A DNA stretch of 64,000 bases from Burkholderia lata (GTDB lineage Bacteria; Pseudomonadota; Gammaproteobacteria; Burkholderiales; Burkholderiaceae), in assembly GCF_000012945.1 (NCBI RefSeq), contig NC_007511.1:1488001-1552000 (forward strand), given 5' to 3'. Of this stretch, positions 1 to 64,000 are shown one piece after another; position 1 is the stretch's first letter; the number at the start of each line of letters is the position of its first letter. Under the pieces are notes generated by a model, which was not told where the DNA came from, ran no database searches, and worked only from the letters and a program-made list of their open reading frames with translations. The translations under genes and the position numbers were made by a program.

Positions 1-1
1 C

Positions 2-793
2 ATCTCGATTGCCGGCCTGTTCGTCGCGGGCATCGTGCCGGCTGCGGTGCTCGCCGCATCGCTCGCGGTGGTCACGGTGATCACCGGGCGCAGGATCGAC
101 GTCTCGGCGGTGTTCACGGAACGCCGCGCGTGGCTGCCGCTCGCGGGCGGCGCGCTGGTCGTGCTGGTGATGGTCGCGATGATCGGCAAGGGCGTGACGT
201 CGGGGATCGCGACGTCGACGGAAGTCTCCGCGTTCGCGGTGGTCTATGCGCTCGTGGCGGGCTGGCTCGCGTTTCGCGAACTGACCTGGCGTACGGTCGG
301 GCGCGTGTTCGTGCGCGCCGCGTCGATGGCTGGCGGCATCCTGTTCATCGTTGCCGCGGCGTCGAGTGTGTCGTTCGCACTGTCGATCGAGCAAATTCCG
401 GCGCTGGTCTCGGGCACAATGACCGCGTTCGCCCACCAGTACGGCGCGACGATGTTCCTGCTGCTCGCGGCGCTCGTCATGGTCGTGTTCGGTGCGGTGC
501 TCGAGGGTGCGCCGGCGCTGATCATCTTCGGGCCGCTGCTTGCGCCGATCGCGCTGCAGCTGGGCATCAACCCGCTGCATTTCGGCACGGTCGTGGTGGT
601 GGCGATGGGGCTCGGCCTGTTCGCGCCGCCGGTAGGGCTCGGTCTGTTCACGACCTGCGCGATCACGGGCACCGACGTCCGGCACGTTGCGCGGCCGATG
701 GTGAAATATCTGCTGGTGCTGGTCGCCGCCCTCGTGGCGCTGATTCTCGTGCCGGCGTTTTCGTTGTGGCTGCCGGCCCGTTTCGGCCTGTAG
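2..793 (+). CDS. TRAP transporter large permease (DctM-like), 3' part
   Basis: This is the C-terminal part of an inner-membrane TRAP transporter large subunit; the reading frame is already open at base 2, so the gene starts before the window. About six hydrophobic segments are visible, including a glycine-rich stretch followed by a PPVGLGLF motif that is typical of the DctM family near its C-terminus. DctM works with a small DctQ subunit and a periplasmic binding protein to import organic acids using an ion gradient. It sits 22 bp upstream of a LacI-type regulator and two catabolic enzymes on the same strand, so it is probably the uptake system of the same pathway. The substrate cannot be read from this fragment. 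Confidence 0.85.
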   Translation: MSIAGLFVAGIVPAAVLAASLAVVTVITGRRIDVSAVFTERRAWLPLAGGALVVLVMVAMIGKGVTSGIATSTEVSAFAVVYALVAGWLAFRELTWRTVGRVFVRAASMAGGILFIVAAASSVSFALSIEQIPALVSGTMTAFAHQYGATMFLLLAALVMVVFGAVLEGAPALIIFGPLLAPIALQLGINPLHFGTVVVVAMGLGLFAPPVGLGLFTTCAITGTDVRHVARPMVKYLLVLVAALVALILVPAFSLWLPARFGL

Positions 794-815
794 CCGCCTT
801 TTACAGCAAGACGAC

Positions 816-1886
816 ATGAGTACGATTCAGGACGTGGCCCGTCATGCGGCCGTATCGGTCAGCACGGTTTCGAACGTGCTCAACGGCCGCACCGACCAGA
901 TGAAGCAGGAAACGCTCGAACGCGTGAAGGCCGCGATGGAAGTGCTGCAGTACCGGCCCAGCACGCTGGCGCGCCAGCTCAAGACGGGGCAGACGCCGCT
1001 CGTCGGGCTGCTGGTGCCGTCGATGGCGAACCCGATGTACGGCTACATCGCGCGCGAAGTCGAGGCCTGCGCGCAGGAACGGTACGGTCATCGCGTGCTG
1101 ATCGGCAATACGTATCGCGATGCGAAGAAAGAGGCGTCGTTCTTCGACGACCTGTTCGCGCATGGCGTGCGGCGCGTGATCGTGATCTCGTCGCTGGCCG
1201 ACGAAAGCCACCTCGAGCGCGCGGCCGAGCGCGGGATGACGGTCGTGAGCTACGACCGGCGCGCGACGCCCGGCGAGCTGTCGAAGGTTGAACACGTCAC
1301 GGCCGACAACGAGGCCGCCGCGCGGCTCGCGACGCGTTGCCTCGTCGATGCGGGACACCGGCGGCTCGCGTTCGCGACGGTCGCCGGCATGACCGTGAGC
1401 CGCAGCGACAAGATCCGCGGCTTTCTCGAAACGGCGCGCGATGCGGGCATCGAGGCCCACGCACAGGTGCTCGACGGCGGCCCCGCGAACGAGTACGGCG
1501 ACGCGGTGATCGTCGACGTGGGGCGCGCGCTGGGCGTCGCGCTTGCCGCCGATCCGGCGCGGCCGACCGGCATCGTCGCGGTCAACGACCTGTTCGCGCT
1601 TGGCCTGATGGCCGGGTTGCGTGACGGCGGCCTGCGCGTGCCGGACGACGTGTCGGTCGTCGGGATGGACGGTCACTTCCTGTCGGCGATTTCGAATCCG
1701 GCGCTGACCACGGTGCAACTGCCCGTTACCGAGATGGCCGAGGACATGGTGCGGCGCGTGATGCGGTCGGACGGCGACACGCCACTGGCGCCCGAGTCGC
1801 ACGTGTTCTCCGGGGTGACCCTCATCGAGCGCGCATCGGTCGCGTCGCCGCCGCCGGCGGACCACGCGCAAGGAGGGGCGGCATGA
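816..1886 (+). CDS. LacI-family transcriptional regulator
   Basis: A 356-residue DNA-binding regulator of the LacI/GalR family. Residues 1-50 form the LacI helix-turn-helix and hinge (STIQDVARHAAVSVSTVSNV at the start), followed by a periplasmic-binding-protein-like effector domain to about residue 340. Length is normal for the family. It lies just downstream of the TRAP permease, and its stop overlaps the start of the next gene (ATGA at 1883-1886), so it is translated with the catabolic genes. It probably represses this transporter/enzyme operon and is relieved by a sugar acid or related ligand; the operator would lie outside the window. The ligand is unknown. Confidence 0.9.
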   Translation: MSTIQDVARHAAVSVSTVSNVLNGRTDQMKQETLERVKAAMEVLQYRPSTLARQLKTGQTPLVGLLVPSMANPMYGYIAREVEACAQERYGHRVLIGNTYRDAKKEASFFDDLFAHGVRRVIVISSLADESHLERAAERGMTVVSYDRRATPGELSKVEHVTADNEAAARLATRCLVDAGHRRLAFATVAGMTVSRSDKIRGFLETARDAGIEAHAQVLDGGPANEYGDAVIVDVGRALGVALAADPARPTGIVAVNDLFALGLMAGLRDGGLRVPDDVSVVGMDGHFLSAISNPALTTVQLPVTEMAEDMVRRVMRSDGDTPLAPESHVFSGVTLIERASVASPPPADHAQGGAA

Positions 1887-2905
1887 CACGTGTCTTCGTC
1901 ACGCATCCGTCGGGGATGCTCGACCGCTATTTCGGCGCGAAGGCGATGCGCGCGCTACAGGCGATCGCGGACGTCACGTGCAACCCGCTCGATCGCGAGC
2001 TGGACACGGACGAACTGGTCGCGGCCGCGCAGGGTTGCGATGCGATGATCGCGTACCGGCAGACGCCCGCGCCGCATGCGCTGTTCGCCGGGCTACCCGC
2101 ACTGGCGGCGTTCCTGCGCTGCGCGGTCGATATCCGCACCGTCGATGTCGACGCGGCGAGCGCGTTCGGCGTGCTGGTCACGCAGGCGAGCCCCGGCTTT
2201 GCGCCGGCGGTCGCCGAGTGGGTGATCGGCGCGATGATCGATCTCGCGCGCGGTATCGGCCGTTATGCATCGGACTACCACCGCGGGATGCCGCCCGTGC
2301 CGCAGATGGGGCGCGAATTGCGCGGCAGCACGCTCGGCCTGATCGGTTACGGACAGATCGCGCGCCACCTTGCGCCGATTGCGACGGCGCTCGGGATGCG
2401 CGTGCTCGTCAGTGATCCCTACGTGCGCGTCGACGCGCCGATGCTTGAGCAGGTCGACTTCGCGGCGCTGTTGCAGGCCGCCGATTTCGTCGTGTGCCTC
2501 GCGCCGGCGACGCCGGCCACCGCGAACCTGATCGATGCGGGCGCGTTCGCAGCCATGAAGCGGGGCGCGTATTTCATCAATGCTTCGCGCGGCGAACTGG
2601 TCGACGAGCAGGCGCTGTCCGAGGCGCTCGACACCGGCCGGCTCGCGGGCAGTGCCCTCGACGTCGGGCGCGCGGCGGACCAGATGCCGACGCCCGCGCT
2701 CGCCGCCCATCCGCGCGTGATCGCGACGCCGCATGTCGGTGGCCTGACGCTGCCCGCGGTCGAGCACCAGGCGCTCGAGACGGTCGATCAGCTCACCGCA
2801 CTGCTCGACGGAAACATGCCGCGCGGCGCCGTCAACGCCGCGCACGCAACGCGTCTGGAGCGCTGGCGCACGGCAGGGGCAGATGCTGGACCGGGCGCGC
2901 GATGA
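1883..2905 (+). CDS. D-2-hydroxyacid dehydrogenase family protein
   Basis: A 340-residue NAD(P)-dependent 2-hydroxyacid dehydrogenase-type protein. The Rossmann nucleotide-binding loop is visible around residues 152-160 (GLIGYGQIA), the substrate-binding arginine in NASRGE (Arg236) and the catalytic histidine in ATPHVGG (His284). The usual catalytic glutamate region (LDV-F-x-x-EP) is altered here to ALDVGRAADQMP, so the normal Glu is not present at its expected place. Start and stop both overlap neighbours by ATGA, showing translational coupling with the LacI regulator and the amidohydrolase. Family members reduce 2-oxoacids or oxidise 2-hydroxyacids in the cytoplasm; the specific substrate is not evident. 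Confidence 0.82.
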   Translation: MTRVFVTHPSGMLDRYFGAKAMRALQAIADVTCNPLDRELDTDELVAAAQGCDAMIAYRQTPAPHALFAGLPALAAFLRCAVDIRTVDVDAASAFGVLVTQASPGFAPAVAEWVIGAMIDLARGIGRYASDYHRGMPPVPQMGRELRGSTLGLIGYGQIARHLAPIATALGMRVLVSDPYVRVDAPMLEQVDFAALLQAADFVVCLAPATPATANLIDAGAFAAMKRGAYFINASRGELVDEQALSEALDTGRLAGSALDVGRAADQMPTPALAAHPRVIATPHVGGLTLPAVEHQALETVDQLTALLDGNMPRGAVNAAHATRLERWRTAGADAGPGAR

Positions 2906-3726
2906 GACCCGACGCGCCCACCGGTCGGCCGGCCCACGCGTGCGATTGCCACATCCACATCTATGACGATGCCTATCCGCTCGCGCCGACGGCGACGTTC
3001 CGTCCGCCGCACGCGCCGGTGGATGCGTATCGCCGGGTGCAGCAGACGCTCGGCCTTGCCCGCGTCGTGATCGTGCAGCCGACCGGCTATGGGGTCGACA
3101 ACCGTTGCCTGCTCGACGCGCTGGCTGCATTCGGCCAGCAGGCGCGCGGCGTCGCGACGTTGCCGGTCGACGTGCCGGATGCCGAGCTGGCGCGGTTGCA
3201 CGCGGCGGGCGTGCGCGGCGTCCGGTTCATGATGTTGGCGGGCGGCCTGGCGCGGTGGGACGAACTGGAGCGGATGGCCGCGCGGATCGCGCCGCTTGGC
3301 TGGCACGTCGACCTGCAGCTCGACGGCCGCACGCTGCCCGAGGTCGTGCCGTTGCTGTCCGCGCTACAGGCGCGTGTCGTGATCGATCACACGGGCAAGT
3401 TCCTGACGCCCGTCGCGCCGGATGCGCCCGAGTTTCTCGCGCTGCGGCGCCTGCTCGACCGTGGCCACGCATGGGTGAAGCTGTCCGCGCCGTACGAGAC
3501 GTCGCGCTCGGGCGCGCCCGGTTACGACGATGTCGCGCGTCTCGCCGCCGTTTTGGCGCGTCACCATTCGGCGCGGTGCGTATGGGGCAGCAACTGGCCG
3601 CACCCGAACGCGTCGCCGGTGCCCGACGACCTGCGCCTGCTCGGCTGGCTGGACGACTGCACGGCGGACGATGCGGTGAGCCGCGCGATTCTGGTCGACA
3701 ACCCGGCCGTACTTTACGGATTCTGA
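2902..3726 (+). CDS. Amidohydrolase-2 family hydrolase (LigI/lactonase-like)
   Basis: A 274-residue TIM-barrel hydrolase of the amidohydrolase-2 family. The metal-site HxH motif is in CDCHIHIYD (His17 and His19), a VIDHTGK segment carries a further barrel histidine, and the C-terminal WGSNWPHP motif is characteristic of the 2-pyrone-4,6-dicarboxylate lactonase/galactarolactone isomerase group. ATG at 2902 overlaps the TGA of the dehydrogenase, which fixes this start. In context with a TRAP transporter and 2-hydroxyacid dehydrogenase it probably opens a lactone made from a sugar acid or dicarboxylate. That role is inferred from family and neighbourhood only. Confidence 0.82.
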   Translation: MRPDAPTGRPAHACDCHIHIYDDAYPLAPTATFRPPHAPVDAYRRVQQTLGLARVVIVQPTGYGVDNRCLLDALAAFGQQARGVATLPVDVPDAELARLHAAGVRGVRFMMLAGGLARWDELERMAARIAPLGWHVDLQLDGRTLPEVVPLLSALQARVVIDHTGKFLTPVAPDAPEFLALRRLLDRGHAWVKLSAPYETSRSGAPGYDDVARLAAVLARHHSARCVWGSNWPHPNASPVPDDLRLLGWLDDCTADDAVSRAILVDNPAVLYGF

Positions 3727-4395
3727 GTCGGCTGCAAGGACGAGGCCGAGCGTGACAAGCTTTCAATCCGGAAGCATGTCACATTCGATGCCAAGCAATC
3801 CTGACCGAGCACGACAGGTCGCAGTCCTGCGAATCCTTACCGTGCTGAAAGCTGAGTCGCCGAGGATGTTCCAACGGAGGAACGCAGCACTTCGCTGCAC
3901 TGCGACAACTGCTTGACGCTGCATGCCGGTCGGCGCAGGATACGTCCGTGCATTTGGAGCGGGACGCGCCGGCCGCGCGGTTCCTGCACCCGCGATACGC
4001 AAAAGAACAACGATGAGCCTTTACGCACTCGTACCGGAATACCGGCCCCGCGATTGTCGGCCCGCCGGAACAACGCTTCACCCGACGCCTGTCGCGTCAC
4101 GTATCCGTCATCCCGTTTCGTACCGTGCATCGGTACACTTTCCCGTCCGCGCGAGCGCCGCGGCGACGAACGGCGCCCGTCCGGCGCGCCGCATCGCAGC
4201 GCCGTCTGTCGCTCCCCATCACCGCATCCTGAACGGCGCCTACACCGGCGTCTCGTGACGTCCGTCGCGCCCATCCTTGCATTGCGCCGCCGGCTTGCCT
4301 GATTGCCTGGCGGCACCGAAGTCCGAAGCATTTTGATTGAGCTTGAAAAAAAGCTAACGCAAGCAGTTCGGTTCGAGGTTCAAGGAGAAAAACTC
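3727..4395. other. Intergenic region of 669 bp without a recognisable gene
   Basis: Several short frames are open here on both strands, but none has an SD sequence, codon bias or protein motifs like the flanking genes, and base composition is less GC-rich than in the coding regions. No tRNA, IS end or long repeat is seen. The last 70 bp hold the upstream region of the next gene, with a TTGATT element and an A-rich stretch before a clear AAGGAG ribosome site at 4383-4388. It may be degraded sequence or hold a small RNA; nothing firmer can be said. Confidence 0.5.
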
Positions 4396-5169
4396 ATGTC
4401 GCAGCTTTCGAATGAAGAAGCAAACGGCAGTTCGGGGAGTGGCAAGGTCAAGCTGATCAAGTGGGCGATCATCGTCGCCGGCGTCGCGATCGCGGCACCG
4501 GCGGCGCTGTTCATCCTGAAAGGGGTGATCGCGCTGGTCACGGCGGGCGTGATCGGCCTCGGCGCGATCTATTTCGCGCCGGTCGTTGCAATGAAGTTCG
4601 CGAACCAGAAGGTGAAGATGATCGTCCAGGAGGCGCAGGCCAATCCGATCGAGACGCTGATCAACCAGCTCGCGGAAAAGCGCCAGGCGGCCCAGAAGTT
4701 CGCGGACAGCATCACCGCATTCCGCACCGAGGTGAAGAACTTCGAAAGCAAGACGGAACTGTTCGAGAAGCAGTATCCGGACGACGCGCCACGCTTCCGG
4801 CAGCAGCTCGACACGATGAAGCAGTTGCTGTCGTTTCGCGAGGGGCGTTACAAGCAGGTGCAGGCCGAACTGAAGAACTTCGCATCGGCGATCGACCGCG
4901 CGAAGGCGATGTGGGACATGTCGCAGGCCGCGCAGCAGATGAACAAGCTCGCGGGCAAGCAGGCGTCCGATACGTTCGAGCAGATCAAGACCGACGTGGC
5001 CGTCGATTCGGTGATGCGTTCGGTCAACAAGGCGTTCTCCGAAATGGAGACGTCGCTGATGGATAACCCCGAGGTCAAGCAGGCGCAGCAGCAGGCGGTG
5101 ATGAACGCGCCGCACGCGCCCGGGCTCGATGCGACGAACCCCGCGCAACTGCCGTCGAAACAACAATAA
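4396..5169 (+). CDS. Membrane-anchored coiled-coil protein of unknown function
   Basis: A 257-residue protein. Residues about 19-65 form two closely spaced hydrophobic segments rich in Ala, Ile, Val and Gly, followed by a long Gln/Lys/Glu-rich helical region (about 75-200) that looks like coiled coil, then a loose Pro/Gln-rich tail. The frame is open further upstream, but ATG at 4396 is chosen because AAGGAG lies 7 bp before it. The layout recalls PspA/IM30-like or membrane-tethered scaffold proteins, without enough motif identity to name it so. It is 20 bp upstream of a binding-protein/LysM fusion on the same strand, so the two likely form an operon and act at the inner membrane and periplasm. 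Confidence 0.7.
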   Translation: MSQLSNEEANGSSGSGKVKLIKWAIIVAGVAIAAPAALFILKGVIALVTAGVIGLGAIYFAPVVAMKFANQKVKMIVQEAQANPIETLINQLAEKRQAAQKFADSITAFRTEVKNFESKTELFEKQYPDDAPRFRQQLDTMKQLLSFREGRYKQVQAELKNFASAIDRAKAMWDMSQAAQQMNKLAGKQASDTFEQIKTDVAVDSVMRSVNKAFSEMETSLMDNPEVKQAQQQAVMNAPHAPGLDATNPAQLPSKQQ

Positions 5170-5189
5170 CTTCCTGCAGGCTCGCAACC

Positions 5190-6323
5190 ATGAAAAAACT
5201 TCTTGGCGCCATCGCATTCCTGGTCGTGCTCGTCGGCGTATGGATCGTGCATCAGGGCGGCCTGTCGACGCTGATTCCCGCGCATGACGCGGCCCCGGGC
5301 TCGACGTCCGCGCAAAGTGGCGACACCGGGCAGTCCGCGCAGACATCGCCGTCGTCCAACGTACTGCCGGCCGGCTTCACGCCGCAGGCCAGCACGCTGA
5401 AATCGATTGCCGAAAACGGCATCGTGCGGATCTCCGTGCAGAACCCGAGCGAACCGTTCTTCGGCGAGGACAAGGGCGCGCCGCACGGCTTCAACGTCGA
5501 GTTCGCGCGGCTGCTGTTCGCGGATCCGTCGTTCTCGCACGGCGGCAAGCCGGTGGCCGTCGATACGCGTCACGAGGTCGACACCTATCCGGGCGTGCCG
5601 AAGCAGCTGCTCGATACGGACGCGAAGGGGAACCACGTGGTCGACGTGGCGATGGACGGGCTGACGTTCCCGGACAACACGCCGTCGGGTGTGGTCTATT
5701 CGGTGCCGTACGTCGACGATTTCGGCTACTCGCTGATCGTGCGGCAAGGCTCCGCGATCCGCTCGACCGACGATCTCGCGGGCAAGACGGTCGGCATCCT
5801 GAAGGGCGACCCGGACGTGCGCGCGTTCGTCACGCGCCAGTATCCGAACGTGAAGTTCGTCGAGGTCGACGATTCCGATCCGGCGTTCATCGCGAAGAGC
5901 ATCGACGGTCATACGGTCGACGCGTTCATCTACGACTATCCGTTCGCGGTCAGCTCGATCAAGGACACCGACCTGAAGTTCGCGGTGACCAAGCTCGACG
6001 GCTCGAACATCGCGTACAAGATCGGCGTGCGCGCGGACGACCAGGATCTGCTGATCTACCTGAATGCCGCGATCGCGAAGCTCAAGCAGTCGCCGCAGTA
6101 TCTCGACCTGCTGCGCAAGTACTTCGTCAGCGACCAGGCGGTGACGACTGCGGCCGCGTCGGGCGAACACACGTATGTGGTGAAGGCGGGCGACACGCTG
6201 AACATGATCGCGGCGAGCAAGCTCGGCAGCGGCCAGCGTTATCGCGAGATTCAACGCCGGAACAACCTCGCCAATCCGAACCTGATCCTGGCGGGCCAGC
6301 ACCTCGTGATTCCGGTGCGGTAA
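5190..6323 (+). CDS. Solute-binding (SBP_bac_3) protein with C-terminal LysM domain
   Basis: A 377-residue exported protein. An N-terminal hydrophobic signal or anchor (residues 1-22) is followed by a Ser/Thr/Gln-rich linker, a type-3 periplasmic solute-binding domain (about 60-325, with the typical GFNVEFARLL and DDLAGKTVGILKG segments) and a C-terminal LysM repeat (about 331-377, HTYVVKAGDTLNMIA... to LVIPVR). LysM domains bind peptidoglycan, so the sensor domain is probably tethered to the cell wall or held at the anchor. No ABC permease or ATPase is nearby, which argues against a plain transport role. It follows the coiled-coil membrane protein and ends 47 bp before a strong terminator. 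Confidence 0.78.
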   Translation: MKKLLGAIAFLVVLVGVWIVHQGGLSTLIPAHDAAPGSTSAQSGDTGQSAQTSPSSNVLPAGFTPQASTLKSIAENGIVRISVQNPSEPFFGEDKGAPHGFNVEFARLLFADPSFSHGGKPVAVDTRHEVDTYPGVPKQLLDTDAKGNHVVDVAMDGLTFPDNTPSGVVYSVPYVDDFGYSLIVRQGSAIRSTDDLAGKTVGILKGDPDVRAFVTRQYPNVKFVEVDDSDPAFIAKSIDGHTVDAFIYDYPFAVSSIKDTDLKFAVTKLDGSNIAYKIGVRADDQDLLIYLNAAIAKLKQSPQYLDLLRKYFVSDQAVTTAAASGEHTYVVKAGDTLNMIAASKLGSGQRYREIQRRNNLANPNLILAGQHLVIPVR

Positions 6324-6370
6324 CGGCGGCGTGACGTGAACGAAGGAAGTTGAAGCGACGTGAAAGACTG

Positions 6371-6414
6371 CGCACGGCCCGGCGGAGGTGATTCGCCGGG
6401 CCGTGCGCTTTTTT
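6371..6414 (+). terminator. Intrinsic terminator after the SBP-LysM gene
   Basis: A perfect 14-bp GC-rich inverted repeat (6371-6384 with 6394-6407, starting CGCACGGCCC) with a 9-nt loop is followed by a run of six T residues at 6409-6414. It ends the plus-strand operon 4396-6323 and lies just before the convergent chaA stop. Confidence 0.9.
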
Positions 6415-6417
6415 GCG

Positions 6418-7506
6418 TCAGTGCGTGATCGACAGGAACAGGTAAGCGGCGAACAGCGACAGGTGCACGACGCCGTGCAGCACCGTCGTGCGCCCCTGGC
6501 TGAGCGTCAGCGTGCTGACCAGCAGGGTGAGCGCCAGCAGCACGGTTTCCATCGGACCGATGCCGAGCGTGAGCGGCTGGCCGACCCAGATGAACACGGC
6601 CGCGACGGTCGGGATCGTGAGCCCGATACTCGCGAGCGCCGAACCGAGCGCGAGGTTCATGCTGGTCTGCAGGCGATTCGCGCGCGCGGCGGTAACGGCC
6701 GCGAGCGCTTCCGGCAGCAGCACGAGCGCGGCGATCACGATACCGACCGCGGCCTCGGGCGCACCGAGCTTCATCACCGCATGCTCGACGGCCGGTGACA
6801 GCAGCTTCGCGAGCAGCACGACCGAGATGAGACTCACGAACAGCAGCACCAGGCGGATCAGCGCAGTGCGGTTGCTCGGCGCCGCCGCGTGCACCGCCTC
6901 GTTCGCGCTGTCGTGCGCGGCGAGGAAGTAGTCGCGATGGCGCACGGTCTGCACGAACACGAATGCGCCGTACAGCACGAGCGACGACACGCCGGCGAAC
7001 GCGAGCTGCGATTTCGAGAAGAACGGGCCCGGTGCGGCGTTCAGGTAGTTCGGCATCACGAGCGACAGCACCGACAGCGACGCCAGTACCGCGAGCGCCT
7101 TGCTGGCGCCACGGCCCTGGAAGTCCTGTTCGCCGTGCTTCCACGCGCCGACCAGCAGGCAGATACCGACGATGCCGTTGCAGATGATCATCACGGCGGC
7201 GAACACGGTGTCGCGCGCGAGGCCCGATTTCTCCGGGCCCGCGCCGAGCATCACCGACACGATCAGCGCGACTTCGATGACGGTCACGGCGACCGCGAGC
7301 ACGAGCGTGCCGAACGGCTCGCCGACGCGGTGCGCGACGACTTCGGCATGGTGGACGGCGGCGAACACGGCGCCGGCGAGTGCGGCGGCGAACACCGCGA
7401 TGAGGAGGCCTTCGGCCGGCACGACGCGCGACAGCGCGAGGACCAGCCATGCGGCAAGCGGGGCCACGAGGGTCCAGCGCGGGAGCTGGTTGGACGAGAG
7501 CGGCAT
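6418..7506 (-). CDS. chaA: ChaA-type calcium/sodium-proton antiporter
   Basis: A 362-residue polytopic inner-membrane protein with about eleven hydrophobic segments arranged as two related halves, as in the Ca2+/cation antiporter superfamily. Each half carries an acidic helix motif: GTLVLAVAVTVIEVALIVSV near residue 85-105 and the matching second-half segment ALVLLPEALAAVTAARANRLQ. ChaA exchanges Na+, Ca2+ or K+ for protons at alkaline pH or high salt. An AAGGAAA ribosome site lies 8 bp before the ATG at 7506. It stands alone, convergent with the preceding operon. Confidence 0.87.
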   Translation of the reverse strand: MPLSSNQLPRWTLVAPLAAWLVLALSRVVPAEGLLIAVFAAALAGAVFAAVHHAEVVAHRVGEPFGTLVLAVAVTVIEVALIVSVMLGAGPEKSGLARDTVFAAVMIICNGIVGICLLVGAWKHGEQDFQGRGASKALAVLASLSVLSLVMPNYLNAAPGPFFSKSQLAFAGVSSLVLYGAFVFVQTVRHRDYFLAAHDSANEAVHAAAPSNRTALIRLVLLFVSLISVVLLAKLLSPAVEHAVMKLGAPEAAVGIVIAALVLLPEALAAVTAARANRLQTSMNLALGSALASIGLTIPTVAAVFIWVGQPLTLGIGPMETVLLALTLLVSTLTLSQGRTTVLHGVVHLSLFAAYLFLSITH

Positions 7507-8056
7507 GGGGGTTTCCTTATGCGAGTGGCGGCGCGCGACGCGCCGTCACGGGTTGACGAAGCCCGGCCGTACTATCCGCCGAACGAGGATGATGGAACCG
7601 AAAGGGGGCGGCACGCAACGGTGCTGCCCTGGATTCGCCGCCGTGAGGCAGCGAGGGGCGCGGGCGGGCCGAAGCCCGTCGCTGGATGAAACGGTTCGAT
7701 GCGGCTGGCCGCGGACGGCGAGGCGAGCACGTGTGACGACGCTCGGGCCGGAGGCTCGGTTCCGACCCCGGAAGGGCGGCCGGCGATGGACGGCGGTGGC
7801 AGCGTGACACGCGGTTTCCCCCTGAAATCCGGCGGTTTGTCGAATTTTATCAGGCGTTCGGGGGTCACTATCTCATATTCGAACGCTTTCATTGACCTTT
7901 CGGTTTACAAAAAGTGCCCCGACCTTTCAATTTTTTTGTCTTTGCAGTTTCCGTAACGGTCTCTTGCACGACAAATTCGGGCTCGCCCTGACATAAATAT
8001 ACCGACCGGTCGGTTTATAATCGCTCGCACTTCCACTTCATGACGGATCGCAAGCG
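7507..8056. other. Divergent intergenic region between chaA and paaH
   Basis: A 550-bp region between divergent genes. Short frames are open on both strands (for example 7572-7892 and 7699-7956) but lack ribosome sites and family motifs. From about 7820 the sequence becomes AT-rich and ends in the paaH promoter and operator at 7988-8021, described separately. The chaA promoter must lie in the part nearest 7507, but no clear hexamers stand out. Confidence 0.55.
7988..8021 (+). promoter_or_regulatory. paaH promoter with TetR-type palindromic operator
   Basis: ACCGACCGGTCGGT at 8001-8014 is a perfect 14-bp palindrome lying directly upstream of a consensus TATAAT at 8016-8021, so a bound protein would block RNA polymerase. 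A CTGACA element is at 7988-7993, but its spacing (22 bp) is too long for a normal -35. Palindromes of this CCGACCGGTCGG type are bound by TetR-family regulators of fatty-acid and phenylacetate catabolism; PaaR, responsive to phenylacetyl-CoA, is the natural candidate. No tetR-type gene is in the window. Confidence 0.75.
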
Positions 8057-9613
8057 ATGGCTGTTTCTTCTGCACATTCGGTGAACTCGGGCGCGCTGGC
8101 GCCGTCGGTCGTCGTCGGCGTGATCGGTGCCGGCGCGATGGGCGCGGGCATTGCGCAGGTCGCGGCGGCGGCCGGCCATACGGTGCTGCTGTACGACCTG
8201 AACGAAGCCGCCTGCGACAAGGCGCTGGCCGGCATCCGCGCGCAGTTCGCGCGGCTCGCGGAGAAGGGCCGGCTCGAACCGGCCCAGGCCGATGCGGCCG
8301 GCGCCCGGATTCGCGCGGTGCGTGAACTGGCCGATTTCGCGGGCGCCGCACTGATCGTCGAGGCGGCGGCCGAGCGGCTCGACGTGAAGCGCGAGATCTT
8401 CGCGACCCTTGAGCGCCATGTCGACGACGCGTGCCTGCTGGCCACCAACACGTCGTCGATCTCGATCACGTCGATCGCGGCCGGGCTGCGCGTGCCGCAG
8501 CGCGTCGCCGGCCTGCATTTCTTCAACCCGGCGCCGCTGATGGCGCTCGTCGAGGTGGTGAGCGGGCTCGCGACCGCGCCCGAGGTCGCGCAGGTGCTAT
8601 ATGCCACCGCCGCCGCATGGGGCAAGCGGCCCGTGATGGCGAAATCGACGCCGGGCTTCATCGTGAACCGCGTCGCGCGGCCGTATTACGCGGAGGCGCT
8701 GCGCGTGCTGAACGAGCAGGGCGGCGCGCCGGCATCGATCGACGCGGTAATGCGCGAGGCCGGCGGCTTCCGGATGGGGCCGTTCGAGCTGATGGACCTG
8801 ATCGGCCACGACGTGAACTTCGCGGTGACCGAATCGGTGTTCCGCGCGTACTTCAACGATCCGCGCTACACGCCGTCGCTGATCCAGCAGGAGCTCGTGA
8901 ACGCGGGCTTCCTCGGGCGCAAGTCGGGTCGCGGCTTCTATTCGTATGCGGATGGCGCGACGCCGCCCGCGCCCGAGCTCGAAGCGCCGCGCGATGCGCC
9001 GGCCGACGTCGCCCTGTTTGTGGAGGACGGTCCGGCCGCCGCGCTGCATGCGCGCTTCGCCGAACGTATTCCGGGCGCCCGGCAGGCCGGCGCGCATGCC
9101 GACGACCTGCTCGCGACGGCCGGCCGTGCATCGATCGCGCTGACCGACGGCCGCACCGCGACCGCGCGTGCCGCGCAGACGGGCGTCGCCGATCTCGTGC
9201 TGGTCGACCTTGCACGCGATTACGCACAGGCCGGGCTCGTTGCGCTGACGCGCGCGCTCCAGTGCAGCGATGCGGCCTATGCGGACGCGGTCGGCCAGTT
9301 CCAGCAGGCGGGCTTCCGCGTCGTCGGCGTCGCGGACGTGCCGGGCATGGTCGCGATGCGCACCGTCGCGATGCTCGCGAACGAGGCGGCCGACACGGTG
9401 AACCAAGGCGTGTGCTCGCCCGCCGATCTCGATCTGGCGATGGAGAAGGGCGTGAACTACCCGTGCGGCCCGCTCGCGTGGGCCGATGCGATCGGCATCG
9501 GCCGCGTGCATCGCGTGCTGTCGAACCTGGCGGCGAGCTACGGCGAGGACCGCTATCGCGTGTCGCCGCTCATCGCCGCGCTGCATGCGGCCGGCCGCAC
9601 GTTTCGCTCGTAG
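8057..9613 (+). CDS. paaH: 3-hydroxyacyl-CoA dehydrogenase PaaH
   Basis: A 518-residue NAD-dependent 3-hydroxyacyl-CoA dehydrogenase that in phenylacetate catabolism oxidises 3-hydroxyadipyl-CoA to 3-oxoadipyl-CoA. The Rossmann motif GAGAMGAGIAQ is near residue 22, the family motifs LATNTSSIS and GLHFFNPAPLM follow, and two C-terminal dehydrogenase domains are present (about 205-290 and 400-500, each with a GVNYPCGPL- or GFRMGPFEL-type helix). This double C-terminal layout and length match PaaH. It is first in the unit with paaK and an enoyl-CoA hydratase and sits 35 bp after the TATAAT/operator element. Confidence 0.92.
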   Translation: MAVSSAHSVNSGALAPSVVVGVIGAGAMGAGIAQVAAAAGHTVLLYDLNEAACDKALAGIRAQFARLAEKGRLEPAQADAAGARIRAVRELADFAGAALIVEAAAERLDVKREIFATLERHVDDACLLATNTSSISITSIAAGLRVPQRVAGLHFFNPAPLMALVEVVSGLATAPEVAQVLYATAAAWGKRPVMAKSTPGFIVNRVARPYYAEALRVLNEQGGAPASIDAVMREAGGFRMGPFELMDLIGHDVNFAVTESVFRAYFNDPRYTPSLIQQELVNAGFLGRKSGRGFYSYADGATPPAPELEAPRDAPADVALFVEDGPAAALHARFAERIPGARQAGAHADDLLATAGRASIALTDGRTATARAAQTGVADLVLVDLARDYAQAGLVALTRALQCSDAAYADAVGQFQQAGFRVVGVADVPGMVAMRTVAMLANEAADTVNQGVCSPADLDLAMEKGVNYPCGPLAWADAIGIGRVHRVLSNLAASYGEDRYRVSPLIAALHAAGRTFRS

Positions 9614-9672
9614 CCGTCGCCCCCGTTACTTCGAACACGATAACGACATCACTCCATTGGAGGAGCACCCCG

Positions 9673-10995
<1,323 letters not shown>

Positions 10996-11033
10996 TTCCC
11001 CTGTTTGCGGTTCTACCCGAGGAAACCTGTTCG

Positions 11034-11834
11034 ATGGATGGATTGAAGACCCTGGCCGTCACGGTCGATGCGCGCGGCATCGCAACCGTCGCGCTGCAGC
11101 GTGGCGACGTGCTCAACGCGTTCGACGAGACAATGATCGCCGAACTGACCGACGCGTTCACCACGCTCGGCCAGCGCGACGACGTGCGCGCGATCGTGCT
11201 GCGTTCGGAGGGCCGCGCGTTCTGCGCCGGTGCCGACCTGCAGTGGATGCAGCGCGCGAGTGCGAACGACGCGGCCGCGAACCTGCGCGATGCGGAGCGG
11301 TTCGCCGCGATGATGCGCGCGATCCGGCAATGCCCGAAACCGACGGTGGCGCGCGTGCAGGGCCATGCGTTCGGCGGCGGCGTCGGCCTGTGCGCGGCGT
11401 GCGACATCGTGATCGCAAGCGATCACGCGCGCTTCTCGGTCAGCGAGGCACGCTTCGGGATCCTGCCGGCCGTGATCGGCCCGTACCTGGTCGAGGCGGT
11501 CGGCCAGCGCCAGGCGCGCCGGCTCGCGCTGACGGCGACCCAGCTCGCCGCGGGCGAAGCGGTCGCGATCGGCCTGATCCACCAGGCCGTGCCGCTCGAT
11601 TCGCTCGACGAAGCACTCGACAAGACGCTTGCCGAACTCGGCCGCAATGGCCCGAACGCGCTGATGGAGATCAAGCGCTTCTTCGATGCGATCGGCGAGT
11701 ATCCGCCGTCGGACGAGCGCGCGGCGTTCACCGCGCAGACGATCTCCCGCGTGCGGGCGACGCCGGAAGCGAAGGAGGGCTTCACTGCGTTCTTCGCGAA
11801 GCGGCCGCCGGCATGGGAGGCGAGCGCCGAGTAA
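11034..11834 (+). CDS. Enoyl-CoA hydratase/isomerase family protein
   Basis: A 266-residue crotonase-fold enzyme. The oxyanion-hole segments RAFCAGADLQWM and GHAFGGGVGL are present, and the catalytic glutamate is in SEARFGILPAVIGPY. This last motif and the DLQWM helix resemble methylglutaconyl-CoA or geranyl-CoA pathway hydratases (LiuC/AtuE) more than PaaF or PaaG. ATG at 11034 follows a GAGGAAA ribosome site. Being 38 bp after paaK, it is co-transcribed and may supply a hydration step, but the specific substrate is uncertain. Confidence 0.85.
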   Translation: MDGLKTLAVTVDARGIATVALQRGDVLNAFDETMIAELTDAFTTLGQRDDVRAIVLRSEGRAFCAGADLQWMQRASANDAAANLRDAERFAAMMRAIRQCPKPTVARVQGHAFGGGVGLCAACDIVIASDHARFSVSEARFGILPAVIGPYLVEAVGQRQARRLALTATQLAAGEAVAIGLIHQAVPLDSLDEALDKTLAELGRNGPNALMEIKRFFDAIGEYPPSDERAAFTAQTISRVRATPEAKEGFTAFFAKRPPAWEASAE

Positions 11835-11994
11835 GGGGAAACCGCAGGGAAACCGCGGGGAAACCAAGGGGAAACGGCGGCGATCGGCGGCACAGCGGGC
11901 CCGGCCGAATTTTGCGGCGCGGGCGCGGGCGCTTGCTCTACAATGCGTGACCTCCGGCGCGCTGCCGGCCCAGCCCCGACCGATTCTTCATCCG

Positions 11995-12666
11995 ATGATC
12001 GTCAACCGCCTTATCTCCGAGATCCTGTTCGGCTTCACCGGCCTGATCGGCATCATCAACCCGATCGGCATCGCGTTCCTGTTTCTCGAACGGACCGAGG
12101 CGCTGACCGAGCAAGAACGCGATCTGCTCGCGAGGAAGGTCGCGTTCAACGCGTTCATCGTGCTGATGGTCGCGTTCTTCGCCGGCACGCCGGTGCTGCA
12201 CTTCTTCGGGATTTCGATGGAAGCGCTGCGGATCGGCGGCGGCTTCGCGGTCGCCGTCGCGGGCTGGCAGATGCTGAACGAACCCGACGGCCCGGGCGGC
12301 GGCGACACGCCGGTCAAGCCGATCGACGCGAACGCGATCATGACGCGCGCGTTCTTCCCGTTGACCATGCCGCTGACGGTCGGCCCGGGCTCGATCGCGA
12401 CCGCGATCGCGCTGAACGCGAACCGCACGCACAAGCTGTCGGAATTCATGCTGTCGAGCATCGTGTCGATCGCCGTCTCCGTGCTGGTGGCGATCGTGAT
12501 CTGGCAGGTCTACAGCCGCTCCGCGCTGCTGTCGCGCTACCTCGGCAGCGAAGGCACCAAGGTCGCGAAGCGCGTGTCGGCATTCCTGCTGCTGTGCATC
12601 GGCGTGCAGATCATGCTGACCGGCTTTTCCGCGTTCCTGCAGCCGATCGCCGACCAGGCCAAGTAA
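11995..12666 (+). CDS. MarC family integral membrane protein
   Basis: A 223-residue membrane protein with six hydrophobic segments. The N-terminal GLIGIINPIGIAFLFL segment and the later LTMPLTVGPGSIATAIAL helix are the two hallmarks of the MarC family (UPF0056), where NP/GPG motifs sit in related halves. Members are inner-membrane proteins of unsettled function; the old link to multiple antibiotic resistance has not held up. ATG at 11995 was chosen because the hydrophobic core starts soon after; the frame is open upstream. It appears to be a single gene. Confidence 0.85.
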   Translation: MIVNRLISEILFGFTGLIGIINPIGIAFLFLERTEALTEQERDLLARKVAFNAFIVLMVAFFAGTPVLHFFGISMEALRIGGGFAVAVAGWQMLNEPDGPGGGDTPVKPIDANAIMTRAFFPLTMPLTVGPGSIATAIALNANRTHKLSEFMLSSIVSIAVSVLVAIVIWQVYSRSALLSRYLGSEGTKVAKRVSAFLLLCIGVQIMLTGFSAFLQPIADQAK

Positions 12667-12860
12667 GCCGGTAAGCGGCTGGCGCTGCTGCGCACGTGCT
12701 GCGCAGCCGGCGCCCCGCACGACCTCGCGCTGACGCGCGCCCCCTTCGTACGCTGCGGCGATGCCGCACGCATTTTTGCCGCCCGGGATACCATGCGACG
12801 GTCCGGCGGATGCGCGGCGCGCATCCGGCCGTCAGCTCAACTTCAATGGCGAGGCGTGCA

Positions 12861-13841
12861 ATGGATTACGTGAAATTCGGATCGACAGGGCTGGAAGTGT
12901 CCAAGCTGGTGCTGGGCTGCATGACGTTCGGCGAACCGTCACGCGGCACGCATCCGTGGACGCTGCCGGAAGCGGAGAGTCGCCCGATCATCCAGCGGGC
13001 GGTCGAAGCCGGCATCAACTTCTTCGATACCGCGAACATGTATTCGGACGGCACGTCGGAAGAGATCGTCGGCCGCGCGCTGCGCGATTTCGCGAATCGC
13101 GACGAGATCGTGATCGCGACCAAGGTGTTCTACCGGATGCGGCAGGGGCCGAACGGTGCCGGGCTGTCGCGCAAGGCGATCATGACCGACATCGACCAGA
13201 GCCTGAAGCGGCTCGGCACCGACTATGTCGATCTCTACCAGATTCACCGCTGGGACAACGGCACGCCGCTCGAGGAGACGCTCGAGGCGCTGCATGACGT
13301 CGTGAAGGCCGGCAAGGCGCGCTATATCGGCGCATCGTCGATGTTCGCGTGGCAGTTCGCGAAGGCGCTGCACACGTCGAAGCAGCACGGCTGGACCCGC
13401 TTCGTCAGCATGCAGAACCACCTGAACCTGCTGTATCGGGAAGAAGAGCGGGAAATGCTGCCGCTGTGCGAAGACGAAGGGATCGCGGTGATTCCGTGGA
13501 GCCCGCTCGCGCGCGGCCGCCTCACGCGCAACTGGGACGAGTCGACCGAGCGGCAGCAGAGCGACGCGGTCGGCCAGCGGCTCTACGATGCGACGGTCGA
13601 ATCGGACAAGGCGGTCGTCGACGCCGTTGCGACGATCGCGGCCGCCCGCAACGTGCCGCGTGCGCAGGTCGCGCTCGCCTGGGTCGCGCAGAAGCGCGGG
13701 GTCACCGCGCCGATCGTCGGCATTTCGAAGCCGCAGCAACTGGACGATGCACTGGCCGCGCTCGAACTGAAACTGACCGACGACGAGATCGCCACGCTCG
13801 AACGCCCGTACGTGCCGCACGCGGTCGCCGGGATCAACTGA
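12861..13841 (+). CDS. Aldo/keto reductase
   Basis: A 326-residue NADPH-dependent oxidoreductase of the aldo/keto reductase superfamily. The catalytic tetrad is visible: Asp in FFDTANMYS, the Tyr of the same motif, Lys in IATKVF and His in YQIHRWDNG. The C-terminal cofactor region contains PIVGISKPQQLDDAL. Family members of this type reduce aldehydes and ketones in the cytoplasm. ATG at 12861 has GAGG 6 bp upstream; a second in-frame ATG lies at 12846. It appears monocistronic, convergent with the protease gene that follows. Confidence 0.9.
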   Translation: MDYVKFGSTGLEVSKLVLGCMTFGEPSRGTHPWTLPEAESRPIIQRAVEAGINFFDTANMYSDGTSEEIVGRALRDFANRDEIVIATKVFYRMRQGPNGAGLSRKAIMTDIDQSLKRLGTDYVDLYQIHRWDNGTPLEETLEALHDVVKAGKARYIGASSMFAWQFAKALHTSKQHGWTRFVSMQNHLNLLYREEEREMLPLCEDEGIAVIPWSPLARGRLTRNWDESTERQQSDAVGQRLYDATVESDKAVVDAVATIAAARNVPRAQVALAWVAQKRGVTAPIVGISKPQQLDDALAALELKLTDDEIATLERPYVPHAVAGIN

Positions 13842-13861
13842 GCGGCGGCGCCGCGCGGCCG

Positions 13862-14728
13862 TCAGCGCGCGGCGTCGAGCATCGGGTAGGTGAACAGGCC
13901 GAAGTGGACGACGTTCAGCCCCGCATGCGCGAGCGCGGACGCGAGCAGGCCGCCGCGCCGCCAGGCGAGGCCGTAGCCGACGCCGGCCACCGTGCCGAGC
14001 ACGATCCATTGCCAGCCGCCGGCCGCATGCGCGGCGCCGAACAGCACCGCGCCGATCGCAAGCGCGGCCCACGGCCCCCATGCGAACGCGCGCAGTGCGC
14101 GCGTCAGCCCGCCCTGCACGTAGCCGCGGAACAGCGCTTCCTCGGCGAGCGTCACGATCAGCACGTTGTTTACGAGCCACAGCCAGCCCGACGGCGGCCA
14201 TTTGGGCGCCCAGCCGACCATCCCGAACGCGAGCGCGCCGGCCAGGCACGCGGCCGCCGTTGCGACGGCCGCCACCGCGCCGGTGCGCAGCGCACGAGAC
14301 AGCGGGATGTCGGGAGCGACCCACGGCAGCACCCACACCAGCCACAGGCCGACGAGCGGCTTGTCCAGATTCAGGTACATCGTGAACGGCACGGCATCCG
14401 GCGTGAAGCGCGTCGGGCCGATCGCGCGCGGATTGTGGAAGCCGGGAATCAGGTGCAGGCTGAGCGCGATCGCGACCGCGGCAAAGACGACGTGCGCGGC
14501 GATGCGCACTGCGCGCGGGCGTTCGGGCATCACGCCCCAGGCGGCCGCGGCCAGCAACGCGAGCGGCGCCAGCGCAAGTGGCGCGAGCTTGCCGAACGCC
14601 AGCGCGCACGCGTAGCCGAGCGCGGCGAGGCCGACGCTCAGGCCGTGCTGCGGGCGATGCCACGCGAATGCGGCGGCCGCAAACAGGGCAAGCCAGATCG
14701 TGGCGGACGGAAGGAGTGAAAGGGACAT
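13862..14728 (-). CDS. CPBP family intramembrane metalloprotease
   Basis: A 288-residue polytopic membrane protein with about eight hydrophobic segments. The C-terminal half carries the three CPBP (Abi) motifs in order: EEALFRG (the EExxxR motif), FGAAHAAGG (FxxxH) and HAGLN (HxxxN). These residues form the active site of intramembrane glutamic or metal-dependent endopeptidases such as Rce1. Bacterial substrates are mostly unknown; some members act in bacteriocin immunity. It lies next to a second membrane-protein gene on the same strand, 80 bp apart. Confidence 0.87.
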   Translation of the reverse strand: MSLSLLPSATIWLALFAAAAFAWHRPQHGLSVGLAALGYACALAFGKLAPLALAPLALLAAAAWGVMPERPRAVRIAAHVVFAAVAIALSLHLIPGFHNPRAIGPTRFTPDAVPFTMYLNLDKPLVGLWLVWVLPWVAPDIPLSRALRTGAVAAVATAAACLAGALAFGMVGWAPKWPPSGWLWLVNNVLIVTLAEEALFRGYVQGGLTRALRAFAWGPWAALAIGAVLFGAAHAAGGWQWIVLGTVAGVGYGLAWRRGGLLASALAHAGLNVVHFGLFTYPMLDAAR

Positions 14729-14809
14729 GACAGGAACGGCATTCGTCGGACGAGACGCCGCGCATCATACAGCAGCCGTCTTGCGATCCCGGCGGCGAAC
14801 CGTCAGTGC

Positions 14810-15466
14810 TCAGCGGCCGGCGGTTTCGGTGACGCCGTCGCGGCCCGGAATGTGGACGCTGTTACGCTCGCGCATCCGCCGCCGGTACCAGAATGTCCAC
14901 AGCAGTAGACAGCCGAACACCGTGTAGCCCATGACCGGCGACACGACCAGCACGCGTTCGACCGGCCAGGTCACGACCATCCAGAGGCGCAGCAGCATTT
15001 CCAGCGTCATGAACGCGCCCCACACGAACGTCATTCGCCGGAGCATCCGCCGCAGCCCCGGCTGGGCGTTCCAGACGGCTTCGAAATGCGCGGCGCCGCC
15101 ATCCATCTCACGGGCTATGGTGGCGCGGGCGAGATAGAAGATCAGCGGGCGTTCGCGGAACAGCGACAGCAGGAACACGACGCCGATCGTGCCCGACGCG
15201 AGCGATTCGCGCATCAGCAGCGTGCGCGGGCTGCCGCCGAGCGCCATCCCGATGATCGACAGCGCGATGCCGAGCAGCACGATGGCCGCCACCGCGTCGA
15301 CACGGCGCGAGCGGATGAATTCGACGATCGACCAGATGATCGGCGGGACCGCCGACGCATACAGCGCACCGGTTTCGCCGAAATACGGCTGCGCGGCCCG
15401 GTAGGCAACCCAGGGCAGCACCAGGTTGACGAAGAGTTCGAGAATCAGTCCGGCTCGCGGTTTCAC
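14810..15466 (-). CDS. VC0807-like integral membrane protein
   Basis: A 218-residue membrane protein with five to six hydrophobic segments. It begins KPRAGLILELFVNLVLPW and contains ESLASGTIGVVFLLSLF, features I associate with the VC0807 family of uncharacterised membrane proteins. The start is uncertain: the frame stays open upstream, no ATG precedes the hydrophobic core closely, and GTG at 15466 is taken because a GGA lies about 10 bp upstream and it gives the usual family N-terminus; GTG at 15481 is an alternative. Function unknown. Confidence 0.65.
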   Translation of the reverse strand: MKPRAGLILELFVNLVLPWVAYRAAQPYFGETGALYASAVPPIIWSIVEFIRSRRVDAVAAIVLLGIALSIIGMALGGSPRTLLMRESLASGTIGVVFLLSLFRERPLIFYLARATIAREMDGGAAHFEAVWNAQPGLRRMLRRMTFVWGAFMTLEMLLRLWMVVTWPVERVLVVSPVMGYTVFGCLLLWTFWYRRRMRERNSVHIPGRDGVTETAGR

Positions 15467-15626
15467 GGTGAGCAATTCCACGCAGGTTGGGGCGAACGTG
15501 CAAAGGGCGTGGTGGCCCGCGGTTGCCCCGAAAAGGGTTCGGTCCAGTATATCGAAGAATCGGGCGGGGCTGCGGTGCCGCCTTGGCCGCTTGCCACTGG
15601 TGCCGCTGGCGCCGCCGGTGCCATCG

Positions 15627-17564
15627 TCACGGCAGCGCCGCGGCCGGCAGCGTGATCGTGACCGTGGTGCCTTGCAGCACCACGCTGTGCACGTGGATCG
15701 TGCCTTCGTGCCGTTCGACGACAGCCTTGACGAACGCCATGCCGAGCCCGACGCCGCTGGTTTCCGGCTGGCCGGCGGTGTGAAAGCGCCGGTAGCGCTC
15801 GAACAGCCGCGTCTGGTCGGCGCTGCCGATCCCGCACCCGCTGTCGCGGATCGTGCAGCGCACGGTCTTGCCGTCGGCACCGGGCTCGACTTTGCATTCG
15901 ACGCTCGTCAGCGATGCGCTGTACTTGATGGCGTTGTCCAGCAGGTTGATCAGCGCGCGCGACAGCAGCGCCGGGTCGCCCAGCACGATCGCGTCGTCGC
16001 GCCGCGGCACGTCGTCGATCGACATGGATTTCCGGTGCGCGAGCGGCCACACCGCGTCGCGTGCCTCGTTCATCAGGTCGGCGAGGTTGACCGGCACACG
16101 TTCGTAATCGCTGGCCTCCGCACGCGAGAGCTGCGCGAAACCGTCGGCCATCGCCAGCGTGTGCCGCGCCAGCTTGCCGATTCTCGCGAACTGCTGCTTC
16201 ATCTGCGCCTCGCCCACCCGTCGCGCATGCGTGTCGATCAGGATGATCAGCGACGTCAGCGGGGCGCGCATGTCGTGCGAGAACAGCGTCAGCATGTCGT
16301 TGCGCTGCCGCTCGAGCATGTCGCGGCGGATGGTCGCGTTGCGCAACGTTTCCAGCGCGTCGTGGATCCGCGTGATCTCGGGCCCGATGCCGCGCGGCAT
16401 CGCCACGTGCGACGTATCGCCATCGCTGAGCGCGACGATCCGGTGGCCGAGCGCATCGAGCGGCTTCGACAGCAGCCGCTGCATGCCGCGCGCGAGCGAG
16501 GCGAGGATCGCGATGCACAGCGTCGTGGCGAACGCCGACAACGCGACCTTGATCCGGGCGGTGTGCCGGTCGCCGATCGCGCGACGCCGCGCAAGGTCGA
16601 TCACGCGATCGCGCAGCAGCTCGCTCGACCGGAAATGCGGGACGATCGCGCGGGAAAAGTCGGCCGCGCTCATCGCATAGGCGCCGTTCTTGCCGCTGGC
16701 GACGGTCGCGTCGACGAGCGGCAGGATGTGCGCATCGAAGGCCCCGTTGAGCTCCGCGTATTCGCGTGCCACGTCTGGGTCGTCGAGCTGCGCGCCGATT
16801 GAACCGTCGATCAGCGCGCGCAATTGCTCGATGCGGCCGCGTATCCGCATGATGTCCGCGAACTGCGTGCGATCGAGCGCCTGCCGCGCGAACATCGGCG
16901 CGATGAGCAGCGAGCCCGTGCGGCCCGCGTATTCGCGGAGATCGCCGAGGAGCCGCGCGAGCAGGATCGCACCCGACGTGCGCGGGTCGCGCATCGCGGT
17001 GTCGGTCATTGCACCGTCGATCAGCAGCGACAGCGTGTCGACGATCCGGAACAGGCGTGCCTGCGCGTGCTGGATATCGTGAACGCTGCGGGTCGCGAGC
17101 GGCCGCGCGTCGAGTGCGTCGACTTCCGTACGCGCATCGGCAAGTGTGATCCGGACCGAGTCGAGTGCATGCAGCAGGTTGCTGCGTTCGCGATCGTCGA
17201 GCACGGTCGCCTGCACGATGCCGGCGCGGAAACGTTCGAGCGCCTGGTCGGAGCGCACGCGCGCGGCGAGCAGCTTGCGGACCTCGCTGGCACCGTCGTC
17301 CTGCAGGCGCACCAGCAGGTCGTTCGTCGGGCCGCGTTCGGCCGAGATCACGTTGGCGGCGCTCATCGCGCCACGGACGAATTCGAAGCTCTGCAGGTCG
17401 GCGTTCTCCTGCCGGTATTGCCGGAGACTCCCCCAGATGATCGTGCCGCACAGCAAGGCCAGCAGCGTGGTGACGAGTGCGAAGCCGATATGGGTCTTCT
17501 GCTGGATCGTCAGCGATCGAATGTTATATGCGCGTTCCCGGCTAAACGAGAATGAACGATTCAT
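15627..17564 (-). CDS. Membrane sensor histidine kinase (orphan)
   Basis: A 645-residue sensor kinase. One membrane segment near residues 26-46 (GFALVTTLLALLCGTIIWG) and another near 355 bracket a roughly 300-residue helical extracytoplasmic domain. After a HAMP-like linker comes the phospho-acceptor helix with FSHDMRAPLTSL (His in the H-box), then the ATP-binding domain with LLDNAIKYSA (N box), DSGCGIG (G1), and GVGLGMAFVKAVVERHEG (G2). All catalytic boxes are present. No response regulator gene is adjacent, so the partner is unlinked. ATG at 17564 is chosen by the start of the membrane segment; ATG 17624 would add 20 residues, and neither has a strong ribosome site. Confidence 0.85.
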   Translation of the reverse strand: MNRSFSFSRERAYNIRSLTIQQKTHIGFALVTTLLALLCGTIIWGSLRQYRQENADLQSFEFVRGAMSAANVISAERGPTNDLLVRLQDDGASEVRKLLAARVRSDQALERFRAGIVQATVLDDRERSNLLHALDSVRITLADARTEVDALDARPLATRSVHDIQHAQARLFRIVDTLSLLIDGAMTDTAMRDPRTSGAILLARLLGDLREYAGRTGSLLIAPMFARQALDRTQFADIMRIRGRIEQLRALIDGSIGAQLDDPDVAREYAELNGAFDAHILPLVDATVASGKNGAYAMSAADFSRAIVPHFRSSELLRDRVIDLARRRAIGDRHTARIKVALSAFATTLCIAILASLARGMQRLLSKPLDALGHRIVALSDGDTSHVAMPRGIGPEITRIHDALETLRNATIRRDMLERQRNDMLTLFSHDMRAPLTSLIILIDTHARRVGEAQMKQQFARIGKLARHTLAMADGFAQLSRAEASDYERVPVNLADLMNEARDAVWPLAHRKSMSIDDVPRRDDAIVLGDPALLSRALINLLDNAIKYSASLTSVECKVEPGADGKTVRCTIRDSGCGIGSADQTRLFERYRRFHTAGQPETSGVGLGMAFVKAVVERHEGTIHVHSVVLQGTTVTITLPAAALP

Positions 17565-18011
17565 GACACACCATGTTTGCAAGCTATCCCGGGTGGGCCC
17601 GTATTCTCGGCCTGTCGGCGCCATGACACCGTAAGGTTTTGTGGGGGCGCGGGGGGCGCCTTCAAGGGGAGCGACAACGATCCTGGCAGGGAGGCCGGAT
17701 CGTGCCTTGCCTTGCACAGGATCACCTTGCGTCAGTGTCCTGTCGACAGCGGACGAATCGCGCTTGATCCGGAGAAACCCTGATCGCGTATCCGGTCGGT
17801 GGTGCGTTACGACGGATGGTTTGGATTGCGAATGTTTTTGAGCGTCGTGATCGACCGGTACGCGGCATTGAGTTCGCGACGGACGACGGCGGCAAGGAGG
17901 AGGCGTTGGAGGGGAATGGCAGGCGCGCCGCCCGTGCACGGGCGACGCTTCAGGGTGACACTTGCAGCATCGGTGCCGCGGCGCGAACAGCTGCCTCGGC
18001 TGCGCGCGCGG
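17565..18011. other. Intergenic region upstream of the histidine kinase
   Basis: A 447-bp stretch between the kinase start and the dehydrogenase stop. It should hold the kinase promoter on the minus strand, but no convincing hexamer pair, operator palindrome or terminator is seen. Short open frames lack ribosome sites. Confidence 0.5.
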
Positions 18012-19109
18012 TCAGGCGAGGGCGGGCTGGACGATGATCTTCACGTTCCGTTCCTTGTGGTTGACCAGTTCCTCGAAGCCGTGCGAGACGATGTCGCCGA
18101 GCGCGATGCGTCCGGTGATGAGCGGCTGCACGTCGATGCGGCCGTCCGCGATGAAGCGGATCACGTCCGCGAATTCGCCGTTGTACGCGAGCGAGCCGAT
18201 CACTTCCTTCTCGGTCGACACGATGTCGAAGAAGTTGAACGGCGCGGGCTCCTCGAAGATGCCGACCATCACCGACTTGCCGGCCTTGCGGATCACGTCG
18301 ATCGCGAGCTTCGCGGTGGTGGTGTGCCCGATGCACTCGAACGACACGTCGGCGCCGTAGCCGCCGGTCAGCGCCTTGACTTCCGCGATCGCATCGGACG
18401 TCTTCGGATCGATGACGACGCTCGCGCCGACTTCCAGCGCCTTCTGCTTGCGCGCGGCCGACATTTCCAGCGCGATCACGCGCCCGGCGCCCGCGGCCTT
18501 CGCGCACATGATCGTGCACAGGCCGATCGTGCCCGCGCCGACCACGACGACGGTCTGCCCGACGATGTTGCCGGCCTTCTTCACCGCATGCAGCCCGACC
18601 GCGAGCGGTTCGATCAGCGCGCCGGCCTCGGTCGGGAAATCGTCGGGCAGCTTGTACAGCAACTCGGCCGGCACGTTCACGTATTCGGCGAATGCGCCGT
18701 TGTTCATCAGCCCGGTGAACGCGAGGTTTTCGCAGATGTTGTACAGCCCATGCTTGCAATACCAGCAGGTGCCGCAATGCTGGCAGGCGTCGGCCGTCAC
18801 GCGGTCGCCGACCGCGAAGCCCGTCACGCCCGCACCGAGTTCGGCGATCTCGCCGCTGAACTCGTGGCCGAGGATGCATTGGCCCTTCAGGCCCGTCAGC
18901 GGATGCGGCGCGTCGACCGGGATGAAGACGGGGCCCGCGACGTATTCGTGCAGGTCGGAGCCGCAGATCCCGCACCAGTGCACGCGAATCGTGACCCAGC
19001 CTGCCGGCGGGCGCTCCGGAACGGGAACCTGTTCGACGCGGATGTCGTGGCGGCCGTGCCAGACGGCAGCTTTCATGCTGGGGGCGGTGGTCGATGCCGG
19101 TGTACTCAC
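18012..19109 (-). CDS. 2,3-butanediol dehydrogenase-type zinc alcohol dehydrogenase
   Basis: A zinc-dependent medium-chain dehydrogenase of the (R,R)-butanediol dehydrogenase group, interconverting acetoin and 2,3-butanediol with NAD(H). Catalytic zinc ligands lie in CGICGSDLHEY and GHEFSGE, four structural-zinc cysteines in CQHCGTCWYCKHGLYNIC, and the nucleotide motif in VVVGAGTIGL. GTG at 19109 is given as start because GGAG lies 8 bp upstream, adding 11 residues; ATG at 19076 (MKAAVW, the usual family N-terminus) gives 354 residues and is a real alternative. A sigma-54-like promoter and an inverted repeat lie upstream. It stands alone, without acetoin dehydrogenase genes. Confidence 0.87.
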   Translation of the reverse strand: MSTPASTTAPSMKAAVWHGRHDIRVEQVPVPERPPAGWVTIRVHWCGICGSDLHEYVAGPVFIPVDAPHPLTGLKGQCILGHEFSGEIAELGAGVTGFAVGDRVTADACQHCGTCWYCKHGLYNICENLAFTGLMNNGAFAEYVNVPAELLYKLPDDFPTEAGALIEPLAVGLHAVKKAGNIVGQTVVVVGAGTIGLCTIMCAKAAGAGRVIALEMSAARKQKALEVGASVVIDPKTSDAIAEVKALTGGYGADVSFECIGHTTTAKLAIDVIRKAGKSVMVGIFEEPAPFNFFDIVSTEKEVIGSLAYNGEFADVIRFIADGRIDVQPLITGRIALGDIVSHGFEELVNHKERNVKIIVQPALA

Positions 19110-19191
19110 GTTGCTGTCTCCATCAGGTTGTCGTCGGGCGCGAGGCGTGGCTGCCGGTGCGCCCGTCGCGCGATTGCGCGAACGACCGGTA

Positions 19192-19208
19192 TGCAGGAAC
19201 GGGGCCAG
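19192..19208 (-). promoter_or_regulatory. Sigma-54-like promoter of the butanediol dehydrogenase gene
   Basis: Read on the minus strand the sequence is CTGGCCCCGTTCCTGCAT, with GG and GC separated by exactly 10 bp as RpoN promoters require. It matches the TGGCAC-N5-TTGC consensus except at A to C and T to C positions. The predicted transcript would start near 19180, about 70 nt before the GTG start. Confidence 0.55.
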
Positions 19209-19357
19209 CTCGAGTCGGGGCGACGGATGGCGATCGGACGGGATGTGCGTGGTGCGATGCATCATTTCCCCGTTCGTTGACAGGAAACGGTTTGGCGGGG
19301 GCGTGGCGCGAAGTGTGCTGCGACAGCTGAACGACACGCCGGTGAGACGCTGGGACG

Positions 19358-19381
19358 TTCGTCTCAGTGAAATGAGACGAA
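19358..19381 (-). promoter_or_regulatory. Inverted repeat, probable enhancer site for a sigma-54 activator
   Basis: Two perfect 9-bp arms, TTCGTCTCA and TGAGACGAA, are separated by 6 bp. A further TGAGACG copy lies at 19343-19349. The site is about 150 bp upstream of the sigma-54-like promoter, the usual distance for an NtrC-family activator; AcoR-type regulators of acetoin/butanediol genes are a reasonable guess. Confidence 0.55.
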
Positions 19382-19423
19382 TCGCGAGACGTGCGGCGAT
19401 GGCCGGTGCGGCTCGATGCGCGT

Positions 19424-20164
19424 TCAGGCGACGACTTCGTCGACCGCAACCGGTGCGAGCAGCGTGAATCCGGCGGCGCGGTACAGCGGCAGGCCGGCCT
19501 CGGTCGACACGAGCCATACCCGCTGCGCGCCGCGTTGCCGAGCGTGCGCGACGATCGCGGCGAGCAACTGCATCGCGAGGCCGCGGCGGCGGTACGCGTC
19601 GGCCGTCCCGACCCGGTCGACGACGATGTCGCGTGCCGACGCAAAGCCGTAGCGCGCTGTGGCGGCGATCTGCCCGTCCAGCCGGTGCGCGAACAAGAAC
19701 GCGGCCGGATTCGGCTGGAACGGCGGGAATGGCGCGCCCGCATTGAACGTATCGACGTCGCCCGGCGTGTGGCAGGCGAGCGATTGCGCGAGCGCATCGT
19801 CGCCGGACAGCCTGCCGATATCGGCGGCCATGAAATGCTCGTCCGACAGCCGGCGTGTCCTGCCGTGCAGCGCGGCCGGCAGCGGCGCGGCGCCGTAGCG
19901 CGTGATCCATGCGCCGACGGTGAACGGACCGTCGCCATCCGCGGGCGCGCCCTCGATCACGAAGTGCTCGGAAGGCCGCCCCATGCCGGCGTCGAATCGC
20001 ACGACGTGGCCGTCCGGGCTGTCGTGCAGCGGCGCGTCGCGCCGGTCGCGTGCGGCGCAGTACCCGGCGACGAAGGTGCGTACGGCGGCCTTGCGGCCGG
20101 GGAACGTCGACCAGGCTGTGTCGAGCGGAAGCAGGGCGTCGGGAGCGGGAGCGGCGGTCGGCAT
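19424..20164 (-). CDS. GNAT family N-acetyltransferase
   Basis: A 246-residue protein whose C-terminal half is a GNAT acetyltransferase domain: the acetyl-CoA binding loop is in VGTADAYRRRGLAMQLL (about residues 178-194), followed by the VSTEAGLPLYRAAGF segment that closes the fold. The N-terminal half is less typical and may form a partial second GNAT lobe. Such enzymes move an acetyl group from acetyl-CoA to an amine; the acceptor is unknown. ATG at 20164 is the most natural start; the frame remains open to 20239. Confidence 0.8.
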   Translation of the reverse strand: MPTAAPAPDALLPLDTAWSTFPGRKAAVRTFVAGYCAARDRRDAPLHDSPDGHVVRFDAGMGRPSEHFVIEGAPADGDGPFTVGAWITRYGAAPLPAALHGRTRRLSDEHFMAADIGRLSGDDALAQSLACHTPGDVDTFNAGAPFPPFQPNPAAFLFAHRLDGQIAATARYGFASARDIVVDRVGTADAYRRRGLAMQLLAAIVAHARQRGAQRVWLVSTEAGLPLYRAAGFTLLAPVAVDEVVA

Positions 20165-20279
20165 GCGGTCGTATGCAACGTTGTCGGGGCGAAGCCGACA
20201 GCTTAGATCAGGCGGGCGCACGCTGCCATGCCGGCGCATTGCCGCGATCGGCGGAACGGATCGTTGCGCACATTACCCC

Positions 20280-20310
20280 TTTACTTGAAGTTAACTTCAA
20301 TTTGTATCAT
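20280..20310 (+). promoter_or_regulatory. MerR-family type promoter with 19-bp spacer and palindrome
   Basis: TTTACT (20280-20285) and TATCAT (20305-20310) are separated by 19 bp, and the spacer is filled by the perfect 16-bp palindrome TTGAAGTTAACTTCAA (20285-20300). This over-long spacer with a centred palindrome is the signature of promoters activated by MerR-family regulators, closely matching the architecture of the SoxR-dependent soxS promoter, though the half-site differs (GAAGTTAACTTC rather than CAAGTTAACTTG). It lies 68 bp before the MFS gene. No merR-type gene is in the window. Confidence 0.7.
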
Positions 20311-20377
20311 GTGCGCCAGTCCGATCGCGGACGCGTGACGCATCCCGTTGCACGCGGCCGCTTCAACGGAGGTGGAG

Positions 20378-21589
20378 ATGACCGAATCGCCTGTCGCGGC
20401 CGATGCCGCCACGCTGCCGTCACGCAGCTACCGGGCCGCCGTCGCGAACGTCGTGCTGGCGAGCATCGTGTCGGCGTTGCACGTCGGCAAGGCGACGATC
20501 GCGTTGCCGTCGCTCCAGCACGAGTTCGGCGGCTCGCTCGCGTCGCTGAGCGGGATCATGTCGGTGTTTCCGTTCGTCGGCGTGTTCGGCGGCATCGCAG
20601 CCGGCCTGCTGGTGCGGCGCTGGGGCGATCGGTTGTTGCTGATCGCGGGCCTCGTCATCCTCGGCCTGTCGAGTATCGCCGGCGCATGGGCGGGCAGTTT
20701 TGCGCTGCTGCTGGCCACGCGCTTCGCCGAGGGGCTCGGTTTCGTGATCGTGGTGGTTGCCGCGCCGGCCGTGCTGAATCGTGTGACGCCGCCGGAGCGG
20801 CGCAACCTCGCGTTCGGACTGTGGAGCACGTTCATGCCGGCCGGGATGGCGCTGTCGATGCTGGTCGGGCCGCTGCTCGGCGGCTGGCGCAACGGCTGGC
20901 TCGCGGCCGCGGTGCTCACACTTGTCGCGGCGGCTGCGGTGCCCGTCACGACGTCCGCCGATGCGTCGTCGCGGCAGGCTGCCGCGCCGCGCATCGGGCC
21001 CGCGCTGCGCGACGTGCTCGCGTCGCGGTCGACCACGCTGCTCGCGCTGGGTTTCGCCACCTACAACGTGCAGTTTTTCGCGGCGATGACGTTCCTCCCG
21101 GTGTTCCTGATGCAGCGCCTCGGCGTGGCGGTCGGCGCGGCGGGGCTGATCAGCGCGGCGATCGTCGCCGCGTGCGTGATCGGCAACCTGACGGCCGGCT
21201 GGCTGCTGTCGCGCGGCGCACGGCCCGGGATCGTGATGGCCGCCACGTCGGTCGCGATCGGCGTGGCCGGCGCGGGGCTCTTCAGCGCGGCCACACCGGC
21301 GCCGCTCGCGGTCGCGCTGGGTTTTGCGTTCTCGGCGATCGCGGGGATGCTGCCCGCGACGATCCTCGCGTGTGCGCCGGGCTCCGCGCCGACGCCATCG
21401 CTGGCGCCGCTCAGCATCGGCTGGGTCGTGCAGGGCAACTATCTCGGACAGGTGATCGGGCCGCTGGCGATCGGCGCGATCGTCGGTGCATTCGGCTGGT
21501 CGGGCGGCATCGGGCTGATGCTCGCGGCCGCCGTCACCGGCGCGGCGATCGGCCTGTCGCTGCTGCGCGCACCAATGGGCCGGCGCTGA
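20378..21589 (+). CDS. MFS transporter (CynX/NimT-like)
   Basis: A 403-residue major facilitator protein with twelve hydrophobic segments. The loop after segment 2 carries the MFS motif as GLLVRRWGDRLLLIAG, and segment 5 the GLWSTFMPAGMALS region seen in the CynX/NimT branch. It acts at the inner membrane as a secondary transporter; whether it imports or exports, and what, is not clear. GGAGGTGGAG lies immediately before the ATG at 20378. The MerR-type promoter just upstream suggests induction by a metal, redox-active or toxic compound and so favours efflux. Confidence 0.85.
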   Translation: MTESPVAADAATLPSRSYRAAVANVVLASIVSALHVGKATIALPSLQHEFGGSLASLSGIMSVFPFVGVFGGIAAGLLVRRWGDRLLLIAGLVILGLSSIAGAWAGSFALLLATRFAEGLGFVIVVVAAPAVLNRVTPPERRNLAFGLWSTFMPAGMALSMLVGPLLGGWRNGWLAAAVLTLVAAAAVPVTTSADASSRQAAAPRIGPALRDVLASRSTTLLALGFATYNVQFFAAMTFLPVFLMQRLGVAVGAAGLISAAIVAACVIGNLTAGWLLSRGARPGIVMAATSVAIGVAGAGLFSAATPAPLAVALGFAFSAIAGMLPATILACAPGSAPTPSLAPLSIGWVVQGNYLGQVIGPLAIGAIVGAFGWSGGIGLMLAAAVTGAAIGLSLLRAPMGRR

Positions 21590-21627
21590 GCGCTGCGCCG
21601 TTCAACCTGCACGGAAATCCGTCAAGC

Positions 21628-22107
21628 ATGCTCAACACCATGGAAAGCCTGATCTGCGAAGAAGACCTGCCGCGCGATGCGCCGGCATGGGACGAAGACG
21701 ATGCGATGCCGCCACGTGGCGGCGTCGCGCATCCGCTCGTGACGATCGGCCGAGCGCCGGTTCCCGAGCACGCCGCAGCGGCCGTCTCGCCGTTGCGCCC
21801 GCAACTGTTCGTCACGGTGCTGGAGGCCGACGACAATGCGTTGCTGGTTCGCTGGGTCGAAAGCGGCCGGTGCCATTACGGCGAACAGCGCTGGCGCCTG
21901 CGCGTCGCGTTGCAGCCGGGCCGCTGCGCGATATCCGGGCAGCCGATCGAGCCGGGCGAGCCGGTGTTCCGGCCGGTACGGCGGCCCGTGCCGGCCAATG
22001 GCGACGAGATGATCTGCCCGGCGGCGGTGCCGGGTGCGGCCGGCGTGGCGTGTGACGTCGCGCTGGAGGATGACGACGCACACGCGGCGGCCGACGTTCC
22101 AGGCTGA
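21628..22107 (+). CDS. DUF3331 family protein
   Basis: A 159-residue protein of the DUF3331 family, which I know chiefly from Burkholderia and relatives. The core is visible as VLEADDNALLVRWVESGRCHYGEQRWR, continuing to GRCAISGQPIEPGEPVFRP, where Cys and Gly/Pro-rich turns suggest a small beta-rich domain. No signal peptide or membrane segment is present, so it is cytoplasmic. Both ATG 21628 and ATG 21640 are possible starts; neither has a strong ribosome site. It follows the MFS gene by 38 bp and may be co-transcribed. Function unknown. Confidence 0.72.
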   Translation: MLNTMESLICEEDLPRDAPAWDEDDAMPPRGGVAHPLVTIGRAPVPEHAAAAVSPLRPQLFVTVLEADDNALLVRWVESGRCHYGEQRWRLRVALQPGRCAISGQPIEPGEPVFRPVRRPVPANGDEMICPAAVPGAAGVACDVALEDDDAHAAADVPG

Positions 22108-22131
22108 ACGCCGGCCGGTGGCGGCAGCGTG

Positions 22132-23334
22132 TTACTTCTTCACGTCGTGCCGGTACTGGATGAACCCGGCGTTGTTCGCGAGCTTGTCGTACAGCGCGCG
22201 CGCGGTCGTGTTGGTTTCATGCGTGAGCCAGTACACGCGGCTCGCGCCGGCTTCGCGGGCATGTTCGTACACGGCCTCGATCAGCGCACCGCCAGCGCCT
22301 TGCCCGCGCGCGTCGGGCGCGGTGTACAGGTCCTGCAGGTAGCAGTACGGCCCTTCGGTCCAGCACGAGCGGTGGTAGATCGAATGCACGATCCCGACCA
22401 GCGCACCTGATGCGTCGAATGCGCCGAGCACGAACATCGGCTCGTCGGGATCCATCAGGCGTGCCCACGTCGTCGCGAATACCGCGTCGCTCAGCGCGGT
22501 GTCGTAGAACTTCTGGTAACCCTGCCACAGCGGACGCCATGCGGCTTCGTCGGCGGCGACGAGCGGGCGCACCGTGACGCGCGTGGCGTCGTGCGCGCGG
22601 CTGGCCGCATCGCGCGCGCTTGCCTGCGCGTGGCGGATCGCGGTGAGCGACTGGCGCTGCTCGCCCTGCGCGTCGAAGTTCTCCGGTGCGAGCCACGCGT
22701 CGAACGCGGCGCGGACATCCGGCCATTCGCCATCGATGATCGAGAACCACGCGGTGTCGCGATTGCGGCTGCGGTAGACGATCGCCTGCCGGAACGTGCC
22801 TTCGTAGCGGAAGCCGAGGCGGGCGGCGGCCTTGCGCGACGGGATGTTCAGGTCGTCGCACTTCCATTCGTAGCGCCGGTAGCCGAGCGTGTCGAACGCG
22901 TACTTCATCAGCAGGAACTGCGCTTCGGTCGAAATCGGCGTGCGCTTGAGCAGCGGCGAGAACGTGACGGAGCCGACCTCGATCACGCCGTTGGCCGGAT
23001 CGATGCGCATCAGTGCAAGCGTGCCGACCGCGCGGCCCGTGGCCCGGTCGATCACCGTGTAGTGCAGCGGATCCGGGCTCGCCTGCGCGGTCCGCGCGTA
23101 GTCGCGGTAGCTCGATTCGTCGGCGTACGGGCCGTGTGCGAGATAGGTCCAGTCGCTGCCGTCCGGCGCCTGGGCATAGGCGGCGTGCAGGTCGGCCGCG
23201 TGGCGCTCGGCGTCGAGCGGTTCGAGCCGGCAGTAGCGGCCTTCGAGCACGATGCGCTCCGGGCGCGGGCGCGCGGACCAGTCGGGAACGGGGTGGCCGA
23301 TGGGTTGCTGGAAAGCGTTGGTGAGCGTGGACAA
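22132..23334 (-). CDS. Tandem GNAT acetyltransferase (two fused domains)
   Basis: A 400-residue protein made of two different GNAT domains. Residues about 1-225 resemble the RimJ/RimL type (RIVLEGRYCRLEPLDAERH..., YRRYEWKCDDLNIPSRKAAARLGF), and residues about 245-400 a second GNAT fold (VTVRPLVAADEAAWRPLW..., LYTAPDARGQGAGGALIEAVYEHAREAG). Single-domain relatives of each half are common, so this looks like a fusion giving two acetylation activities or one regulatory half. The start is taken as TTG 23334 (MSTLTNAFQQ reading); ATG 23376 would add 14 residues. Divergent from the MocR gene. Confidence 0.78.
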   Translation of the reverse strand: MSTLTNAFQQPIGHPVPDWSARPRPERIVLEGRYCRLEPLDAERHAADLHAAYAQAPDGSDWTYLAHGPYADESSYRDYARTAQASPDPLHYTVIDRATGRAVGTLALMRIDPANGVIEVGSVTFSPLLKRTPISTEAQFLLMKYAFDTLGYRRYEWKCDDLNIPSRKAAARLGFRYEGTFRQAIVYRSRNRDTAWFSIIDGEWPDVRAAFDAWLAPENFDAQGEQRQSLTAIRHAQASARDAASRAHDATRVTVRPLVAADEAAWRPLWQGYQKFYDTALSDAVFATTWARLMDPDEPMFVLGAFDASGALVGIVHSIYHRSCWTEGPYCYLQDLYTAPDARGQGAGGALIEAVYEHAREAGASRVYWLTHETNTTARALYDKLANNAGFIQYRHDVKK

Positions 23335-23398
23335 GGTCGATCTCGCTTCGGTTGGCGGCCGGCGACATGCCGGCATGCAGACGATCGTAGTCGCGACG

Positions 23399-23493
23399 AG
23401 GTACCATGAGAAGCGCCAGAGATCGGTAAATTTATGGTGCCACGAATTGTGGGGCGCGAACCGCGAGCCGTTCTTCGCTAGCTGGGTGCCACT
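23399..23493 (+). promoter_or_regulatory. Repeated GGTNCCA boxes upstream of the MocR gene
   Basis: Three related elements lie in the divergent promoter region: GGTACCAT at 23400-23407, TGGTGCCAC at 23435-23443 and GGGTGCCACT at 23484-23493, the last two as direct repeats 49 bp apart. MocR/GabR/PdxR regulators are known to bind spaced direct repeats next to their own gene, so these are candidate autoregulatory sites. Confidence 0.45.
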
Positions 23494-23536
23494 AGCCGTC
23501 CGCCACGTTCCAACATTTTCACGCTGTGATGTTCCG

Positions 23537-25009
23537 ATGACGACTGTCCTTCCTTCCGGCGATGCACCGTCGCTGCCGCTCGACGCGCCGCTGGCACGCA
23601 CGCCGGGCGCGCCTTCGCTGCAGCGCCAGTTGCTGCGCCGCGTGCGCGACGCGATTCTCGGCGGCGCGATGCCGGCCGGCACGCGGCTGCCCGGCACGCG
23701 CGCGCTGGCCGAAACGCTCGGCGTGTCGCGCAACACGACGGCCGCCGTCTACGAGCAACTCGTCGCCGAAGGCTTCCTGCAATCCGATCGCCGCGGCACG
23801 CGAGTCGTCGGGTTGTCGCGGCCGGCGCCACCGCGCCGGCGCGCCGCGCCGCCGGCCGTCGCGCAGCGGCTCGGCCGGATTCGCCCGAGCCGCATCGGCA
23901 CCGGCGAATCGGAAGGTTTCCGGCCGGGCGTGCCCGCGCTGACGCATTTCCCGGCGGACGCGTGGCGCCATGCGATCGACCGCGCGCTGCGTCGCGCCGG
24001 CCGCGACCTGCTCGGCTATGGCGATCCGCTCGGCGAGCGCGGGCTGCGCGAATCGATCGCGCGCCATCTGGCCGTGACGCGCGGCGTGCGCTGCGATCCC
24101 GAGCAGATCGTGATCACGGAAGGCGCACAGGGCGCGATCGCGCTGTGCGCGCAGTTGCTGACGAACCCGGGCGATACGGTGTGGGTCGAAGAGCCCGGCT
24201 ATCGCGGCGCGCGCACCGCGATGCAGGCCGCGGACCTCGACGTCGTGCCGATGCCGGTCGACGCGGAAGGGCTGCGGGTCGACGCCGACGACTGGCGCGA
24301 GCGGACGCCGCGCCTCGTCTATACGACGCCGTCAAACCAGTTCCCGACCGGCGCCGTGCTGTCGATCTCGCGCCGGCTCGCGCTGATCGATGCCGCGCGC
24401 CGGCATCGCGCGTGGATCATCGAGGACGACTACGACAGCGAATTCCGCCATACCGGCGAGCCGATCGGCGCGATGCACGGGCTCGCACCCGATTCGCCCG
24501 TCGTCTATCTCGGCTCGTTCAGCAAGACGATGTTTCCGGCGCTGCGGATCGGTTTTCTCGTGCTGCCCGACGCGTTGCTGGCGGCGGTGCGGCCGGTGTT
24601 GCCGGAGATGCTGCGTGGCGGGACGCGCCACGTGCAGCTCGCGCTGGCCGATTTCATCGAGACGGGCGAGTACGGCCGCCATCTCGGCCGCATGCGCCGG
24701 CTGTACCGCGACCGGCGACGGTTGCTGCTCGCCGCGCTCGACGGCAACCTGAGCGTGCCGCATCAGATCGAGGGCGGGCCGTGCGGGCTGCATCTCGCGC
24801 TGCGGCTGCCGGCGCGCTACCGCGATCGTGCGATCGTCGACGCGGCGCGCGCACACGGCATCGGGCCGTTTCCGCTGTCGGGTTTTTCGATCGATGCGGC
24901 ATCGGCGGGTAACGGGCTCGTGCTCGGTTTCGGCAATACGTCGGCCGACGCGTTCGAGCCGATGTTGCGGATGCTGTCGGCGATCGCGGAGCGGGTGGGT
25001 GGGGCGTGA
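23537..25009 (+). CDS. MocR-family (GntR/aminotransferase) transcriptional regulator
   Basis: A 490-residue regulator with an N-terminal GntR winged helix (about 30-105, GTRLPGTRALAETLGVSRNT) joined to a fold-type I aminotransferase-like domain (about 130-488). The PLP-binding lysine lies in SFSKTMFPALRIGF, with the cofactor Asp/Tyr region in IIEDDYDSEFR. Such MocR proteins use PLP as a sensor cofactor for vitamin B6, amino-acid or amine metabolism. It is divergent from the tandem acetyltransferase gene, which may be its target. ATG 23537 is the first start in a reasonable position. Confidence 0.87.
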   Translation: MTTVLPSGDAPSLPLDAPLARTPGAPSLQRQLLRRVRDAILGGAMPAGTRLPGTRALAETLGVSRNTTAAVYEQLVAEGFLQSDRRGTRVVGLSRPAPPRRRAAPPAVAQRLGRIRPSRIGTGESEGFRPGVPALTHFPADAWRHAIDRALRRAGRDLLGYGDPLGERGLRESIARHLAVTRGVRCDPEQIVITEGAQGAIALCAQLLTNPGDTVWVEEPGYRGARTAMQAADLDVVPMPVDAEGLRVDADDWRERTPRLVYTTPSNQFPTGAVLSISRRLALIDAARRHRAWIIEDDYDSEFRHTGEPIGAMHGLAPDSPVVYLGSFSKTMFPALRIGFLVLPDALLAAVRPVLPEMLRGGTRHVQLALADFIETGEYGRHLGRMRRLYRDRRRLLLAALDGNLSVPHQIEGGPCGLHLALRLPARYRDRAIVDAARAHGIGPFPLSGFSIDAASAGNGLVLGFGNTSADAFEPMLRMLSAIAERVGGA

Positions 25010-25037
25010 CGTGAGGGCGGTCGGGCGCGCGGGTTGC

Positions 25038-25056
25038 ATCACCGGTCACCGGTGAT
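25038..25056. repeat. Short inverted repeat between the MocR gene and a lipoprotein-like gene
   Basis: ATCACCGG and CCGGTGAT are separated by TCA, forming an 8-bp stem with a 3-nt loop. It is followed by only three T residues, so it is either a weak terminator for the MocR gene or an operator for the next gene. Confidence 0.45.
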
Positions 25057-25113
25057 TTCCGCTACCGTATCGCTTGCGATTTCACTTCGGGATCCCGACA
25101 AGAGAATCGAGTC

Positions 25114-25695
25114 ATGAGTGTGCGAGCTGGATCGATGATGACCGTCGTTCGTCTGGCCGTTTTCCTGGCTGCCGTCGCTACGGGAGCAGGGTGCTCTCGT
25201 GCGACGGATGACGTCGCGCTACCCGGCGGCAAGGATGCCGGGATCGGGCTGAAGCTGAATGCGCTGAACTACACGGACGTGCCGATCGGTACCTTCTCTG
25301 TCGACGGCACCTGGGGCGGAAATGTGGCCGCCCGTATCGGCAGCGCCGGCGGCGGCATCACCTGCTGCGTGTCCGTTCCTGAAAAATGGCGCCCGGGATT
25401 GACGGTCGAGGTCGAATGGCGCAACGACGAGATGGTCCGGCGCAATCCGCATGCAATGGCCAGCCGGGTCGTGCCGATCGAGCAGTATGGTTCGTTCTCG
25501 GACGGCTATCTGTGGATCGTGTTTTTCCCGGGAGACACGATCAAGGCATACGCGTCGCCGTGGCTGCCGGGCGCACCGGCGTTTCCTGAGGGATTACAGG
25601 TGCCCAGCAAGGCTTGCCCGGGACACTTTACGGTGTTGAACAGCAGCCCTGACTGCCCGGCACCGGACAAAAGAATCGCGGGAGTCGCGCCATGA
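25114..25695 (+). CDS. DUF3304-like exported (probable lipo-) protein
   Basis: A 193-residue exported protein. A hydrophobic N-terminal segment (about 8-26) ends in ATGAGCSR, a weak lipobox whose Cys27 could be lipidated. The body (LNALNYTDVPIGTFSVDG..., GGGITCCVSVPEKWRPGLTVEVEW) matches what I know of DUF3304 proteins, found mostly in Burkholderia and often near type VI secretion effector genes; no secretion genes are in this window. It is followed closely by a second exported protein on the same strand. Function unknown. Confidence 0.7.
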   Translation: MSVRAGSMMTVVRLAVFLAAVATGAGCSRATDDVALPGGKDAGIGLKLNALNYTDVPIGTFSVDGTWGGNVAARIGSAGGGITCCVSVPEKWRPGLTVEVEWRNDEMVRRNPHAMASRVVPIEQYGSFSDGYLWIVFFPGDTIKAYASPWLPGAPAFPEGLQVPSKACPGHFTVLNSSPDCPAPDKRIAGVAP

Positions 25696-25814
25696 GCGCG
25701 CGTTTTGCTTCTGCCGGGCGGCCCGATTCGTGCGTTGTGACGCCGATACATGATGCGATTCTTCGCAGGCCTCGTGACGATGGCGAAGGTGTCGCACGGC
25801 GCAGGAGCGGTGCA

Positions 25815-26453
25815 ATGAAAGCGTGTGTCATCGGCCTGCTGCTAGGTTCCATGTTTGTCGGCTTGAGCCACGCGCAGGCGCCGGCATCGGGAAACGCCAC
25901 GAGTGCGGAAGAACGAGCCGCAGCCATTCGGCGAGCCCTCAGCCCGACCGCGCGCGTCGACGCATTCAAGGCGCGCATCGATTTCGACCGGAAGTTCGCG
26001 ACCGACGATGGCCGGATGATCGTCGTGTTCGACTGGGGCAACCTCGCAACACAGCGCGTCCCCGGTTTGAATGCGCTGAAGATCGAATCTTTCGAACAGC
26101 GTCTCGACGAAACCGGGCCGCTCAAGGATGTCCGGGTGTTTGTCTTCAACGGCCGGTTCAACGCGGCGGGCGTGTCGATCACGGTTGCGCAGGCCAGCGA
26201 TCGCTTCAAGGCGGCGGATTATTTCCTCGACGAGACCACGTCGCCGACGATCGCGCGCGTGCCGTTCGAGACGAATCCCGATCCGCTCGGAAGCGTGTCG
26301 GTCCAGAGCTCCATCGCGGGTCCCGGGCTCGGACTCGTGTGGATCTACAAGAACCTGTGCCTGGTCGTGTCAGGCGCGCCGGCCGATGCGGTTCGGGATC
26401 TGAGTCGACGCCTGCAGACGCTGGCGGAAGCCCACACAGTCGATTCGAGGTGA
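25815..26453 (+). CDS. Exported protein of unknown function
   Basis: A 212-residue protein with a signal peptide (MKACVIGLLLGSMFVGLSHA, cleavage likely before Gln21). I do not recognise the mature domain, which contains FDRKFATDDGRMIVVFDWG and a later FLDETTSPTIARVPFE segment. ATG at 25815 is chosen because a GGAG lies 8 bp upstream and the signal peptide starts there; an in-frame ATG at 25692 overlaps the previous stop (ATGA) and would hide the signal. It likely shares a transcript with the DUF3304 gene, so both may work in the periplasm. Confidence 0.68.
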   Translation: MKACVIGLLLGSMFVGLSHAQAPASGNATSAEERAAAIRRALSPTARVDAFKARIDFDRKFATDDGRMIVVFDWGNLATQRVPGLNALKIESFEQRLDETGPLKDVRVFVFNGRFNAAGVSITVAQASDRFKAADYFLDETTSPTIARVPFETNPDPLGSVSVQSSIAGPGLGLVWIYKNLCLVVSGAPADAVRDLSRRLQTLAEAHTVDSR

Positions 26454-26767
26454 TGGCGGGCGATCGCTCGCCTCTCGACGTTCATCGACATCCAGGTAGA
26501 GCGAAGGTGCGCATGCATGGCACCGCCCGCCACGAACCACCCATCCCCACGCACGACAATCGGACTTGTGCGGATTGACGAGCCGCGCATTTTGTTCGAA
26601 ACGGCCACCGTCGCGGCTCCGCGCCTGCCGCGCCGCCCGGCATTCGGGTTTCGATTCGTATGTTCGAACAGGCCGCGTGAGCTATAAATGGATGCGTGTA
26701 CCGGTGCTTGTCGGGCAGCTGCGCGTCTCGCGCAGGTCGGCGCCGCGACTCCCGGGGGAGGTGCACT
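26454..26767. other. Intergenic region upstream of the HtrA-like protease
   Basis: A 314-bp stretch with no supported gene. A CTATAAATGG element near 26682-26691 could be a -10 region for the protease gene. A strong GGGGGAGG ribosome site closes it at 26754-26761. No operator palindrome stands out. Confidence 0.45.
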
Positions 26768-28363
26768 GTGGTTCGCCAGACGCTTGCTCGCGCCGTGCTT
26801 CGCACCGCGTTGATCGGGGGCGTGTTTGCCGGCTGTTTGCTGCCGCCGCCGGCTGCCCTTGCCGGAACCCTCTCGCCGCCCGTCACGCCACACCCGATGA
26901 AGCAGCGGCCGGCTGCTACGCCTTATGCGATGCCGGTCGATTTTCCGGCGATCGTCGACCGCTACGGCCCGGCGGTCGTGACCATCATGACCGCCGCACC
27001 CGACCAGCAGGCCGGCGGGCCGTCCTTCTCGATCCTCGATCCCGACGATCCGCTCGCCGCGTTCTTCCGGCATGACGCACCGCCGCCCGCGCAGGGCCCG
27101 CAGGCGCCAACCCAGGCGCAAGCCCAGGCCCAGGCGCCGGCACCCGACACGGCGCCGCGCGCGGTATCGGGCAGCGGCTCGGGTTTCATCGTCAGTGCCG
27201 ACGGCCTGATCCTCACCTCCGCCCACGTGGTCGACGACGCGACCGACGTGACGGTGCGGCTCACCGACCGCCGCGAATTTAAGGCGACCGTGCTGGCCGT
27301 CGATCCGCAAAGCGATGTCGCGGTGTTGCGTGTCAACGCAACGAAGCTGCCGTTCGTGCGCGTCGGCGATTCGTCGAAGGTACGCGCGGGCGAACCGGTG
27401 ATGACGATCGGTGCGCCGGACGGGTCGGGCAACACGGTCACGGCCGGTATCGTCAGCGCGACGTCGCACCGGCTGCCGGATGGCAGCGCGTTCCCGTTCT
27501 TCGAAACCGACATCGCGCCGAACCCCGACAACTCGGGCGGCCCCGTGTTCAATCGCGCGGGCGACGTGATCGGTATCGCGGTGCAGGTCTATACGGGCGC
27601 CGACCGCTACGCGAGCATGACGTTCGCGATCCCGATCGCGTTTGCCGCAAAGGTGCGTGCGCAACTGCAGAAGCAGATGCAGGCGCAGGCACAGCAGTCG
27701 CAGGCGCCGGGCGAGCCGTCATCCGGTAATGCGATCGGCGTCGACGTGCAGGATGTCGGGATCGGGCTCGCGGCGGCGTTCGGGCTGCCGCGTCCGGCGG
27801 GCGCGCTCGTCAATGGTGTCGCGCCCGGCTCGCCGGCTGCCGCGGCCGGCGTGAAGCCCGGCGACGTGATCGTGAAGCTGGGCGACAAGACGATCGGCCG
27901 CTCGGCCGAGCTGAACGACCTGGCCGCCGCGCTGCCGCCCGGCCAGAAGGCGCCGCTGCGGCTGATCCGCAACCGTGCGCCGGTGATGCTGACGATCACG
28001 GGCGCCGACGAGGCCGCCGGCAACGCGGGTGCGACCGTCGGCATGGCCACGCCGAAGGCGGCTGCACGACCGGGGGCGGGAGCAGGGGCAGCCGACGGCG
28101 GCGACCGCCTCGGGCTGACGATGCACGCGCTCAGCGACGACGAGCGCCGCTCGACGGGGCTCGCGGTGGGAATGATGGTGGACGCGGTGCACGGCCCGGC
28201 AGCCACTGCGGGCATCCAGCCGGGCGATGTCGTGCTGGAGCTCAACGATACGCTGCTCGAGACGCCCGATGACATACCGACGCTCGAAGCGAACGGCAGC
28301 GTGATCGCGGTGCTGATCCAGCGCAACAACGCAAGGAAGTTCGTGTCGGTGCGTGCGCGTTAG
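26768..28363 (+). CDS. HtrA/Do-like serine protease with two PDZ domains and altered active-site motif
   Basis: A 531-residue exported DegP-type protein. A signal peptide (about 1-35) is followed by a Gln/Pro/Ala-rich linker, a trypsin-like domain and two PDZ domains (about 320-420 and 445-525). The triad is His153 (TSAHVVDD), Asp183 (SDVAVLRV) and Ser256, but the nucleophile motif reads PNPDNSGGP, so the glycine that normally builds the oxyanion hole (GNSGG) is Asp254; the preceding TDAAINP is TDIAPNP. It may be inactive or act as a chaperone. GTG 26768 is the start because GGAGG lies 6 bp upstream. It works in the periplasm in protein quality control. Confidence 0.87.
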   Translation: MVRQTLARAVLRTALIGGVFAGCLLPPPAALAGTLSPPVTPHPMKQRPAATPYAMPVDFPAIVDRYGPAVVTIMTAAPDQQAGGPSFSILDPDDPLAAFFRHDAPPPAQGPQAPTQAQAQAQAPAPDTAPRAVSGSGSGFIVSADGLILTSAHVVDDATDVTVRLTDRREFKATVLAVDPQSDVAVLRVNATKLPFVRVGDSSKVRAGEPVMTIGAPDGSGNTVTAGIVSATSHRLPDGSAFPFFETDIAPNPDNSGGPVFNRAGDVIGIAVQVYTGADRYASMTFAIPIAFAAKVRAQLQKQMQAQAQQSQAPGEPSSGNAIGVDVQDVGIGLAAAFGLPRPAGALVNGVAPGSPAAAAGVKPGDVIVKLGDKTIGRSAELNDLAAALPPGQKAPLRLIRNRAPVMLTITGADEAAGNAGATVGMATPKAAARPGAGAGAADGGDRLGLTMHALSDDERRSTGLAVGMMVDAVHGPAATAGIQPGDVVLELNDTLLETPDDIPTLEANGSVIAVLIQRNNARKFVSVRAR

Positions 28364-28367
28364 GGCG

Positions 28368-28397
28368 TTGACGCGCTCGGCATCGTCCGCCTACCAT
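28368..28397 (+). promoter_or_regulatory. Predicted sigma-70 promoter for the leader peptide/exporter transcript
   Basis: TTGACG at 28368-28373 and TACCAT at 28392-28397 are 18 bp apart. The predicted start is near 28404, about 48 nt before the leader ORF. It sits right after the stop of the protease gene, so the exporter has its own transcript. Confidence 0.5.
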
Positions 28398-28451
28398 CGT
28401 CCGATATCGCAGGCAGTCAGCCATCAGCCAGACAATCAGGAGCCATCCGGC

Positions 28452-28502
28452 ATGAAAGCAGCATTCGTCATCGTAGTCGTCCACAGGCGCAGGGTCCGGT
28501 AG
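28452..28502 (+). CDS. Candidate 16-residue leader peptide (attenuation ORF)
   Basis: The ORF reads MKAAFVIVVVHRRRVR and has a good ribosome site (AGGAG at 28438-28442, 9 bp before the ATG). It ends 24 bp before an intrinsic terminator that stands in front of a drug-exporter gene. The AFVIVV segment resembles the arrest region of macrolide leader peptides such as ErmCL (IFVI), and the RRRVR end contains the Arg-X-Arg pattern known to stall macrolide-bound ribosomes. Two of the arginine codons are AGG, rare in this GC-rich genome. The resemblance is by eye. It would sense slow or drug-stalled translation and control readthrough. Confidence 0.6.
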   Translation: MKAAFVIVVVHRRRVR

Positions 28503-28600
28503 CGGCACCGCGCCGGCACCCATGCGCCCCCGACTCGTTCGGGGGCTTTTTTTTGCATTGCGCACGGCCGTGCGGCACGTGCGCGGATGGCATCCGCTTG
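28487..28600 (+). promoter_or_regulatory. Attenuator-like leader RNA of the Bcr/CflA exporter
   Basis: Three structures follow each other. Hairpin 1 pairs 28487-28499 (inside the last leader codons) with 28513-28527, with two bulges. The terminator hairpin (28526-28546) is listed separately. A third inverted repeat, 28583-28589 with 28591-28597, buries the GGATGG ribosome site directly before the TTG start at 28598. A palindrome CGCACGGCCGTGCG lies at 28561-28574. A ribosome stalled on the leader would open hairpin 1; I could not find a clear antiterminator pairing, so the mechanism is only partly explained. Confidence 0.55.
28526..28554 (+). terminator. Intrinsic terminator between leader peptide and exporter
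   Basis: An 8-bp stem (GCCCCCGA with TCGGGGGC, 28526-28533 and 28539-28546) with a 5-nt loop is followed by eight T residues at 28547-28554. It lies 160 bp after the protease stop but only 44 bp before the exporter start, and downstream of a small ORF, so it fits an attenuator better than a simple gene end. Confidence 0.88.
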
Positions 28601-29809
28601 CAATCGAACCTGCCGGTCGCTTCCGAACGGGCGTCGCCGAGACACGCGACGCTGATCCTGCTGTGCGCATGCTCGGTGCTGCCGCTGAGCCTGTTCCTGC
28701 CGTCGCTGCCGGCCATCGCGCGCGACCTGCGCGCCGATTACGCGCTCGTAGCGTTGTCGCTCGGCGGTTACGCGGCGGTGGCCGCATCGCTCGAATTCGT
28801 GATGGGGCCGCTGTCGGACCGGTTCGGGCGGCGGCCGGTCGTGCTGGCGAGCGTCGGCGTGTTCGCGCTCGGCTCGTTGGGCTGCGCGATGGCGACCGAT
28901 ATTCGTGCGTTTCTCGCATGCCGGCTGATGCAGGCGGCGATCACGTCGGTCTATCCGGTGTCGATGGCGACGATCCGGGACACCGGCGGCGGTGCGCGCG
29001 CGGCGAGCCGGATCGGCTATGCGGCGATGGCGGCCGCGTTCGCGCCGATGCTCGGCCCCACGCTCGGCGGCGCGCTCGACCAGACGATGGGCTGGCGCGC
29101 GAGCTTCTGGCTGCTCGGCGTGGCGGGCATCGCGCTGTTCGTCTGGTGCGCGTTCGATCTCGTCGAAACCCACGCGAACCGGTCGTCGAGCCTCGGGCAG
29201 CAGCTTCGCGCGTATCCGGCGCTGCTCCGTGCGCGCCGTTTCTGGGCCTATGCGCTCTGCATGGCGTTTTCGACCGGCTCGTTCTACGCGTTCCTGGCCG
29301 GCGCACCGCTCGCCGCGCAAACGGTGTTCGGCATCGCGCCCGCGAAGATCGGCGTCTACATGGGGACCGTCACGGCCGGTTTTGTGTGCGGCAGCTTCCT
29401 GGCCGCGCGTTACGCGCGCCGCTACGCGCTGGCCACGACGATCCTGTGCGGACGGGTGGTCGCGTGCGCGGGGCCGTTGGTCGGCCTCGCGCTGATGTTC
29501 GGTGGCGCGACGCAGGCGATCGCATGGTTCGGGCCGTGCGTGCTGGTCGGCATCGGCAACGGGCTGACCAATCCCGGCGCGCATGCCGGCGCGGTGTCGG
29601 TGCGCCCGGAGCTGGCGGGGAGCGCGTCGGGGCTGGCGGGCGCGATGACGATCGCCGGTGGCGCCGCGCTTTCGTCGTTGACGGGCGCGGTGCTGACGGC
29701 TGGCAACGCGGGCTATGCGCCGCTGGCGATGATGCTGCTGTCTGCCGCGATCGCGCTGGCGGCGGCCGTCTGCGTGCGGGTGTTCGATGCGCGGGACGCG
29801 GGGCCGTGA
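28598..29809 (+). CDS. Bcr/CflA-type MFS multidrug exporter
   Basis: A 403-residue major facilitator drug exporter with twelve membrane segments. The Bcr/CflA group is recognised from LSLFLPSLPAIARDL in segment 1, the loop 2-3 motif MGPLSDRFGRRPVVL, and SVYPVSMATIRDTG in segment 4. These pumps use the proton gradient to expel drugs such as chloramphenicol, bicyclomycin or sulfonamides. An ATG at 28553 overlaps the upstream terminator and is unlikely; TTG at 28598, with GGATGG upstream, is the proposed start. The leader peptide and terminator upstream suggest induction by translation inhibitors. Confidence 0.85.
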   Translation: MQSNLPVASERASPRHATLILLCACSVLPLSLFLPSLPAIARDLRADYALVALSLGGYAAVAASLEFVMGPLSDRFGRRPVVLASVGVFALGSLGCAMATDIRAFLACRLMQAAITSVYPVSMATIRDTGGGARAASRIGYAAMAAAFAPMLGPTLGGALDQTMGWRASFWLLGVAGIALFVWCAFDLVETHANRSSSLGQQLRAYPALLRARRFWAYALCMAFSTGSFYAFLAGAPLAAQTVFGIAPAKIGVYMGTVTAGFVCGSFLAARYARRYALATTILCGRVVACAGPLVGLALMFGGATQAIAWFGPCVLVGIGNGLTNPGAHAGAVSVRPELAGSASGLAGAMTIAGGAALSSLTGAVLTAGNAGYAPLAMMLLSAAIALAAAVCVRVFDARDAGP

Positions 29810-29956
29810 GCGCAGGCGCGCAGGACCAGGCACGGGTGCGGGCGCGCTACCGTGCCGCGGGCGATTGGCGGACAATCGGTCGAATATCGGGAGACGACGA
29901 ACCCTCCGCGCACCGAGTCATCCCCGACGCGCGCAGGGTGACTGGACGAGGATGCG

Positions 29957-30496
29957 ATGAGCGACTTTTCTGATTTTCAGCGGGAGATTGCCGACGCCGC
30001 GAGGGCGACCTTCAGGGCGCTGCGGGCGCTGCACCCGGACGAGCATTTCTACGCGTTCGCGCTGTACACCGACAGCGGTGCGATGACGGTGGTGCCGGCG
30101 GCCAACTCGGTCGAGGGCCTGCGCCGGACCCGCGAGCAACAGGCCGTTCCGGACGACGACCCGTGGTATGCGTGGGGCTTTTCCGAATGGGCGTACGCGG
30201 CGGCGGAAGCGTCGCCGTTCAATGCGATCTGCGGCAAGCTCGCCGATGACTTGCTGAGCCCGCAGTTTGTCCGGTCGAGATTCCCGGAATTTTCGCGGCA
30301 ACTGCACGCCTCGATGATCGAGGCGTTGCACTTGCTCGACCGCGAAGGCCTGTTCGGCACGGGCGACGAAAGGGCGGCGATCACGCTGTTCGTGTCGATC
30401 AGCGACGACGACGCTGCCGAGGCGCTGGAAAACGAATCGGCGAAGGCGCTGAATCCGCCGGCCGTTGCCGACGCATTCCTGCGCCGTTACGACTGA
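29957..30496 (+). CDS. DUF4303 family protein
   Basis: A 179-residue soluble protein of the DUF4303 family. Its N-terminal part (FQREIADAARATFRALRALHPDEHFYAFALYTD) and the following DDDPWYAWGFSEWAYAA segment match the family layout. Relatives are small cytoplasmic proteins seen next to toxin or immunity genes in some bacteria, but nothing here marks it as such. GAGG precedes the ATG. It starts 147 bp after the exporter and probably has its own promoter. Confidence 0.75.
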   Translation: MSDFSDFQREIADAARATFRALRALHPDEHFYAFALYTDSGAMTVVPAANSVEGLRRTREQQAVPDDDPWYAWGFSEWAYAAAEASPFNAICGKLADDLLSPQFVRSRFPEFSRQLHASMIEALHLLDREGLFGTGDERAAITLFVSISDDDAAEALENESAKALNPPAVADAFLRRYD

Positions 30497-30559
30497 GCGA
30501 ATTCGGGATGTCGCACGGCGACCTCGGGCAGGCGGCCGCCATGCGTGCTGCGTGACGGC

Positions 30560-31258
30560 TTACGGCTTTGCGCCCACGACGAACTCGAACGTCGCGACGC
30601 CGTCGACGCCGCCCGTGACGCGGTCACCGGGCTGCAGCGCACCGACGCCAGCCGGCGTGCCGGTGAAGATCAGGTCGCCGGCCTTCAGCTCGACCGAGCG
30701 CGACACATACGCGATGACGTCGGGCACGGCCCAGATCATGTCGGCCAGGTCGCCTTGCTGGCGCGTGTCGCCGTTCACTGCGAGCCAGATGCGGCCCGTC
30801 GCCGGGTGGCCGGTAGCGGACGCCGCGCGCAGCGCGGTCACGGGGCCCGATGCGTCGAAACCCTTCGCCCAGTCCCACGGACGGCTCAGCTTCTTCGCTT
30901 CGGCCTGCAGGTCGCGGCGCGTGAGGTCGATGCCGACGCCGTAGCCCCACACGTGCGACAGCGCGTCGGCCGGGTCGATCGCCCGGCCGTCCTTGCCGAT
31001 CGCGACGACCAGCTCGATTTCGTGATGAAGGTCGTTCGTCAGCGGCGGATAGGCGACGGTGCCGCTGGCCGGGACGATCGCGTCGGCCGGCTTCGTGAAG
31101 AAGAACGGCGGTTCGCGGTCGGGATCGGCGCCCATTTCGCGCGCGTGGTCGGCGTAGTTGCGGCCGACACAGAAGACGCGGCGCACCGGAAAGCGCGCGG
31201 ACGACTGTTCGACTTCGACGGAAGGACGCTCGGCAGCGTCGATGACATAAGCGGACAT
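30560..31258 (-). CDS. Fumarylacetoacetate hydrolase family protein
   Basis: A 232-residue enzyme of the FAH family. The metal-binding HHEIELVVAIG motif, the RVFCVGRNYADH entry, the DLTRRDLQ helix and the final TGTPAGVG loop are all seen. Family members cleave or decarboxylate acylpyruvates, oxaloacetate or ring-cleavage products with Mg2+. The length is typical of the short acylpyruvase type rather than full fumarylacetoacetase. ATG at 31258 is the start giving the family N-terminus (MSAYVID). It is followed on the same strand by nothing co-directional that would fix the pathway; an AraC regulator gene lies upstream on the same strand. Confidence 0.87.
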   Translation of the reverse strand: MSAYVIDAAERPSVEVEQSSARFPVRRVFCVGRNYADHAREMGADPDREPPFFFTKPADAIVPASGTVAYPPLTNDLHHEIELVVAIGKDGRAIDPADALSHVWGYGVGIDLTRRDLQAEAKKLSRPWDWAKGFDASGPVTALRAASATGHPATGRIWLAVNGDTRQQGDLADMIWAVPDVIAYVSRSVELKAGDLIFTGTPAGVGALQPGDRVTGGVDGVATFEFVVGAKP

Positions 31259-31383
31259 CGGATGGCCTCGTTCGGTGGGAAGACGGATGCCGCGCCCGTG
31301 CGGCGCACGGGCCGGCATGCGTGCAACGATACCCGACGCCCGTGCGGCCGGATGCGACGCAACTGCGTTTTACCGGGACAAAA

Positions 31384-32325
31384 CTACGCGTCGGCGGCCG
31401 TCGGTGTGTCGTCGCCGTCCGGCAGCGCGGCGTTCGCGTCGCGGTACGCCTTCGGTGACACGCCGACCCGCGCACGGAAGCGCCGCGCGAAATACCCTTC
31501 GTCGCGGAAGCCGACCGAGCGCGCGATATCTGCGATGCGCCGGCTCGTGTGGGCCAGCAGCGACTGCGCGAGCGCGATCCGGCGCTCGGTCACGAGATCG
31601 GTGAAGGTGCTGCCGGTTTCCTTGCGGACCAGGTGCGCGAGGTAGTTGGGCGACAGGAACGCGGCCTCGGCGGTCGCGGCGAGCGTCAGGTCTTCGCGGG
31701 TCAGGTTGGCGCGCACGTGCCGCAGCACGCGTGCAAGTGCGTCGCGCCGGCCCGCGCGCTGGGCGCCGCGCTGCGCGAGCTTGTCGAGCGCCCCCGCGTA
31801 CTGCGTGCAGACGAGCCCGATCAGCTGCAGCAGGTAGCCGCGCAGCAACGTGGTCGAGCCGAACGTGCGCACGCGATCGGTGTCGAGCATGCACAGTGCG
31901 AGGCGGCGCGCTTCGTCGTAGGCGTCGCCGGTCAGGATGAAGTCGAGATGTTCCTGGAAGCGGAACGGCGTCAGCTCGGGAAAGCGGTGCGCGGGCACGT
32001 CCTCGAGATCGAGCGGGTCGACGTCGAGATCGGCGCGCAGGAACGCCTGGCTGAAGTTGATCACGATGAAATGCGCGCCTTCCGGGTGCGGGATCAGGTG
32101 CTCGCGGTGCGGCAGCACGAACGCGAGCGCGCCGCGCGGAAACGGCCGCGTGACGCCGCCGATCCGCTGCTCGGTGTCGCCGCCGAGGTTGAACTGGATC
32201 TGGAAATACGCGTGCCGGTGCGGCTCGGTGATCGCCTGGCGCGACGCCTGGTCGCGGATGTAGAAGTCGAGCCGGTCGCTGCGTTCGGGCATCCCGTACA
32301 GGCGCGGCGGGGCGATGGAGGGCAT
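31384..32325 (-). CDS. AraC family transcriptional regulator
   Basis: A 313-residue regulator. The N-terminal part (about 20-130) is a cupin-like ligand-binding domain with PHRHAYFQIQFNLGG and FVLPHREHLIPHPEG, and the C-terminal part (about 205-300) holds two AraC helix-turn-helix motifs ending in SVGFRDEGYFARRFRARVGVSPKAYR. It is preceded by the YkgJ-like gene on the same strand and followed by the FAH-family gene, its most likely target. The inducer is unknown, and no operator is apparent in the gap 31259-31383. Confidence 0.9.
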   Translation of the reverse strand: MPSIAPPRLYGMPERSDRLDFYIRDQASRQAITEPHRHAYFQIQFNLGGDTEQRIGGVTRPFPRGALAFVLPHREHLIPHPEGAHFIVINFSQAFLRADLDVDPLDLEDVPAHRFPELTPFRFQEHLDFILTGDAYDEARRLALCMLDTDRVRTFGSTTLLRGYLLQLIGLVCTQYAGALDKLAQRGAQRAGRRDALARVLRHVRANLTREDLTLAATAEAAFLSPNYLAHLVRKETGSTFTDLVTERRIALAQSLLAHTSRRIADIARSVGFRDEGYFARRFRARVGVSPKAYRDANAALPDGDDTPTAADA

Positions 32326-32444
32326 GAAGGATTCTGCTGTTCGTGACGCGGTTGAGCCGCGATGGTACAGCGAACCGGGCGCGACGGCGATCTGTGCAGC
32401 CGCGCGGCGTTGCCCGGTGTCGCTCGCGGCGTGCCGCGTGGCGA

Positions 32445-33236
32445 TCACTCGTCCGGGTGGAAGCCGAGATAACGGGCGTGCGGGCTGCCGCTGCCGGCAC
32501 GCTGACTGGCCGCGCCGACCGACACGAGCGCGTCCATCGTCGACGTGCGGTTCGACACCAGCGTCCAGGCGATGGCGTCGTCGGCGCTGGCCGGCACGGA
32601 CTCCGACTCCGACGCGCGCAATGCCGTCAGTGCCGCAAGCAGCGTGGCGGCCGGCGGCGCATGGACGGCGAACCCTTCGTTGGCCACGGCCGCCGTATCG
32701 ATTCCCAATGCCGCGCAAAGCCGCGCCCGCAGCGGCGTCTCGGCTTCGCTCGCCGCACGCGAGCGCGCGATGTTCTCGCGGGTGTCCGCGTCGACGATCG
32801 TGCCGCCGCGGACGAACGGTGCCTGCTGCCATGCGTCGGGCGTGCATTGCTTGCCGTCCGGCACCAGCGGCACGAACGGATTCACTTCGGCCGGATAGAT
32901 CCGGCACACGAGCGGCCGCTCGTCGTAGATCGCGCAGCGCAGATCGTCGAGCAGGTTCGGGCACGGCCCGGCATGGGTCGCGGTGAGCATGACCGTGATG
33001 CGGACGGGCAGCGAGCCGCTGAGCGCGGCGGTCGAGCGCACGCGCTTGTAAGCGGCGAATGCGTTGTCGGGCTCGGGCTCGACGAGCCACGGCATCGCGT
33101 CGCACAGCAGCTCCACGTGGCCGCCGCGCCGCAGCCACGCAGTGGCCTCGTCGATCGTCAGCGGAATGCGCAGGTCGCGGCAGCATCCGCCGCAGCCGTT
33201 GCAGGCAAAGTCGAGGTCGGTGGGGGTGTCGTTCAT
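32445..33236 (-). CDS. YkgJ family cysteine-cluster protein
   Basis: A 263-residue protein with the metal-binding cysteine cluster CNGCGGCCRD near residues 12-21 and further cysteines in GPCPNL, RCAIYDERPLVCRIYP, together matching the CxxCxxCC pattern of the YkgJ (UPF0153) family. The cluster probably binds zinc or iron-sulfur; the function is unknown. The remaining C-terminal half is Ala/Ser-rich and less conserved. It lies 60 bp before a uracil-DNA glycosylase gene on the same strand and may share its transcript. Confidence 0.82.
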   Translation of the reverse strand: MNDTPTDLDFACNGCGGCCRDLRIPLTIDEATAWLRRGGHVELLCDAMPWLVEPEPDNAFAAYKRVRSTAALSGSLPVRITVMLTATHAGPCPNLLDDLRCAIYDERPLVCRIYPAEVNPFVPLVPDGKQCTPDAWQQAPFVRGGTIVDADTRENIARSRAASEAETPLRARLCAALGIDTAAVANEGFAVHAPPAATLLAALTALRASESESVPASADDAIAWTLVSNRTSTMDALVSVGAASQRAGSGSPHARYLGFHPDE

Positions 33237-33296
33237 GCTCGATTCGATACGGATTACGGGGGTGTCGCGAAACGTCGCGACATGTCGGTGGATTCT

Positions 33297-33896
33297 TTAC
33301 GGGGCGACCAGCGGCGCGACCCGGCGTCGCAGCTCTGGCACGACCGCGGCGTCGAACCACGGGTGGTGCTTGAACCACGCCTGGTTGCGCGGCGACGGAT
33401 GCGGCAGCGGCAACACGTCGGGGCCATAGTCGCGCCAGGCGTGCACGGTGTCGGTCAGCGTGGCCTTGCGCGTATCGCGCAGGAAATGCCGCTGCGCGTA
33501 CTGGCCGATCAGCAGCGTGAGCCGGATCGACGGCAGCTCGGCGAGCAAGCGGTCGATCCACAGCGGCGCGCATTCGGGGCGCGGCGGGTTGTCGCCGCTT
33601 GCGCCGCGGCCCGGGTAGCAGAAACCCATCGGCACGATCGCGAAGCGCGTCTCGTCGTAGAACGTGTCGGCGTCGACGTCGAGCCAGCCGCGCAGCCGCT
33701 TGCCGCTCGCGTCGTCCCACGGAATGCCGCTCGCATGGACGCGTGCGCCCGGCGCCTGCCCGACGATCAGAATGCGCGCGTCGCGATGGGCCCGCACGAC
33801 GGGGCGCGGGCCGAGCGGCAGGTCGGCTTCGCAGGCACGGCACGCGCGGATTTCGGTAAGCAGCACGTCGAGCGGCGCGCGCGTGGGTTTCGGCAT
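33297..33896 (-). CDS. Uracil-DNA glycosylase family protein (family 4/5-like)
   Basis: A 199-residue DNA repair-type protein. It has motif A as ILIVGQAPGARVH, the C-terminal motif B as PLPHPSPRN, and four cysteines placed to bind a 4Fe-4S cluster (CRAC near residue 18, GFC and PEC in the middle). That combination marks the thermophile-type uracil-DNA glycosylases, which remove uracil from DNA. It is a little shorter than the usual family, which lacks no motif visibly. Chromosomal context with the YkgJ protein gives no further hint. Confidence 0.84.
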   Translation of the reverse strand: MPKPTRAPLDVLLTEIRACRACEADLPLGPRPVVRAHRDARILIVGQAPGARVHASGIPWDDASGKRLRGWLDVDADTFYDETRFAIVPMGFCYPGRGASGDNPPRPECAPLWIDRLLAELPSIRLTLLIGQYAQRHFLRDTRKATLTDTVHAWRDYGPDVLPLPHPSPRNQAWFKHHPWFDAAVVPELRRRVAPLVAP

Positions 33897-34018
33897 CGAA
33901 TCTGATCGGGGACGGAGTGGTCATGCGGCGTCACCCGGTGGGCGCGTGCCGGGCGCCGACAGGCGGCCCGGACAGGCGTGGCGCGGGAGCGCGCGCCGCC
34001 TGCATCACGCGGCGCGCA

Positions 34019-35080
34019 TCAAGCCTGCGACAGGCCCGCTGCGCCGCTTTCGGCGACGGCAGCATCATACAACGCGGTTTGCGCGATCGCTCTGGCGATC
34101 CTCGCGTCGTCGTGCGAACCGTCGAGCATGCCCCAGCGCCGGTATTGGGACAGGAACCACTCGCCTTCGCGCGGATCGGGGCGGTTCACGGCGCCACCGT
34201 CGTGGAAGCGGATCGGCAGCGGCGGCACGGCGAACGGGCCCGATCCGTAGTCGCCGAGCAGGCGCGGTGCGATCAGCCGGGCCGGCACACCGAGCGCATC
34301 GGGCGACGCGAGCCAGTCGGCCGTCTCGCGACGGTGCGGGGCGCTGTCGAGCCATGCGCAGGCATCGACGAGCGTGCGGATCAGCGCGCGGGCCGTGGCC
34401 GGGTACAGCGCGACGAAATCGCGCCGGGTCGCGAGCACCTTCTCCGGATGATCGGGCCAGATCTCGCTCGTGACGGCAATGGTCCGCCCCGCGCCGCAGG
34501 CCTCGGCCACCGCATGCCACGGTTCGCCGGCGCAGAAGCCGTCGAGTTCGCCGCTCGCGAGCGCGGCCACCATCTCGGGCGGCGGGATCACGACGCTGCG
34601 CACGTCGCGCAGCGGATCGACATCGTGAGACGCGAGCCAGTGGTTCAGCCACATCGCGTGCGTGCCGGTCGGGAAGGTCTGGGCAAGAAGTGGCTTGCGG
34701 CCGAGCGTCGTGAACGCGTCGCGCACGCTGCCGCTCGCGCGATACGCGTCGGCGAGGCCGCGCGACAACGAGATCGCCTGGCCATTGCGGTTCAGCACCA
34801 TCAGCGCGGCCATGTCGGCCTGCGGGCCGCCGATCCCGAGCTGCAGCCCGCAGACGAGCCCGTACAGCGCATGCGCGGCGTCGAGCTCGCCGCTCAGCAG
34901 CTTGTCGCGCACGGCGGCCCACGACGGCTGGCGGCTGAGTTCGAGCGTGAGGCCGTGCCGCGCGCCGAGGTTCAGGCGTTGCGCGACGATCAGCGGGGCC
35001 GCATCGCTCAGCGCGACGAACCCGAGGCGAAGATGCGCGCGTTCCGGCGCGGCGGGAGAGGAAGTATCCATGGCATTCAT
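34019..35080 (-). CDS. nasS: NasS, nitrate-sensing partner of NasT
   Basis: A 353-residue protein of the NrtA/CmpA (nitrate-binding ABC substrate-binding) family without signal peptide, as expected for NasS. Segments typical of the family are LRLGFVALSDAAPLIVA, GTHAMWLNHWLA, and GELDGFCAGEPWHAVA. In other bacteria, NasS holds the antiterminator NasT and releases it when nitrate or nitrite binds. ATG at 35080 overlaps the nasT stop (ATGA), so the two are made together. In context with nasT, cobA and the nitrate operon the assignment is firm. Confidence 0.9.
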   Translation of the reverse strand: MNAMDTSSPAAPERAHLRLGFVALSDAAPLIVAQRLNLGARHGLTLELSRQPSWAAVRDKLLSGELDAAHALYGLVCGLQLGIGGPQADMAALMVLNRNGQAISLSRGLADAYRASGSVRDAFTTLGRKPLLAQTFPTGTHAMWLNHWLASHDVDPLRDVRSVVIPPPEMVAALASGELDGFCAGEPWHAVAEACGAGRTIAVTSEIWPDHPEKVLATRRDFVALYPATARALIRTLVDACAWLDSAPHRRETADWLASPDALGVPARLIAPRLLGDYGSGPFAVPPLPIRFHDGGAVNRPDPREGEWFLSQYRRWGMLDGSHDDARIARAIAQTALYDAAVAESGAAGLSQA

Positions 35081-35673
35081 GACTGGGGTGACGCGTCGAG
35101 CAGTTGCCGCGCGACGTCGACGATGCGCAGGCCCTGATCCATCGCGCGCTTGCGCAGCGCCGCGTACGCGTCGTGTTCGGACAGCTTGCGCTGGTCCATC
35201 AGCAGGCGCTTCGCGCGGTCGATCAGCTTGCGCTCCGCGAGTTCGCGCTCGACGTCAGCCAGCCGGCGGCGCAGCGCGTCGTCGTGCGAGAAGCGGGCGA
35301 GCGCGACTTCGAGAATCGGTGCGAGACGCTCGGCCGACAGCCCTTCGACGAGATACGCGCTGACGCCCGCGCCGACCGCCGCGCGGATCAGCGACTGGTT
35401 CGAGTCGTGGCTGAACATCAGCACGGGGCGCGGCGCGGTGGCGTGCATCACGGCAAGCTGCTCGAGGGTGTCGCGCGACGGCGAATCGGTATCGATGATC
35501 ACGACGTCGGGATGCTGCTCCTCGACGGCTGCCGGCAGGCGCGCGGGCGTCGCGACGTCGTTCAGCATCTCGTAACCGAGGGTCGCGAGCGCATCGCCGA
35601 GGTCGCCGATCGGCTTGTCGGTGTCGGTGACGAGCAGCACGCGCAGGCGGGCGGAAGAAGCAGGCGTACTCAT
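35077..35673 (-). CDS. nasT: NasT, ANTAR-domain transcription antiterminator
   Basis: A 198-residue protein with an N-terminal receiver-like domain (LRVLLVTDTDKPIGDL, then VVIIDTDSPS) and a C-terminal ANTAR RNA-binding domain (about 135-195: LAERKLIDRAKRLLMDQRKLSEHDAY is split over its helices). It binds paired hexaloop hairpins in the leader of nitrate assimilation mRNAs and prevents early termination; just such a leader is found at 37124-37250. ATG 35673 is preferred to the upstream ATG 35724 because it starts the receiver fold. It is first in nasT-nasS and 157 bp downstream of cobA. Confidence 0.9.
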   Translation of the reverse strand: MSTPASSARLRVLLVTDTDKPIGDLGDALATLGYEMLNDVATPARLPAAVEEQHPDVVIIDTDSPSRDTLEQLAVMHATAPRPVLMFSHDSNQSLIRAAVGAGVSAYLVEGLSAERLAPILEVALARFSHDDALRRRLADVERELAERKLIDRAKRLLMDQRKLSEHDAYAALRKRAMDQGLRIVDVARQLLDASPQS

Positions 35674-35829
35674 GATGCGAACGGCGGCGGCGAAAGCGTG
35701 GCGCGATGGGCCGATCGGGGGCAACGGCCCCGGGCGGACATCGTGCCGGGGCCGCGCATGGCAGCCCGGCGGCCGGTGCCGCTGTCTTCATGATAGGTGG
35801 GCGGCCGGTGCCGCGAGGTGTCGCGCATG

Positions 35830-36600
35830 CTACGCGGCCCGGGACAAGGCTGTTTCGATCGCAGCACCCGCATCCGGCACGTGCTGCACGGCCGCTTCGC
35901 CGATCGCGCCGCCGACGAGGATCACGGCCGGGCTGCCGAGCCGCGCTTCGTCGATGCCGCGCGCGAGGCCACCGAGCGTGCCGGTCCAGCGGCGTTCGTC
36001 GGGCGTGCCGGCCCATTGCACGGCCGCGGCCGGCGTCGAGGGCGACAGCACGGCGAGCAGGCCGGCGGCAATGCTGTCGACGCGGCTCATGCCCATGTAG
36101 ATCGCGAGCGTGGTGCCGGTCGCCGCGAGGCGTGCCCAGTCGGGCTCGCCGTGGTCCTGGCGGTGCGCGGTAACGAACGTGACGCCCTGGCAATGCTCGC
36201 GGTGCGTGAGCGAGATGCCGAGGCTCGCGGCGGCCGCGAATCCCGACGAGATGCCGTTGACGATCTCGACCGGAATCGCGGCGGCGCGCAGCGTCGCCAG
36301 TTCTTCGCCGGCACGCCCGAACAGCAGCGCATCGCCGCCTTTCACGCGCACCACGTGCGCGCCGCGCAGCGCGTAGCGGCGCATCAGCTTCTCGATGAAT
36401 GCCTGCGGCGTGGAGCGGCAGCCGCCGCGCTTGCCGACGCGGATCACGCGCGCCTGCGGCGCGAGTTCGACGATGCCGGGCGCGACGAGATCGTCGAGCA
36501 GCAGCACGTCGGCGGCGGCCAGCGCCTTCACGGCCTTCAGCGTGAGGAGATCGGGCTCGCCGGGGCCGGCGCCCAGCAGCGTGACTTTGCCTGTCGTCAT
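35830..36600 (-). CDS. cobA: Uroporphyrinogen-III C-methyltransferase (siroheme pathway)
   Basis: A 256-residue SAM-dependent methyltransferase that makes precorrin-2, the precursor of siroheme. The family motifs are VTLLGAGPGEPDLLT at the start, the RVKGGDALLFGRAGEE loop and GISSGFAAAASLGI. Nitrite reductase NirB and the CysI-like enzyme in this window both use siroheme, which explains its location beside the nitrate genes. ATG at 36600 is the start giving the family N-terminus; the frame is open to 36711. Confidence 0.93.
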   Translation of the reverse strand: MTTGKVTLLGAGPGEPDLLTLKAVKALAAADVLLLDDLVAPGIVELAPQARVIRVGKRGGCRSTPQAFIEKLMRRYALRGAHVVRVKGGDALLFGRAGEELATLRAAAIPVEIVNGISSGFAAAASLGISLTHREHCQGVTFVTAHRQDHGEPDWARLAATGTTLAIYMGMSRVDSIAAGLLAVLSPSTPAAAVQWAGTPDERRWTGTLGGLARGIDEARLGSPAVILVGGAIGEAAVQHVPDAGAAIETALSRAA

Positions 36601-36961
36601 GTCGTGTTCCAGGGCCGCCTGCATGCGGCGGTCGATAGCGCGTTGTCTGCGCGGCGGCGGCGGGCGGTCGAAACGCACCGGCATCCGGCCGTGCCGTGCA
36701 CGGAGGGACACCGTTGTCCTGATCGGCCCGCCGATACGACGGGCATGGTTTGCGGGGACTGCCCACCGGCGCCGTTGCCGGTGTCATGCACGGGATTCAG
36801 CAATATCCGGGCCAACCGGCATGAGACGTCGCGCCGGCGCGGCGGGAGCAGGGTGCATCGCGCCGCGCGATGGCCACGCGTGCCCATGCAGCCGCCGCGC
36901 GCGGGCAGCCGCAATGCCGCATCGGCGTGCATCGTGCCCCGTCAGCGCGCACCGCGATGTC

Positions 36962-36997
36962 GCACGGGGACAGTGCTGCAGCGCACCACATCTGTGC
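36962..36997 (+). promoter_or_regulatory. Tandem NtrC-type binding sites
   Basis: Two perfect GCAC-N7-GTGC elements occur at 36962-36976 and 36983-36997, with centres 21 bp apart, two helix turns. This is the consensus for the nitrogen regulator NtrC, and their position about 110-140 bp upstream of a sigma-54 promoter is that of a classic enhancer. They would activate the nitrate operon under nitrogen limitation. Confidence 0.85.
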
Positions 36998-37098
36998 CTC
37001 GCTGCCTCACGGCGCATCGTGGGTCGCACGAAGCCGCGCATCGTGCAACGCCCGATGCGCCTTGCGCGGCGGGGCTGCGGGCCCGATTCACGACGACA

Positions 37099-37113
37099 TG
37101 GCACGGCGTTTGC
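37099..37113 (+). promoter_or_regulatory. Sigma-54 promoter of the nitrate operon
   Basis: TGGCAC at 37099-37104 and TTGC at 37110-37113 with 5 bp between fully match the RpoN consensus (GG and GC 10 bp apart). The predicted transcript start is near 37125, which places the first leader hairpin at the very 5' end of the RNA. Confidence 0.9.
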
Positions 37114-37123
37114 GTTAGGTGGT

Positions 37124-37204
37124 TCGGGCGGATCAACGGCGATGCGTCCGGCAGTACCGATTACTAGACGCGCCCGGCAACGGGCTTCATGGGCAACGGC
37201 GTCC
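37124..37204 (+). promoter_or_regulatory. ANTAR-target (NasT) leader RNA with two identical hexaloops
   Basis: Hairpin P1 (37124-37151) has a stem with one G-G mismatch closed around the hexaloop AACGGC (37135-37140). Hairpin P2 (37191-37204) has a 4-bp stem around the same hexaloop AACGGC (37195-37200). A at loop position 1 and G at position 4 is the signature of ANTAR protein targets. The 3' half of P2 overlaps the first arm of the terminator (37195-37205), so P2 and terminator are mutually exclusive. NasT bound here would let transcription into the nitrate genes. Confidence 0.82.
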
Positions 37205-37250
37205 TACGCATCGGGTCTCGACGAGACCGGGTGCGCAGGACGCCGTTTTT
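37195..37250 (+). terminator. Attenuator terminator of the nitrate operon
   Basis: The 11-bp arms AACGGCGTCCT (37195-37205) and AGGACGCCGTT (37237-37247) enclose an inner stem GGTCTC/GAGACC (37214-37219, 37223-37228), and five T residues follow (37246-37250). It lies between promoter and first gene, so it must be bypassed for expression. Confidence 0.9.
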
Positions 37251-37265
37251 CGTTTGGCGGATGAC

Positions 37266-38591
37266 ATGACCGACAAAGCTACCCGTATCGATCTCTTCAG
37301 CTTCCGCACCGCGCCGATGCGCGCGTTCCACCTGACGTGGATGGCGTTCTTCGTGTGCTTCTTTGCGTGGTTCGCGTGCGCGCCGCTGATGCCGCTGATC
37401 GCACGCGAATTCCACCTGACCGCGGCACAGGTCGCCAACATCAACATCGCGGCCGTGGCCGCGACGATCGCCGTGCGGCTGCTGGTCGGCCCGCTGTGCG
37501 ACCGCTTCGGCCCGCGCCGCGTGTACGTCGGCCTGTTGCTGCTCGGCGCGATCCCCGTGTTCGCGGTGTCCTTCACGCACGACTACCTGTCGTTCCTGAT
37601 CTGCCGGCTCGGCATCGGCGCGATCGGCGCGGGCTTCGTGATCACGCAGTACCACACGTCGGTGATGTTCGCACCGAACGTGGTCGGCACCGCGAACGCG
37701 ACGACGGCCGGCTGGGGCAACGCCGGTGCCGGCGCCACGCAGGCGCTGATGCCGCTGCTCGTCGCCGCCGGCCTGATGCTCGGCTTCGGCGAGGATTCGT
37801 CGTGGCGCATCGCGCTGGTCGTGCCGGGCGTCGCGATGCTCGTGATGGCGTGGGCGTACTGGCGCTTCACGCAGGATTGCCCGCAAGGCGACATCGTCGC
37901 GCTGCGCAAGGCAGGCGTGACGGTCGACAGCGGCAAGAAGGGCGGTTGGGCGAGCTTCTTCGCGGCCTGCGGCAACTATCGCGTGTGGATGCTGTTCGTC
38001 ACGTACGGCGCGTGCTTCGGCGTCGAGGTGTTCATCCACAACATCGCCGCGCTGTACTACGTCGATCACTTCAGCCTGTCGCTGAAGGACGCCGGTTTCG
38101 CGGTCGGCCTGTTCGGGCTGCTCGCGCTGTTCGCCCGCGCGCTCGGCGGCTGGCTGTCCGACAAGATCGCCGCGCGCCGCAGCCTCGACGTGCGCGCCAC
38201 GTTGCTGTGCGCGCTGATCGTCGGCGAAGGGCTCGGGCTGATCTGGTTCTCGCATGCGCAAAGCATCGGCGTCGCGCTGGTCGCGATGCTCACGTTCGGC
38301 CTCTTCACGCACATGGCCTGCGGCGCGACCTACGCACTGGTGCCGTTCATCGACCGCAAGGCGCTCGGCGGCGTGGCGGGGATCGTCGGCGCGGGCGGCA
38401 ACGTCGGCGCGGTGGCCGCGAGCTTCCTGCTGAAGGGCGTCGGCGACGTACAGCACACGCTGAGCCTGCTCGGGCTGGCCGTCACCGCAACCGCGCTGTG
38501 CGCGATGGCCGTGCGCTTCAGCGAAGAACACAAGGCTCGCGAAGCCGAGCTGCGCGACCGCGCGCTGGCTGCCAGCAGCGTCGCGAACTGA
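37266..38591 (+). CDS. Nitrate/nitrite transporter of the MFS (NarK/NasA type)
   Basis: A 441-residue inner-membrane protein with twelve hydrophobic segments, of the nitrate/nitrite porter family. The two nitrate signature motifs are seen as ATTAGWGNAGAGATQ in segment 5 and GGVAGIVGAGGNVGAV in segment 11, and the substrate arginines lie in RLLVGPLCDRFGPRR. It imports nitrate for assimilation. As first gene after the NtrC/sigma-54/NasT control region, its expression needs nitrogen limitation and nitrate. 21 bp separate it from nirB. Confidence 0.92.
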   Translation: MTDKATRIDLFSFRTAPMRAFHLTWMAFFVCFFAWFACAPLMPLIAREFHLTAAQVANINIAAVAATIAVRLLVGPLCDRFGPRRVYVGLLLLGAIPVFAVSFTHDYLSFLICRLGIGAIGAGFVITQYHTSVMFAPNVVGTANATTAGWGNAGAGATQALMPLLVAAGLMLGFGEDSSWRIALVVPGVAMLVMAWAYWRFTQDCPQGDIVALRKAGVTVDSGKKGGWASFFAACGNYRVWMLFVTYGACFGVEVFIHNIAALYYVDHFSLSLKDAGFAVGLFGLLALFARALGGWLSDKIAARRSLDVRATLLCALIVGEGLGLIWFSHAQSIGVALVAMLTFGLFTHMACGATYALVPFIDRKALGGVAGIVGAGGNVGAVAASFLLKGVGDVQHTLSLLGLAVTATALCAMAVRFSEEHKAREAELRDRALAASSVAN

Positions 38592-38612
38592 TCGACCGAA
38601 GGAAACGTCACC

Positions 38613-41210
38613 ATGAAACTCATCGTCATCGGCCACGGCATGGTCGGCCACAAGCTCCTCGAATGCGTCGCGGCGGAAGCGGGCGCCGCGGGCGCGCTGC
38701 AGGTCACCGTGCTCGGCGAGGAACCGCGCCCGGCGTACGACCGCGTGCACCTGTCCGAATTCTTCGCGGGCAAGTCGGCGGACGACCTATCGCTCGTCGA
38801 ACCCGGCTTCTTCGAGCGTCATCCGCAGTTCGACCTGCGGCTGAACGCGCAAGTCGCGTCGATCGACCGGGCCGCGCATACGGTCACGCTCGCGTCCGGC
38901 GAAACGCTCGCGTACGACAAGCTGGTGCTCGCGACGGGTTCGCGCCCGTTCGTGCCGCCGATGCCGGGGCACGATCGGGACGGCTGCTTCGTGTACCGGA
39001 CGATCGAGGATCTCGAAGCGATGCAGGCGTGCGGCACGCATGCGAAGCGCGGCGTCGTGATCGGCGGCGGGCTGCTCGGCCTCGAATGCGCGAAGGCGCT
39101 GCGCGACATGGGGCTCGACACGCACGTCGTCGAATTCGCGCCGCGGCTGATGGCCGTGCAGGTCGACGACGGCGGCGGCCGGATGCTGCGCGCGAAGATC
39201 GAGGCGCTCGGCGTGACCGTGCATACGGGCAAGAACACGCTCGAGATCGTCGATGGCGAGGAAGGCACGCACCGGATGGCATTCGCCGACGGCTCGCACC
39301 TCGACGCCGACATGATCGTGTTCTCGGCCGGCATCCGCGCGCGCGACGAACTGGCCCGCGCGTGCGGGCTCGACCTCGGCCCGCGCGGCGGCGTCGCGAT
39401 CGACGATGCCTGCCGCACGAGCGACGCCGACATCTACGCGATCGGCGAATGCGCGGCCTGGAACGGCATGGTGTACGGCCTCGTCGCGCCCGGCTACGAC
39501 ATGGCGCGGGTGGTCGCGAAGCAGCTCGGCGGCGATGCAGGCAGTGCAGCCGAGGCCGCATTCGCCGGCGCCGACATGAGCACGAAGCTGAAGCTGATGG
39601 GCGTGGACGTCGCGAGCATCGGCGACGCGCACGGCACGACGGCCGGCAGCCGCACCTACCAGTACGCGGACGAGCGCCGCCAGGTCTACAAGAAGCTCGT
39701 GGTGTCCGATTGCGGCAAGTTCCTGCATGGCGCGGTGATGGTCGGCGACGCGGCCGAATACGGCACGCTGCTGCAGATGATGCTGAACCGCATCGAGCTG
39801 CCGGAGTCGCCGGAATTCCTGATCCTGCCGTCGTCGGACGGCGTCGCGAAGCCGGCGATCGGCGTCGAGGCGCTGCCCGCGGCCGCCCAGATCTGCTCGT
39901 GCAACAACGTGTCGAAGTCGCAGATCTGCACGGCGGTCGCCGACGGCGCGACGAGCCTCGGCGCGCTGAAGACGTGCACGGGCGCCGGCACGTCGTGCGG
40001 CGGCTGCGTGCCGCTCGTCACGCAGATCATGAAGGCCGAGATGAAGAAGCAGGGCCTCGCGGTCAACAACCATCTGTGCGAACACTTCCCGCATTCGCGC
40101 CAGGAGCTGTTCCACCTGATCCGCGTCGAGCGCATCACGACCTTCGACGAACTGCTCGCGAAGCACGGCCACGGGCTCGGCTGCGACGTCTGCAAGCCGG
40201 CGGTGGCCGGCATTCTCGCGTCGTGCTTCAACGAATTCGTGCTGAAGAAGGAGCACGCCGGGCTGCAGGATTCGAACGACTACTACCTCGCGAACATCCA
40301 GCGCGACGGCACGTACTCGGTCGTGCCGCGCATGCCGGGCGGCGAAGTCACGCCGGAAGGGCTGATCGCGGTGGGCCAGGTCGCGCAGAAGTACGGGCTC
40401 TACACGAAGATCACCGGCGGCCAGCGCGTCGACCTGTTCGGCGCGCGCGTCGAGCAGCTGCCGTCGATCTGGGAAGAGCTGATCGCGGCCGGTTTCGAAT
40501 CGGGCCACGCATACGGCAAGGCGCTGCGCACCGTGAAATCGTGCGTCGGGTCGACGTGGTGCCGCTACGGCGTCGACGATTCGGTCGGCCTCGCGATCGA
40601 CCTGGAGAACCGCTACAAGGGGCTGCGCGCGCCGCACAAGATCAAGTTCGGCGTGTCCGGCTGCACGCGCGAATGCGCGGAAGCGCAGGGCAAGGACGTC
40701 GGCATCATCGCGACCGAGAAGGGCTGGAACCTGTACGTGTGCGGCAACGGCGGGATGAAGCCGCGCCACGCGGAACTGCTCGCGTCCGATCTCGACCGTC
40801 CGACGCTGATCCGCTACATCGACCGCCTCCTGATGTTCTACGTGCGCACCGCCGACCGGCTGCAACGCACCAGCGTGTGGCGCGACAACCTCGAAGGCGG
40901 CCTCGACTACCTGATCGACGTCGTCGTGCACGACAAACTGGCGATCGGCGCCGAACTCGAAGCCGACATGCAGCACGTGGTCGACACCTACGAGTGCGAA
41001 TGGAAGAAGGCCGTCACCGATCCCGAAACGCGCAAGCGCTTCCGCCACTTCGTGAACAGCGATGCGCCGGACACGACTATCGAATTCGTCGAGACGCGCG
41101 GCCAGATCCGGCCCGCGACGCCCGGCGAACGCGCGGGCGGCAAACCTGTGTCGATTCCCGTCGTGGCTGAAGGCGTGACGCAAGCCGCCACCGAACCCGC
41201 AACCGTTTGA
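38613..41210 (+). CDS. nirB: Assimilatory nitrite reductase large subunit NirB
   Basis: An 865-residue cytoplasmic enzyme that reduces nitrite to ammonium with NAD(P)H. The N-terminal FAD/NAD domain (about 1-310) is followed by a BFD-like [2Fe-2S] region (about 428-463, CSCNNVSKSQIC ... TGAGTSCGGC), a second BFD-type repeat (GLGCDVCKPAV), and the siroheme/4Fe-4S domain with SCVGSTWCRYG (about 643) and SGCTRECAE (about 682) cysteines. All ligands are present. It is followed by nirD 38 bp later. Confidence 0.95.
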   Translation: MKLIVIGHGMVGHKLLECVAAEAGAAGALQVTVLGEEPRPAYDRVHLSEFFAGKSADDLSLVEPGFFERHPQFDLRLNAQVASIDRAAHTVTLASGETLAYDKLVLATGSRPFVPPMPGHDRDGCFVYRTIEDLEAMQACGTHAKRGVVIGGGLLGLECAKALRDMGLDTHVVEFAPRLMAVQVDDGGGRMLRAKIEALGVTVHTGKNTLEIVDGEEGTHRMAFADGSHLDADMIVFSAGIRARDELARACGLDLGPRGGVAIDDACRTSDADIYAIGECAAWNGMVYGLVAPGYDMARVVAKQLGGDAGSAAEAAFAGADMSTKLKLMGVDVASIGDAHGTTAGSRTYQYADERRQVYKKLVVSDCGKFLHGAVMVGDAAEYGTLLQMMLNRIELPESPEFLILPSSDGVAKPAIGVEALPAAAQICSCNNVSKSQICTAVADGATSLGALKTCTGAGTSCGGCVPLVTQIMKAEMKKQGLAVNNHLCEHFPHSRQELFHLIRVERITTFDELLAKHGHGLGCDVCKPAVAGILASCFNEFVLKKEHAGLQDSNDYYLANIQRDGTYSVVPRMPGGEVTPEGLIAVGQVAQKYGLYTKITGGQRVDLFGARVEQLPSIWEELIAAGFESGHAYGKALRTVKSCVGSTWCRYGVDDSVGLAIDLENRYKGLRAPHKIKFGVSGCTRECAEAQGKDVGIIATEKGWNLYVCGNGGMKPRHAELLASDLDRPTLIRYIDRLLMFYVRTADRLQRTSVWRDNLEGGLDYLIDVVVHDKLAIGAELEADMQHVVDTYECEWKKAVTDPETRKRFRHFVNSDAPDTTIEFVETRGQIRPATPGERAGGKPVSIPVVAEGVTQAATEPATV

Positions 41211-41248
41211 CCCTGACCGACACCAGCGTCTTTTCCAAGGAGCCCATC

Positions 41249-41596
41249 ATGAACGATCGTCTTCCGTTGTCCTGGACCCGCGTGTGCCCGCTCGACGACA
41301 TCGTGCCGAACACCGGCGTGTGTGCCCTCGTCAACGGCGAGCAGGTTGCGGTTTTTCACGTCGCGCATGCCGAAGAAGGCGGCGTGTTCGCGATCGACAA
41401 CGTCGATCCCGTGTCGCAGGCGGCCGTGATGTCGCGCGGGCTGATCGGCAGCCTCGGCGAGCGCGTCGTCGTCGCGTCGCCGCTGTACAAGCAGCATTTC
41501 GACCTGCGCACCGGCGAATGCCTCGAGGCGCCCGAGCAGTCGGTGAGCGCGTATCCGTCGCGGGTCGAGGACGGTTTCGTGTGGATCGCAGCCTGA
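41249..41596 (+). CDS. nirD: Assimilatory nitrite reductase small subunit NirD
   Basis: A 115-residue Rieske-fold protein, the small partner of NirB. It has the family core VAVFHVAHAEEGGVFAIDN and SPLYKQHFDLRTGECLE. As usual for NirD, the Cys/His ligands of a Rieske cluster are absent, so the fold is structural. An AAGGAG ribosome site lies 8 bp before the ATG at 41249. It sits between nirB and the nitrate reductase gene in one operon. Confidence 0.93.
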   Translation: MNDRLPLSWTRVCPLDDIVPNTGVCALVNGEQVAVFHVAHAEEGGVFAIDNVDPVSQAAVMSRGLIGSLGERVVVASPLYKQHFDLRTGECLEAPEQSVSAYPSRVEDGFVWIAA

Positions 41597-41612
41597 GAGC
41601 CCCGGAGCGCGC

Positions 41613-44600
41613 ATGACCGCCACCCCCGTCAAGAGCGTGTGCCCGTACTGCGGCGTCGGCTGCGGGATGGTGCTGCACGTCGAGGAAGGCGAAGTCGTCA
41701 AGGTGTCCGGCGACTCCGACCATCCGACCAACTTCGGGCGGCTGTGCACGAAGGGCTCGTCGGCGCACGTCGCGTTGCGCCGCTCGGGCCGGCTTGACCG
41801 CGCGTTCGTGCGCCGGGCGCGCGAGGACGACCTGGTACCGCTGTCGGGCCGCGACGCGATCGCCGAGACCGCACGCCGCCTGCGTACGGTGCTCGATACG
41901 TACGGGCCCGACGCGCTGTCGTTCTACGTATCGGGGCAGATGTCGATCGAGGCGCAATACCTCGTCAACAAGCTCGCGAAGGGCTTCGTCGGCACCAACA
42001 ACATCGAGTCGAACTCGCGCCTGTGCATGGCGAGCGCGGGCACCGGCTACAAGCAGTCGCTCGGCGCGGACGGCCCGCCCGGGTCGTACCAGGATTTCGA
42101 TCGCGCGAACCTGTTCTTCGTGATCGGCGCGAACATGGCCGACTGCCATCCGATCCTGTTCCTGCGGATGATGGATCGCGTAAAGGCCGGCGCGAAGCTG
42201 ATCGTCGTCGATCCGCGCCGCACCGGCACGGCCGACAAGGCCGACCTGTTCCTGCAGATCCGGCCGGGCACCGATCTCGCGCTGACCAACGGGCTGTTGC
42301 ACCTGCTGCACGCGAACGGCCGCACCGATGCCGCGTTCATCGACGCGTACACCGAAGGCTGGGACGCGATGCCCGCGTTCCTCGCCGACTACACGCCCGA
42401 GCGTGTCGCGGAAATCACCGGGCTCGCGGAAGCCGACCTGCGCACGGCCGCGCAATGGATCGGCGACGCGCAGGAGTGGATGAGCTGCTGGACGATGGGG
42501 CTCAACCAGAGCACGCACGGCGTGTGGAACACCAACGCGATCTGCAACCTGCATCTCGCGACGGGCAGGATTTGCCGCCCCGGCAGCGGCCCGTTCTCGC
42601 TGACCGGCCAGCCGAACGCGATGGGCGGGCGCGAGATGGGCTACATGGGCCCCGGGCTGCCGGGCCAGCGCTCGGTGGCGTCCGACGACGACCGCCGTTT
42701 CGTCGAGAACCTGTGGCGCGTGCCGGCCGGCACGCTGCGCAAGGAGACGGGGCAAGGCACGGTGGACATGTTCTCGCGGATGGCGGCCGGCGACATCAAG
42801 GCATGCTGGATCATCTGCACGAACCCGGTCGCGACGGTGCCGAACCGGCAGAACGTGATCGCCGGGTTGCAGGCCGCCGAGCTCGTGATCGCGCAGGACG
42901 CGTTCCTCGACACCGAGACCAATCGCTATGCCGACATCCTGCTGCCCGGCGCGCTGTGGGCCGAGGGTGACGGCGTGATGATCAACTCCGAGCGCAACCT
43001 GACGCTGATGCGCGCGGCGGTCGCACCGCCGGGCGACGCGCTGCCCGACTGGCGCATCGTCGCGGAAGTCGCGCGCGCGATGGGCTTCGGCGATGCGTTC
43101 GACTATGCGTCGGCGGCCGACGTGTTCGACGAGATCGTCCGCTTCTCGAATCCGGCGACCGGCTACGACCTGCGCGGCGCGAGCCATGCGGCGTTGCGCG
43201 ACGGGCCCGTGCAGTGGCCGGTCGCGCCGGGCACCGCGCGCGAGCGCCACCCGATCCGCTACCTGAACGACGGCGTGAGCCAGACGCTGCGCCCGGCCGC
43301 CGACGGCAACGACGCACCGCGCCTCGCGTTCCCGACGCCGTCGGGCAAGGCGCGCTTCTTCGCGCGGCCGCATGTCGATCCGGCCGAGCTGCCTGACGAC
43401 ACGTTCCCGATCGTGCTGAACACCGGGCGCCTGCAGCATCAATGGCACACGATGACGAAGACGGGCAAGGTCGCGATGCTGAACAAGCTCAACCCGCGCC
43501 CGTTCGTCGAGCTGCACCCGGACGATGCGAGCGCGCTCGGCATCGCCGCGAAGGACAGCGTCGAGATCCGCTCGGCGCGGGGTCGCGCGGTGCTGCCGGC
43601 GGTCGTGACCGAGCGCGTGCAGCGCGGCAACTGCTTCGCGCCGATGCACTGGAACGACGTGTACGGCGACGACCTGTGCATCAACGCGGTGACGAACGAC
43701 GCGATCGATCCCGAATCGCAGCAACCCGAACTGAAATACTGCGCGGTCGCGCTGCGGCGCGTCGAGACCGATGCGTTCGCGTCCGCCGACGACGAGACGG
43801 CGCAACCCGACGCACGCGCCGACGACGTGCGGCCCGCGCCGGTGATGACGCAGGCGACCGCTTCACAGGAATCCGACATGGCAGACATCGACACTTTCGC
43901 GGCCGCGCTCGGCGTGGCCGACCTCGCGCCGCCGCCGTTGACGGACACTGAACGGCTGTACGTGGCCGGCCTCGTCAGCGGGCTGAAGGCGAGCGCCGGG
44001 AAGCGCGAGGGCAGCGTGCCCGTGCTGCCGGCTGCCGCGCCGCTCACGCCGCCGGTGCGGTTCTGGCTCGACGGCATGCTGGCCGGGCTGTTCAGCCGCT
44101 CGCTGCCCGCGAGTGTGCCGGGTGCCGCGGCGCCCGCGCTGCCGGCCGATGCCGGCGCGTCCGGTGGCGTGCGGATCGTGCGCACGCGGCCGAAGGTCGT
44201 GCTGCTGTGGGCATCGCAGACCGGCAACATCGAATCGTTGACCGAGGATTACGCGACGCAACTGATGAACGCGGGCTTCGAGATCCGCACCGCATGCATG
44301 TCCGACTATCCGGTGGCGTCGCTCGCCGGTGCGCAATACGTGCTGCTGATGACGAGCACGTTCGGCGACGGCGATGCGCCCGACAACGGCAGCGAATTCT
44401 GGGAAGCGCTGCAGGCCGGCAGCGCCGCGCGCCTCGACGGCGTGCACTTCGCGGTGCTCGCGTTCGGCGATCGCAACTACGACCAGTTCTGCGGCCACGG
44501 CCGCCGGCTCGACGCGCGGCTCGCGGAACTCGGCGCGGCGCGTCTCTGTGCACGCGTCGATTGCGACGTCGAATTCCAGCGCGACGCCGACCAGTGGCTC

Positions 44601-45800
44601 GAACGCGTCGTCGCGCGGATCAAGGAGGCCGACGCCGCGCTGCACGCGGTGCCGACCGGCGGGATGAGCCCGTCGGGGCTGTTGCCGACGAAGGCGCATC
44701 CGGCGCCGTCGAAGCTGGTCGCGAACCTGCGGCTCAACCGTCCGGGCGCGGCCAAGGATACGCGCTGCGTGTCGCTGTCGACCGAAGGCGCGAACCTCGA
44801 ATACGAAACCGGCGACGCGCTCGGCGTGTGGCCGACCAACTGCCCGGAGCTGGTCGACGAACTGCTGTCCGTCACCGCGCTGAAGGCCGACTCACCCGTG
44901 TCGGTGGCGGGCGTCGGCGACGTGCGCCTCGGCGACGCGCTCGCGCGTCACTTCGACATCACGCGCCCGCATCCGGACACGCTTGCCTTCATCGCGTCGC
45001 GCAGCGCGAACGGCGCGCTGAAGTCGCTGCTCGGCGACGAGCGCAAGGGCGACCTGAAGCAATGGCTGTGGGGGCAGCAGCTCGCGGACGTGCTGCACGA
45101 GTTTCCGGTCGAGCTGTCGGGCACGGAGCTGGTCGGGATGCTCAAGCGCATGCAGCCGCGTCTCTATTCGATCGCATCGAGCCCGAGCGCGCACCAGGGC
45201 GAGATCCACCTCACCGTGTCGGCCGTGCGCTATCACAACGGCCGGCGCGCACGCAAAGGCGTGGCGTCGACGTTCCTCGCCGATCGCGCGGACGACGGCC
45301 GCGTGCCGGTGTTCGTGCAGAAGTCCGCGCATTTCCGGCCGCCGGTGAACGGCGACGTGCCGATCGTGATGGTCGGCCCCGGTACCGGCGTCGCGCCGTT
45401 CCGCGGCTTCCTGCACGAGCGGCAGGCACGCGGCGCGCGCGGGCGCAACTGGCTGTTCTTCGGCGAGCAGCACGCGCAGACCGACTTCTACTACGGCGAC
45501 GAACTGGGCGCGATGCACGACAGCGGCTTCCTGACGCGGCTCGACCTCGCGTTCTCGCGCGACCAGGCCGACAAGATCTACGTGCAGGACCGGATGCGCG
45601 AGCAGGGTGCCGAGCTGTTCGCGTGGCTGGAGGAAGGCGCGCACTTCTACGTGTGCGGCGATGCCGCGCGGATGGCGAAGGACGTCGACACGGCGCTGAA
45701 GGCGGTGGTCGCCGAGCACGGCGGCATGTCGGACGAAGCCGCGAACGACTACGTCGCGCGGCTTTCGAAGGCGCGACGCTACATGCGGGACGTGTACTGA
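41613..45800 (+). CDS. Assimilatory nitrate reductase fused to a CysJ-like flavoprotein
   Basis: A 1395-residue bifunctional protein. Residues 1-about 700 form the molybdopterin nitrate reductase; four cysteines (10, 13, 17, 45; CPYCGVGCGM) bind an N-terminal 4Fe-4S cluster and the SNSRLCMASAGTG and ESQQPELKYCAV segments follow the NasA type. After a linker, residues about 860-1010 are a flavodoxin FMN domain (LLWASQTGNIESLTEDY) and about 1030-1395 an FAD/NADPH domain (RLYSIASSPSAHQGE, MVGPGTGVAPFRGF, RYMRDVY end) as in sulfite reductase CysJ. It thus carries its own NADPH electron supply. An internal ATG at 43878 could give a separate flavoprotein. Confidence 0.93.
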   Translation: MTATPVKSVCPYCGVGCGMVLHVEEGEVVKVSGDSDHPTNFGRLCTKGSSAHVALRRSGRLDRAFVRRAREDDLVPLSGRDAIAETARRLRTVLDTYGPDALSFYVSGQMSIEAQYLVNKLAKGFVGTNNIESNSRLCMASAGTGYKQSLGADGPPGSYQDFDRANLFFVIGANMADCHPILFLRMMDRVKAGAKLIVVDPRRTGTADKADLFLQIRPGTDLALTNGLLHLLHANGRTDAAFIDAYTEGWDAMPAFLADYTPERVAEITGLAEADLRTAAQWIGDAQEWMSCWTMGLNQSTHGVWNTNAICNLHLATGRICRPGSGPFSLTGQPNAMGGREMGYMGPGLPGQRSVASDDDRRFVENLWRVPAGTLRKETGQGTVDMFSRMAAGDIKACWIICTNPVATVPNRQNVIAGLQAAELVIAQDAFLDTETNRYADILLPGALWAEGDGVMINSERNLTLMRAAVAPPGDALPDWRIVAEVARAMGFGDAFDYASAADVFDEIVRFSNPATGYDLRGASHAALRDGPVQWPVAPGTARERHPIRYLNDGVSQTLRPAADGNDAPRLAFPTPSGKARFFARPHVDPAELPDDTFPIVLNTGRLQHQWHTMTKTGKVAMLNKLNPRPFVELHPDDASALGIAAKDSVEIRSARGRAVLPAVVTERVQRGNCFAPMHWNDVYGDDLCINAVTNDAIDPESQQPELKYCAVALRRVETDAFASADDETAQPDARADDVRPAPVMTQATASQESDMADIDTFAAALGVADLAPPPLTDTERLYVAGLVSGLKASAGKREGSVPVLPAAAPLTPPVRFWLDGMLAGLFSRSLPASVPGAAAPALPADAGASGGVRIVRTRPKVVLLWASQTGNIESLTEDYATQLMNAGFEIRTACMSDYPVASLAGAQYVLLMTSTFGDGDAPDNGSEFWEALQAGSAARLDGVHFAVLAFGDRNYDQFCGHGRRLDARLAELGAARLCARVDCDVEFQRDADQWLERVVARIKEADAALHAVPTGGMSPSGLLPTKAHPAPSKLVANLRLNRPGAAKDTRCVSLSTEGANLEYETGDALGVWPTNCPELVDELLSVTALKADSPVSVAGVGDVRLGDALARHFDITRPHPDTLAFIASRSANGALKSLLGDERKGDLKQWLWGQQLADVLHEFPVELSGTELVGMLKRMQPRLYSIASSPSAHQGEIHLTVSAVRYHNGRRARKGVASTFLADRADDGRVPVFVQKSAHFRPPVNGDVPIVMVGPGTGVAPFRGFLHERQARGARGRNWLFFGEQHAQTDFYYGDELGAMHDSGFLTRLDLAFSRDQADKIYVQDRMREQGAELFAWLEEGAHFYVCGDAARMAKDVDTALKAVVAEHGGMSDEAANDYVARLSKARRYMRDVY

Positions 45801-45824
45801 ACGCGCGGAGCGGCGGCGTGCCAT

Positions 45825-45848
45825 CCGTCGCTCCGTCGCTCCGTCGCT
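45825..45848. repeat. Three tandem copies of an 8-bp repeat
   Basis: CCGTCGCT occurs three times head to tail between two convergent genes. The number of copies could vary between strains; no other role is visible. Confidence 0.8.
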
Positions 45849-45859
45849 CTGCCGGCAGG

Positions 45860-46636
45860 TTACTGCTGCCGCTCCCACGCGTGCGCCTGTTCGGTGCGCA
45901 CGAATGCTTCCGACGATGCCGGCAGCAGGTTGCGGAACGCGCCGCCGTCGCTGTCGATCACGTCGACCATCTTCGCGATCATTTCCTCCGGGTCGTGCTG
46001 TTCGAGCGGGAACGTCAGCCGCTCGGGCGTCACGGTATGGACGGCCGGATCGTGCCAGCGTCGCGTCGTTTCCATCATCCGGTCGTTGAAGCCCGTGCTG
46101 TACGGGCCGGGGTTCACGACCGCGACCTTGATCCCGTGCGGCGCGAGTTCCGCGTGCATCGCCTCGGCTACCGATTCGATCGCGTGCTTCGACGCGCAAT
46201 AGGCGCCTGTGAACGGCCCCGTGATCAGGCCCGCGATCGACGACACGAACACGATCTTGCCGTGCCGGCGCGCGAGCATGCCGCGCGCGATCTGCTGCGT
46301 GAGTTCGAGCGGCCCGAACACGTTGACGTCGAACAGCTCGCGGACGATCTCGACCGGCAGGTCCACCAACGCGCCAGCTTCGCCGACGCCTGCATTGTTC
46401 ACAAGCACGTCGATGTCGAGCTCGGCCGCGCGGGTGCGATCGTGCGCCGACGTGACGTCGAGCTTGATCGCGCGCAGCGCGGTGCCGCGCTGCGTGGCGG
46501 CGGCCGTCAATGCGTCGATTTCGGCGGTGACGCGTACGCCGGCCGTCACGTCGTGACCGCGTTCGGCGAGGCGCAGCGCGACTTCGCGGCCGAAGCCGGT
46601 GCCAGCGCCGGTGATGAGGATGCGTTTCGATGCCAT
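45860..46636 (-). CDS. Short-chain dehydrogenase/reductase
   Basis: A 258-residue SDR. The cofactor motif ILITGAGTGFGREVA is at the start, NNAGVGEAG in the middle, and the catalytic Ser in VSSIAGL with Tyr-x-x-x-Lys in GAYCASKHAIE. These enzymes oxidise or reduce alcohols with NAD(P); the substrate is not clear. It starts 4 bp after the HbpS-like gene on the same strand, so the two form an operon divergent from a LysR gene. Confidence 0.9.
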   Translation of the reverse strand: MASKRILITGAGTGFGREVALRLAERGHDVTAGVRVTAEIDALTAAATQRGTALRAIKLDVTSAHDRTRAAELDIDVLVNNAGVGEAGALVDLPVEIVRELFDVNVFGPLELTQQIARGMLARRHGKIVFVSSIAGLITGPFTGAYCASKHAIESVAEAMHAELAPHGIKVAVVNPGPYSTGFNDRMMETTRRWHDPAVHTVTPERLTFPLEQHDPEEMIAKMVDVIDSDGGAFRNLLPASSEAFVRTEQAHAWERQQ

Positions 46637-46640
46637 GTGC

Positions 46641-47078
46641 TTACCTTGTGGAGTGGAAGGTTGCCGGAAAGCGGTCGCGACAGTGCTGCGCGATCGCGGT
46701 GTCGTCGTCGACGCTGCCGCCCGAGATGCCGATCGCGCCGACGCAGTGCCCGTCGCCGTCGACGAGCGGTTCGCCGCCGCCGAACGTGACGAGCCCGCCG
46801 TGGCTGTGTTCGATGCCGCGCAGCGGGCCGTCGCCCGACAGCGCACCGAGGGCGCCGGTGGAGGCGCGGAAGCGAACCGCCGTCAGCGCCTTGCGTTGTG
46901 CGAGATCGATCGCGCCGAGAAAGCAGTCGTCAGCGCGCGCGAACGCGAGCAGGTTCGCACCGGCATCGACGATCGCGACGGCGATGCCGGCGACCTGCAG
47001 CGAGGCGGCATGCGCCAGTGCCGCGTCGATCGTGCGGCGGGCGGCCGCGAGCGGCAATGCGGCGGTGAGCGGGTTCAT
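46641..47078 (-). CDS. GlcG/HbpS family heme-degrading/binding-type protein
   Basis: A 145-residue protein of the GlcG/HbpS family. Typical segments are IAVAIVDAGANLLAFARADD, KALTAVRFRAST and the GEPLVDGDGHCVGAIGISGG end. Family members bind heme or cobalamin-like ligands, or sit in glycolate pathways with no clear role. No signal peptide is present. ATG at 47078 is chosen from the family N-terminus; the frame is open upstream into the LysR promoter. It is first in the unit with the SDR gene. Confidence 0.86.
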   Translation of the reverse strand: MNPLTAALPLAAARRTIDAALAHAASLQVAGIAVAIVDAGANLLAFARADDCFLGAIDLAQRKALTAVRFRASTGALGALSGDGPLRGIEHSHGGLVTFGGGEPLVDGDGHCVGAIGISGGSVDDDTAIAQHCRDRFPATFHSTR

Positions 47079-47170
47079 GCGAGGCTCCGGTGGGATGACA
47101 GTGCCAGTGTAGGCAGTTGCGGTATATGGGAGAATCCGCATTCCGCTCGAAGGCGTTTCAAGTTTTTTTA

Positions 47171-48088
47171 ATGATGAGCAGACGCGATCCAATGGCCGGG
47201 CTGCACGTGTTCATGACCGTCGCGACGGCCGGCAACTTCACGCGGGCCGCCGCCGCGCTCGGCCTGACGCCGGCGGCCGTGAGCCTCGCGATCGGGCAGC
47301 TCGAGGGCGAGCTGAACGTGAAGCTGTTCAACCGCAGCACGCGCGGCGTGAGCCTGACGGAAGCCGGCCAGCGCTACTGGCGGCAGACGGAGCCCGCGTA
47401 CCGGCAGGTCATGCAGGCGCGCGACGAGCTGAAGGATGCGCGCAGCGAGCCGAACGGGTTGTTGCGCGTGACCGCGCTGCCGCTGGCGCGGACGCTCGTG
47501 ATCGCGCCGGTGCTCGCCACGTTCCGCGAGCGCTACCCGAAAGTCCGGCTCGAGATCCGCTATGAGAACGAACTGGTCGATATCGCGAAGGACGGGTTCG
47601 ATGCGGGGATTCGCCTGGCCGATCGGCTGCAGCCGGGCATGATCGGCGTGCGGATCGCGCCGGCGTTGACGTGCGCGCTGGTTGCGTCGCCCGGTTATCT
47701 GGCGCGGTATGACGCGCCGGCGTCGATTGCCGACCTCGAGCGGCATGCGTGCATCCGTTTCCGGTTCTCGGAGAGCGGGCGCCTGCACAAATGGCCGTTG
47801 CGTGACGGGCAGCGCGACGTCGATCTCGATCCGGACGGCGTGTTCGTGACGAACGACGCCGACGCGGTGATCGACGCGGCGCGCGCAGGTGTCGGCATTG
47901 CATTCGCGTTCATGCGCGAGCGGATCGAGCAGGATTTGCGCGACGGCACGCTCGTCGAGGTGCTGCCCGGTGCGTGCCGCACGCTGCCGCCGATGTGGCT
48001 GTACTACGTCAATCGCAAGCACGTGCCGGCCAAGCTGCGTGCATTCATCGACGTGCTGCGCGAACGAAACGGCGCGGACGACGAATAA
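47171..48088 (+). CDS. LysR family transcriptional regulator
   Basis: A 305-residue LysR regulator. The N-terminal helix-turn-helix (NFTRAAAALGLTPAAVSLAI) begins near residue 20, and the effector domain follows from about 95. ATG 47171, ATG 47174 and ATG 47192 are all in frame without a clear ribosome site; the first is given. It is divergent from the HbpS/SDR unit across 92 bp, a standard arrangement in which it would control those genes. Confidence 0.88.
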   Translation: MMSRRDPMAGLHVFMTVATAGNFTRAAAALGLTPAAVSLAIGQLEGELNVKLFNRSTRGVSLTEAGQRYWRQTEPAYRQVMQARDELKDARSEPNGLLRVTALPLARTLVIAPVLATFRERYPKVRLEIRYENELVDIAKDGFDAGIRLADRLQPGMIGVRIAPALTCALVASPGYLARYDAPASIADLERHACIRFRFSESGRLHKWPLRDGQRDVDLDPDGVFVTNDADAVIDAARAGVGIAFAFMRERIEQDLRDGTLVEVLPGACRTLPPMWLYYVNRKHVPAKLRAFIDVLRERNGADDE

Positions 48089-48170
48089 TCGTACCGGTCG
48101 GCCGACTGCAGCGATGGGTCCGGCGGCGCATGATGGCGGCTCCAGCCACGAGAAGCTATGGAGTCGCGTC

Positions 48171-48605
48171 ATGACGGCATGCCTGCCTTTCCCGATCCGA
48201 ACCCTTGCAATCGCTGCAGCGCTGGCCGGTGCCGCGATCTGCAGCGCACCGGCCATCGGCCAGACATCGACCGTGCCGGCCGCTTCGGCCGCCGCGACGC
48301 CCGACAACGCGGTACTGCTCACGGTATTCCTGAAACACGACCAGTCGCGCCCGCTTGCCGAGCTGAATGCGCAACTCGCGAAGCAGGGCTTCTACAAGGC
48401 GTTTCCGCCGCCGGGCGTGGAGGTGGTGAGCTGGACCGTGACGATGGGGATCGGGCAGATCGTCGTGCTGCGGTTGCCGGCGTCGCGGCTGCGCGAGGTC
48501 AATCGCGTGCTCGAGGATACGGCGTGGGGTGCGTACCGGACGGAGTTCTATCCGACTTACGACTACAAGGCGATCGGGTTGGGGGAGCATGAGCGGGCGA
48601 AGTAA
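48171..48605 (+). CDS. Exported protein of unknown function
   Basis: A 144-residue protein with a signal peptide (about 1-29, ending SAPAIGQ). The mature part contains LTVFLKHDQSRPLAELNAQL and ends in FYPTYDYKAIG; the fold is not recognised. A GGAG lies 7 bp upstream of the ATG at 48171, which decides the start. It follows the LysR gene by 82 bp on the same strand and may be co-transcribed. Confidence 0.7.
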   Translation: MTACLPFPIRTLAIAAALAGAAICSAPAIGQTSTVPAASAAATPDNAVLLTVFLKHDQSRPLAELNAQLAKQGFYKAFPPPGVEVVSWTVTMGIGQIVVLRLPASRLREVNRVLEDTAWGAYRTEFYPTYDYKAIGLGEHERAK

Positions 48606-49033
48606 TGGGGCCCGTGTGTTCCCGGGGCGAGAGACGGTCGGCACCCGCCACTCTGATCAACTCGTCCCCATTTCTGAAGTGCGCTGCCGGCCCGTGAATC
48701 CGTCCTCGTCGACGCAGCCCGACCGGGAGAATTTCTCCCAATTCCGCTACCGGTCATTCATCCGATGAAAAAACCGTGACGGTTCCCGGTATGATGCGCA
48801 CCTTGCGTTCGTCGGACGCACTATTTTTGATGCGATTTTGATGTGCGAGGCGCCACAAAACCGCACAATCCGAACCTGAAAGATTCTGTAATATAAATTC
48901 CGTATACTCGTAAGTTCTGATCCAGGCGCCGTGTGCCATTTCCTTCGGCCGACCGCCCACGCAGAACAACCAGATACGTCGCCGCCTGGCCGTCTTGCGC
49001 CGCGACACGCTATGCACCACCACTGAACACTCT
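48606..49033. other. Intergenic region upstream of mprF
   Basis: A 428-bp stretch without a supported gene. Its second half is unusually AT-rich for this genome. TAATATAAA at 48889-48897 and TATACT at 48903-48908 could be -10 elements for the mprF transcript, but no well-spaced -35 is visible. The region is a candidate site for regulation of membrane lipid modification. Confidence 0.55.
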
Positions 49034-51628
49034 ATGTCTTCCCGCCACTCTGGTTCGCCCGGCCGCGCCGCGGCGGTGATCGCCCGTGTCCGGGCGCTGA
49101 TCCGCCACGAGCGTGTGCTGTCGCCGCTGCTCGCGCTCGGCATCGGCCTGCTGCTGATCGTGGTTTTCCAGCACCTGTCGGAATCCGTCGACTACCGGTC
49201 GGTGATCCGCCAGCTGCGTCACATGTCCGTCGGCGAGTGGGGCGCGTCGCTGGGCGCGACGGCCCTCAGCTATCTCGCGCTCGTCGCGCGCGACGCGGTC
49301 GGCCTGCGCTATGTCGCCGCGAAGGTGCCGCGCGTCGCGTTGTGGATCGGCGCGATCGCCGGGTCCGCGCTCGGCAACGCGACCGGCTTCGGCGCGCTGA
49401 CGGGCGGCGCGGTGCGCGCACGCGTGTACGGCGTGTCGGGCGTCACGCCCGCGCAGATCGGCCGGATGACGGTGTTCACGAGCGGCACGCTGGCGCTCGC
49501 GATGGTGTTGATGACGGCGGTCGGCATGGTCTGCGTGCCGGAAGCGCTCGCCGCGATGCTGCACGTCGCGCCCGGCGTGCTGACGTGGACCGGCGCGGCG
49601 CTGCTCGTGGTGCTGGCCGCGATGGTCGTGATGTGCGGCAACACCGCGCGCCCGGTCGTCACGCGCTTCAAGTGGCTGTCGTTCGACGTGCCGGCGCGGC
49701 GCGATCTCGTCGCGCAGGTCGTCTATGCGGTGCTCGACGTCGTCGCGGCGGGCCTGACGCTGTGGGTGCTGCTGCCGGCCGCGCCGGTCGGCTTCCCGAC
49801 CTTCATTACTGTTTACGCCGCGGCGTTGCTGCTCGGGATGATCGGCCATACGCCGGGCGGGATCGGCGTGTTCGAAGCCGCGATGGTCTTCACGCTCGGT
49901 CGCGAAGTGCCGCCGCACGCGATGGTCGCCGCGCTGATCGCGTATCGCGCGATCTATTTCGGCGTGCCGCTCGTGCTGTCGGCCGGCCTGCTGGCCGGTT
50001 TCGAAGGCCGCGCGCTGCGGCGCCGGCTCGTGACGCGGCAGGCCGTGCGCGTATCGCAGCTCGCGCCGGTGTTCCTGAGCCTCGTGACGTTCGCGGTCGG
50101 CGGGATGCTGGTGATCTCGAGCGCGACGCCCGCGTTCTGGCACCGGATCGCGATCCTGCGCCACCTCGTGCCGCTGTGGGTGCTCGAAGGTTCGCAGGTG
50201 ATCTGCAGCGTGCTCGGCGTCGCGCTGCTGTTCGTCGCGCGCGGGCTGCTGCGCCGCCTCGACGGCGCCTGGTGGATGACCTTCGCGCTGACGCTCGCCA
50301 GCCTCGCGCTGTCGCTGGCGAAGGGCCTCGCGTTCGTCGAGGCCGGCGTGCTCGGCACGCTGCTCGTGCTGCTGCTCGTCAGCCGTCGCCGCTTCAACCG
50401 CCATTCGTCGCTGCTGGCCGAGCGCTTCACGGTGAGCTGGTTCGTGTCGGTCGCGATGGTGCTGATGCTGGCCGTGTGGGTGCTGTTCTTCGCGTTCCGC
50501 GACGTGCCGTACACGCGCGAGCTGTGGTCGCATTTCTCGTTCGACGCGCGTGCGCCGCGGGCGCTGCGCGCGACGCTCGCGTCCGGCGTGTTCGTCGCGC
50601 TGTTCGCGCTGTGGCAGTTGCTGCGCCCGGCACCGGGCCGTTTCGTGAAGCCTGCGGAGCAGGACCTGTCGGATGCCGAACGGATCATCCGCGCGCAGGA
50701 ATGCAGCGATGCGGGCCTCGCGCTGATGGGCGACAAGTCGTTCCTGTTCTCGGAGTCCCGCCAGGCATTCCTGATGTATGCGAAGAACGGCCGCACGTGG
50801 GCCGCGCTGCACGACCCGGTCGGGCCGCGCGAGGAATGGCCGGCGCTGATCAGCAAGTTCATCGCGCTTGCCCACGCGCATAGCGGCCGTGCGGCGTTCT
50901 ACCAGGTGCGCGCGAACGCGCTGCCGCTGTATCTCGACGCGGGGCTCACGCTGATGAAGCTCGGCGAGGAAGCGCATATCGCGCTCGACCGGTTCGACCT
51001 GAAAGGCTCGAACCGCTCGCACCTGCGCTACGCGCTGCGCCGCGGCGACAAGGACGCGCTGACGGTCGAGGTGATCGCGCCGAGCGACGTGCCGGCCGCG
51101 CTGCCGGCGCTGCGCGATATCTCCGACGGCTGGCTCGACAGCCGCGACGCGCGCGAGAAGAGCTTCTCGGTCGCCGCGTTCCACGACGGCTATCTGGCGA
51201 CGCAGTCGGTGATGCTCGTCCGGCAGGCCGACAAGCCGATCGCGTTCGTCACGTTCATGACGACCGACCTCAACACCGAGGCGACGGTCGGCGTGATGCG
51301 CCACCTGCCGGACGCGTCGCCGTACGCGATGGAATATCTGTTTACGCAGCTCGCGCTGCATCTGAAGGAAGCGGGTTTCCGCAAGCTGAGCCTGGGCATC
51401 GCGCCGTTCTCGGGGATGGGGGCGGCGAAGATGCCGTCGCCGTTGCACCGGATCGGCCTGATGGTCTGGCGCTTCGGCGGCCGCTTCTACAACTTCCGCG
51501 GCTTGCGCGCATTCAAGAGCAAGTTCGAACCGCACTGGGAGCCGCGTTACCTCGCGGCCTCGGGCACGGTCGGCGTGTTCGTCACGCTGGCGGATCTGTC
51601 ATTGCTGGCTGGAGGTCGGCGCTCATGA
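49034..51628 (+). CDS. mprF: MprF, lysylphosphatidylglycerol synthase/flippase
   Basis: An 864-residue protein. The N-terminal two thirds form a polytopic flippase-like region with about 13-14 membrane segments (including GNATGFGALTGGAVRARVYG), and the C-terminal part (about 545-850) a cytosolic DUF2156 aminoacyltransferase domain with ALMGDKSFLFSESRQAFLMY, RYALRRGDKDAL and APFSGMGAAKMPSPLHR. MprF transfers lysine from lysyl-tRNA to phosphatidylglycerol and moves the product to the outer leaflet, lowering surface charge and giving resistance to cationic peptides. Its TGA overlaps the start of the VirJ-like gene (ATGA at 51625-51628), so the two are translationally coupled. Confidence 0.93.
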   Translation: MSSRHSGSPGRAAAVIARVRALIRHERVLSPLLALGIGLLLIVVFQHLSESVDYRSVIRQLRHMSVGEWGASLGATALSYLALVARDAVGLRYVAAKVPRVALWIGAIAGSALGNATGFGALTGGAVRARVYGVSGVTPAQIGRMTVFTSGTLALAMVLMTAVGMVCVPEALAAMLHVAPGVLTWTGAALLVVLAAMVVMCGNTARPVVTRFKWLSFDVPARRDLVAQVVYAVLDVVAAGLTLWVLLPAAPVGFPTFITVYAAALLLGMIGHTPGGIGVFEAAMVFTLGREVPPHAMVAALIAYRAIYFGVPLVLSAGLLAGFEGRALRRRLVTRQAVRVSQLAPVFLSLVTFAVGGMLVISSATPAFWHRIAILRHLVPLWVLEGSQVICSVLGVALLFVARGLLRRLDGAWWMTFALTLASLALSLAKGLAFVEAGVLGTLLVLLLVSRRRFNRHSSLLAERFTVSWFVSVAMVLMLAVWVLFFAFRDVPYTRELWSHFSFDARAPRALRATLASGVFVALFALWQLLRPAPGRFVKPAEQDLSDAERIIRAQECSDAGLALMGDKSFLFSESRQAFLMYAKNGRTWAALHDPVGPREEWPALISKFIALAHAHSGRAAFYQVRANALPLYLDAGLTLMKLGEEAHIALDRFDLKGSNRSHLRYALRRGDKDALTVEVIAPSDVPAALPALRDISDGWLDSRDAREKSFSVAAFHDGYLATQSVMLVRQADKPIAFVTFMTTDLNTEATVGVMRHLPDASPYAMEYLFTQLALHLKEAGFRKLSLGIAPFSGMGAAKMPSPLHRIGLMVWRFGGRFYNFRGLRAFKSKFEPHWEPRYLAASGTVGVFVTLADLSLLAGGRRS

Positions 51629-52905
51629 TGTTGAAGAAGGGAATCGCGCGGGCGGCAGCCGCCTGCGCGGGAATGATGCTGGCCGGCGCCGCGTGCGCTA
51701 CGCAGCCAGCCGCAGTGAAGGCCGAAACCGTATCGGGCGGCCGCTATGGGCCCGTGACGGTGACCAAACCCAGCGGGCCGTTGCGCGGCTTCGTCGTGCT
51801 GTTCTCGCGTGAGGCCGGCTGGAATGCGGCCGACCAGCAGGCCGCCGATGCGCTGGCGAAGGCCGGTGCGATGACGGTGGGTGTCGATTCGGAGCGTTAT
51901 GCGATGAATCTCGCCGCGAAGCAGGAGACCTGCCACCACCTCGACGGCGACGCCGAAGCGGTCAGCCACCAGCTCGAACGCCTCGCGCAATCGTCGCGCT
52001 ACTTCACGCCGATCGTCGCGGGCGTGGGCCAGGGCGGCGCGATCGCGAAGCAGATCCTGTCGATGGCGCCGGAGAACACGATCGCCGGTGTTGTATCGGT
52101 CGATCCGGCTGCCAAGCTCGATCCGCGCTTCAAGCCGTGCCCGCCCGATCCGACGATCGTGCGCCGCGCGATGCCGGGCTTCGTCGAAACGGCGGCCACG
52201 GGCGATTCTGCGAAGCTCGTGTCGCTCGTCACGTCGCATCTGCGGGACACCACCAGCGGCGACGAACTCGACGTGTCGGACCTGCCGCTCGTCGAGCTGC
52301 CGGCCAAGGGCGGCAACGGCCAGCTCGCGATCGTGATCTCGGGTGACGGCGGCTGGCGCGATCTCGACAAGACGATCGCCGAGGCGCTGCAGCGCGATGG
52401 CGTGTCGGTGGTCGGCATCGACAGCCTGCGTTATTTCTGGAGCGAGAAGCCGCCGGCGCAGGTGAGCCGCGATCTTGCCCGCGTGATGCGCACCTACATG
52501 GCGCGCTGGCATGCGAACCGCGTGGCGCTGGTCGGCTACTCGTTCGGCGCCGACGTGATGCCGTTCGCATACAACCGGCTGCCGGCCGACCTTCGCGACA
52601 AGGTCGCCGTGATGTCGCTGCTCGGCTTCGCGCCGGCAGCCGATTTCCAGATCCGCGTGACGGGCTGGCTCGGCATGCCCGCAAGCGACAAGGCGCTGAA
52701 GGTCGCGCCGGAAATCGCGAAGGTGCCGCCGCAGCTCGTGCAGTGCTTCTATGGTGCGGAAGAGAAGGACACGATGTGTCCGGCACTCGTGAACACGGGC
52801 GCCGACGTGATCAAGACGCAGGGCGATCACCACTTCGGCCGCGACTACATCGCGCTCGAGAAGAAGATCCTCGGCGCGTTCGGCAAGCCGGTCGCGGCGC
52901 GCTGA
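51625..52905 (+). CDS. AcvB/VirJ family periplasmic protein
   Basis: A 426-residue exported protein of the AcvB/VirJ family, with a signal peptide (1-about 25) and two related alpha/beta-hydrolase halves. The nucleophile elbow GYSFGAD is near residue 307 in the second half, with a late HHFGRD histidine, while the first half has GVGQGGA. In Agrobacterium and Rhizobium, AcvB/AtvA is coupled to MprF (LpiA) and hydrolyses lysyl-phosphatidylglycerol in the periplasm. The same coupling is seen here by ATGA overlap. A strong terminator follows. Confidence 0.88.
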   Translation: MMLKKGIARAAAACAGMMLAGAACATQPAAVKAETVSGGRYGPVTVTKPSGPLRGFVVLFSREAGWNAADQQAADALAKAGAMTVGVDSERYAMNLAAKQETCHHLDGDAEAVSHQLERLAQSSRYFTPIVAGVGQGGAIAKQILSMAPENTIAGVVSVDPAAKLDPRFKPCPPDPTIVRRAMPGFVETAATGDSAKLVSLVTSHLRDTTSGDELDVSDLPLVELPAKGGNGQLAIVISGDGGWRDLDKTIAEALQRDGVSVVGIDSLRYFWSEKPPAQVSRDLARVMRTYMARWHANRVALVGYSFGADVMPFAYNRLPADLRDKVAVMSLLGFAPAADFQIRVTGWLGMPASDKALKVAPEIAKVPPQLVQCFYGAEEKDTMCPALVNTGADVIKTQGDHHFGRDYIALEKKILGAFGKPVAAR

Positions 52906-52958
52906 ACGCCGGCGCCCGCTTCGCGGCCGGCGCCGGCCGGCAGCTTCCGGTTCATCGT

Positions 52959-52984
52959 ACGGGCGGCCTGCGGGCCGCCCGTTT
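52959..52984 (+). terminator. Intrinsic terminator after mprF-virJ
   Basis: A perfect 10-bp stem, ACGGGCGGCC with GGCCGCCCGT, encloses a TGCG loop and is followed by a short T-rich stretch (TTTCATTTT). It lies 53 bp after the VirJ-type stop and touches the stop of the convergent DUF934 gene, so it may serve both directions. Confidence 0.8.
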
Positions 52985-53414
52985 CATTTTCCGGCGGACG
53001 TTGCCGCGTTCGGCTGCGGCATCGCCGTCCGCGCATCGTGCTGGTAGAAGCCCGTGAACCGGTCGAGCTGGCGCCGCGCGGCCGCGATGTCGGTGCCGTC
53101 GCCGAGCACCGCGCTCGAAAACCCCGTGCGCTCCATCAGCAGCAACTGGTCGACCAGCACGTCGCCGGTCGCGCGCAGGTCGCCGGCGAAGCCGTAGCGC
53201 TTGCGCAGTAGGTACGCCTGGCTGTACGCGCGGCCGTCGGTGAACGACGGAAACGCGAGGTCGATGCGCGCAGCCTGCGCGATTTGCGCGGCGAGCGGCG
53301 GCAATTCCTCATCGTTGCCGATCGTCAGCGTCAAAGCGTCGTGCTGCTGCGCGTCGCCGGTGTGTTCGGCTGGCGTCAGCAGCCGGATGCGGTCGGTCGG
53401 ATTCTCTGCTTGCG

Positions 53415-53418
<4 letters not shown>
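52984..53418 (-). CDS. DUF934 family protein
   Basis: A 144-residue protein of the DUF934 family, whose members sit in sulfate or nitrite assimilation operons. The core is FPSFTDGRAYSQAYLLRKRYGF and GDVLVDQLLLMERTGF. No membrane or signal segment is present. Its ATG overlaps the stop of the preceding sulfite/nitrite reductase (ATGA), indicating coupled translation. It probably helps that enzyme, for example in assembly or electron transfer, but the role is not established. Confidence 0.85.
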
Positions 53419-55199
<1,781 letters not shown>

Positions 55200-55400
55200 G
55201 ACGTGATACGCGAGAGGAGCCGTGGCGCGGAGCGCGCGGCTCGGGACAGACGTTGCGACGGGTGTCAGGCAACCGGAGACAGCGTAGGGAACGCAGTGCG
55301 GCGGGACAAGCAGCAGATGGGGACGAAAAGGGCGCAGCAGATCGCCGGCGTGACACCGGCGCGGGCCGGGCATGCGTGCGTGCATGCCCGTGGCGGGTGT

Positions 55401-55796
55401 TTATGCGGCGGCGTCGACGACGAGCGCCGGATCGAGCGCGCGGATGCGCTGGTCGATGAAGTAGCCGCCGCCTTCCTGGTAGCGCAGGAACAGGCGGCCG
55501 CACGAGCGGCAGCGGTTGACGGTGCAGCGGTTGTACGGGAAATGGCGCAGTGCGATCGGCGCGTCGTCCGACGCATAGCGCGTGCCGGCCGGGTGATGTT
55601 CGGCGTAAGTCGGCTCCGTCTCGCCGGGCGGCGCGAGCGTGGCCACTTCGATCAGTTGCGCGTCCTGCAGCGACAGCGGCAGGGTCGTCCATCCGGTGAG
55701 CGGCGTTTTCGTGCAGGTGCACGACTGCGTGACGTGCGCGGCTTCAGCGGTCAGCTTCAACAGCGCGTCGTGATCGAGGTAGGGCAGTTGACTCAT
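55401..55796 (-). CDS. Conserved protein with a zinc-ribbon-like cysteine cluster
   Basis: A 131-residue protein. The centre carries CTCTK and, near residues 92-105, NRCTVNRCRSCGRLF, a cysteine pattern that suggests a small zinc-binding ribbon, followed by YQEGGGYFIDQRI. No signal peptide or membrane segment. I do not recognise a named family. It lies 200 bp before the CysI-like gene on the same strand and may be the first gene of that unit; the intervening 200 bp hold no gene. Confidence 0.68.
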   Translation of the reverse strand: MSQLPYLDHDALLKLTAEAAHVTQSCTCTKTPLTGWTTLPLSLQDAQLIEVATLAPPGETEPTYAEHHPAGTRYASDDAPIALRHFPYNRCTVNRCRSCGRLFLRYQEGGGYFIDQRIRALDPALVVDAAA

Positions 55797-55897
55797 CGGA
55801 AATCGTGAAGGGCGGCGGGATCAGCACTGTAACCCGCGTGCGGATTGCGTGCATCTCCGTGACGCAGGCCGTGCGCACCGTATGCGTCGTGTGCGGT

Positions 55898-57331
55898 TCA
55901 ATCGCCCTTGCGGACCGACGGCTGCGCGACGAGCTCGCCGAGCACGCGGATCGCGCGCTCGATGTCGCGGCTCCACGGATGGCCGAAGTTCACGCGCACG
56001 CAACGCTCGAAGCCGTGCGCGGCCGAAAACAGCGGCCCCGGCGCGAAGCTGATCCCGCGTGCGATCGCCTGGCGATGCAGTTCCATCGCGTCGATCGCGT
56101 CGGGAAACGCGAGCCACAGAAAATAGCCGCCTTCGGGCCGCACCCACTCGACGCCGGCCGGCAGCCAGCGCCGCAGCGCGTCGTCCATCCGGTCGAGCTG
56201 CGTGTGCAGCGCGCCGCGCAGCTTGCGCAGGTGCCGATCGTAGCCGCCGTGCTCGAGATAGTTCGCGATACCGACCTGCGCGGGAATGCTGGCCGACAGT
56301 GTCGTCATCAGCTTGAGCCGCTGCACCTTCTCCGCGAACCGGCCGGCGGCGGCCCAGCCGATCCGGTAGCCGGGCGCGAGCGTCTTCGAGAACGAACTGC
56401 AGTGCATCACGAGGCCATGTCGATCGAACGCGCGCGCGGGCAGCGGATAGTCGGGGCCGAAGTGCAGCTCGCCGTACACGTCGTCCTCGATCAACGGCAC
56501 GTCGCGCGCGGCGAGCAACTCGACGAGCGCGCGTTTTTTCTCCGCGGACAGCGTGACGCCGGTCGGATTCTGGAAGTTGGTCATGAACCAGCACGCGCGG
56601 ATGTCGTGCCGGTCGAGCGCGCTCGCGAGCGCATCGAGATCGAGGCCCGTGCGCGGATCGACGGGAATCTCGACCGCGCGCAGGTCGAGCCGTTCGATCG
56701 CCTGCAGCGCCGCATAGAAGCCGGGCGCTTCGACGGCCACGACGTCGCCGGGCCGCGTGACGGCCATCAGGCACAGGTTCAGCGCTTCGAGCGCGCCGTT
56801 CGTGACGACGATCTCGTCGATCGGCTGCGAGATGCCCGTCGCGAGATAGCGTCGCGCGATCTGCTGGCGCAGCGCCTCGTTGCCGGGCGGCAGGTCGACG
56901 ACCGTGCTCCACGGGCTGACGAGCCGCGTGGCCTGCGCGAGCGATTTCGCGAGGCGCGGCAGCGGAAACAGTTGCGGCGACGGGAACGCGGAGCCGAGCG
57001 GCACGATGCCGGGTTGCGTGGCCGCGTCGAGCACGGAGAACACGAGGCTGCTGATGTCGACCTTGCGCGTGGCGCCGGCACGGCTTGCGCGACGCTTGGC
57101 AGCGGGGCTCGCTGCCGGCGTGGCGCCCGGCGCGACGTAGTAGCCCGAGCGTTCGCGTGCGCGGATCAGCCCCCACTGTTCGAGCAGGTAGTACGCGCGA
57201 AACACCGTCGACTGGCTCACGCCGTGCTGCGCGATGATCTGCCGCAGCGACGGCAGGCGCGTGCCGACGGCAAGGTTGCCGTTGCGGATGTCGTCGGCGA
57301 TCGTGTGGGCGAGGGTTTCGTAGCGTTTCAT
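55898..57331 (-). CDS. MocR-family (GntR/aminotransferase) regulator
   Basis: A 477-residue regulator with an N-terminal GntR winged helix (about 1-70, GTRLPSLRQIIAQHGVSQST) and an aminotransferase-like domain. The PLP-binding lysine is in CSSFSKTLAPGYRIGW and the Asp of the cofactor pocket in LIEDDVYGEL. It is distinct from the other MocR gene in this window. It ends just before a conserved zinc-ribbon gene and starts 130 bp after the exuT stop; its target is not clear. Confidence 0.88.
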   Translation of the reverse strand: MKRYETLAHTIADDIRNGNLAVGTRLPSLRQIIAQHGVSQSTVFRAYYLLEQWGLIRARERSGYYVAPGATPAASPAAKRRASRAGATRKVDISSLVFSVLDAATQPGIVPLGSAFPSPQLFPLPRLAKSLAQATRLVSPWSTVVDLPPGNEALRQQIARRYLATGISQPIDEIVVTNGALEALNLCLMAVTRPGDVVAVEAPGFYAALQAIERLDLRAVEIPVDPRTGLDLDALASALDRHDIRACWFMTNFQNPTGVTLSAEKKRALVELLAARDVPLIEDDVYGELHFGPDYPLPARAFDRHGLVMHCSSFSKTLAPGYRIGWAAAGRFAEKVQRLKLMTTLSASIPAQVGIANYLEHGGYDRHLRKLRGALHTQLDRMDDALRRWLPAGVEWVRPEGGYFLWLAFPDAIDAMELHRQAIARGISFAPGPLFSAAHGFERCVRVNFGHPWSRDIERAIRVLGELVAQPSVRKGD

Positions 57332-57460
57332 CGGCGAGGGCAGAGCGCGCCGTCGCCACGCGCGGGCCGGAGTGGCGCCGCGCCGGCGGGCGCGGCTCAT
57401 TGTCCGATGCGCGGCCCGAAAAGGAAAGCGCAGGAGAGGCGGCCGCGCTTGCCTGCTGCG

Positions 57461-58771
57461 TCAGGCCGCGTTCGGCTCGATGTTCTGCCGGTTCGAGGTG
57501 TCGCGCAGCGGCGGCAACGGCTCGACCTTGCCGACGATGAACAGGTACGACAGCGCGCCGACTATGCACAACGCACCGGCCACCGCGAGCGGCACGACGA
57601 ACGAGCCCTTCGTGATCGACAGCATCACGCCCGTGAACGTCGTGATGAAGATCCCCGCGAGATTGCCCGCGAAGTTCTGGATGCCGCCGAGCGATGCGAC
57701 ATGGGCGGGCGTCGGCGCGACTTCGCCGACGAGCGTCCACACGTTGGCGCCGGCGAACGACAGGCTGGCATACGCGAGGGCGAACAGGCCAAGGCAGGCC
57801 CACACGTTCTCGACGAACGCCGACAGCGCGATCGACGAAGACAGCAGCATGCCGAGCACGAGGCACGTCTTGCGCGCGGCGGTCGCGCTCCAGCCGCGGC
57901 GGAACAGGCTGTCCGACACGTAGCCGCCGAGCCAGCCGCCCGGAATCGCGAGCAGCGCGGGCAGCATGCCCCACGTGCCGAGCGACGCGAGCGAGAAACC
58001 GCGCGACTGCAGCAGGTAGCTCGGGAACCACGTGATGAAGAAATAGATCGCGAAGTTCAGGCAGAACAGGCCGATCATCATGCCCCACACGGTGCGGTAG
58101 CGGAACAGGTCCAGCCACGATACCTTCGGGCCATCGGTTGCGGCCGCAACGGTCGGTGCGCCACGTTGCGCGAGCAGTGCATCGACGGCATCGGGCGCGA
58201 TCGCGCGATAGCGTTCCGGGTCGCGATAGATGAACCACCACGCCAGTGCCCACACGAGGCCGATGCCGCCGGTGATCACGAATGATCCGCGCCAGCCGAC
58301 GATCGAGATCAGCCACGCGACGAGCGGCAGCGACAGCGCGGAGCCGACGCGCGAGCCGCTGTCGAAGATGCTGCTCGCGAGCCCGCGTTCGCTGCGAGGG
58401 AACCAGTTGAACGCGACCTTCGCGAACGACGGGATCGCGGCCGCTTCGCCGACCCCGAGCATCAGCCGCACGCCGACGAGCTGCGTGAGGCCGCGCGCGG
58501 CGCCCGTCGCGACGGTGAACACAGACCACCAGCCGACCGCGAGCGCGAGGCTCACGCGCACGCCGACCTTGTCGATGAACCAGCCGGCCGGCAGTTGCAG
58601 GAACGCGTAGGTCCAGAAGAATGCGCTCAGCACGAGGCCCATGCCGACCGCGTCGAGGCCGAGATCGGCGCGGATGCTGGGCGCCGCGATCGCGAGGTTC
58701 GCGCGGTCGATGAAATTGATGACGTTGGCCAGGAAGCACATGAGGATCATGGCCCATCGGATGCGTGGCAT
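57461..58771 (-). CDS. exuT: MFS transporter of the anion:cation symporter type (ExuT-like)
   Basis: A 436-residue MFS protein with twelve membrane segments. The segment-1 motif NVINFIDRANLAIAAPSI, FLQLPAGWFIDKVGVR and NWFPRSERGLASS in loop 4 are typical of the hexuronate/sugar-acid symporter branch (ACS family). It imports glucuronate, galacturonate or a similar sugar acid with H+. It lies 71 bp after uxuA on the same strand under the same ExuR/UxuR-like boxes, so hexuronate is the likely substrate. Confidence 0.82.
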   Translation of the reverse strand: MPRIRWAMILMCFLANVINFIDRANLAIAAPSIRADLGLDAVGMGLVLSAFFWTYAFLQLPAGWFIDKVGVRVSLALAVGWWSVFTVATGAARGLTQLVGVRLMLGVGEAAAIPSFAKVAFNWFPRSERGLASSIFDSGSRVGSALSLPLVAWLISIVGWRGSFVITGGIGLVWALAWWFIYRDPERYRAIAPDAVDALLAQRGAPTVAAATDGPKVSWLDLFRYRTVWGMMIGLFCLNFAIYFFITWFPSYLLQSRGFSLASLGTWGMLPALLAIPGGWLGGYVSDSLFRRGWSATAARKTCLVLGMLLSSSIALSAFVENVWACLGLFALAYASLSFAGANVWTLVGEVAPTPAHVASLGGIQNFAGNLAGIFITTFTGVMLSITKGSFVVPLAVAGALCIVGALSYLFIVGKVEPLPPLRDTSNRQNIEPNAA

Positions 58772-58842
58772 GCGGTGTCTCCGCGCGGAATGTCGTGACG
58801 GGCCGCCGGCGATCCGCAGCGCCGGCGGCCTCGATGGGCGGG

Positions 58843-59907
58843 TTATTGCGTGGCGAGCGACGGCGTGCGGTCGAATTTCGCGAGCGCTTCCCACAGGCCG
58901 TTCAGGTAGACCGCGCCGAGCGCGCGGTCGTAGAGGCCGTAGCCGGGCTTGCCCGTCTCGCCCCAGATCATGCGGCCGTGGTCGGGGCGCACGTAGCCGG
59001 TGAAGCCGGTGTCGTGGTACGCCTTCACGATCGCGGCGATGTCGAGCGAGCCGCAGCTCGACAGGTGGGCGGTTTCCTCGAAATCGCCGTTCGCGTCGAC
59101 CTTCACGTTGCGGATGTGCGCGAAGTGGATGCGGCCCATTGCGCCGAATTCGCGCACGAGTGCCTCGACGTCGTTCTGCGGGCCCGCGCCGAGCGAGCCC
59201 GAGCACAGCGTCAGCCCGTTGGCGGGCGTATCGACGATGCGCACGATTCGCGCGAGATCGTCGCGGTTCTTCACGATGCGCGGCAGCCCGAAGATCGGGC
59301 GCGGCGGATCGTCGGGGTGGATCGCCATCTTCACGCCGGCTTCTTCGGCGACGGGGATGATCGCCTTCAGGAAGTATTCGAGGTTCGCCCACAGCGCGGC
59401 TTCGTCGACGTCGCGATATTCGGCGAGCAGGGCCTTCAACTGTTCGGGCTGGTAGCTCGAATCCCAGCCCGGCAGCGCGATGCCGTCGTCCGGATCGATC
59501 CGGTCGACTGCGTCGGTGCTGAACGCGAGGCAGGTCGAGCCGTCGTCGAGCGTCTTCGACAGCTCGGTGCGCGTCCAGTCGAACACCGGCATGAAGTTGT
59601 AGCAGATCACGCGCACGCCGGCCGCGCCGAGATGGCGAATCGTCTGACGGTAGTGGTCGATCAGGCGGTCGCGGCCCGGCTTGCCGAGCTTGATGTCCTC
59701 GTGGACGGGCACCGATTCGACGACTTCGAACTGCAGGCCGGCGCGCTCGATCGTCGCCTTCAGCGCATCGATCTTGTGCGCGGGCCAGACTTCGCCCACC
59801 GGTTCGTCGTAGATCGCGGACACGATATGCGTGACGCCCGGGATCTGGCGGATGTATTGCAGCGAGACCGGATCGGACTCGCCGTACCAACGGAAAGACA
59901 TCTTCAC
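58843..59907 (-). CDS. uxuA: Mannonate dehydratase UxuA
   Basis: A 354-residue enzyme that converts D-mannonate to 2-keto-3-deoxygluconate in hexuronate catabolism. Recognised from [55 protein letters not shown] and HIRNVKV, with metal-binding His and Cys residues in place. GTG at 59907 is taken as start because AGGAG lies 8 bp upstream; ATG at 59901 would shorten it by two residues. It is first in uxuA-exuT. Confidence 0.93.
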
Positions 59908-59987
59908 TGGAGCGGCTCCTGGCTGGCGGTTGATGCATCGGGCGGACGGGCGGCAGCGCGCCGGCCCCGTCTGCGGTGTGCGGATTA

Positions 59988-60025
59988 TGATTGGTATGCC
60001 AGTTGTGCGGGATAGTGGTTTACCA
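59988..60025. promoter_or_regulatory. Two ExuR/UxuR-like operator boxes
   Basis: TTGGTATGCCA (59991-60001) and TGGTTTACCA (60016-60025) match the core of the enterobacterial ExuR/UxuR site AAATTGGTATACCAATTT. They lie about 85-115 bp upstream of uxuA, between it and the divergent regulator, so they are placed to control both. Confidence 0.65.
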
Positions 60026-60110
60026 GTTGTCGGGCTCGAAACCAGCCGGCATGGCACTGCGGGAATGGCACGGACGTGCCGGCGAACACGCCGAACCGGA
60101 TGCTGACCGG

Positions 60111-60126
60111 AATTGGTGTACCATTT
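60111..60126. promoter_or_regulatory. ExuR/UxuR-like operator box near the regulator start
   Basis: AATTGGTGTACCATTT is the closest of the three matches to the ExuR/UxuR consensus, with the TGGT-N2-ACCA arms intact. It lies 51 bp before the ATG of the FadR-type regulator and could autoregulate it. Confidence 0.65.
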
Positions 60127-60176
60127 TGGCGATCCGGCGCCGCGACGGCGCCGGCCAGCCCGTTGCGAGCCTTTCG

Positions 60177-60899
60177 ATGACCGATCTTTCCAGCCTGCCA
60201 GCCAGCCGCGATACCGATGCCGCGGACCGCTCCTATATCGGCCTTGCGCGGCAGATTCACGCGATGGTGGCCGCCGGCGCGTTCGAGGCGGGCGCGCGGT
60301 TGCCGTCCGAGCGCAGCCTGGCCGACCAGTTCGGCGTGAGCCGTACGCAGGTGCGCGAGGCGATCATCGCGCTCGAAGTGCAGGGGATCGTCGAGGTGCG
60401 GATCGGTTCGGGCATCTACGTATCGGCGGCCGACGCCGCGCGGCCGGTGACGTTCGAGGTGCCGCGCGGCCCGGGGCCGATCGAGACGTTGCGCGCACGC
60501 GGGCTGATCGAGGCGGAAGTCGCGGCGCTCGCGGCGACCGAACGCAAGGATGCGGATCTCGACCGGCTGTTTTTCTCGCTGACGACGATGCGCGAGCAGA
60601 TGGACGACAAGCTCGCGTACGACGCGGCCGATCGCCAGTTCCACCTGCGTATCGCGGAATCGACCGGCAACACGGTGCTGCTGCACATGGTCACCGCGAT
60701 GTGGGACTGCGCGCGCAGCGATCCGCTGTGGGACAAGATCGAGGAGCATTTTCACTCGACCGCGCTGCGCGAGGCGTCGCAGGAAGATCACCAGCGGATC
60801 TTCGCGGCGATCATGGCGCGCGATGCAACGGCTGCACGCGAAGCGATGCGTGCACACCTGTCGCGCGTGATCGCGGAATTCACTCAGGCGTGGCGCTGA
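60177..60899 (+). CDS. FadR-type GntR regulator (UxuR/ExuR-like)
   Basis: A 240-residue GntR regulator of the FadR subgroup. The winged helix (about 18-85) includes [20 protein letters not shown], and the C-terminal all-helical FCD domain binds ligand, with metal-ligand-type His and Asp residues in [14 protein letters not shown] and [10 protein letters not shown]. It is divergent from uxuA and has ExuR/UxuR-type boxes in front of it, so it probably represses the hexuronate genes until a sugar-acid intermediate binds. ATG at 60177 is used; a longer frame lies upstream. Confidence 0.87.
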
Positions 60900-61060
60900 C
60901 GCGCATTCCGTCAGAGGAAACGGGTCGGCGTAACGTCACGTTCATGCGGCGGTGACGACAGGCGCGTGCGCCCCCCTTGTACGGCTTCTTCCAATTGCGC
61001 GACCGTAGGTTTTATGGTCTTGTTGCGGGATATCGCATCGACTCGAAAAAGGACAGTCGA

Positions 61061-62194
61061 ATGCAGCCGGGCGATTCACACGGGGACCGATTGATCAGGG
61101 GAATCGGCGCACGTACGCGCGTACGTGTCGTCGTGCGCCGGCTGCTCATCATTTTGACGGCGGGCTTACTTGCCGCTGTGCTTCCTTCTGCGTTCGCCGC
61201 CTCTCCCGAAGCCGTTAACGACAACGTGCTGCGCGTGCTTGCATGGCCCGGCTATGCGGACAGCGATGTCGTCAGCGCGTTCGAGGCGCAATTTCACGTA
61301 CGCGTCGAAGTGACGTTCGTCGATTCCGACGAAGCACTATGGACGCGGATGCACAGCGCGGCGCCGCCGCCTTACGACGTGCTGGCCGCGAACACGGCCG
61401 AGATCCAGCGCTATGCGCACGAACGCCTGCTCGCGCCGATCGACCTGTCGCGCATCCCGAACCGGCGACGGCAGTTGCCGAATTTCCAGCAACTCGCGAC
61501 GATCGACGGGCTCGTGGAAGAGGGTGCCACGTATGCGATCCCGTTCACGTATTCGTCGATGGGGCTGATCTACGACCGCAAGCAGGTTCCGGCCGCGCCG
61601 CGCTCGATGCGGGAGCTGTGGAATCCCCGCTACCGCGGCAAGGTGCTCGACTTCAACAGCGCGCAGCACAATTTTTCGTTCACGGCGCTGGCGCTCGGCT
61701 ATTCCGATCCGTTTCGCCTGTCGCCCGCGCAGACGCTCGCCGTCGCGCACAAGCTGATCGACCTGCGCCGCAACCTGCTGACGTACTACACGCTTCCTGA
61801 AGAGGCGACCGCGTTGTTCGTCCAGCATCGTGCGGCGCTGATGTTCGGCAACTACGGCACGCAACAGGTCGAACTGCTGCGACGTGCCGGCGCGGACGTC
61901 GGCTACGTGATTCCGGACGAAGGCGCGCTCGCATGGCTCGACTGCTGGGCCGTCACACGCGGCGCGCAACATCCGGAGCTCGCGTTCGCCTGGATCAATT
62001 ACATGCTCGAACCGGCGATCGGCGCGCTGCTGACCGAACGCCAGGGTCTCGCGAATACGCTCGCGCCGTCGCCGGGCCTCGACACCGGGCACCAGCATCT
62101 CGTCTGGCTCCAGCCCGTGGAGGACATCGCGCGGCGCGAATCGCTGTGGAGCCGCATCGTGTCGGGCGACCGGCCGGAGCGGTTCGGAAAATGA
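61061..62194 (+). CDS. Polyamine-type periplasmic binding protein (PotD/NspS-like)
   Basis: A 377-residue exported solute-binding protein. An N-terminal extension leads into a signal segment (about 25-47, RRLLIILTAGLLAAVLPSAFA). The mature protein (VLRVLAWPGYADSDVVSAFEA, YDVLAANTAEIQRYA, FTYSSMGLIYDRKQV, MFGNYGTQQ) resembles PotD/NspS spermidine-putrescine binding proteins. No transporter genes are near. Its stop overlaps the start of a membrane diguanylate cyclase (ATGA), the arrangement of the Vibrio NspS-MbaA pair. AAGGA lies 8 bp upstream of ATG 61061. Confidence 0.8.
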   Translation: MQPGDSHGDRLIRGIGARTRVRVVVRRLLIILTAGLLAAVLPSAFAASPEAVNDNVLRVLAWPGYADSDVVSAFEAQFHVRVEVTFVDSDEALWTRMHSAAPPPYDVLAANTAEIQRYAHERLLAPIDLSRIPNRRRQLPNFQQLATIDGLVEEGATYAIPFTYSSMGLIYDRKQVPAAPRSMRELWNPRYRGKVLDFNSAQHNFSFTALALGYSDPFRLSPAQTLAVAHKLIDLRRNLLTYYTLPEEATALFVQHRAALMFGNYGTQQVELLRRAGADVGYVIPDEGALAWLDCWAVTRGAQHPELAFAWINYMLEPAIGALLTERQGLANTLAPSPGLDTGHQHLVWLQPVEDIARRESLWSRIVSGDRPERFGK

Positions 62195-63987
62195 TCCGGC
62201 TCGGGCTCACGTCGAAACTGTCGGTGCTGTTCGCCTGCATCGGCGTGATCGCGTCCGGCGCGACCGGCTATTACACGTATCGCGCGAACCGCGCGATGCT
62301 CGTGCAGGAAGCGCAGCACAGCCTGCTGATGTCGACGCAACTGCTGGGGCAGCGCTTCACCACGGCGCTGTCCGACGTCGCGGACGATGCGCTCGTGCTC
62401 GCGCAGTTGCCGTCGTGTGCGCCGGTCTCGGGCGGCGACAACCGCGATGGCGCGCCACGCGCGCGGCTCGAGCAGGTGTTCTTCAGCTTCATGAGAAATC
62501 ACCCGGAGTACCTGCAGATCCGGTTGATTGCGAGCGGGGATTTCGGGCTCGAACGCATCCGCGTCGATCGCGACGCACACGGCATCGTCGTATTGCCGGA
62601 CAGTGCGTTCCAGGAGAAAGGACAGTTTTCCTATGTATTCGATACGCTCGCGACGGCGCCCGGTCATATCTACCTGTCGCCGATCGTGATCAACCACGAG
62701 ACGGGGTCGCACGCGGCCGAAGGGCTGCCGATCCTGCGCGTGGGCACGCCGGTCGTCGACACGTCGGGCCGGACGGTTGGCGCACTCGTCGTCGATGTCG
62801 AGCTGTCGCGCGTGTTCGAGCGGCTCGAACGCGATTTGCCGGAAGACTATGCGGTGTATCTCGCGAACGAATGGGGCGATTTCCTCGTGCACCCCGATCC
62901 GTCGCAGACGTTCGGCTTCGATCGCGGCCGGCGCGTGCTGATGCAGGATCGTTTCGCCGCCACACGCGCGCTGTTCGACAGCGCGCGCGCAAACGTTACC
63001 CTCAATGGCCTGACCGATCCCGCTGCAGCATCGGGGCAGATGTTCGCGTTCGCGCGCACGCCGTTCGGGCATGACGAGGGCAACCGCTTCGTCGTGCTCG
63101 GGATGGGGCGCCCGCTGGCGGATGTGCTGGCGCCGGCCGGCATGCTCGGCGAACGGATCGTCCGGATGGTGCTCGTGTCGAGCTTGATGGCGGTGATCCT
63201 CGCGATCCTGTTCGCGCGCGCGATCACGCGGCCGCTGCAGACGCTCGCACGCGCCGCGACGCACGTGTTCGACGATCCGGTCGCCGAGCAGTTGCCGGTC
63301 GGGCGTGCCGACGAGATCGGCGTGCTCGCGCGCTGTTTCGACAGCATGCGTGTCGAGATCCGCACGCAGGTCGCGATGCTGCGTGCGAAGCAACTGGAGC
63401 TCACGCACCTCGCCGGCCACGATGCGCTGACCGAGCTGCCGAACCGCCTGCTGTTCATGGAGCATCTCGATACCGCGATCCGGCGTGCGGCCGCGATGCA
63501 CGAAGGGCTGGCCGTGATGTTCGTCGATCTCGACCGCTTCAAGCAGATCAACGACCAGCACGGGCACTCGGCCGGCGACCGCACGCTCGTGGCGGTCGCC
63601 AAGCGGCTGAGCCTCGTGCTGCGCGGCGGCGACATGGTCGCGCGGCTCGGCGGCGACGAATTCATCGTGCTGATTGCGGACGTGCGCTCACCGGCGGTGA
63701 TCGGCGACGTCGCGTCGCGCATCCAGCTCGTGATGGCGGAGGAACTGGAGTTCGGCGACCGGCGCGTGGCGGTGGGCGCGAGCATCGGCGTCAGCGAGTT
63801 TCCGGCTGACGGCGCATCGGCCGAGGAATTGCTCGTCAAGGCCGACGCGGCGATGTACGCGGCGAAGGCGTCCGCCCAGCGCGCGTTCGTGCGCTATCAG
63901 GAACTGGTCGGCAACGGGAGTGTTACCGGCACCGACAGCGGGACGGACGAAGCGGCCGGCCGTATCGCGTCGGGCGGCAGCCGGTGA
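62191..63987 (+). CDS. Membrane diguanylate cyclase (Cache-HAMP-GGDEF)
   Basis: A 598-residue sensor enzyme. Two membrane segments (about 9-28 and about 325-345) bracket a periplasmic double-Cache-like domain; a HAMP linker (about 345-395) leads to a GGDEF domain (about 415-575). The active-site loop RLGGDEF is intact, and RGGD, five residues before it, is a complete inhibitory I-site, so the enzyme should make c-di-GMP and be feedback controlled. No EAL domain follows, unlike MbaA. It starts by ATGA overlap with the binding-protein gene. Confidence 0.88.
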   Translation: MIRLGLTSKLSVLFACIGVIASGATGYYTYRANRAMLVQEAQHSLLMSTQLLGQRFTTALSDVADDALVLAQLPSCAPVSGGDNRDGAPRARLEQVFFSFMRNHPEYLQIRLIASGDFGLERIRVDRDAHGIVVLPDSAFQEKGQFSYVFDTLATAPGHIYLSPIVINHETGSHAAEGLPILRVGTPVVDTSGRTVGALVVDVELSRVFERLERDLPEDYAVYLANEWGDFLVHPDPSQTFGFDRGRRVLMQDRFAATRALFDSARANVTLNGLTDPAAASGQMFAFARTPFGHDEGNRFVVLGMGRPLADVLAPAGMLGERIVRMVLVSSLMAVILAILFARAITRPLQTLARAATHVFDDPVAEQLPVGRADEIGVLARCFDSMRVEIRTQVAMLRAKQLELTHLAGHDALTELPNRLLFMEHLDTAIRRAAAMHEGLAVMFVDLDRFKQINDQHGHSAGDRTLVAVAKRLSLVLRGGDMVARLGGDEFIVLIADVRSPAVIGDVASRIQLVMAEELEFGDRRVAVGASIGVSEFPADGASAEELLVKADAAMYAAKASAQRAFVRYQELVGNGSVTGTDSGTDEAAGRIASGGSR

Positions 63988-64000
63988 CGGCCGGCCGCTG

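What the first reader, a model, noticed from the sequence alone, without database searches (positions are those of the whole stretch)
28368..28600. Possible translation-sensing attenuator in front of a Bcr/CflA drug exporter
The sequence shows a promoter-like pair, a 16-codon ORF with a good ribosome site, a hairpin overlapping its last codons, an intrinsic terminator with eight T, a hairpin burying the ribosome site of the next gene, and a TTG start. The peptide MKAAFVIVVVHRRRVR combines an ErmCL-like AFVI stretch with an Arg-X-Arg end and two rare AGG codons. Known macrolide leader peptides use both features. Together they suggest the exporter is switched on when a drug stalls the ribosome. 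The weak point is that no antiterminator pairing was found by eye.
Basis: partly seen in the sequence, partly recalled or inferred. Interest (0 to 1): 0.8.

Follow-up and report, generated by a model that had tools for sequence, protein, structure and literature searches.

The report
Ribosome-watched attenuator before Burkholderia exporter
A short conserved leader gene, a long hairpin and a transcription terminator sit in front of a putative drug exporter in Burkholderia and some Paraburkholderia and probably switch the exporter on when ribosomes falter early in the leader, although neither the trigger nor the switch has been tested in a cell.

Summary
The anatomy is real and conserved: promoter, strong ribosome site, 16-codon ORF, 17-bp hairpin (P1) over its last five codons and stop, and a terminator. 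I compared 39 intact loci, 4 of them from Paraburkholderia. Reading frame survives indels, and upstream of P1 synonymous changes exceed expectation only in the leader frame (37 seen, 23.3 expected). The leader travels with the exporter, not with neighbouring htrA. Two of four leaders cut off from it have decayed. It is therefore most likely a cis-acting leader-peptide attenuator.

AFVI occurs in 1 of 39 peptides and the Arg-X-Arg end in 32 of 39. A ribosome stalled there ends 13-16 nt short of the terminator and removes P1. The RBS-burying hairpin is not conserved.

The missing antiterminator may be P1 itself. P1 and the terminator compete for the same GCC. Closing the terminator's foot gains 8.8 kcal/mol when a ribosome blocks P1 and 0.4 when P1 can form (32 of 39 loci). 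The modelled switch point is a rare GTA codon. I infer that early stalling turns the exporter ON and C-terminal stalling OFF. Inducer, substrate and direction are untested.

The parts
28368..28397 (+). sigma-70-type promoter of the leader transcript (TTGACG, 18 nt, TACCAT)
   Evidence: 1 found, 0.2 expected; GTTGAC invariant and CTANNAT kept in the 33 loci aligned
28438..28442 (+). AGGAG ribosome site of the leader ORF
   Evidence: one-base variants in a few loci (e.g. L022, L024, L028, L029, L040, L042)
28452..28502 (+). leader ORF, MKAAFVIVVVHRRRVR*, rough consensus M-[KN]-[AT]-[AT]-x-hydrophobic-I-V-V-V-[HS]-R-R-[RM]-V-R*
   Evidence: open and in frame in 39 of 39 intact loci, 16 sense codons in 33
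28473..28475 (+). rare GTA valine codon (codon -9 counted from the last sense codon), the predicted decision codon
   Evidence: GTA is 5 of 211 Val codons in 8 window genes but codon -9 in 32 of 39 leaders; modelled switch point
28486..28528 (+). P1: hairpin whose 5' arm is the last five codons; the stop codon lies at its loop end
   Evidence: GGCGCA/TGCGCC invariant in 33 of 33 distinct rows
28526..28554 (+). intrinsic terminator (8-bp stem, 5-nt loop) and T8
28526..28528 (+). GCC shared by P1 (with GGC 28486-28488) and by the terminator foot (with GGC 28544-28546)
28560..28584 (+). third hairpin between terminator and exporter start; no regulatory evidence
   Evidence: not better than shuffles
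28585..28589 (+). exporter ribosome site, GGATG here, GGAGG in the other clade-1 rows
28598..29809 (+). Bcr/CflA-type MFS exporter, TTG start
   Evidence: scanned from 28553: TIGR00710 197.4 bits (cut-off 200.9), CmlA/FloR model 135.9 bits (cut-off 450), Pfam MFS_1 146.4 bits; start

Best explanation
The element is a cis-acting leader-peptide transcription attenuator for the exporter. SHOWN by comparison: a 16-codon leader with frame-specific selection; a long hairpin P1 made from its last five codons and stop; and an intrinsic terminator touching P1, kept together with the exporter. INFERRED: P1 is the antiterminator. P1 and the terminator compete for the same GCC (28526-28528). If a ribosome has moved onto the last nine codons, P1 cannot form, the terminator closes to its foot next to the T-run and transcription stops. 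If the ribosome is missing, or halted at codon 7 or earlier (first GTA codon still waiting in the A site), P1 forms first, takes the terminator's foot and polymerase more often reads on into the exporter. The switch would thus report early failure of leader translation, from a drug or from shortage of charged tRNA. My estimates: cis-acting ribosome-sensing attenuator 0.85; the P1/terminator foot switch in this direction 0.45.
For: Leader ORF open in 39 of 39 intact loci, with 16, 17, 19 or 24 sense codons. Over codons 2-11: 37 synonymous single-change codons against 23.3 expected in frame 0, no excess in frames +1 and +2 (14 against 16.9; 5 against 13.2). Leader and exporter stay together where no htrA is found in the 6.5-kb stretch (L038-L040), and the 4 Paraburkholderia orthologues of at least 71% identity all have it. 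In L038-L040 the exporter ATG is 29 nt after the T-run, little room for a separate promoter, so readthrough is the likely supply. Where the exporter was deleted (L033) or moved 8.9 kb off (L032), 7 and 4 of 49 near-invariant columns changed, against 0-3 in 39 intact loci, 28 of them with 0. Closing the terminator foot gains 0.4 kcal/mol with P1 and 8.8 without in 32 of 39 loci; 38 of 39 lie between -2.2 and +1.1 with P1. With a modelled ribosome's P site on codon -10 the gain lies between -2.2 and +1.1 in the 38 loci with a foot, and on codon -9 between -10.0 and -2.1; codon -9 is the rare GTA in 32 of 39.
Against: At equilibrium in free RNA the outermost pair of the window's terminator foot still forms with probability 0.77 when P1 is allowed, so the switch would be graded and rests on folding order and on the cost of closing the foot in the polymerase. 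L038 has no shared foot, and L012 shares one pair and shows no gain with codons -4 and -1 in the P site. P1 is too conserved to show much covariation (1 double change, reached by 51 of 500 shuffles). Of four leaders apparently cut off from the exporter, L031 and L042 have 0 and 2 changes, no more than intact loci, and L032's 4 is barely above the highest intact one, L102 with 3. Three genus genomes have the exporter without the leader. The column permutation gives only p = 0.027. No transcript, toeprint or induction data were available.
Confidence: 0.5

Rival explanations
1. One reading: a macrolide or similar drug stalls the ribosome at Arg-Val-Arg, and that stall itself blocks the terminator, as in B. 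subtilis tlrB.
For: Terminal Arg/Lys-X-Arg in 32 of 39 peptides, with R14 to K and V15 to A or G tolerated. tlrB also lacks an overlapping antiterminator and ends in RYR (PMC6851288, passages).
Against: 7 of 39 peptides end RRMVR without the motif. The ribosome's edge lies 13 nt before the terminator base with the last codon in the P site, so 16 nt with Val there, whereas in tlrB it covers the base. Opening P1 favours the terminator. AFVI is private to the window.
Confidence: 0.15
2. Phenicol or oxazolidinone version of the best model: conserved Ala/Thr at residues 3 and 4 let these drugs stop the ribosome at codons 4-5, before P1, which switches the exporter on.
For: Residues 3 and 4 are both Ala or Thr in 36 of 39 peptides; in the 30 16-codon ORFs the second base is fixed and the third varies. 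Chloramphenicol and linezolid arrest best with Ala, less Ser/Thr, penultimate (PMC8987054, passages). The exporter's second-best NCBIfam model is CmlA/FloR. The stall lies upstream of the switch point.
Against: Ala and Thr are common after start codons (recalled); L024, L030 and L034 lack the pair. The NCBIfam score is far below the CmlA/FloR cut-off (135.9 against 450). No induction data.
Confidence: 0.2
3. Amino-acid attenuator: rare GTA codons sense valyl-tRNA(UAC), or the Arg codons sense arginyl-tRNA, and the MFS protein moves an amino acid or related metabolite.
For: GTA at codon -9 in 32 of 39 and -8 in 26 of 39, against 5 of 211 Val codons in 8 window genes; codon -9 is the modelled switch point.
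Against: Arg codons are equally explained by P1 pairing. Two loci have CCA (L030, L034) and one CTA (L101) at -9. An exporter turned on by valine shortage has no obvious logic.
Confidence: 0.15
4. Independent small RNA or small mRNA that ends at a normal terminator, the exporter being expressed only by leak.
For: The terminator core forms with probability of at least 0.99 even with P1 allowed in 36 of 36 loci. The leader persists after insertions in L031 and L042 and after loss of the exporter in L033.
Against: Changes at near-invariant columns in L033 and L032, co-occurrence with the exporter in two genera, no second strong match in the genomes searched (strict filters, 10 candidates scored per genome: nothing between 29.7 and 76 bits).
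Confidence: 0.1
5. P1 is a DNA operator (inverted repeat) for a repressor rather than an RNA element.
For: 17-bp interrupted inverted repeat downstream of the promoter.
Against: The two arms are an ORF end and a stretch reaching into the terminator; by my reading, changes at 28519, 28522 and codon -3 shift the RNA pairing register rather than keep DNA symmetry; the leader frame is under selection.
Confidence: 0.04

Closest known systems
tlrB (yxjB) leader, Bacillus subtilis
   Same: Short leader peptide ending Arg-X-Arg, intrinsic terminator, no overlapping antiterminator found, resistance gene downstream (PMC6851288, passages)
   Different: There the stalled ribosome covers the terminator base and RYR is required; here the stall site is 13-16 nt short, and the last codons form a hairpin that shares the terminator foot
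mef(E)/mel leader (MTASMRLR), streptococci
   Same: Efflux gene under transcription attenuation with a short Arg-X-Arg leader peptide (PMC4335068, passages)
   Different: 327-nt leader with several inverted repeats; Gram-positive; sequences not compared here beyond the peptide
PA5471.1 leader of armZ, Pseudomonas aeruginosa
   Same: Gram-negative leader peptide proposed to attenuate transcription in response to ribosome-targeting drugs (PMC12057347, passages)
   Different: Controls an antirepressor of mexXY, not the exporter directly; leaders not compared here
cmlA leader of Tn1696
   Same: MFS chloramphenicol exporter with a 9-aa leader peptide (PMC8876359, passages); the exporter here matches the CmlA/FloR model below cut-off
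   Different: Translational attenuation by hiding the exporter's ribosome site; here that hairpin is not conserved and a terminator is present
toiL uORF, Escherichia coli
   Same: uORF that reports ribosome stalling by at least five antibiotic classes at different positions (PMC12121999, abstract and section list)
   Different: Acts on a ribosome site and Rho, not an intrinsic terminator

Membership tests
Leader-peptide transcription attenuators | translated short ORF upstream | tested here: met
   39 of 39 open; frame-specific synonymous excess; by comparison only, no protein data
Leader-peptide transcription attenuators | intrinsic terminator between ORF and gene | tested here: met
Leader-peptide transcription attenuators | alternative structure exclusive with the terminator | tested here: inconclusive
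   P1 shares 3 nt (fewer in L012, L026, L039, L040; none in L038); free-RNA probability of the outermost foot pair still 0.77 in the window
Leader-peptide transcription attenuators | readthrough changes with leader translation | not testable with these tools
   needs transcript mapping or reporters
Macrolide +X+ leaders (ErmDL, MefEL, TlrB) | conserved Arg/Lys-X-Arg at the stall site | tested here: not met
   32 of 39; absent in 7 RRMVR peptides
Macrolide +X+ leaders (ErmDL, MefEL, TlrB) | stalled ribosome disrupts the terminator | tested here: not met
   edge 13-16 nt short of the base; terminator favoured, a model only
ErmCL-type leaders | IFVI stall motif (recalled) | tested here: not met
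   IFVI in 0 of 39, FVI in 1
Translation attenuators (cmlA, cat, ermC) | hairpin hiding the gene's ribosome site | tested here: not met
Amino-acid attenuators | run of codons for the regulated amino acid | tested here: inconclusive
   Val and Arg codons enriched, but the substrate is unknown and Arg codons are constrained by P1
Rfam families | match at gathering score | tested here: not met
   window 27000-30500: best 22.9 bits against 50; L042, L073, L101: none
Bcr/CflA MFS exporters | TIGR00710 above cut-off | tested here: inconclusive
   197.4 bits against 200.9

The most novel reading that the evidence does not exclude
A three-nucleotide switch: one GCC is pulled either into a hairpin built from the leader's own last codons or into the terminator's foot, and one rare GTA codon decides. 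The conserved Ala/Thr start makes the leader a phenicol-type sensor, so that drug arrest before the GTA codon turns on a CflA-type exporter, while arrest at the Arg-rich end keeps it off.
Probability: 0.15. Interest if true: 0.75.

Novelty: new member of a known kind. Interest (0 to 1): 0.55.

Why it matters
From recall, few leader-peptide attenuators of exporters are described in Gram-negative bacteria. This one occurs in named Burkholderia such as B. cenocepacia and B. cepacia, where inducible efflux matters for therapy (recalled), and it makes a short, testable prediction: the position of a stalled ribosome, early or late in 16 codons, decides in opposite directions. If the foot-sharing switch holds, it shows how a terminator can be controlled by only three shared bases without a separate antiterminator, an anatomy that searches for large exclusive hairpins would miss.

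Tried and rejected
Leader-exporter fusion by frameshift or stop readthrough: rejected, the frame relation takes all three values among the loci. A conventional antiterminator: none; terminator core probability is at least 0.99 with P1 allowed in 36 of 36 loci. Known RNA family: none at gathering score in the stretches searched. Paralogous leaders elsewhere: none seen (strict filters, 10 candidates scored per genome; below the 76-bit matches the next is 29.7 bits and covers P1 alone; its locus L074 and five further weak loci gave no exporter match). Independent evidence from covariation: too little variation. Annotated relatives in the plasmid collection: three chromosome-size records, no annotated feature under the match; regions opened for two of the three. 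Papers on a Burkholderia leader of this kind: none evident in the titles and abstract starts listed, and one search listed no paper; the supplement of PMC5688073 (main-text passages seen), with 82 short 5'UTRs of B. cenocepacia, could contain it and could not be read here.

Rows dropped before counts: L027 (same genome as L031, leader cut), L103 (same place as L073), L032 and L033 (decayed, told apart), L035-L037, L041 and L105 (exporter without detectable leader). Not used in the counts: L043-L072 (repeats of places already held) and the named loci L080-L100, L106 and L107.

Full report
WHAT IS THERE. The sequence holds a sigma-70-type promoter (28368-28397), an AGGAG ribosome site, a 16-codon ORF (28452-28502, MKAAFVIVVVHRRRVR*), a hairpin P1 (28486-28528) whose 5' arm is the last five codons, an intrinsic terminator (28526-28546) with T8, and a Bcr/CflA-type MFS exporter (TIGR00710 197.4 bits, just under its cut-off of 200.9) starting at TTG 28598. 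P1 folds at -32.1 kcal/mol (z -4.66) and the terminator at -17.1 (z -4.65). TTG 28598 is in frame in each clade-1 locus for which one search found an exporter anchor (no anchor in L031 and L042); TTG 28553 is not.

CONSERVATION. In one search, 37 of 65 genus genomes hold the leader by BLAST: 33 contiguous with the exporter, 3 split from it (G061, G033, G047, the last on two contigs) and 1 without exporter (G051). Three more (G060, G023, G012) have the exporter without a detectable leader; the other 25 have short matches or none. A covariance model of the core scored at least 80 bits in 36 same-genus genomes and 76 bits in one other (G398) of the 398 genomes searched; the next match is at 29.7 bits. 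Among 144 Paraburkholderia genomes, 5 have an exporter at E 1e-60 or better. The four at 71-72% identity all carry the leader (66-76 bits), the one at 57% does not. Named carriers include B. cenocepacia NCTC13227, B. cepacia LK29, B. ubonensis and P. fungorum (21 records).

THE ORF IS PROBABLY TRANSLATED. The 39 intact loci (35 from the genus, 4 from Paraburkholderia) all keep start, open frame and stop; 33 have 16 sense codons, the others 17, 17, 17, 19, 19 and 24. In the part upstream of P1 (codons 2-11, 29 distinct 16-codon sequences), single-change codons along a minimum spanning tree are synonymous in 37 cases, 23.3 expected, in frame 0, but 14 (16.9) and 5 (13.2) in the other frames; a cruder permutation of columns gives p = 0.027. 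Residues 3 and 4 are both Ala or Thr in 36 of 39. The peptide ends RR[RKM][VAG]R in all 39; the last codon is CGG except in L101, where CGT keeps the Arg. In the L101 fold the codons for the last Arg and most of Val are unpaired, in L073 partly paired, yet the residues stay, which hints at constraint on the peptide; in Burkholderia, pairing alone could fix them.

IT BELONGS TO THE EXPORTER. In L038-L040 no htrA gene is found in the 6.5-kb stretch and leader plus exporter remain. There the exporter ATG is 29 nt after the T-run, leaving little room for a separate promoter. Where the exporter is deleted (L033) or displaced by an 8.9-kb insertion (L032), 7 and 4 of 49 near-invariant columns are changed, against 0-3 in intact loci (28 of 39 have none), and the -10 box reads CTG instead of CTA. 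Against this, L031 (1.4-kb insertion) has no change, L042 (exporter on another contig) has two, and L032 is barely above the highest intact locus.

HOW IT PROBABLY WORKS. But P1 and the terminator share GCC 28526-28528. With the foot open, closing its pairs gains 8.8 kcal/mol if P1 is blocked and only 0.4 if P1 can form, identically in 32 of 39 loci; six others lie between -2.2 and +1.1 with P1, and L038 has no foot. Because closing the foot is the step next to the T-run (established knowledge of intrinsic termination, recalled), I infer that P1 lowers termination. I then placed a ribosome with its leading edge 15 nt from the first base of the P-site codon (toeprint distance of 15 to 16 nt as in PMC6851288). 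With codon -10 in the P site the gain is -0.4 in 32 of 38 loci (range -2.2 to +1.1); with codon -9 it is -8.8 in 33 of 38 (range -10.0 to -2.1); further upstream, at -11 and -12, it ranges from -3.9 to +1.4; further downstream it stays at -2.1 or beyond at the positions tallied (-8, -7, -6, -4, -2, -1), except in one locus at -4 and -1, L012. Codon -9 is GTA in 32 of 39 leaders, though GTA is 5 of 211 Val codons in 8 window genes. So a ribosome waiting for the first GTA leaves P1 free, and one past it removes P1. Predicted: early arrest or failed initiation, exporter ON; arrest at the Arg-rich end, or a ribosome still there, OFF. The weak points are that free RNA at equilibrium still closes the outermost foot pair with probability 0.77 in the window (0.26 in L039 and L040, 1.0 in L034), that a toeprint offset of 16 would move the edge by one base, that timing of ribosome and polymerase is unknown, and that a pause may be needed as in tlrB.

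The ErmCL-like AFVI is in this sequence only (1 of 39); Arg/Lys-X-Arg ends 32 of 39 peptides and is lost in 7 that read RRMVR. A ribosome stalled there ends 13 nt (last codon in the P site) to 16 nt (Val in the P site) before the terminator, unlike tlrB where it covers the base (PMC6851288, passages). The hairpin over the exporter's ribosome site is not conserved. A better-placed drug candidate is a phenicol or oxazolidinone, which arrest with Ala, less Ser or Thr, penultimate (PMC8987054, passages): residues 3-4 fit and lie upstream of the switch point. This is a lead, not a test.

VERDICT. A real, conserved and, as far as my searches show, undescribed leader-peptide attenuator candidate; a known kind with an unusual three-base overlap. 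Inducer, exporter substrate and the direction of the switch remain to be tested.

Noticed in passing
L032 5031-8614: An 8.9-kb insertion between leader and exporter in one Burkholderia genome carries a Gabija pair (GajA 1058.8 bits, GajB 919 bits), a PDC-S15 candidate defence protein and an ORF that looks like an integrase by eye.
   Followed up: partly
L031 about 5304-5335, L032 about 12594-12617, L035 about 3127-3162, L037 about 2981-3020 (oriented coordinates): Four genomes share a similar end motif (about CGACACCCACGAAAATCCACGAAGAAC, shorter in L032) just before the exporter's start region, as if related mobile elements repeatedly insert near this terminator.
   Followed up: no
L042 4672-4794: Directly after the terminator T-run the sequence looks like the start of a group II intron (recalled motif; class C introns target terminators, recalled); Rfam at gathering score found nothing in this contig end.
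   Followed up: partly
window 25114-25695: DUF3304 protein with a sub-cut-off match to the Tli1a immunity protein family (81.7 bits, cut-off 110).
   Followed up: no
L036 about 3080-3260 (oriented coordinates): One genome keeps htrA, the promoter and a terminator-like hairpin before the exporter, while no leader is detected by BLAST.
   Followed up: no
window 28473-28481: GTAGT at codons -9/-8 gives a TAG stop in the +1 frame just before P1, and up to 10 of 39 leaders extend this to GTA at codon -7; it may have a role beyond rare codons.
   Followed up: no
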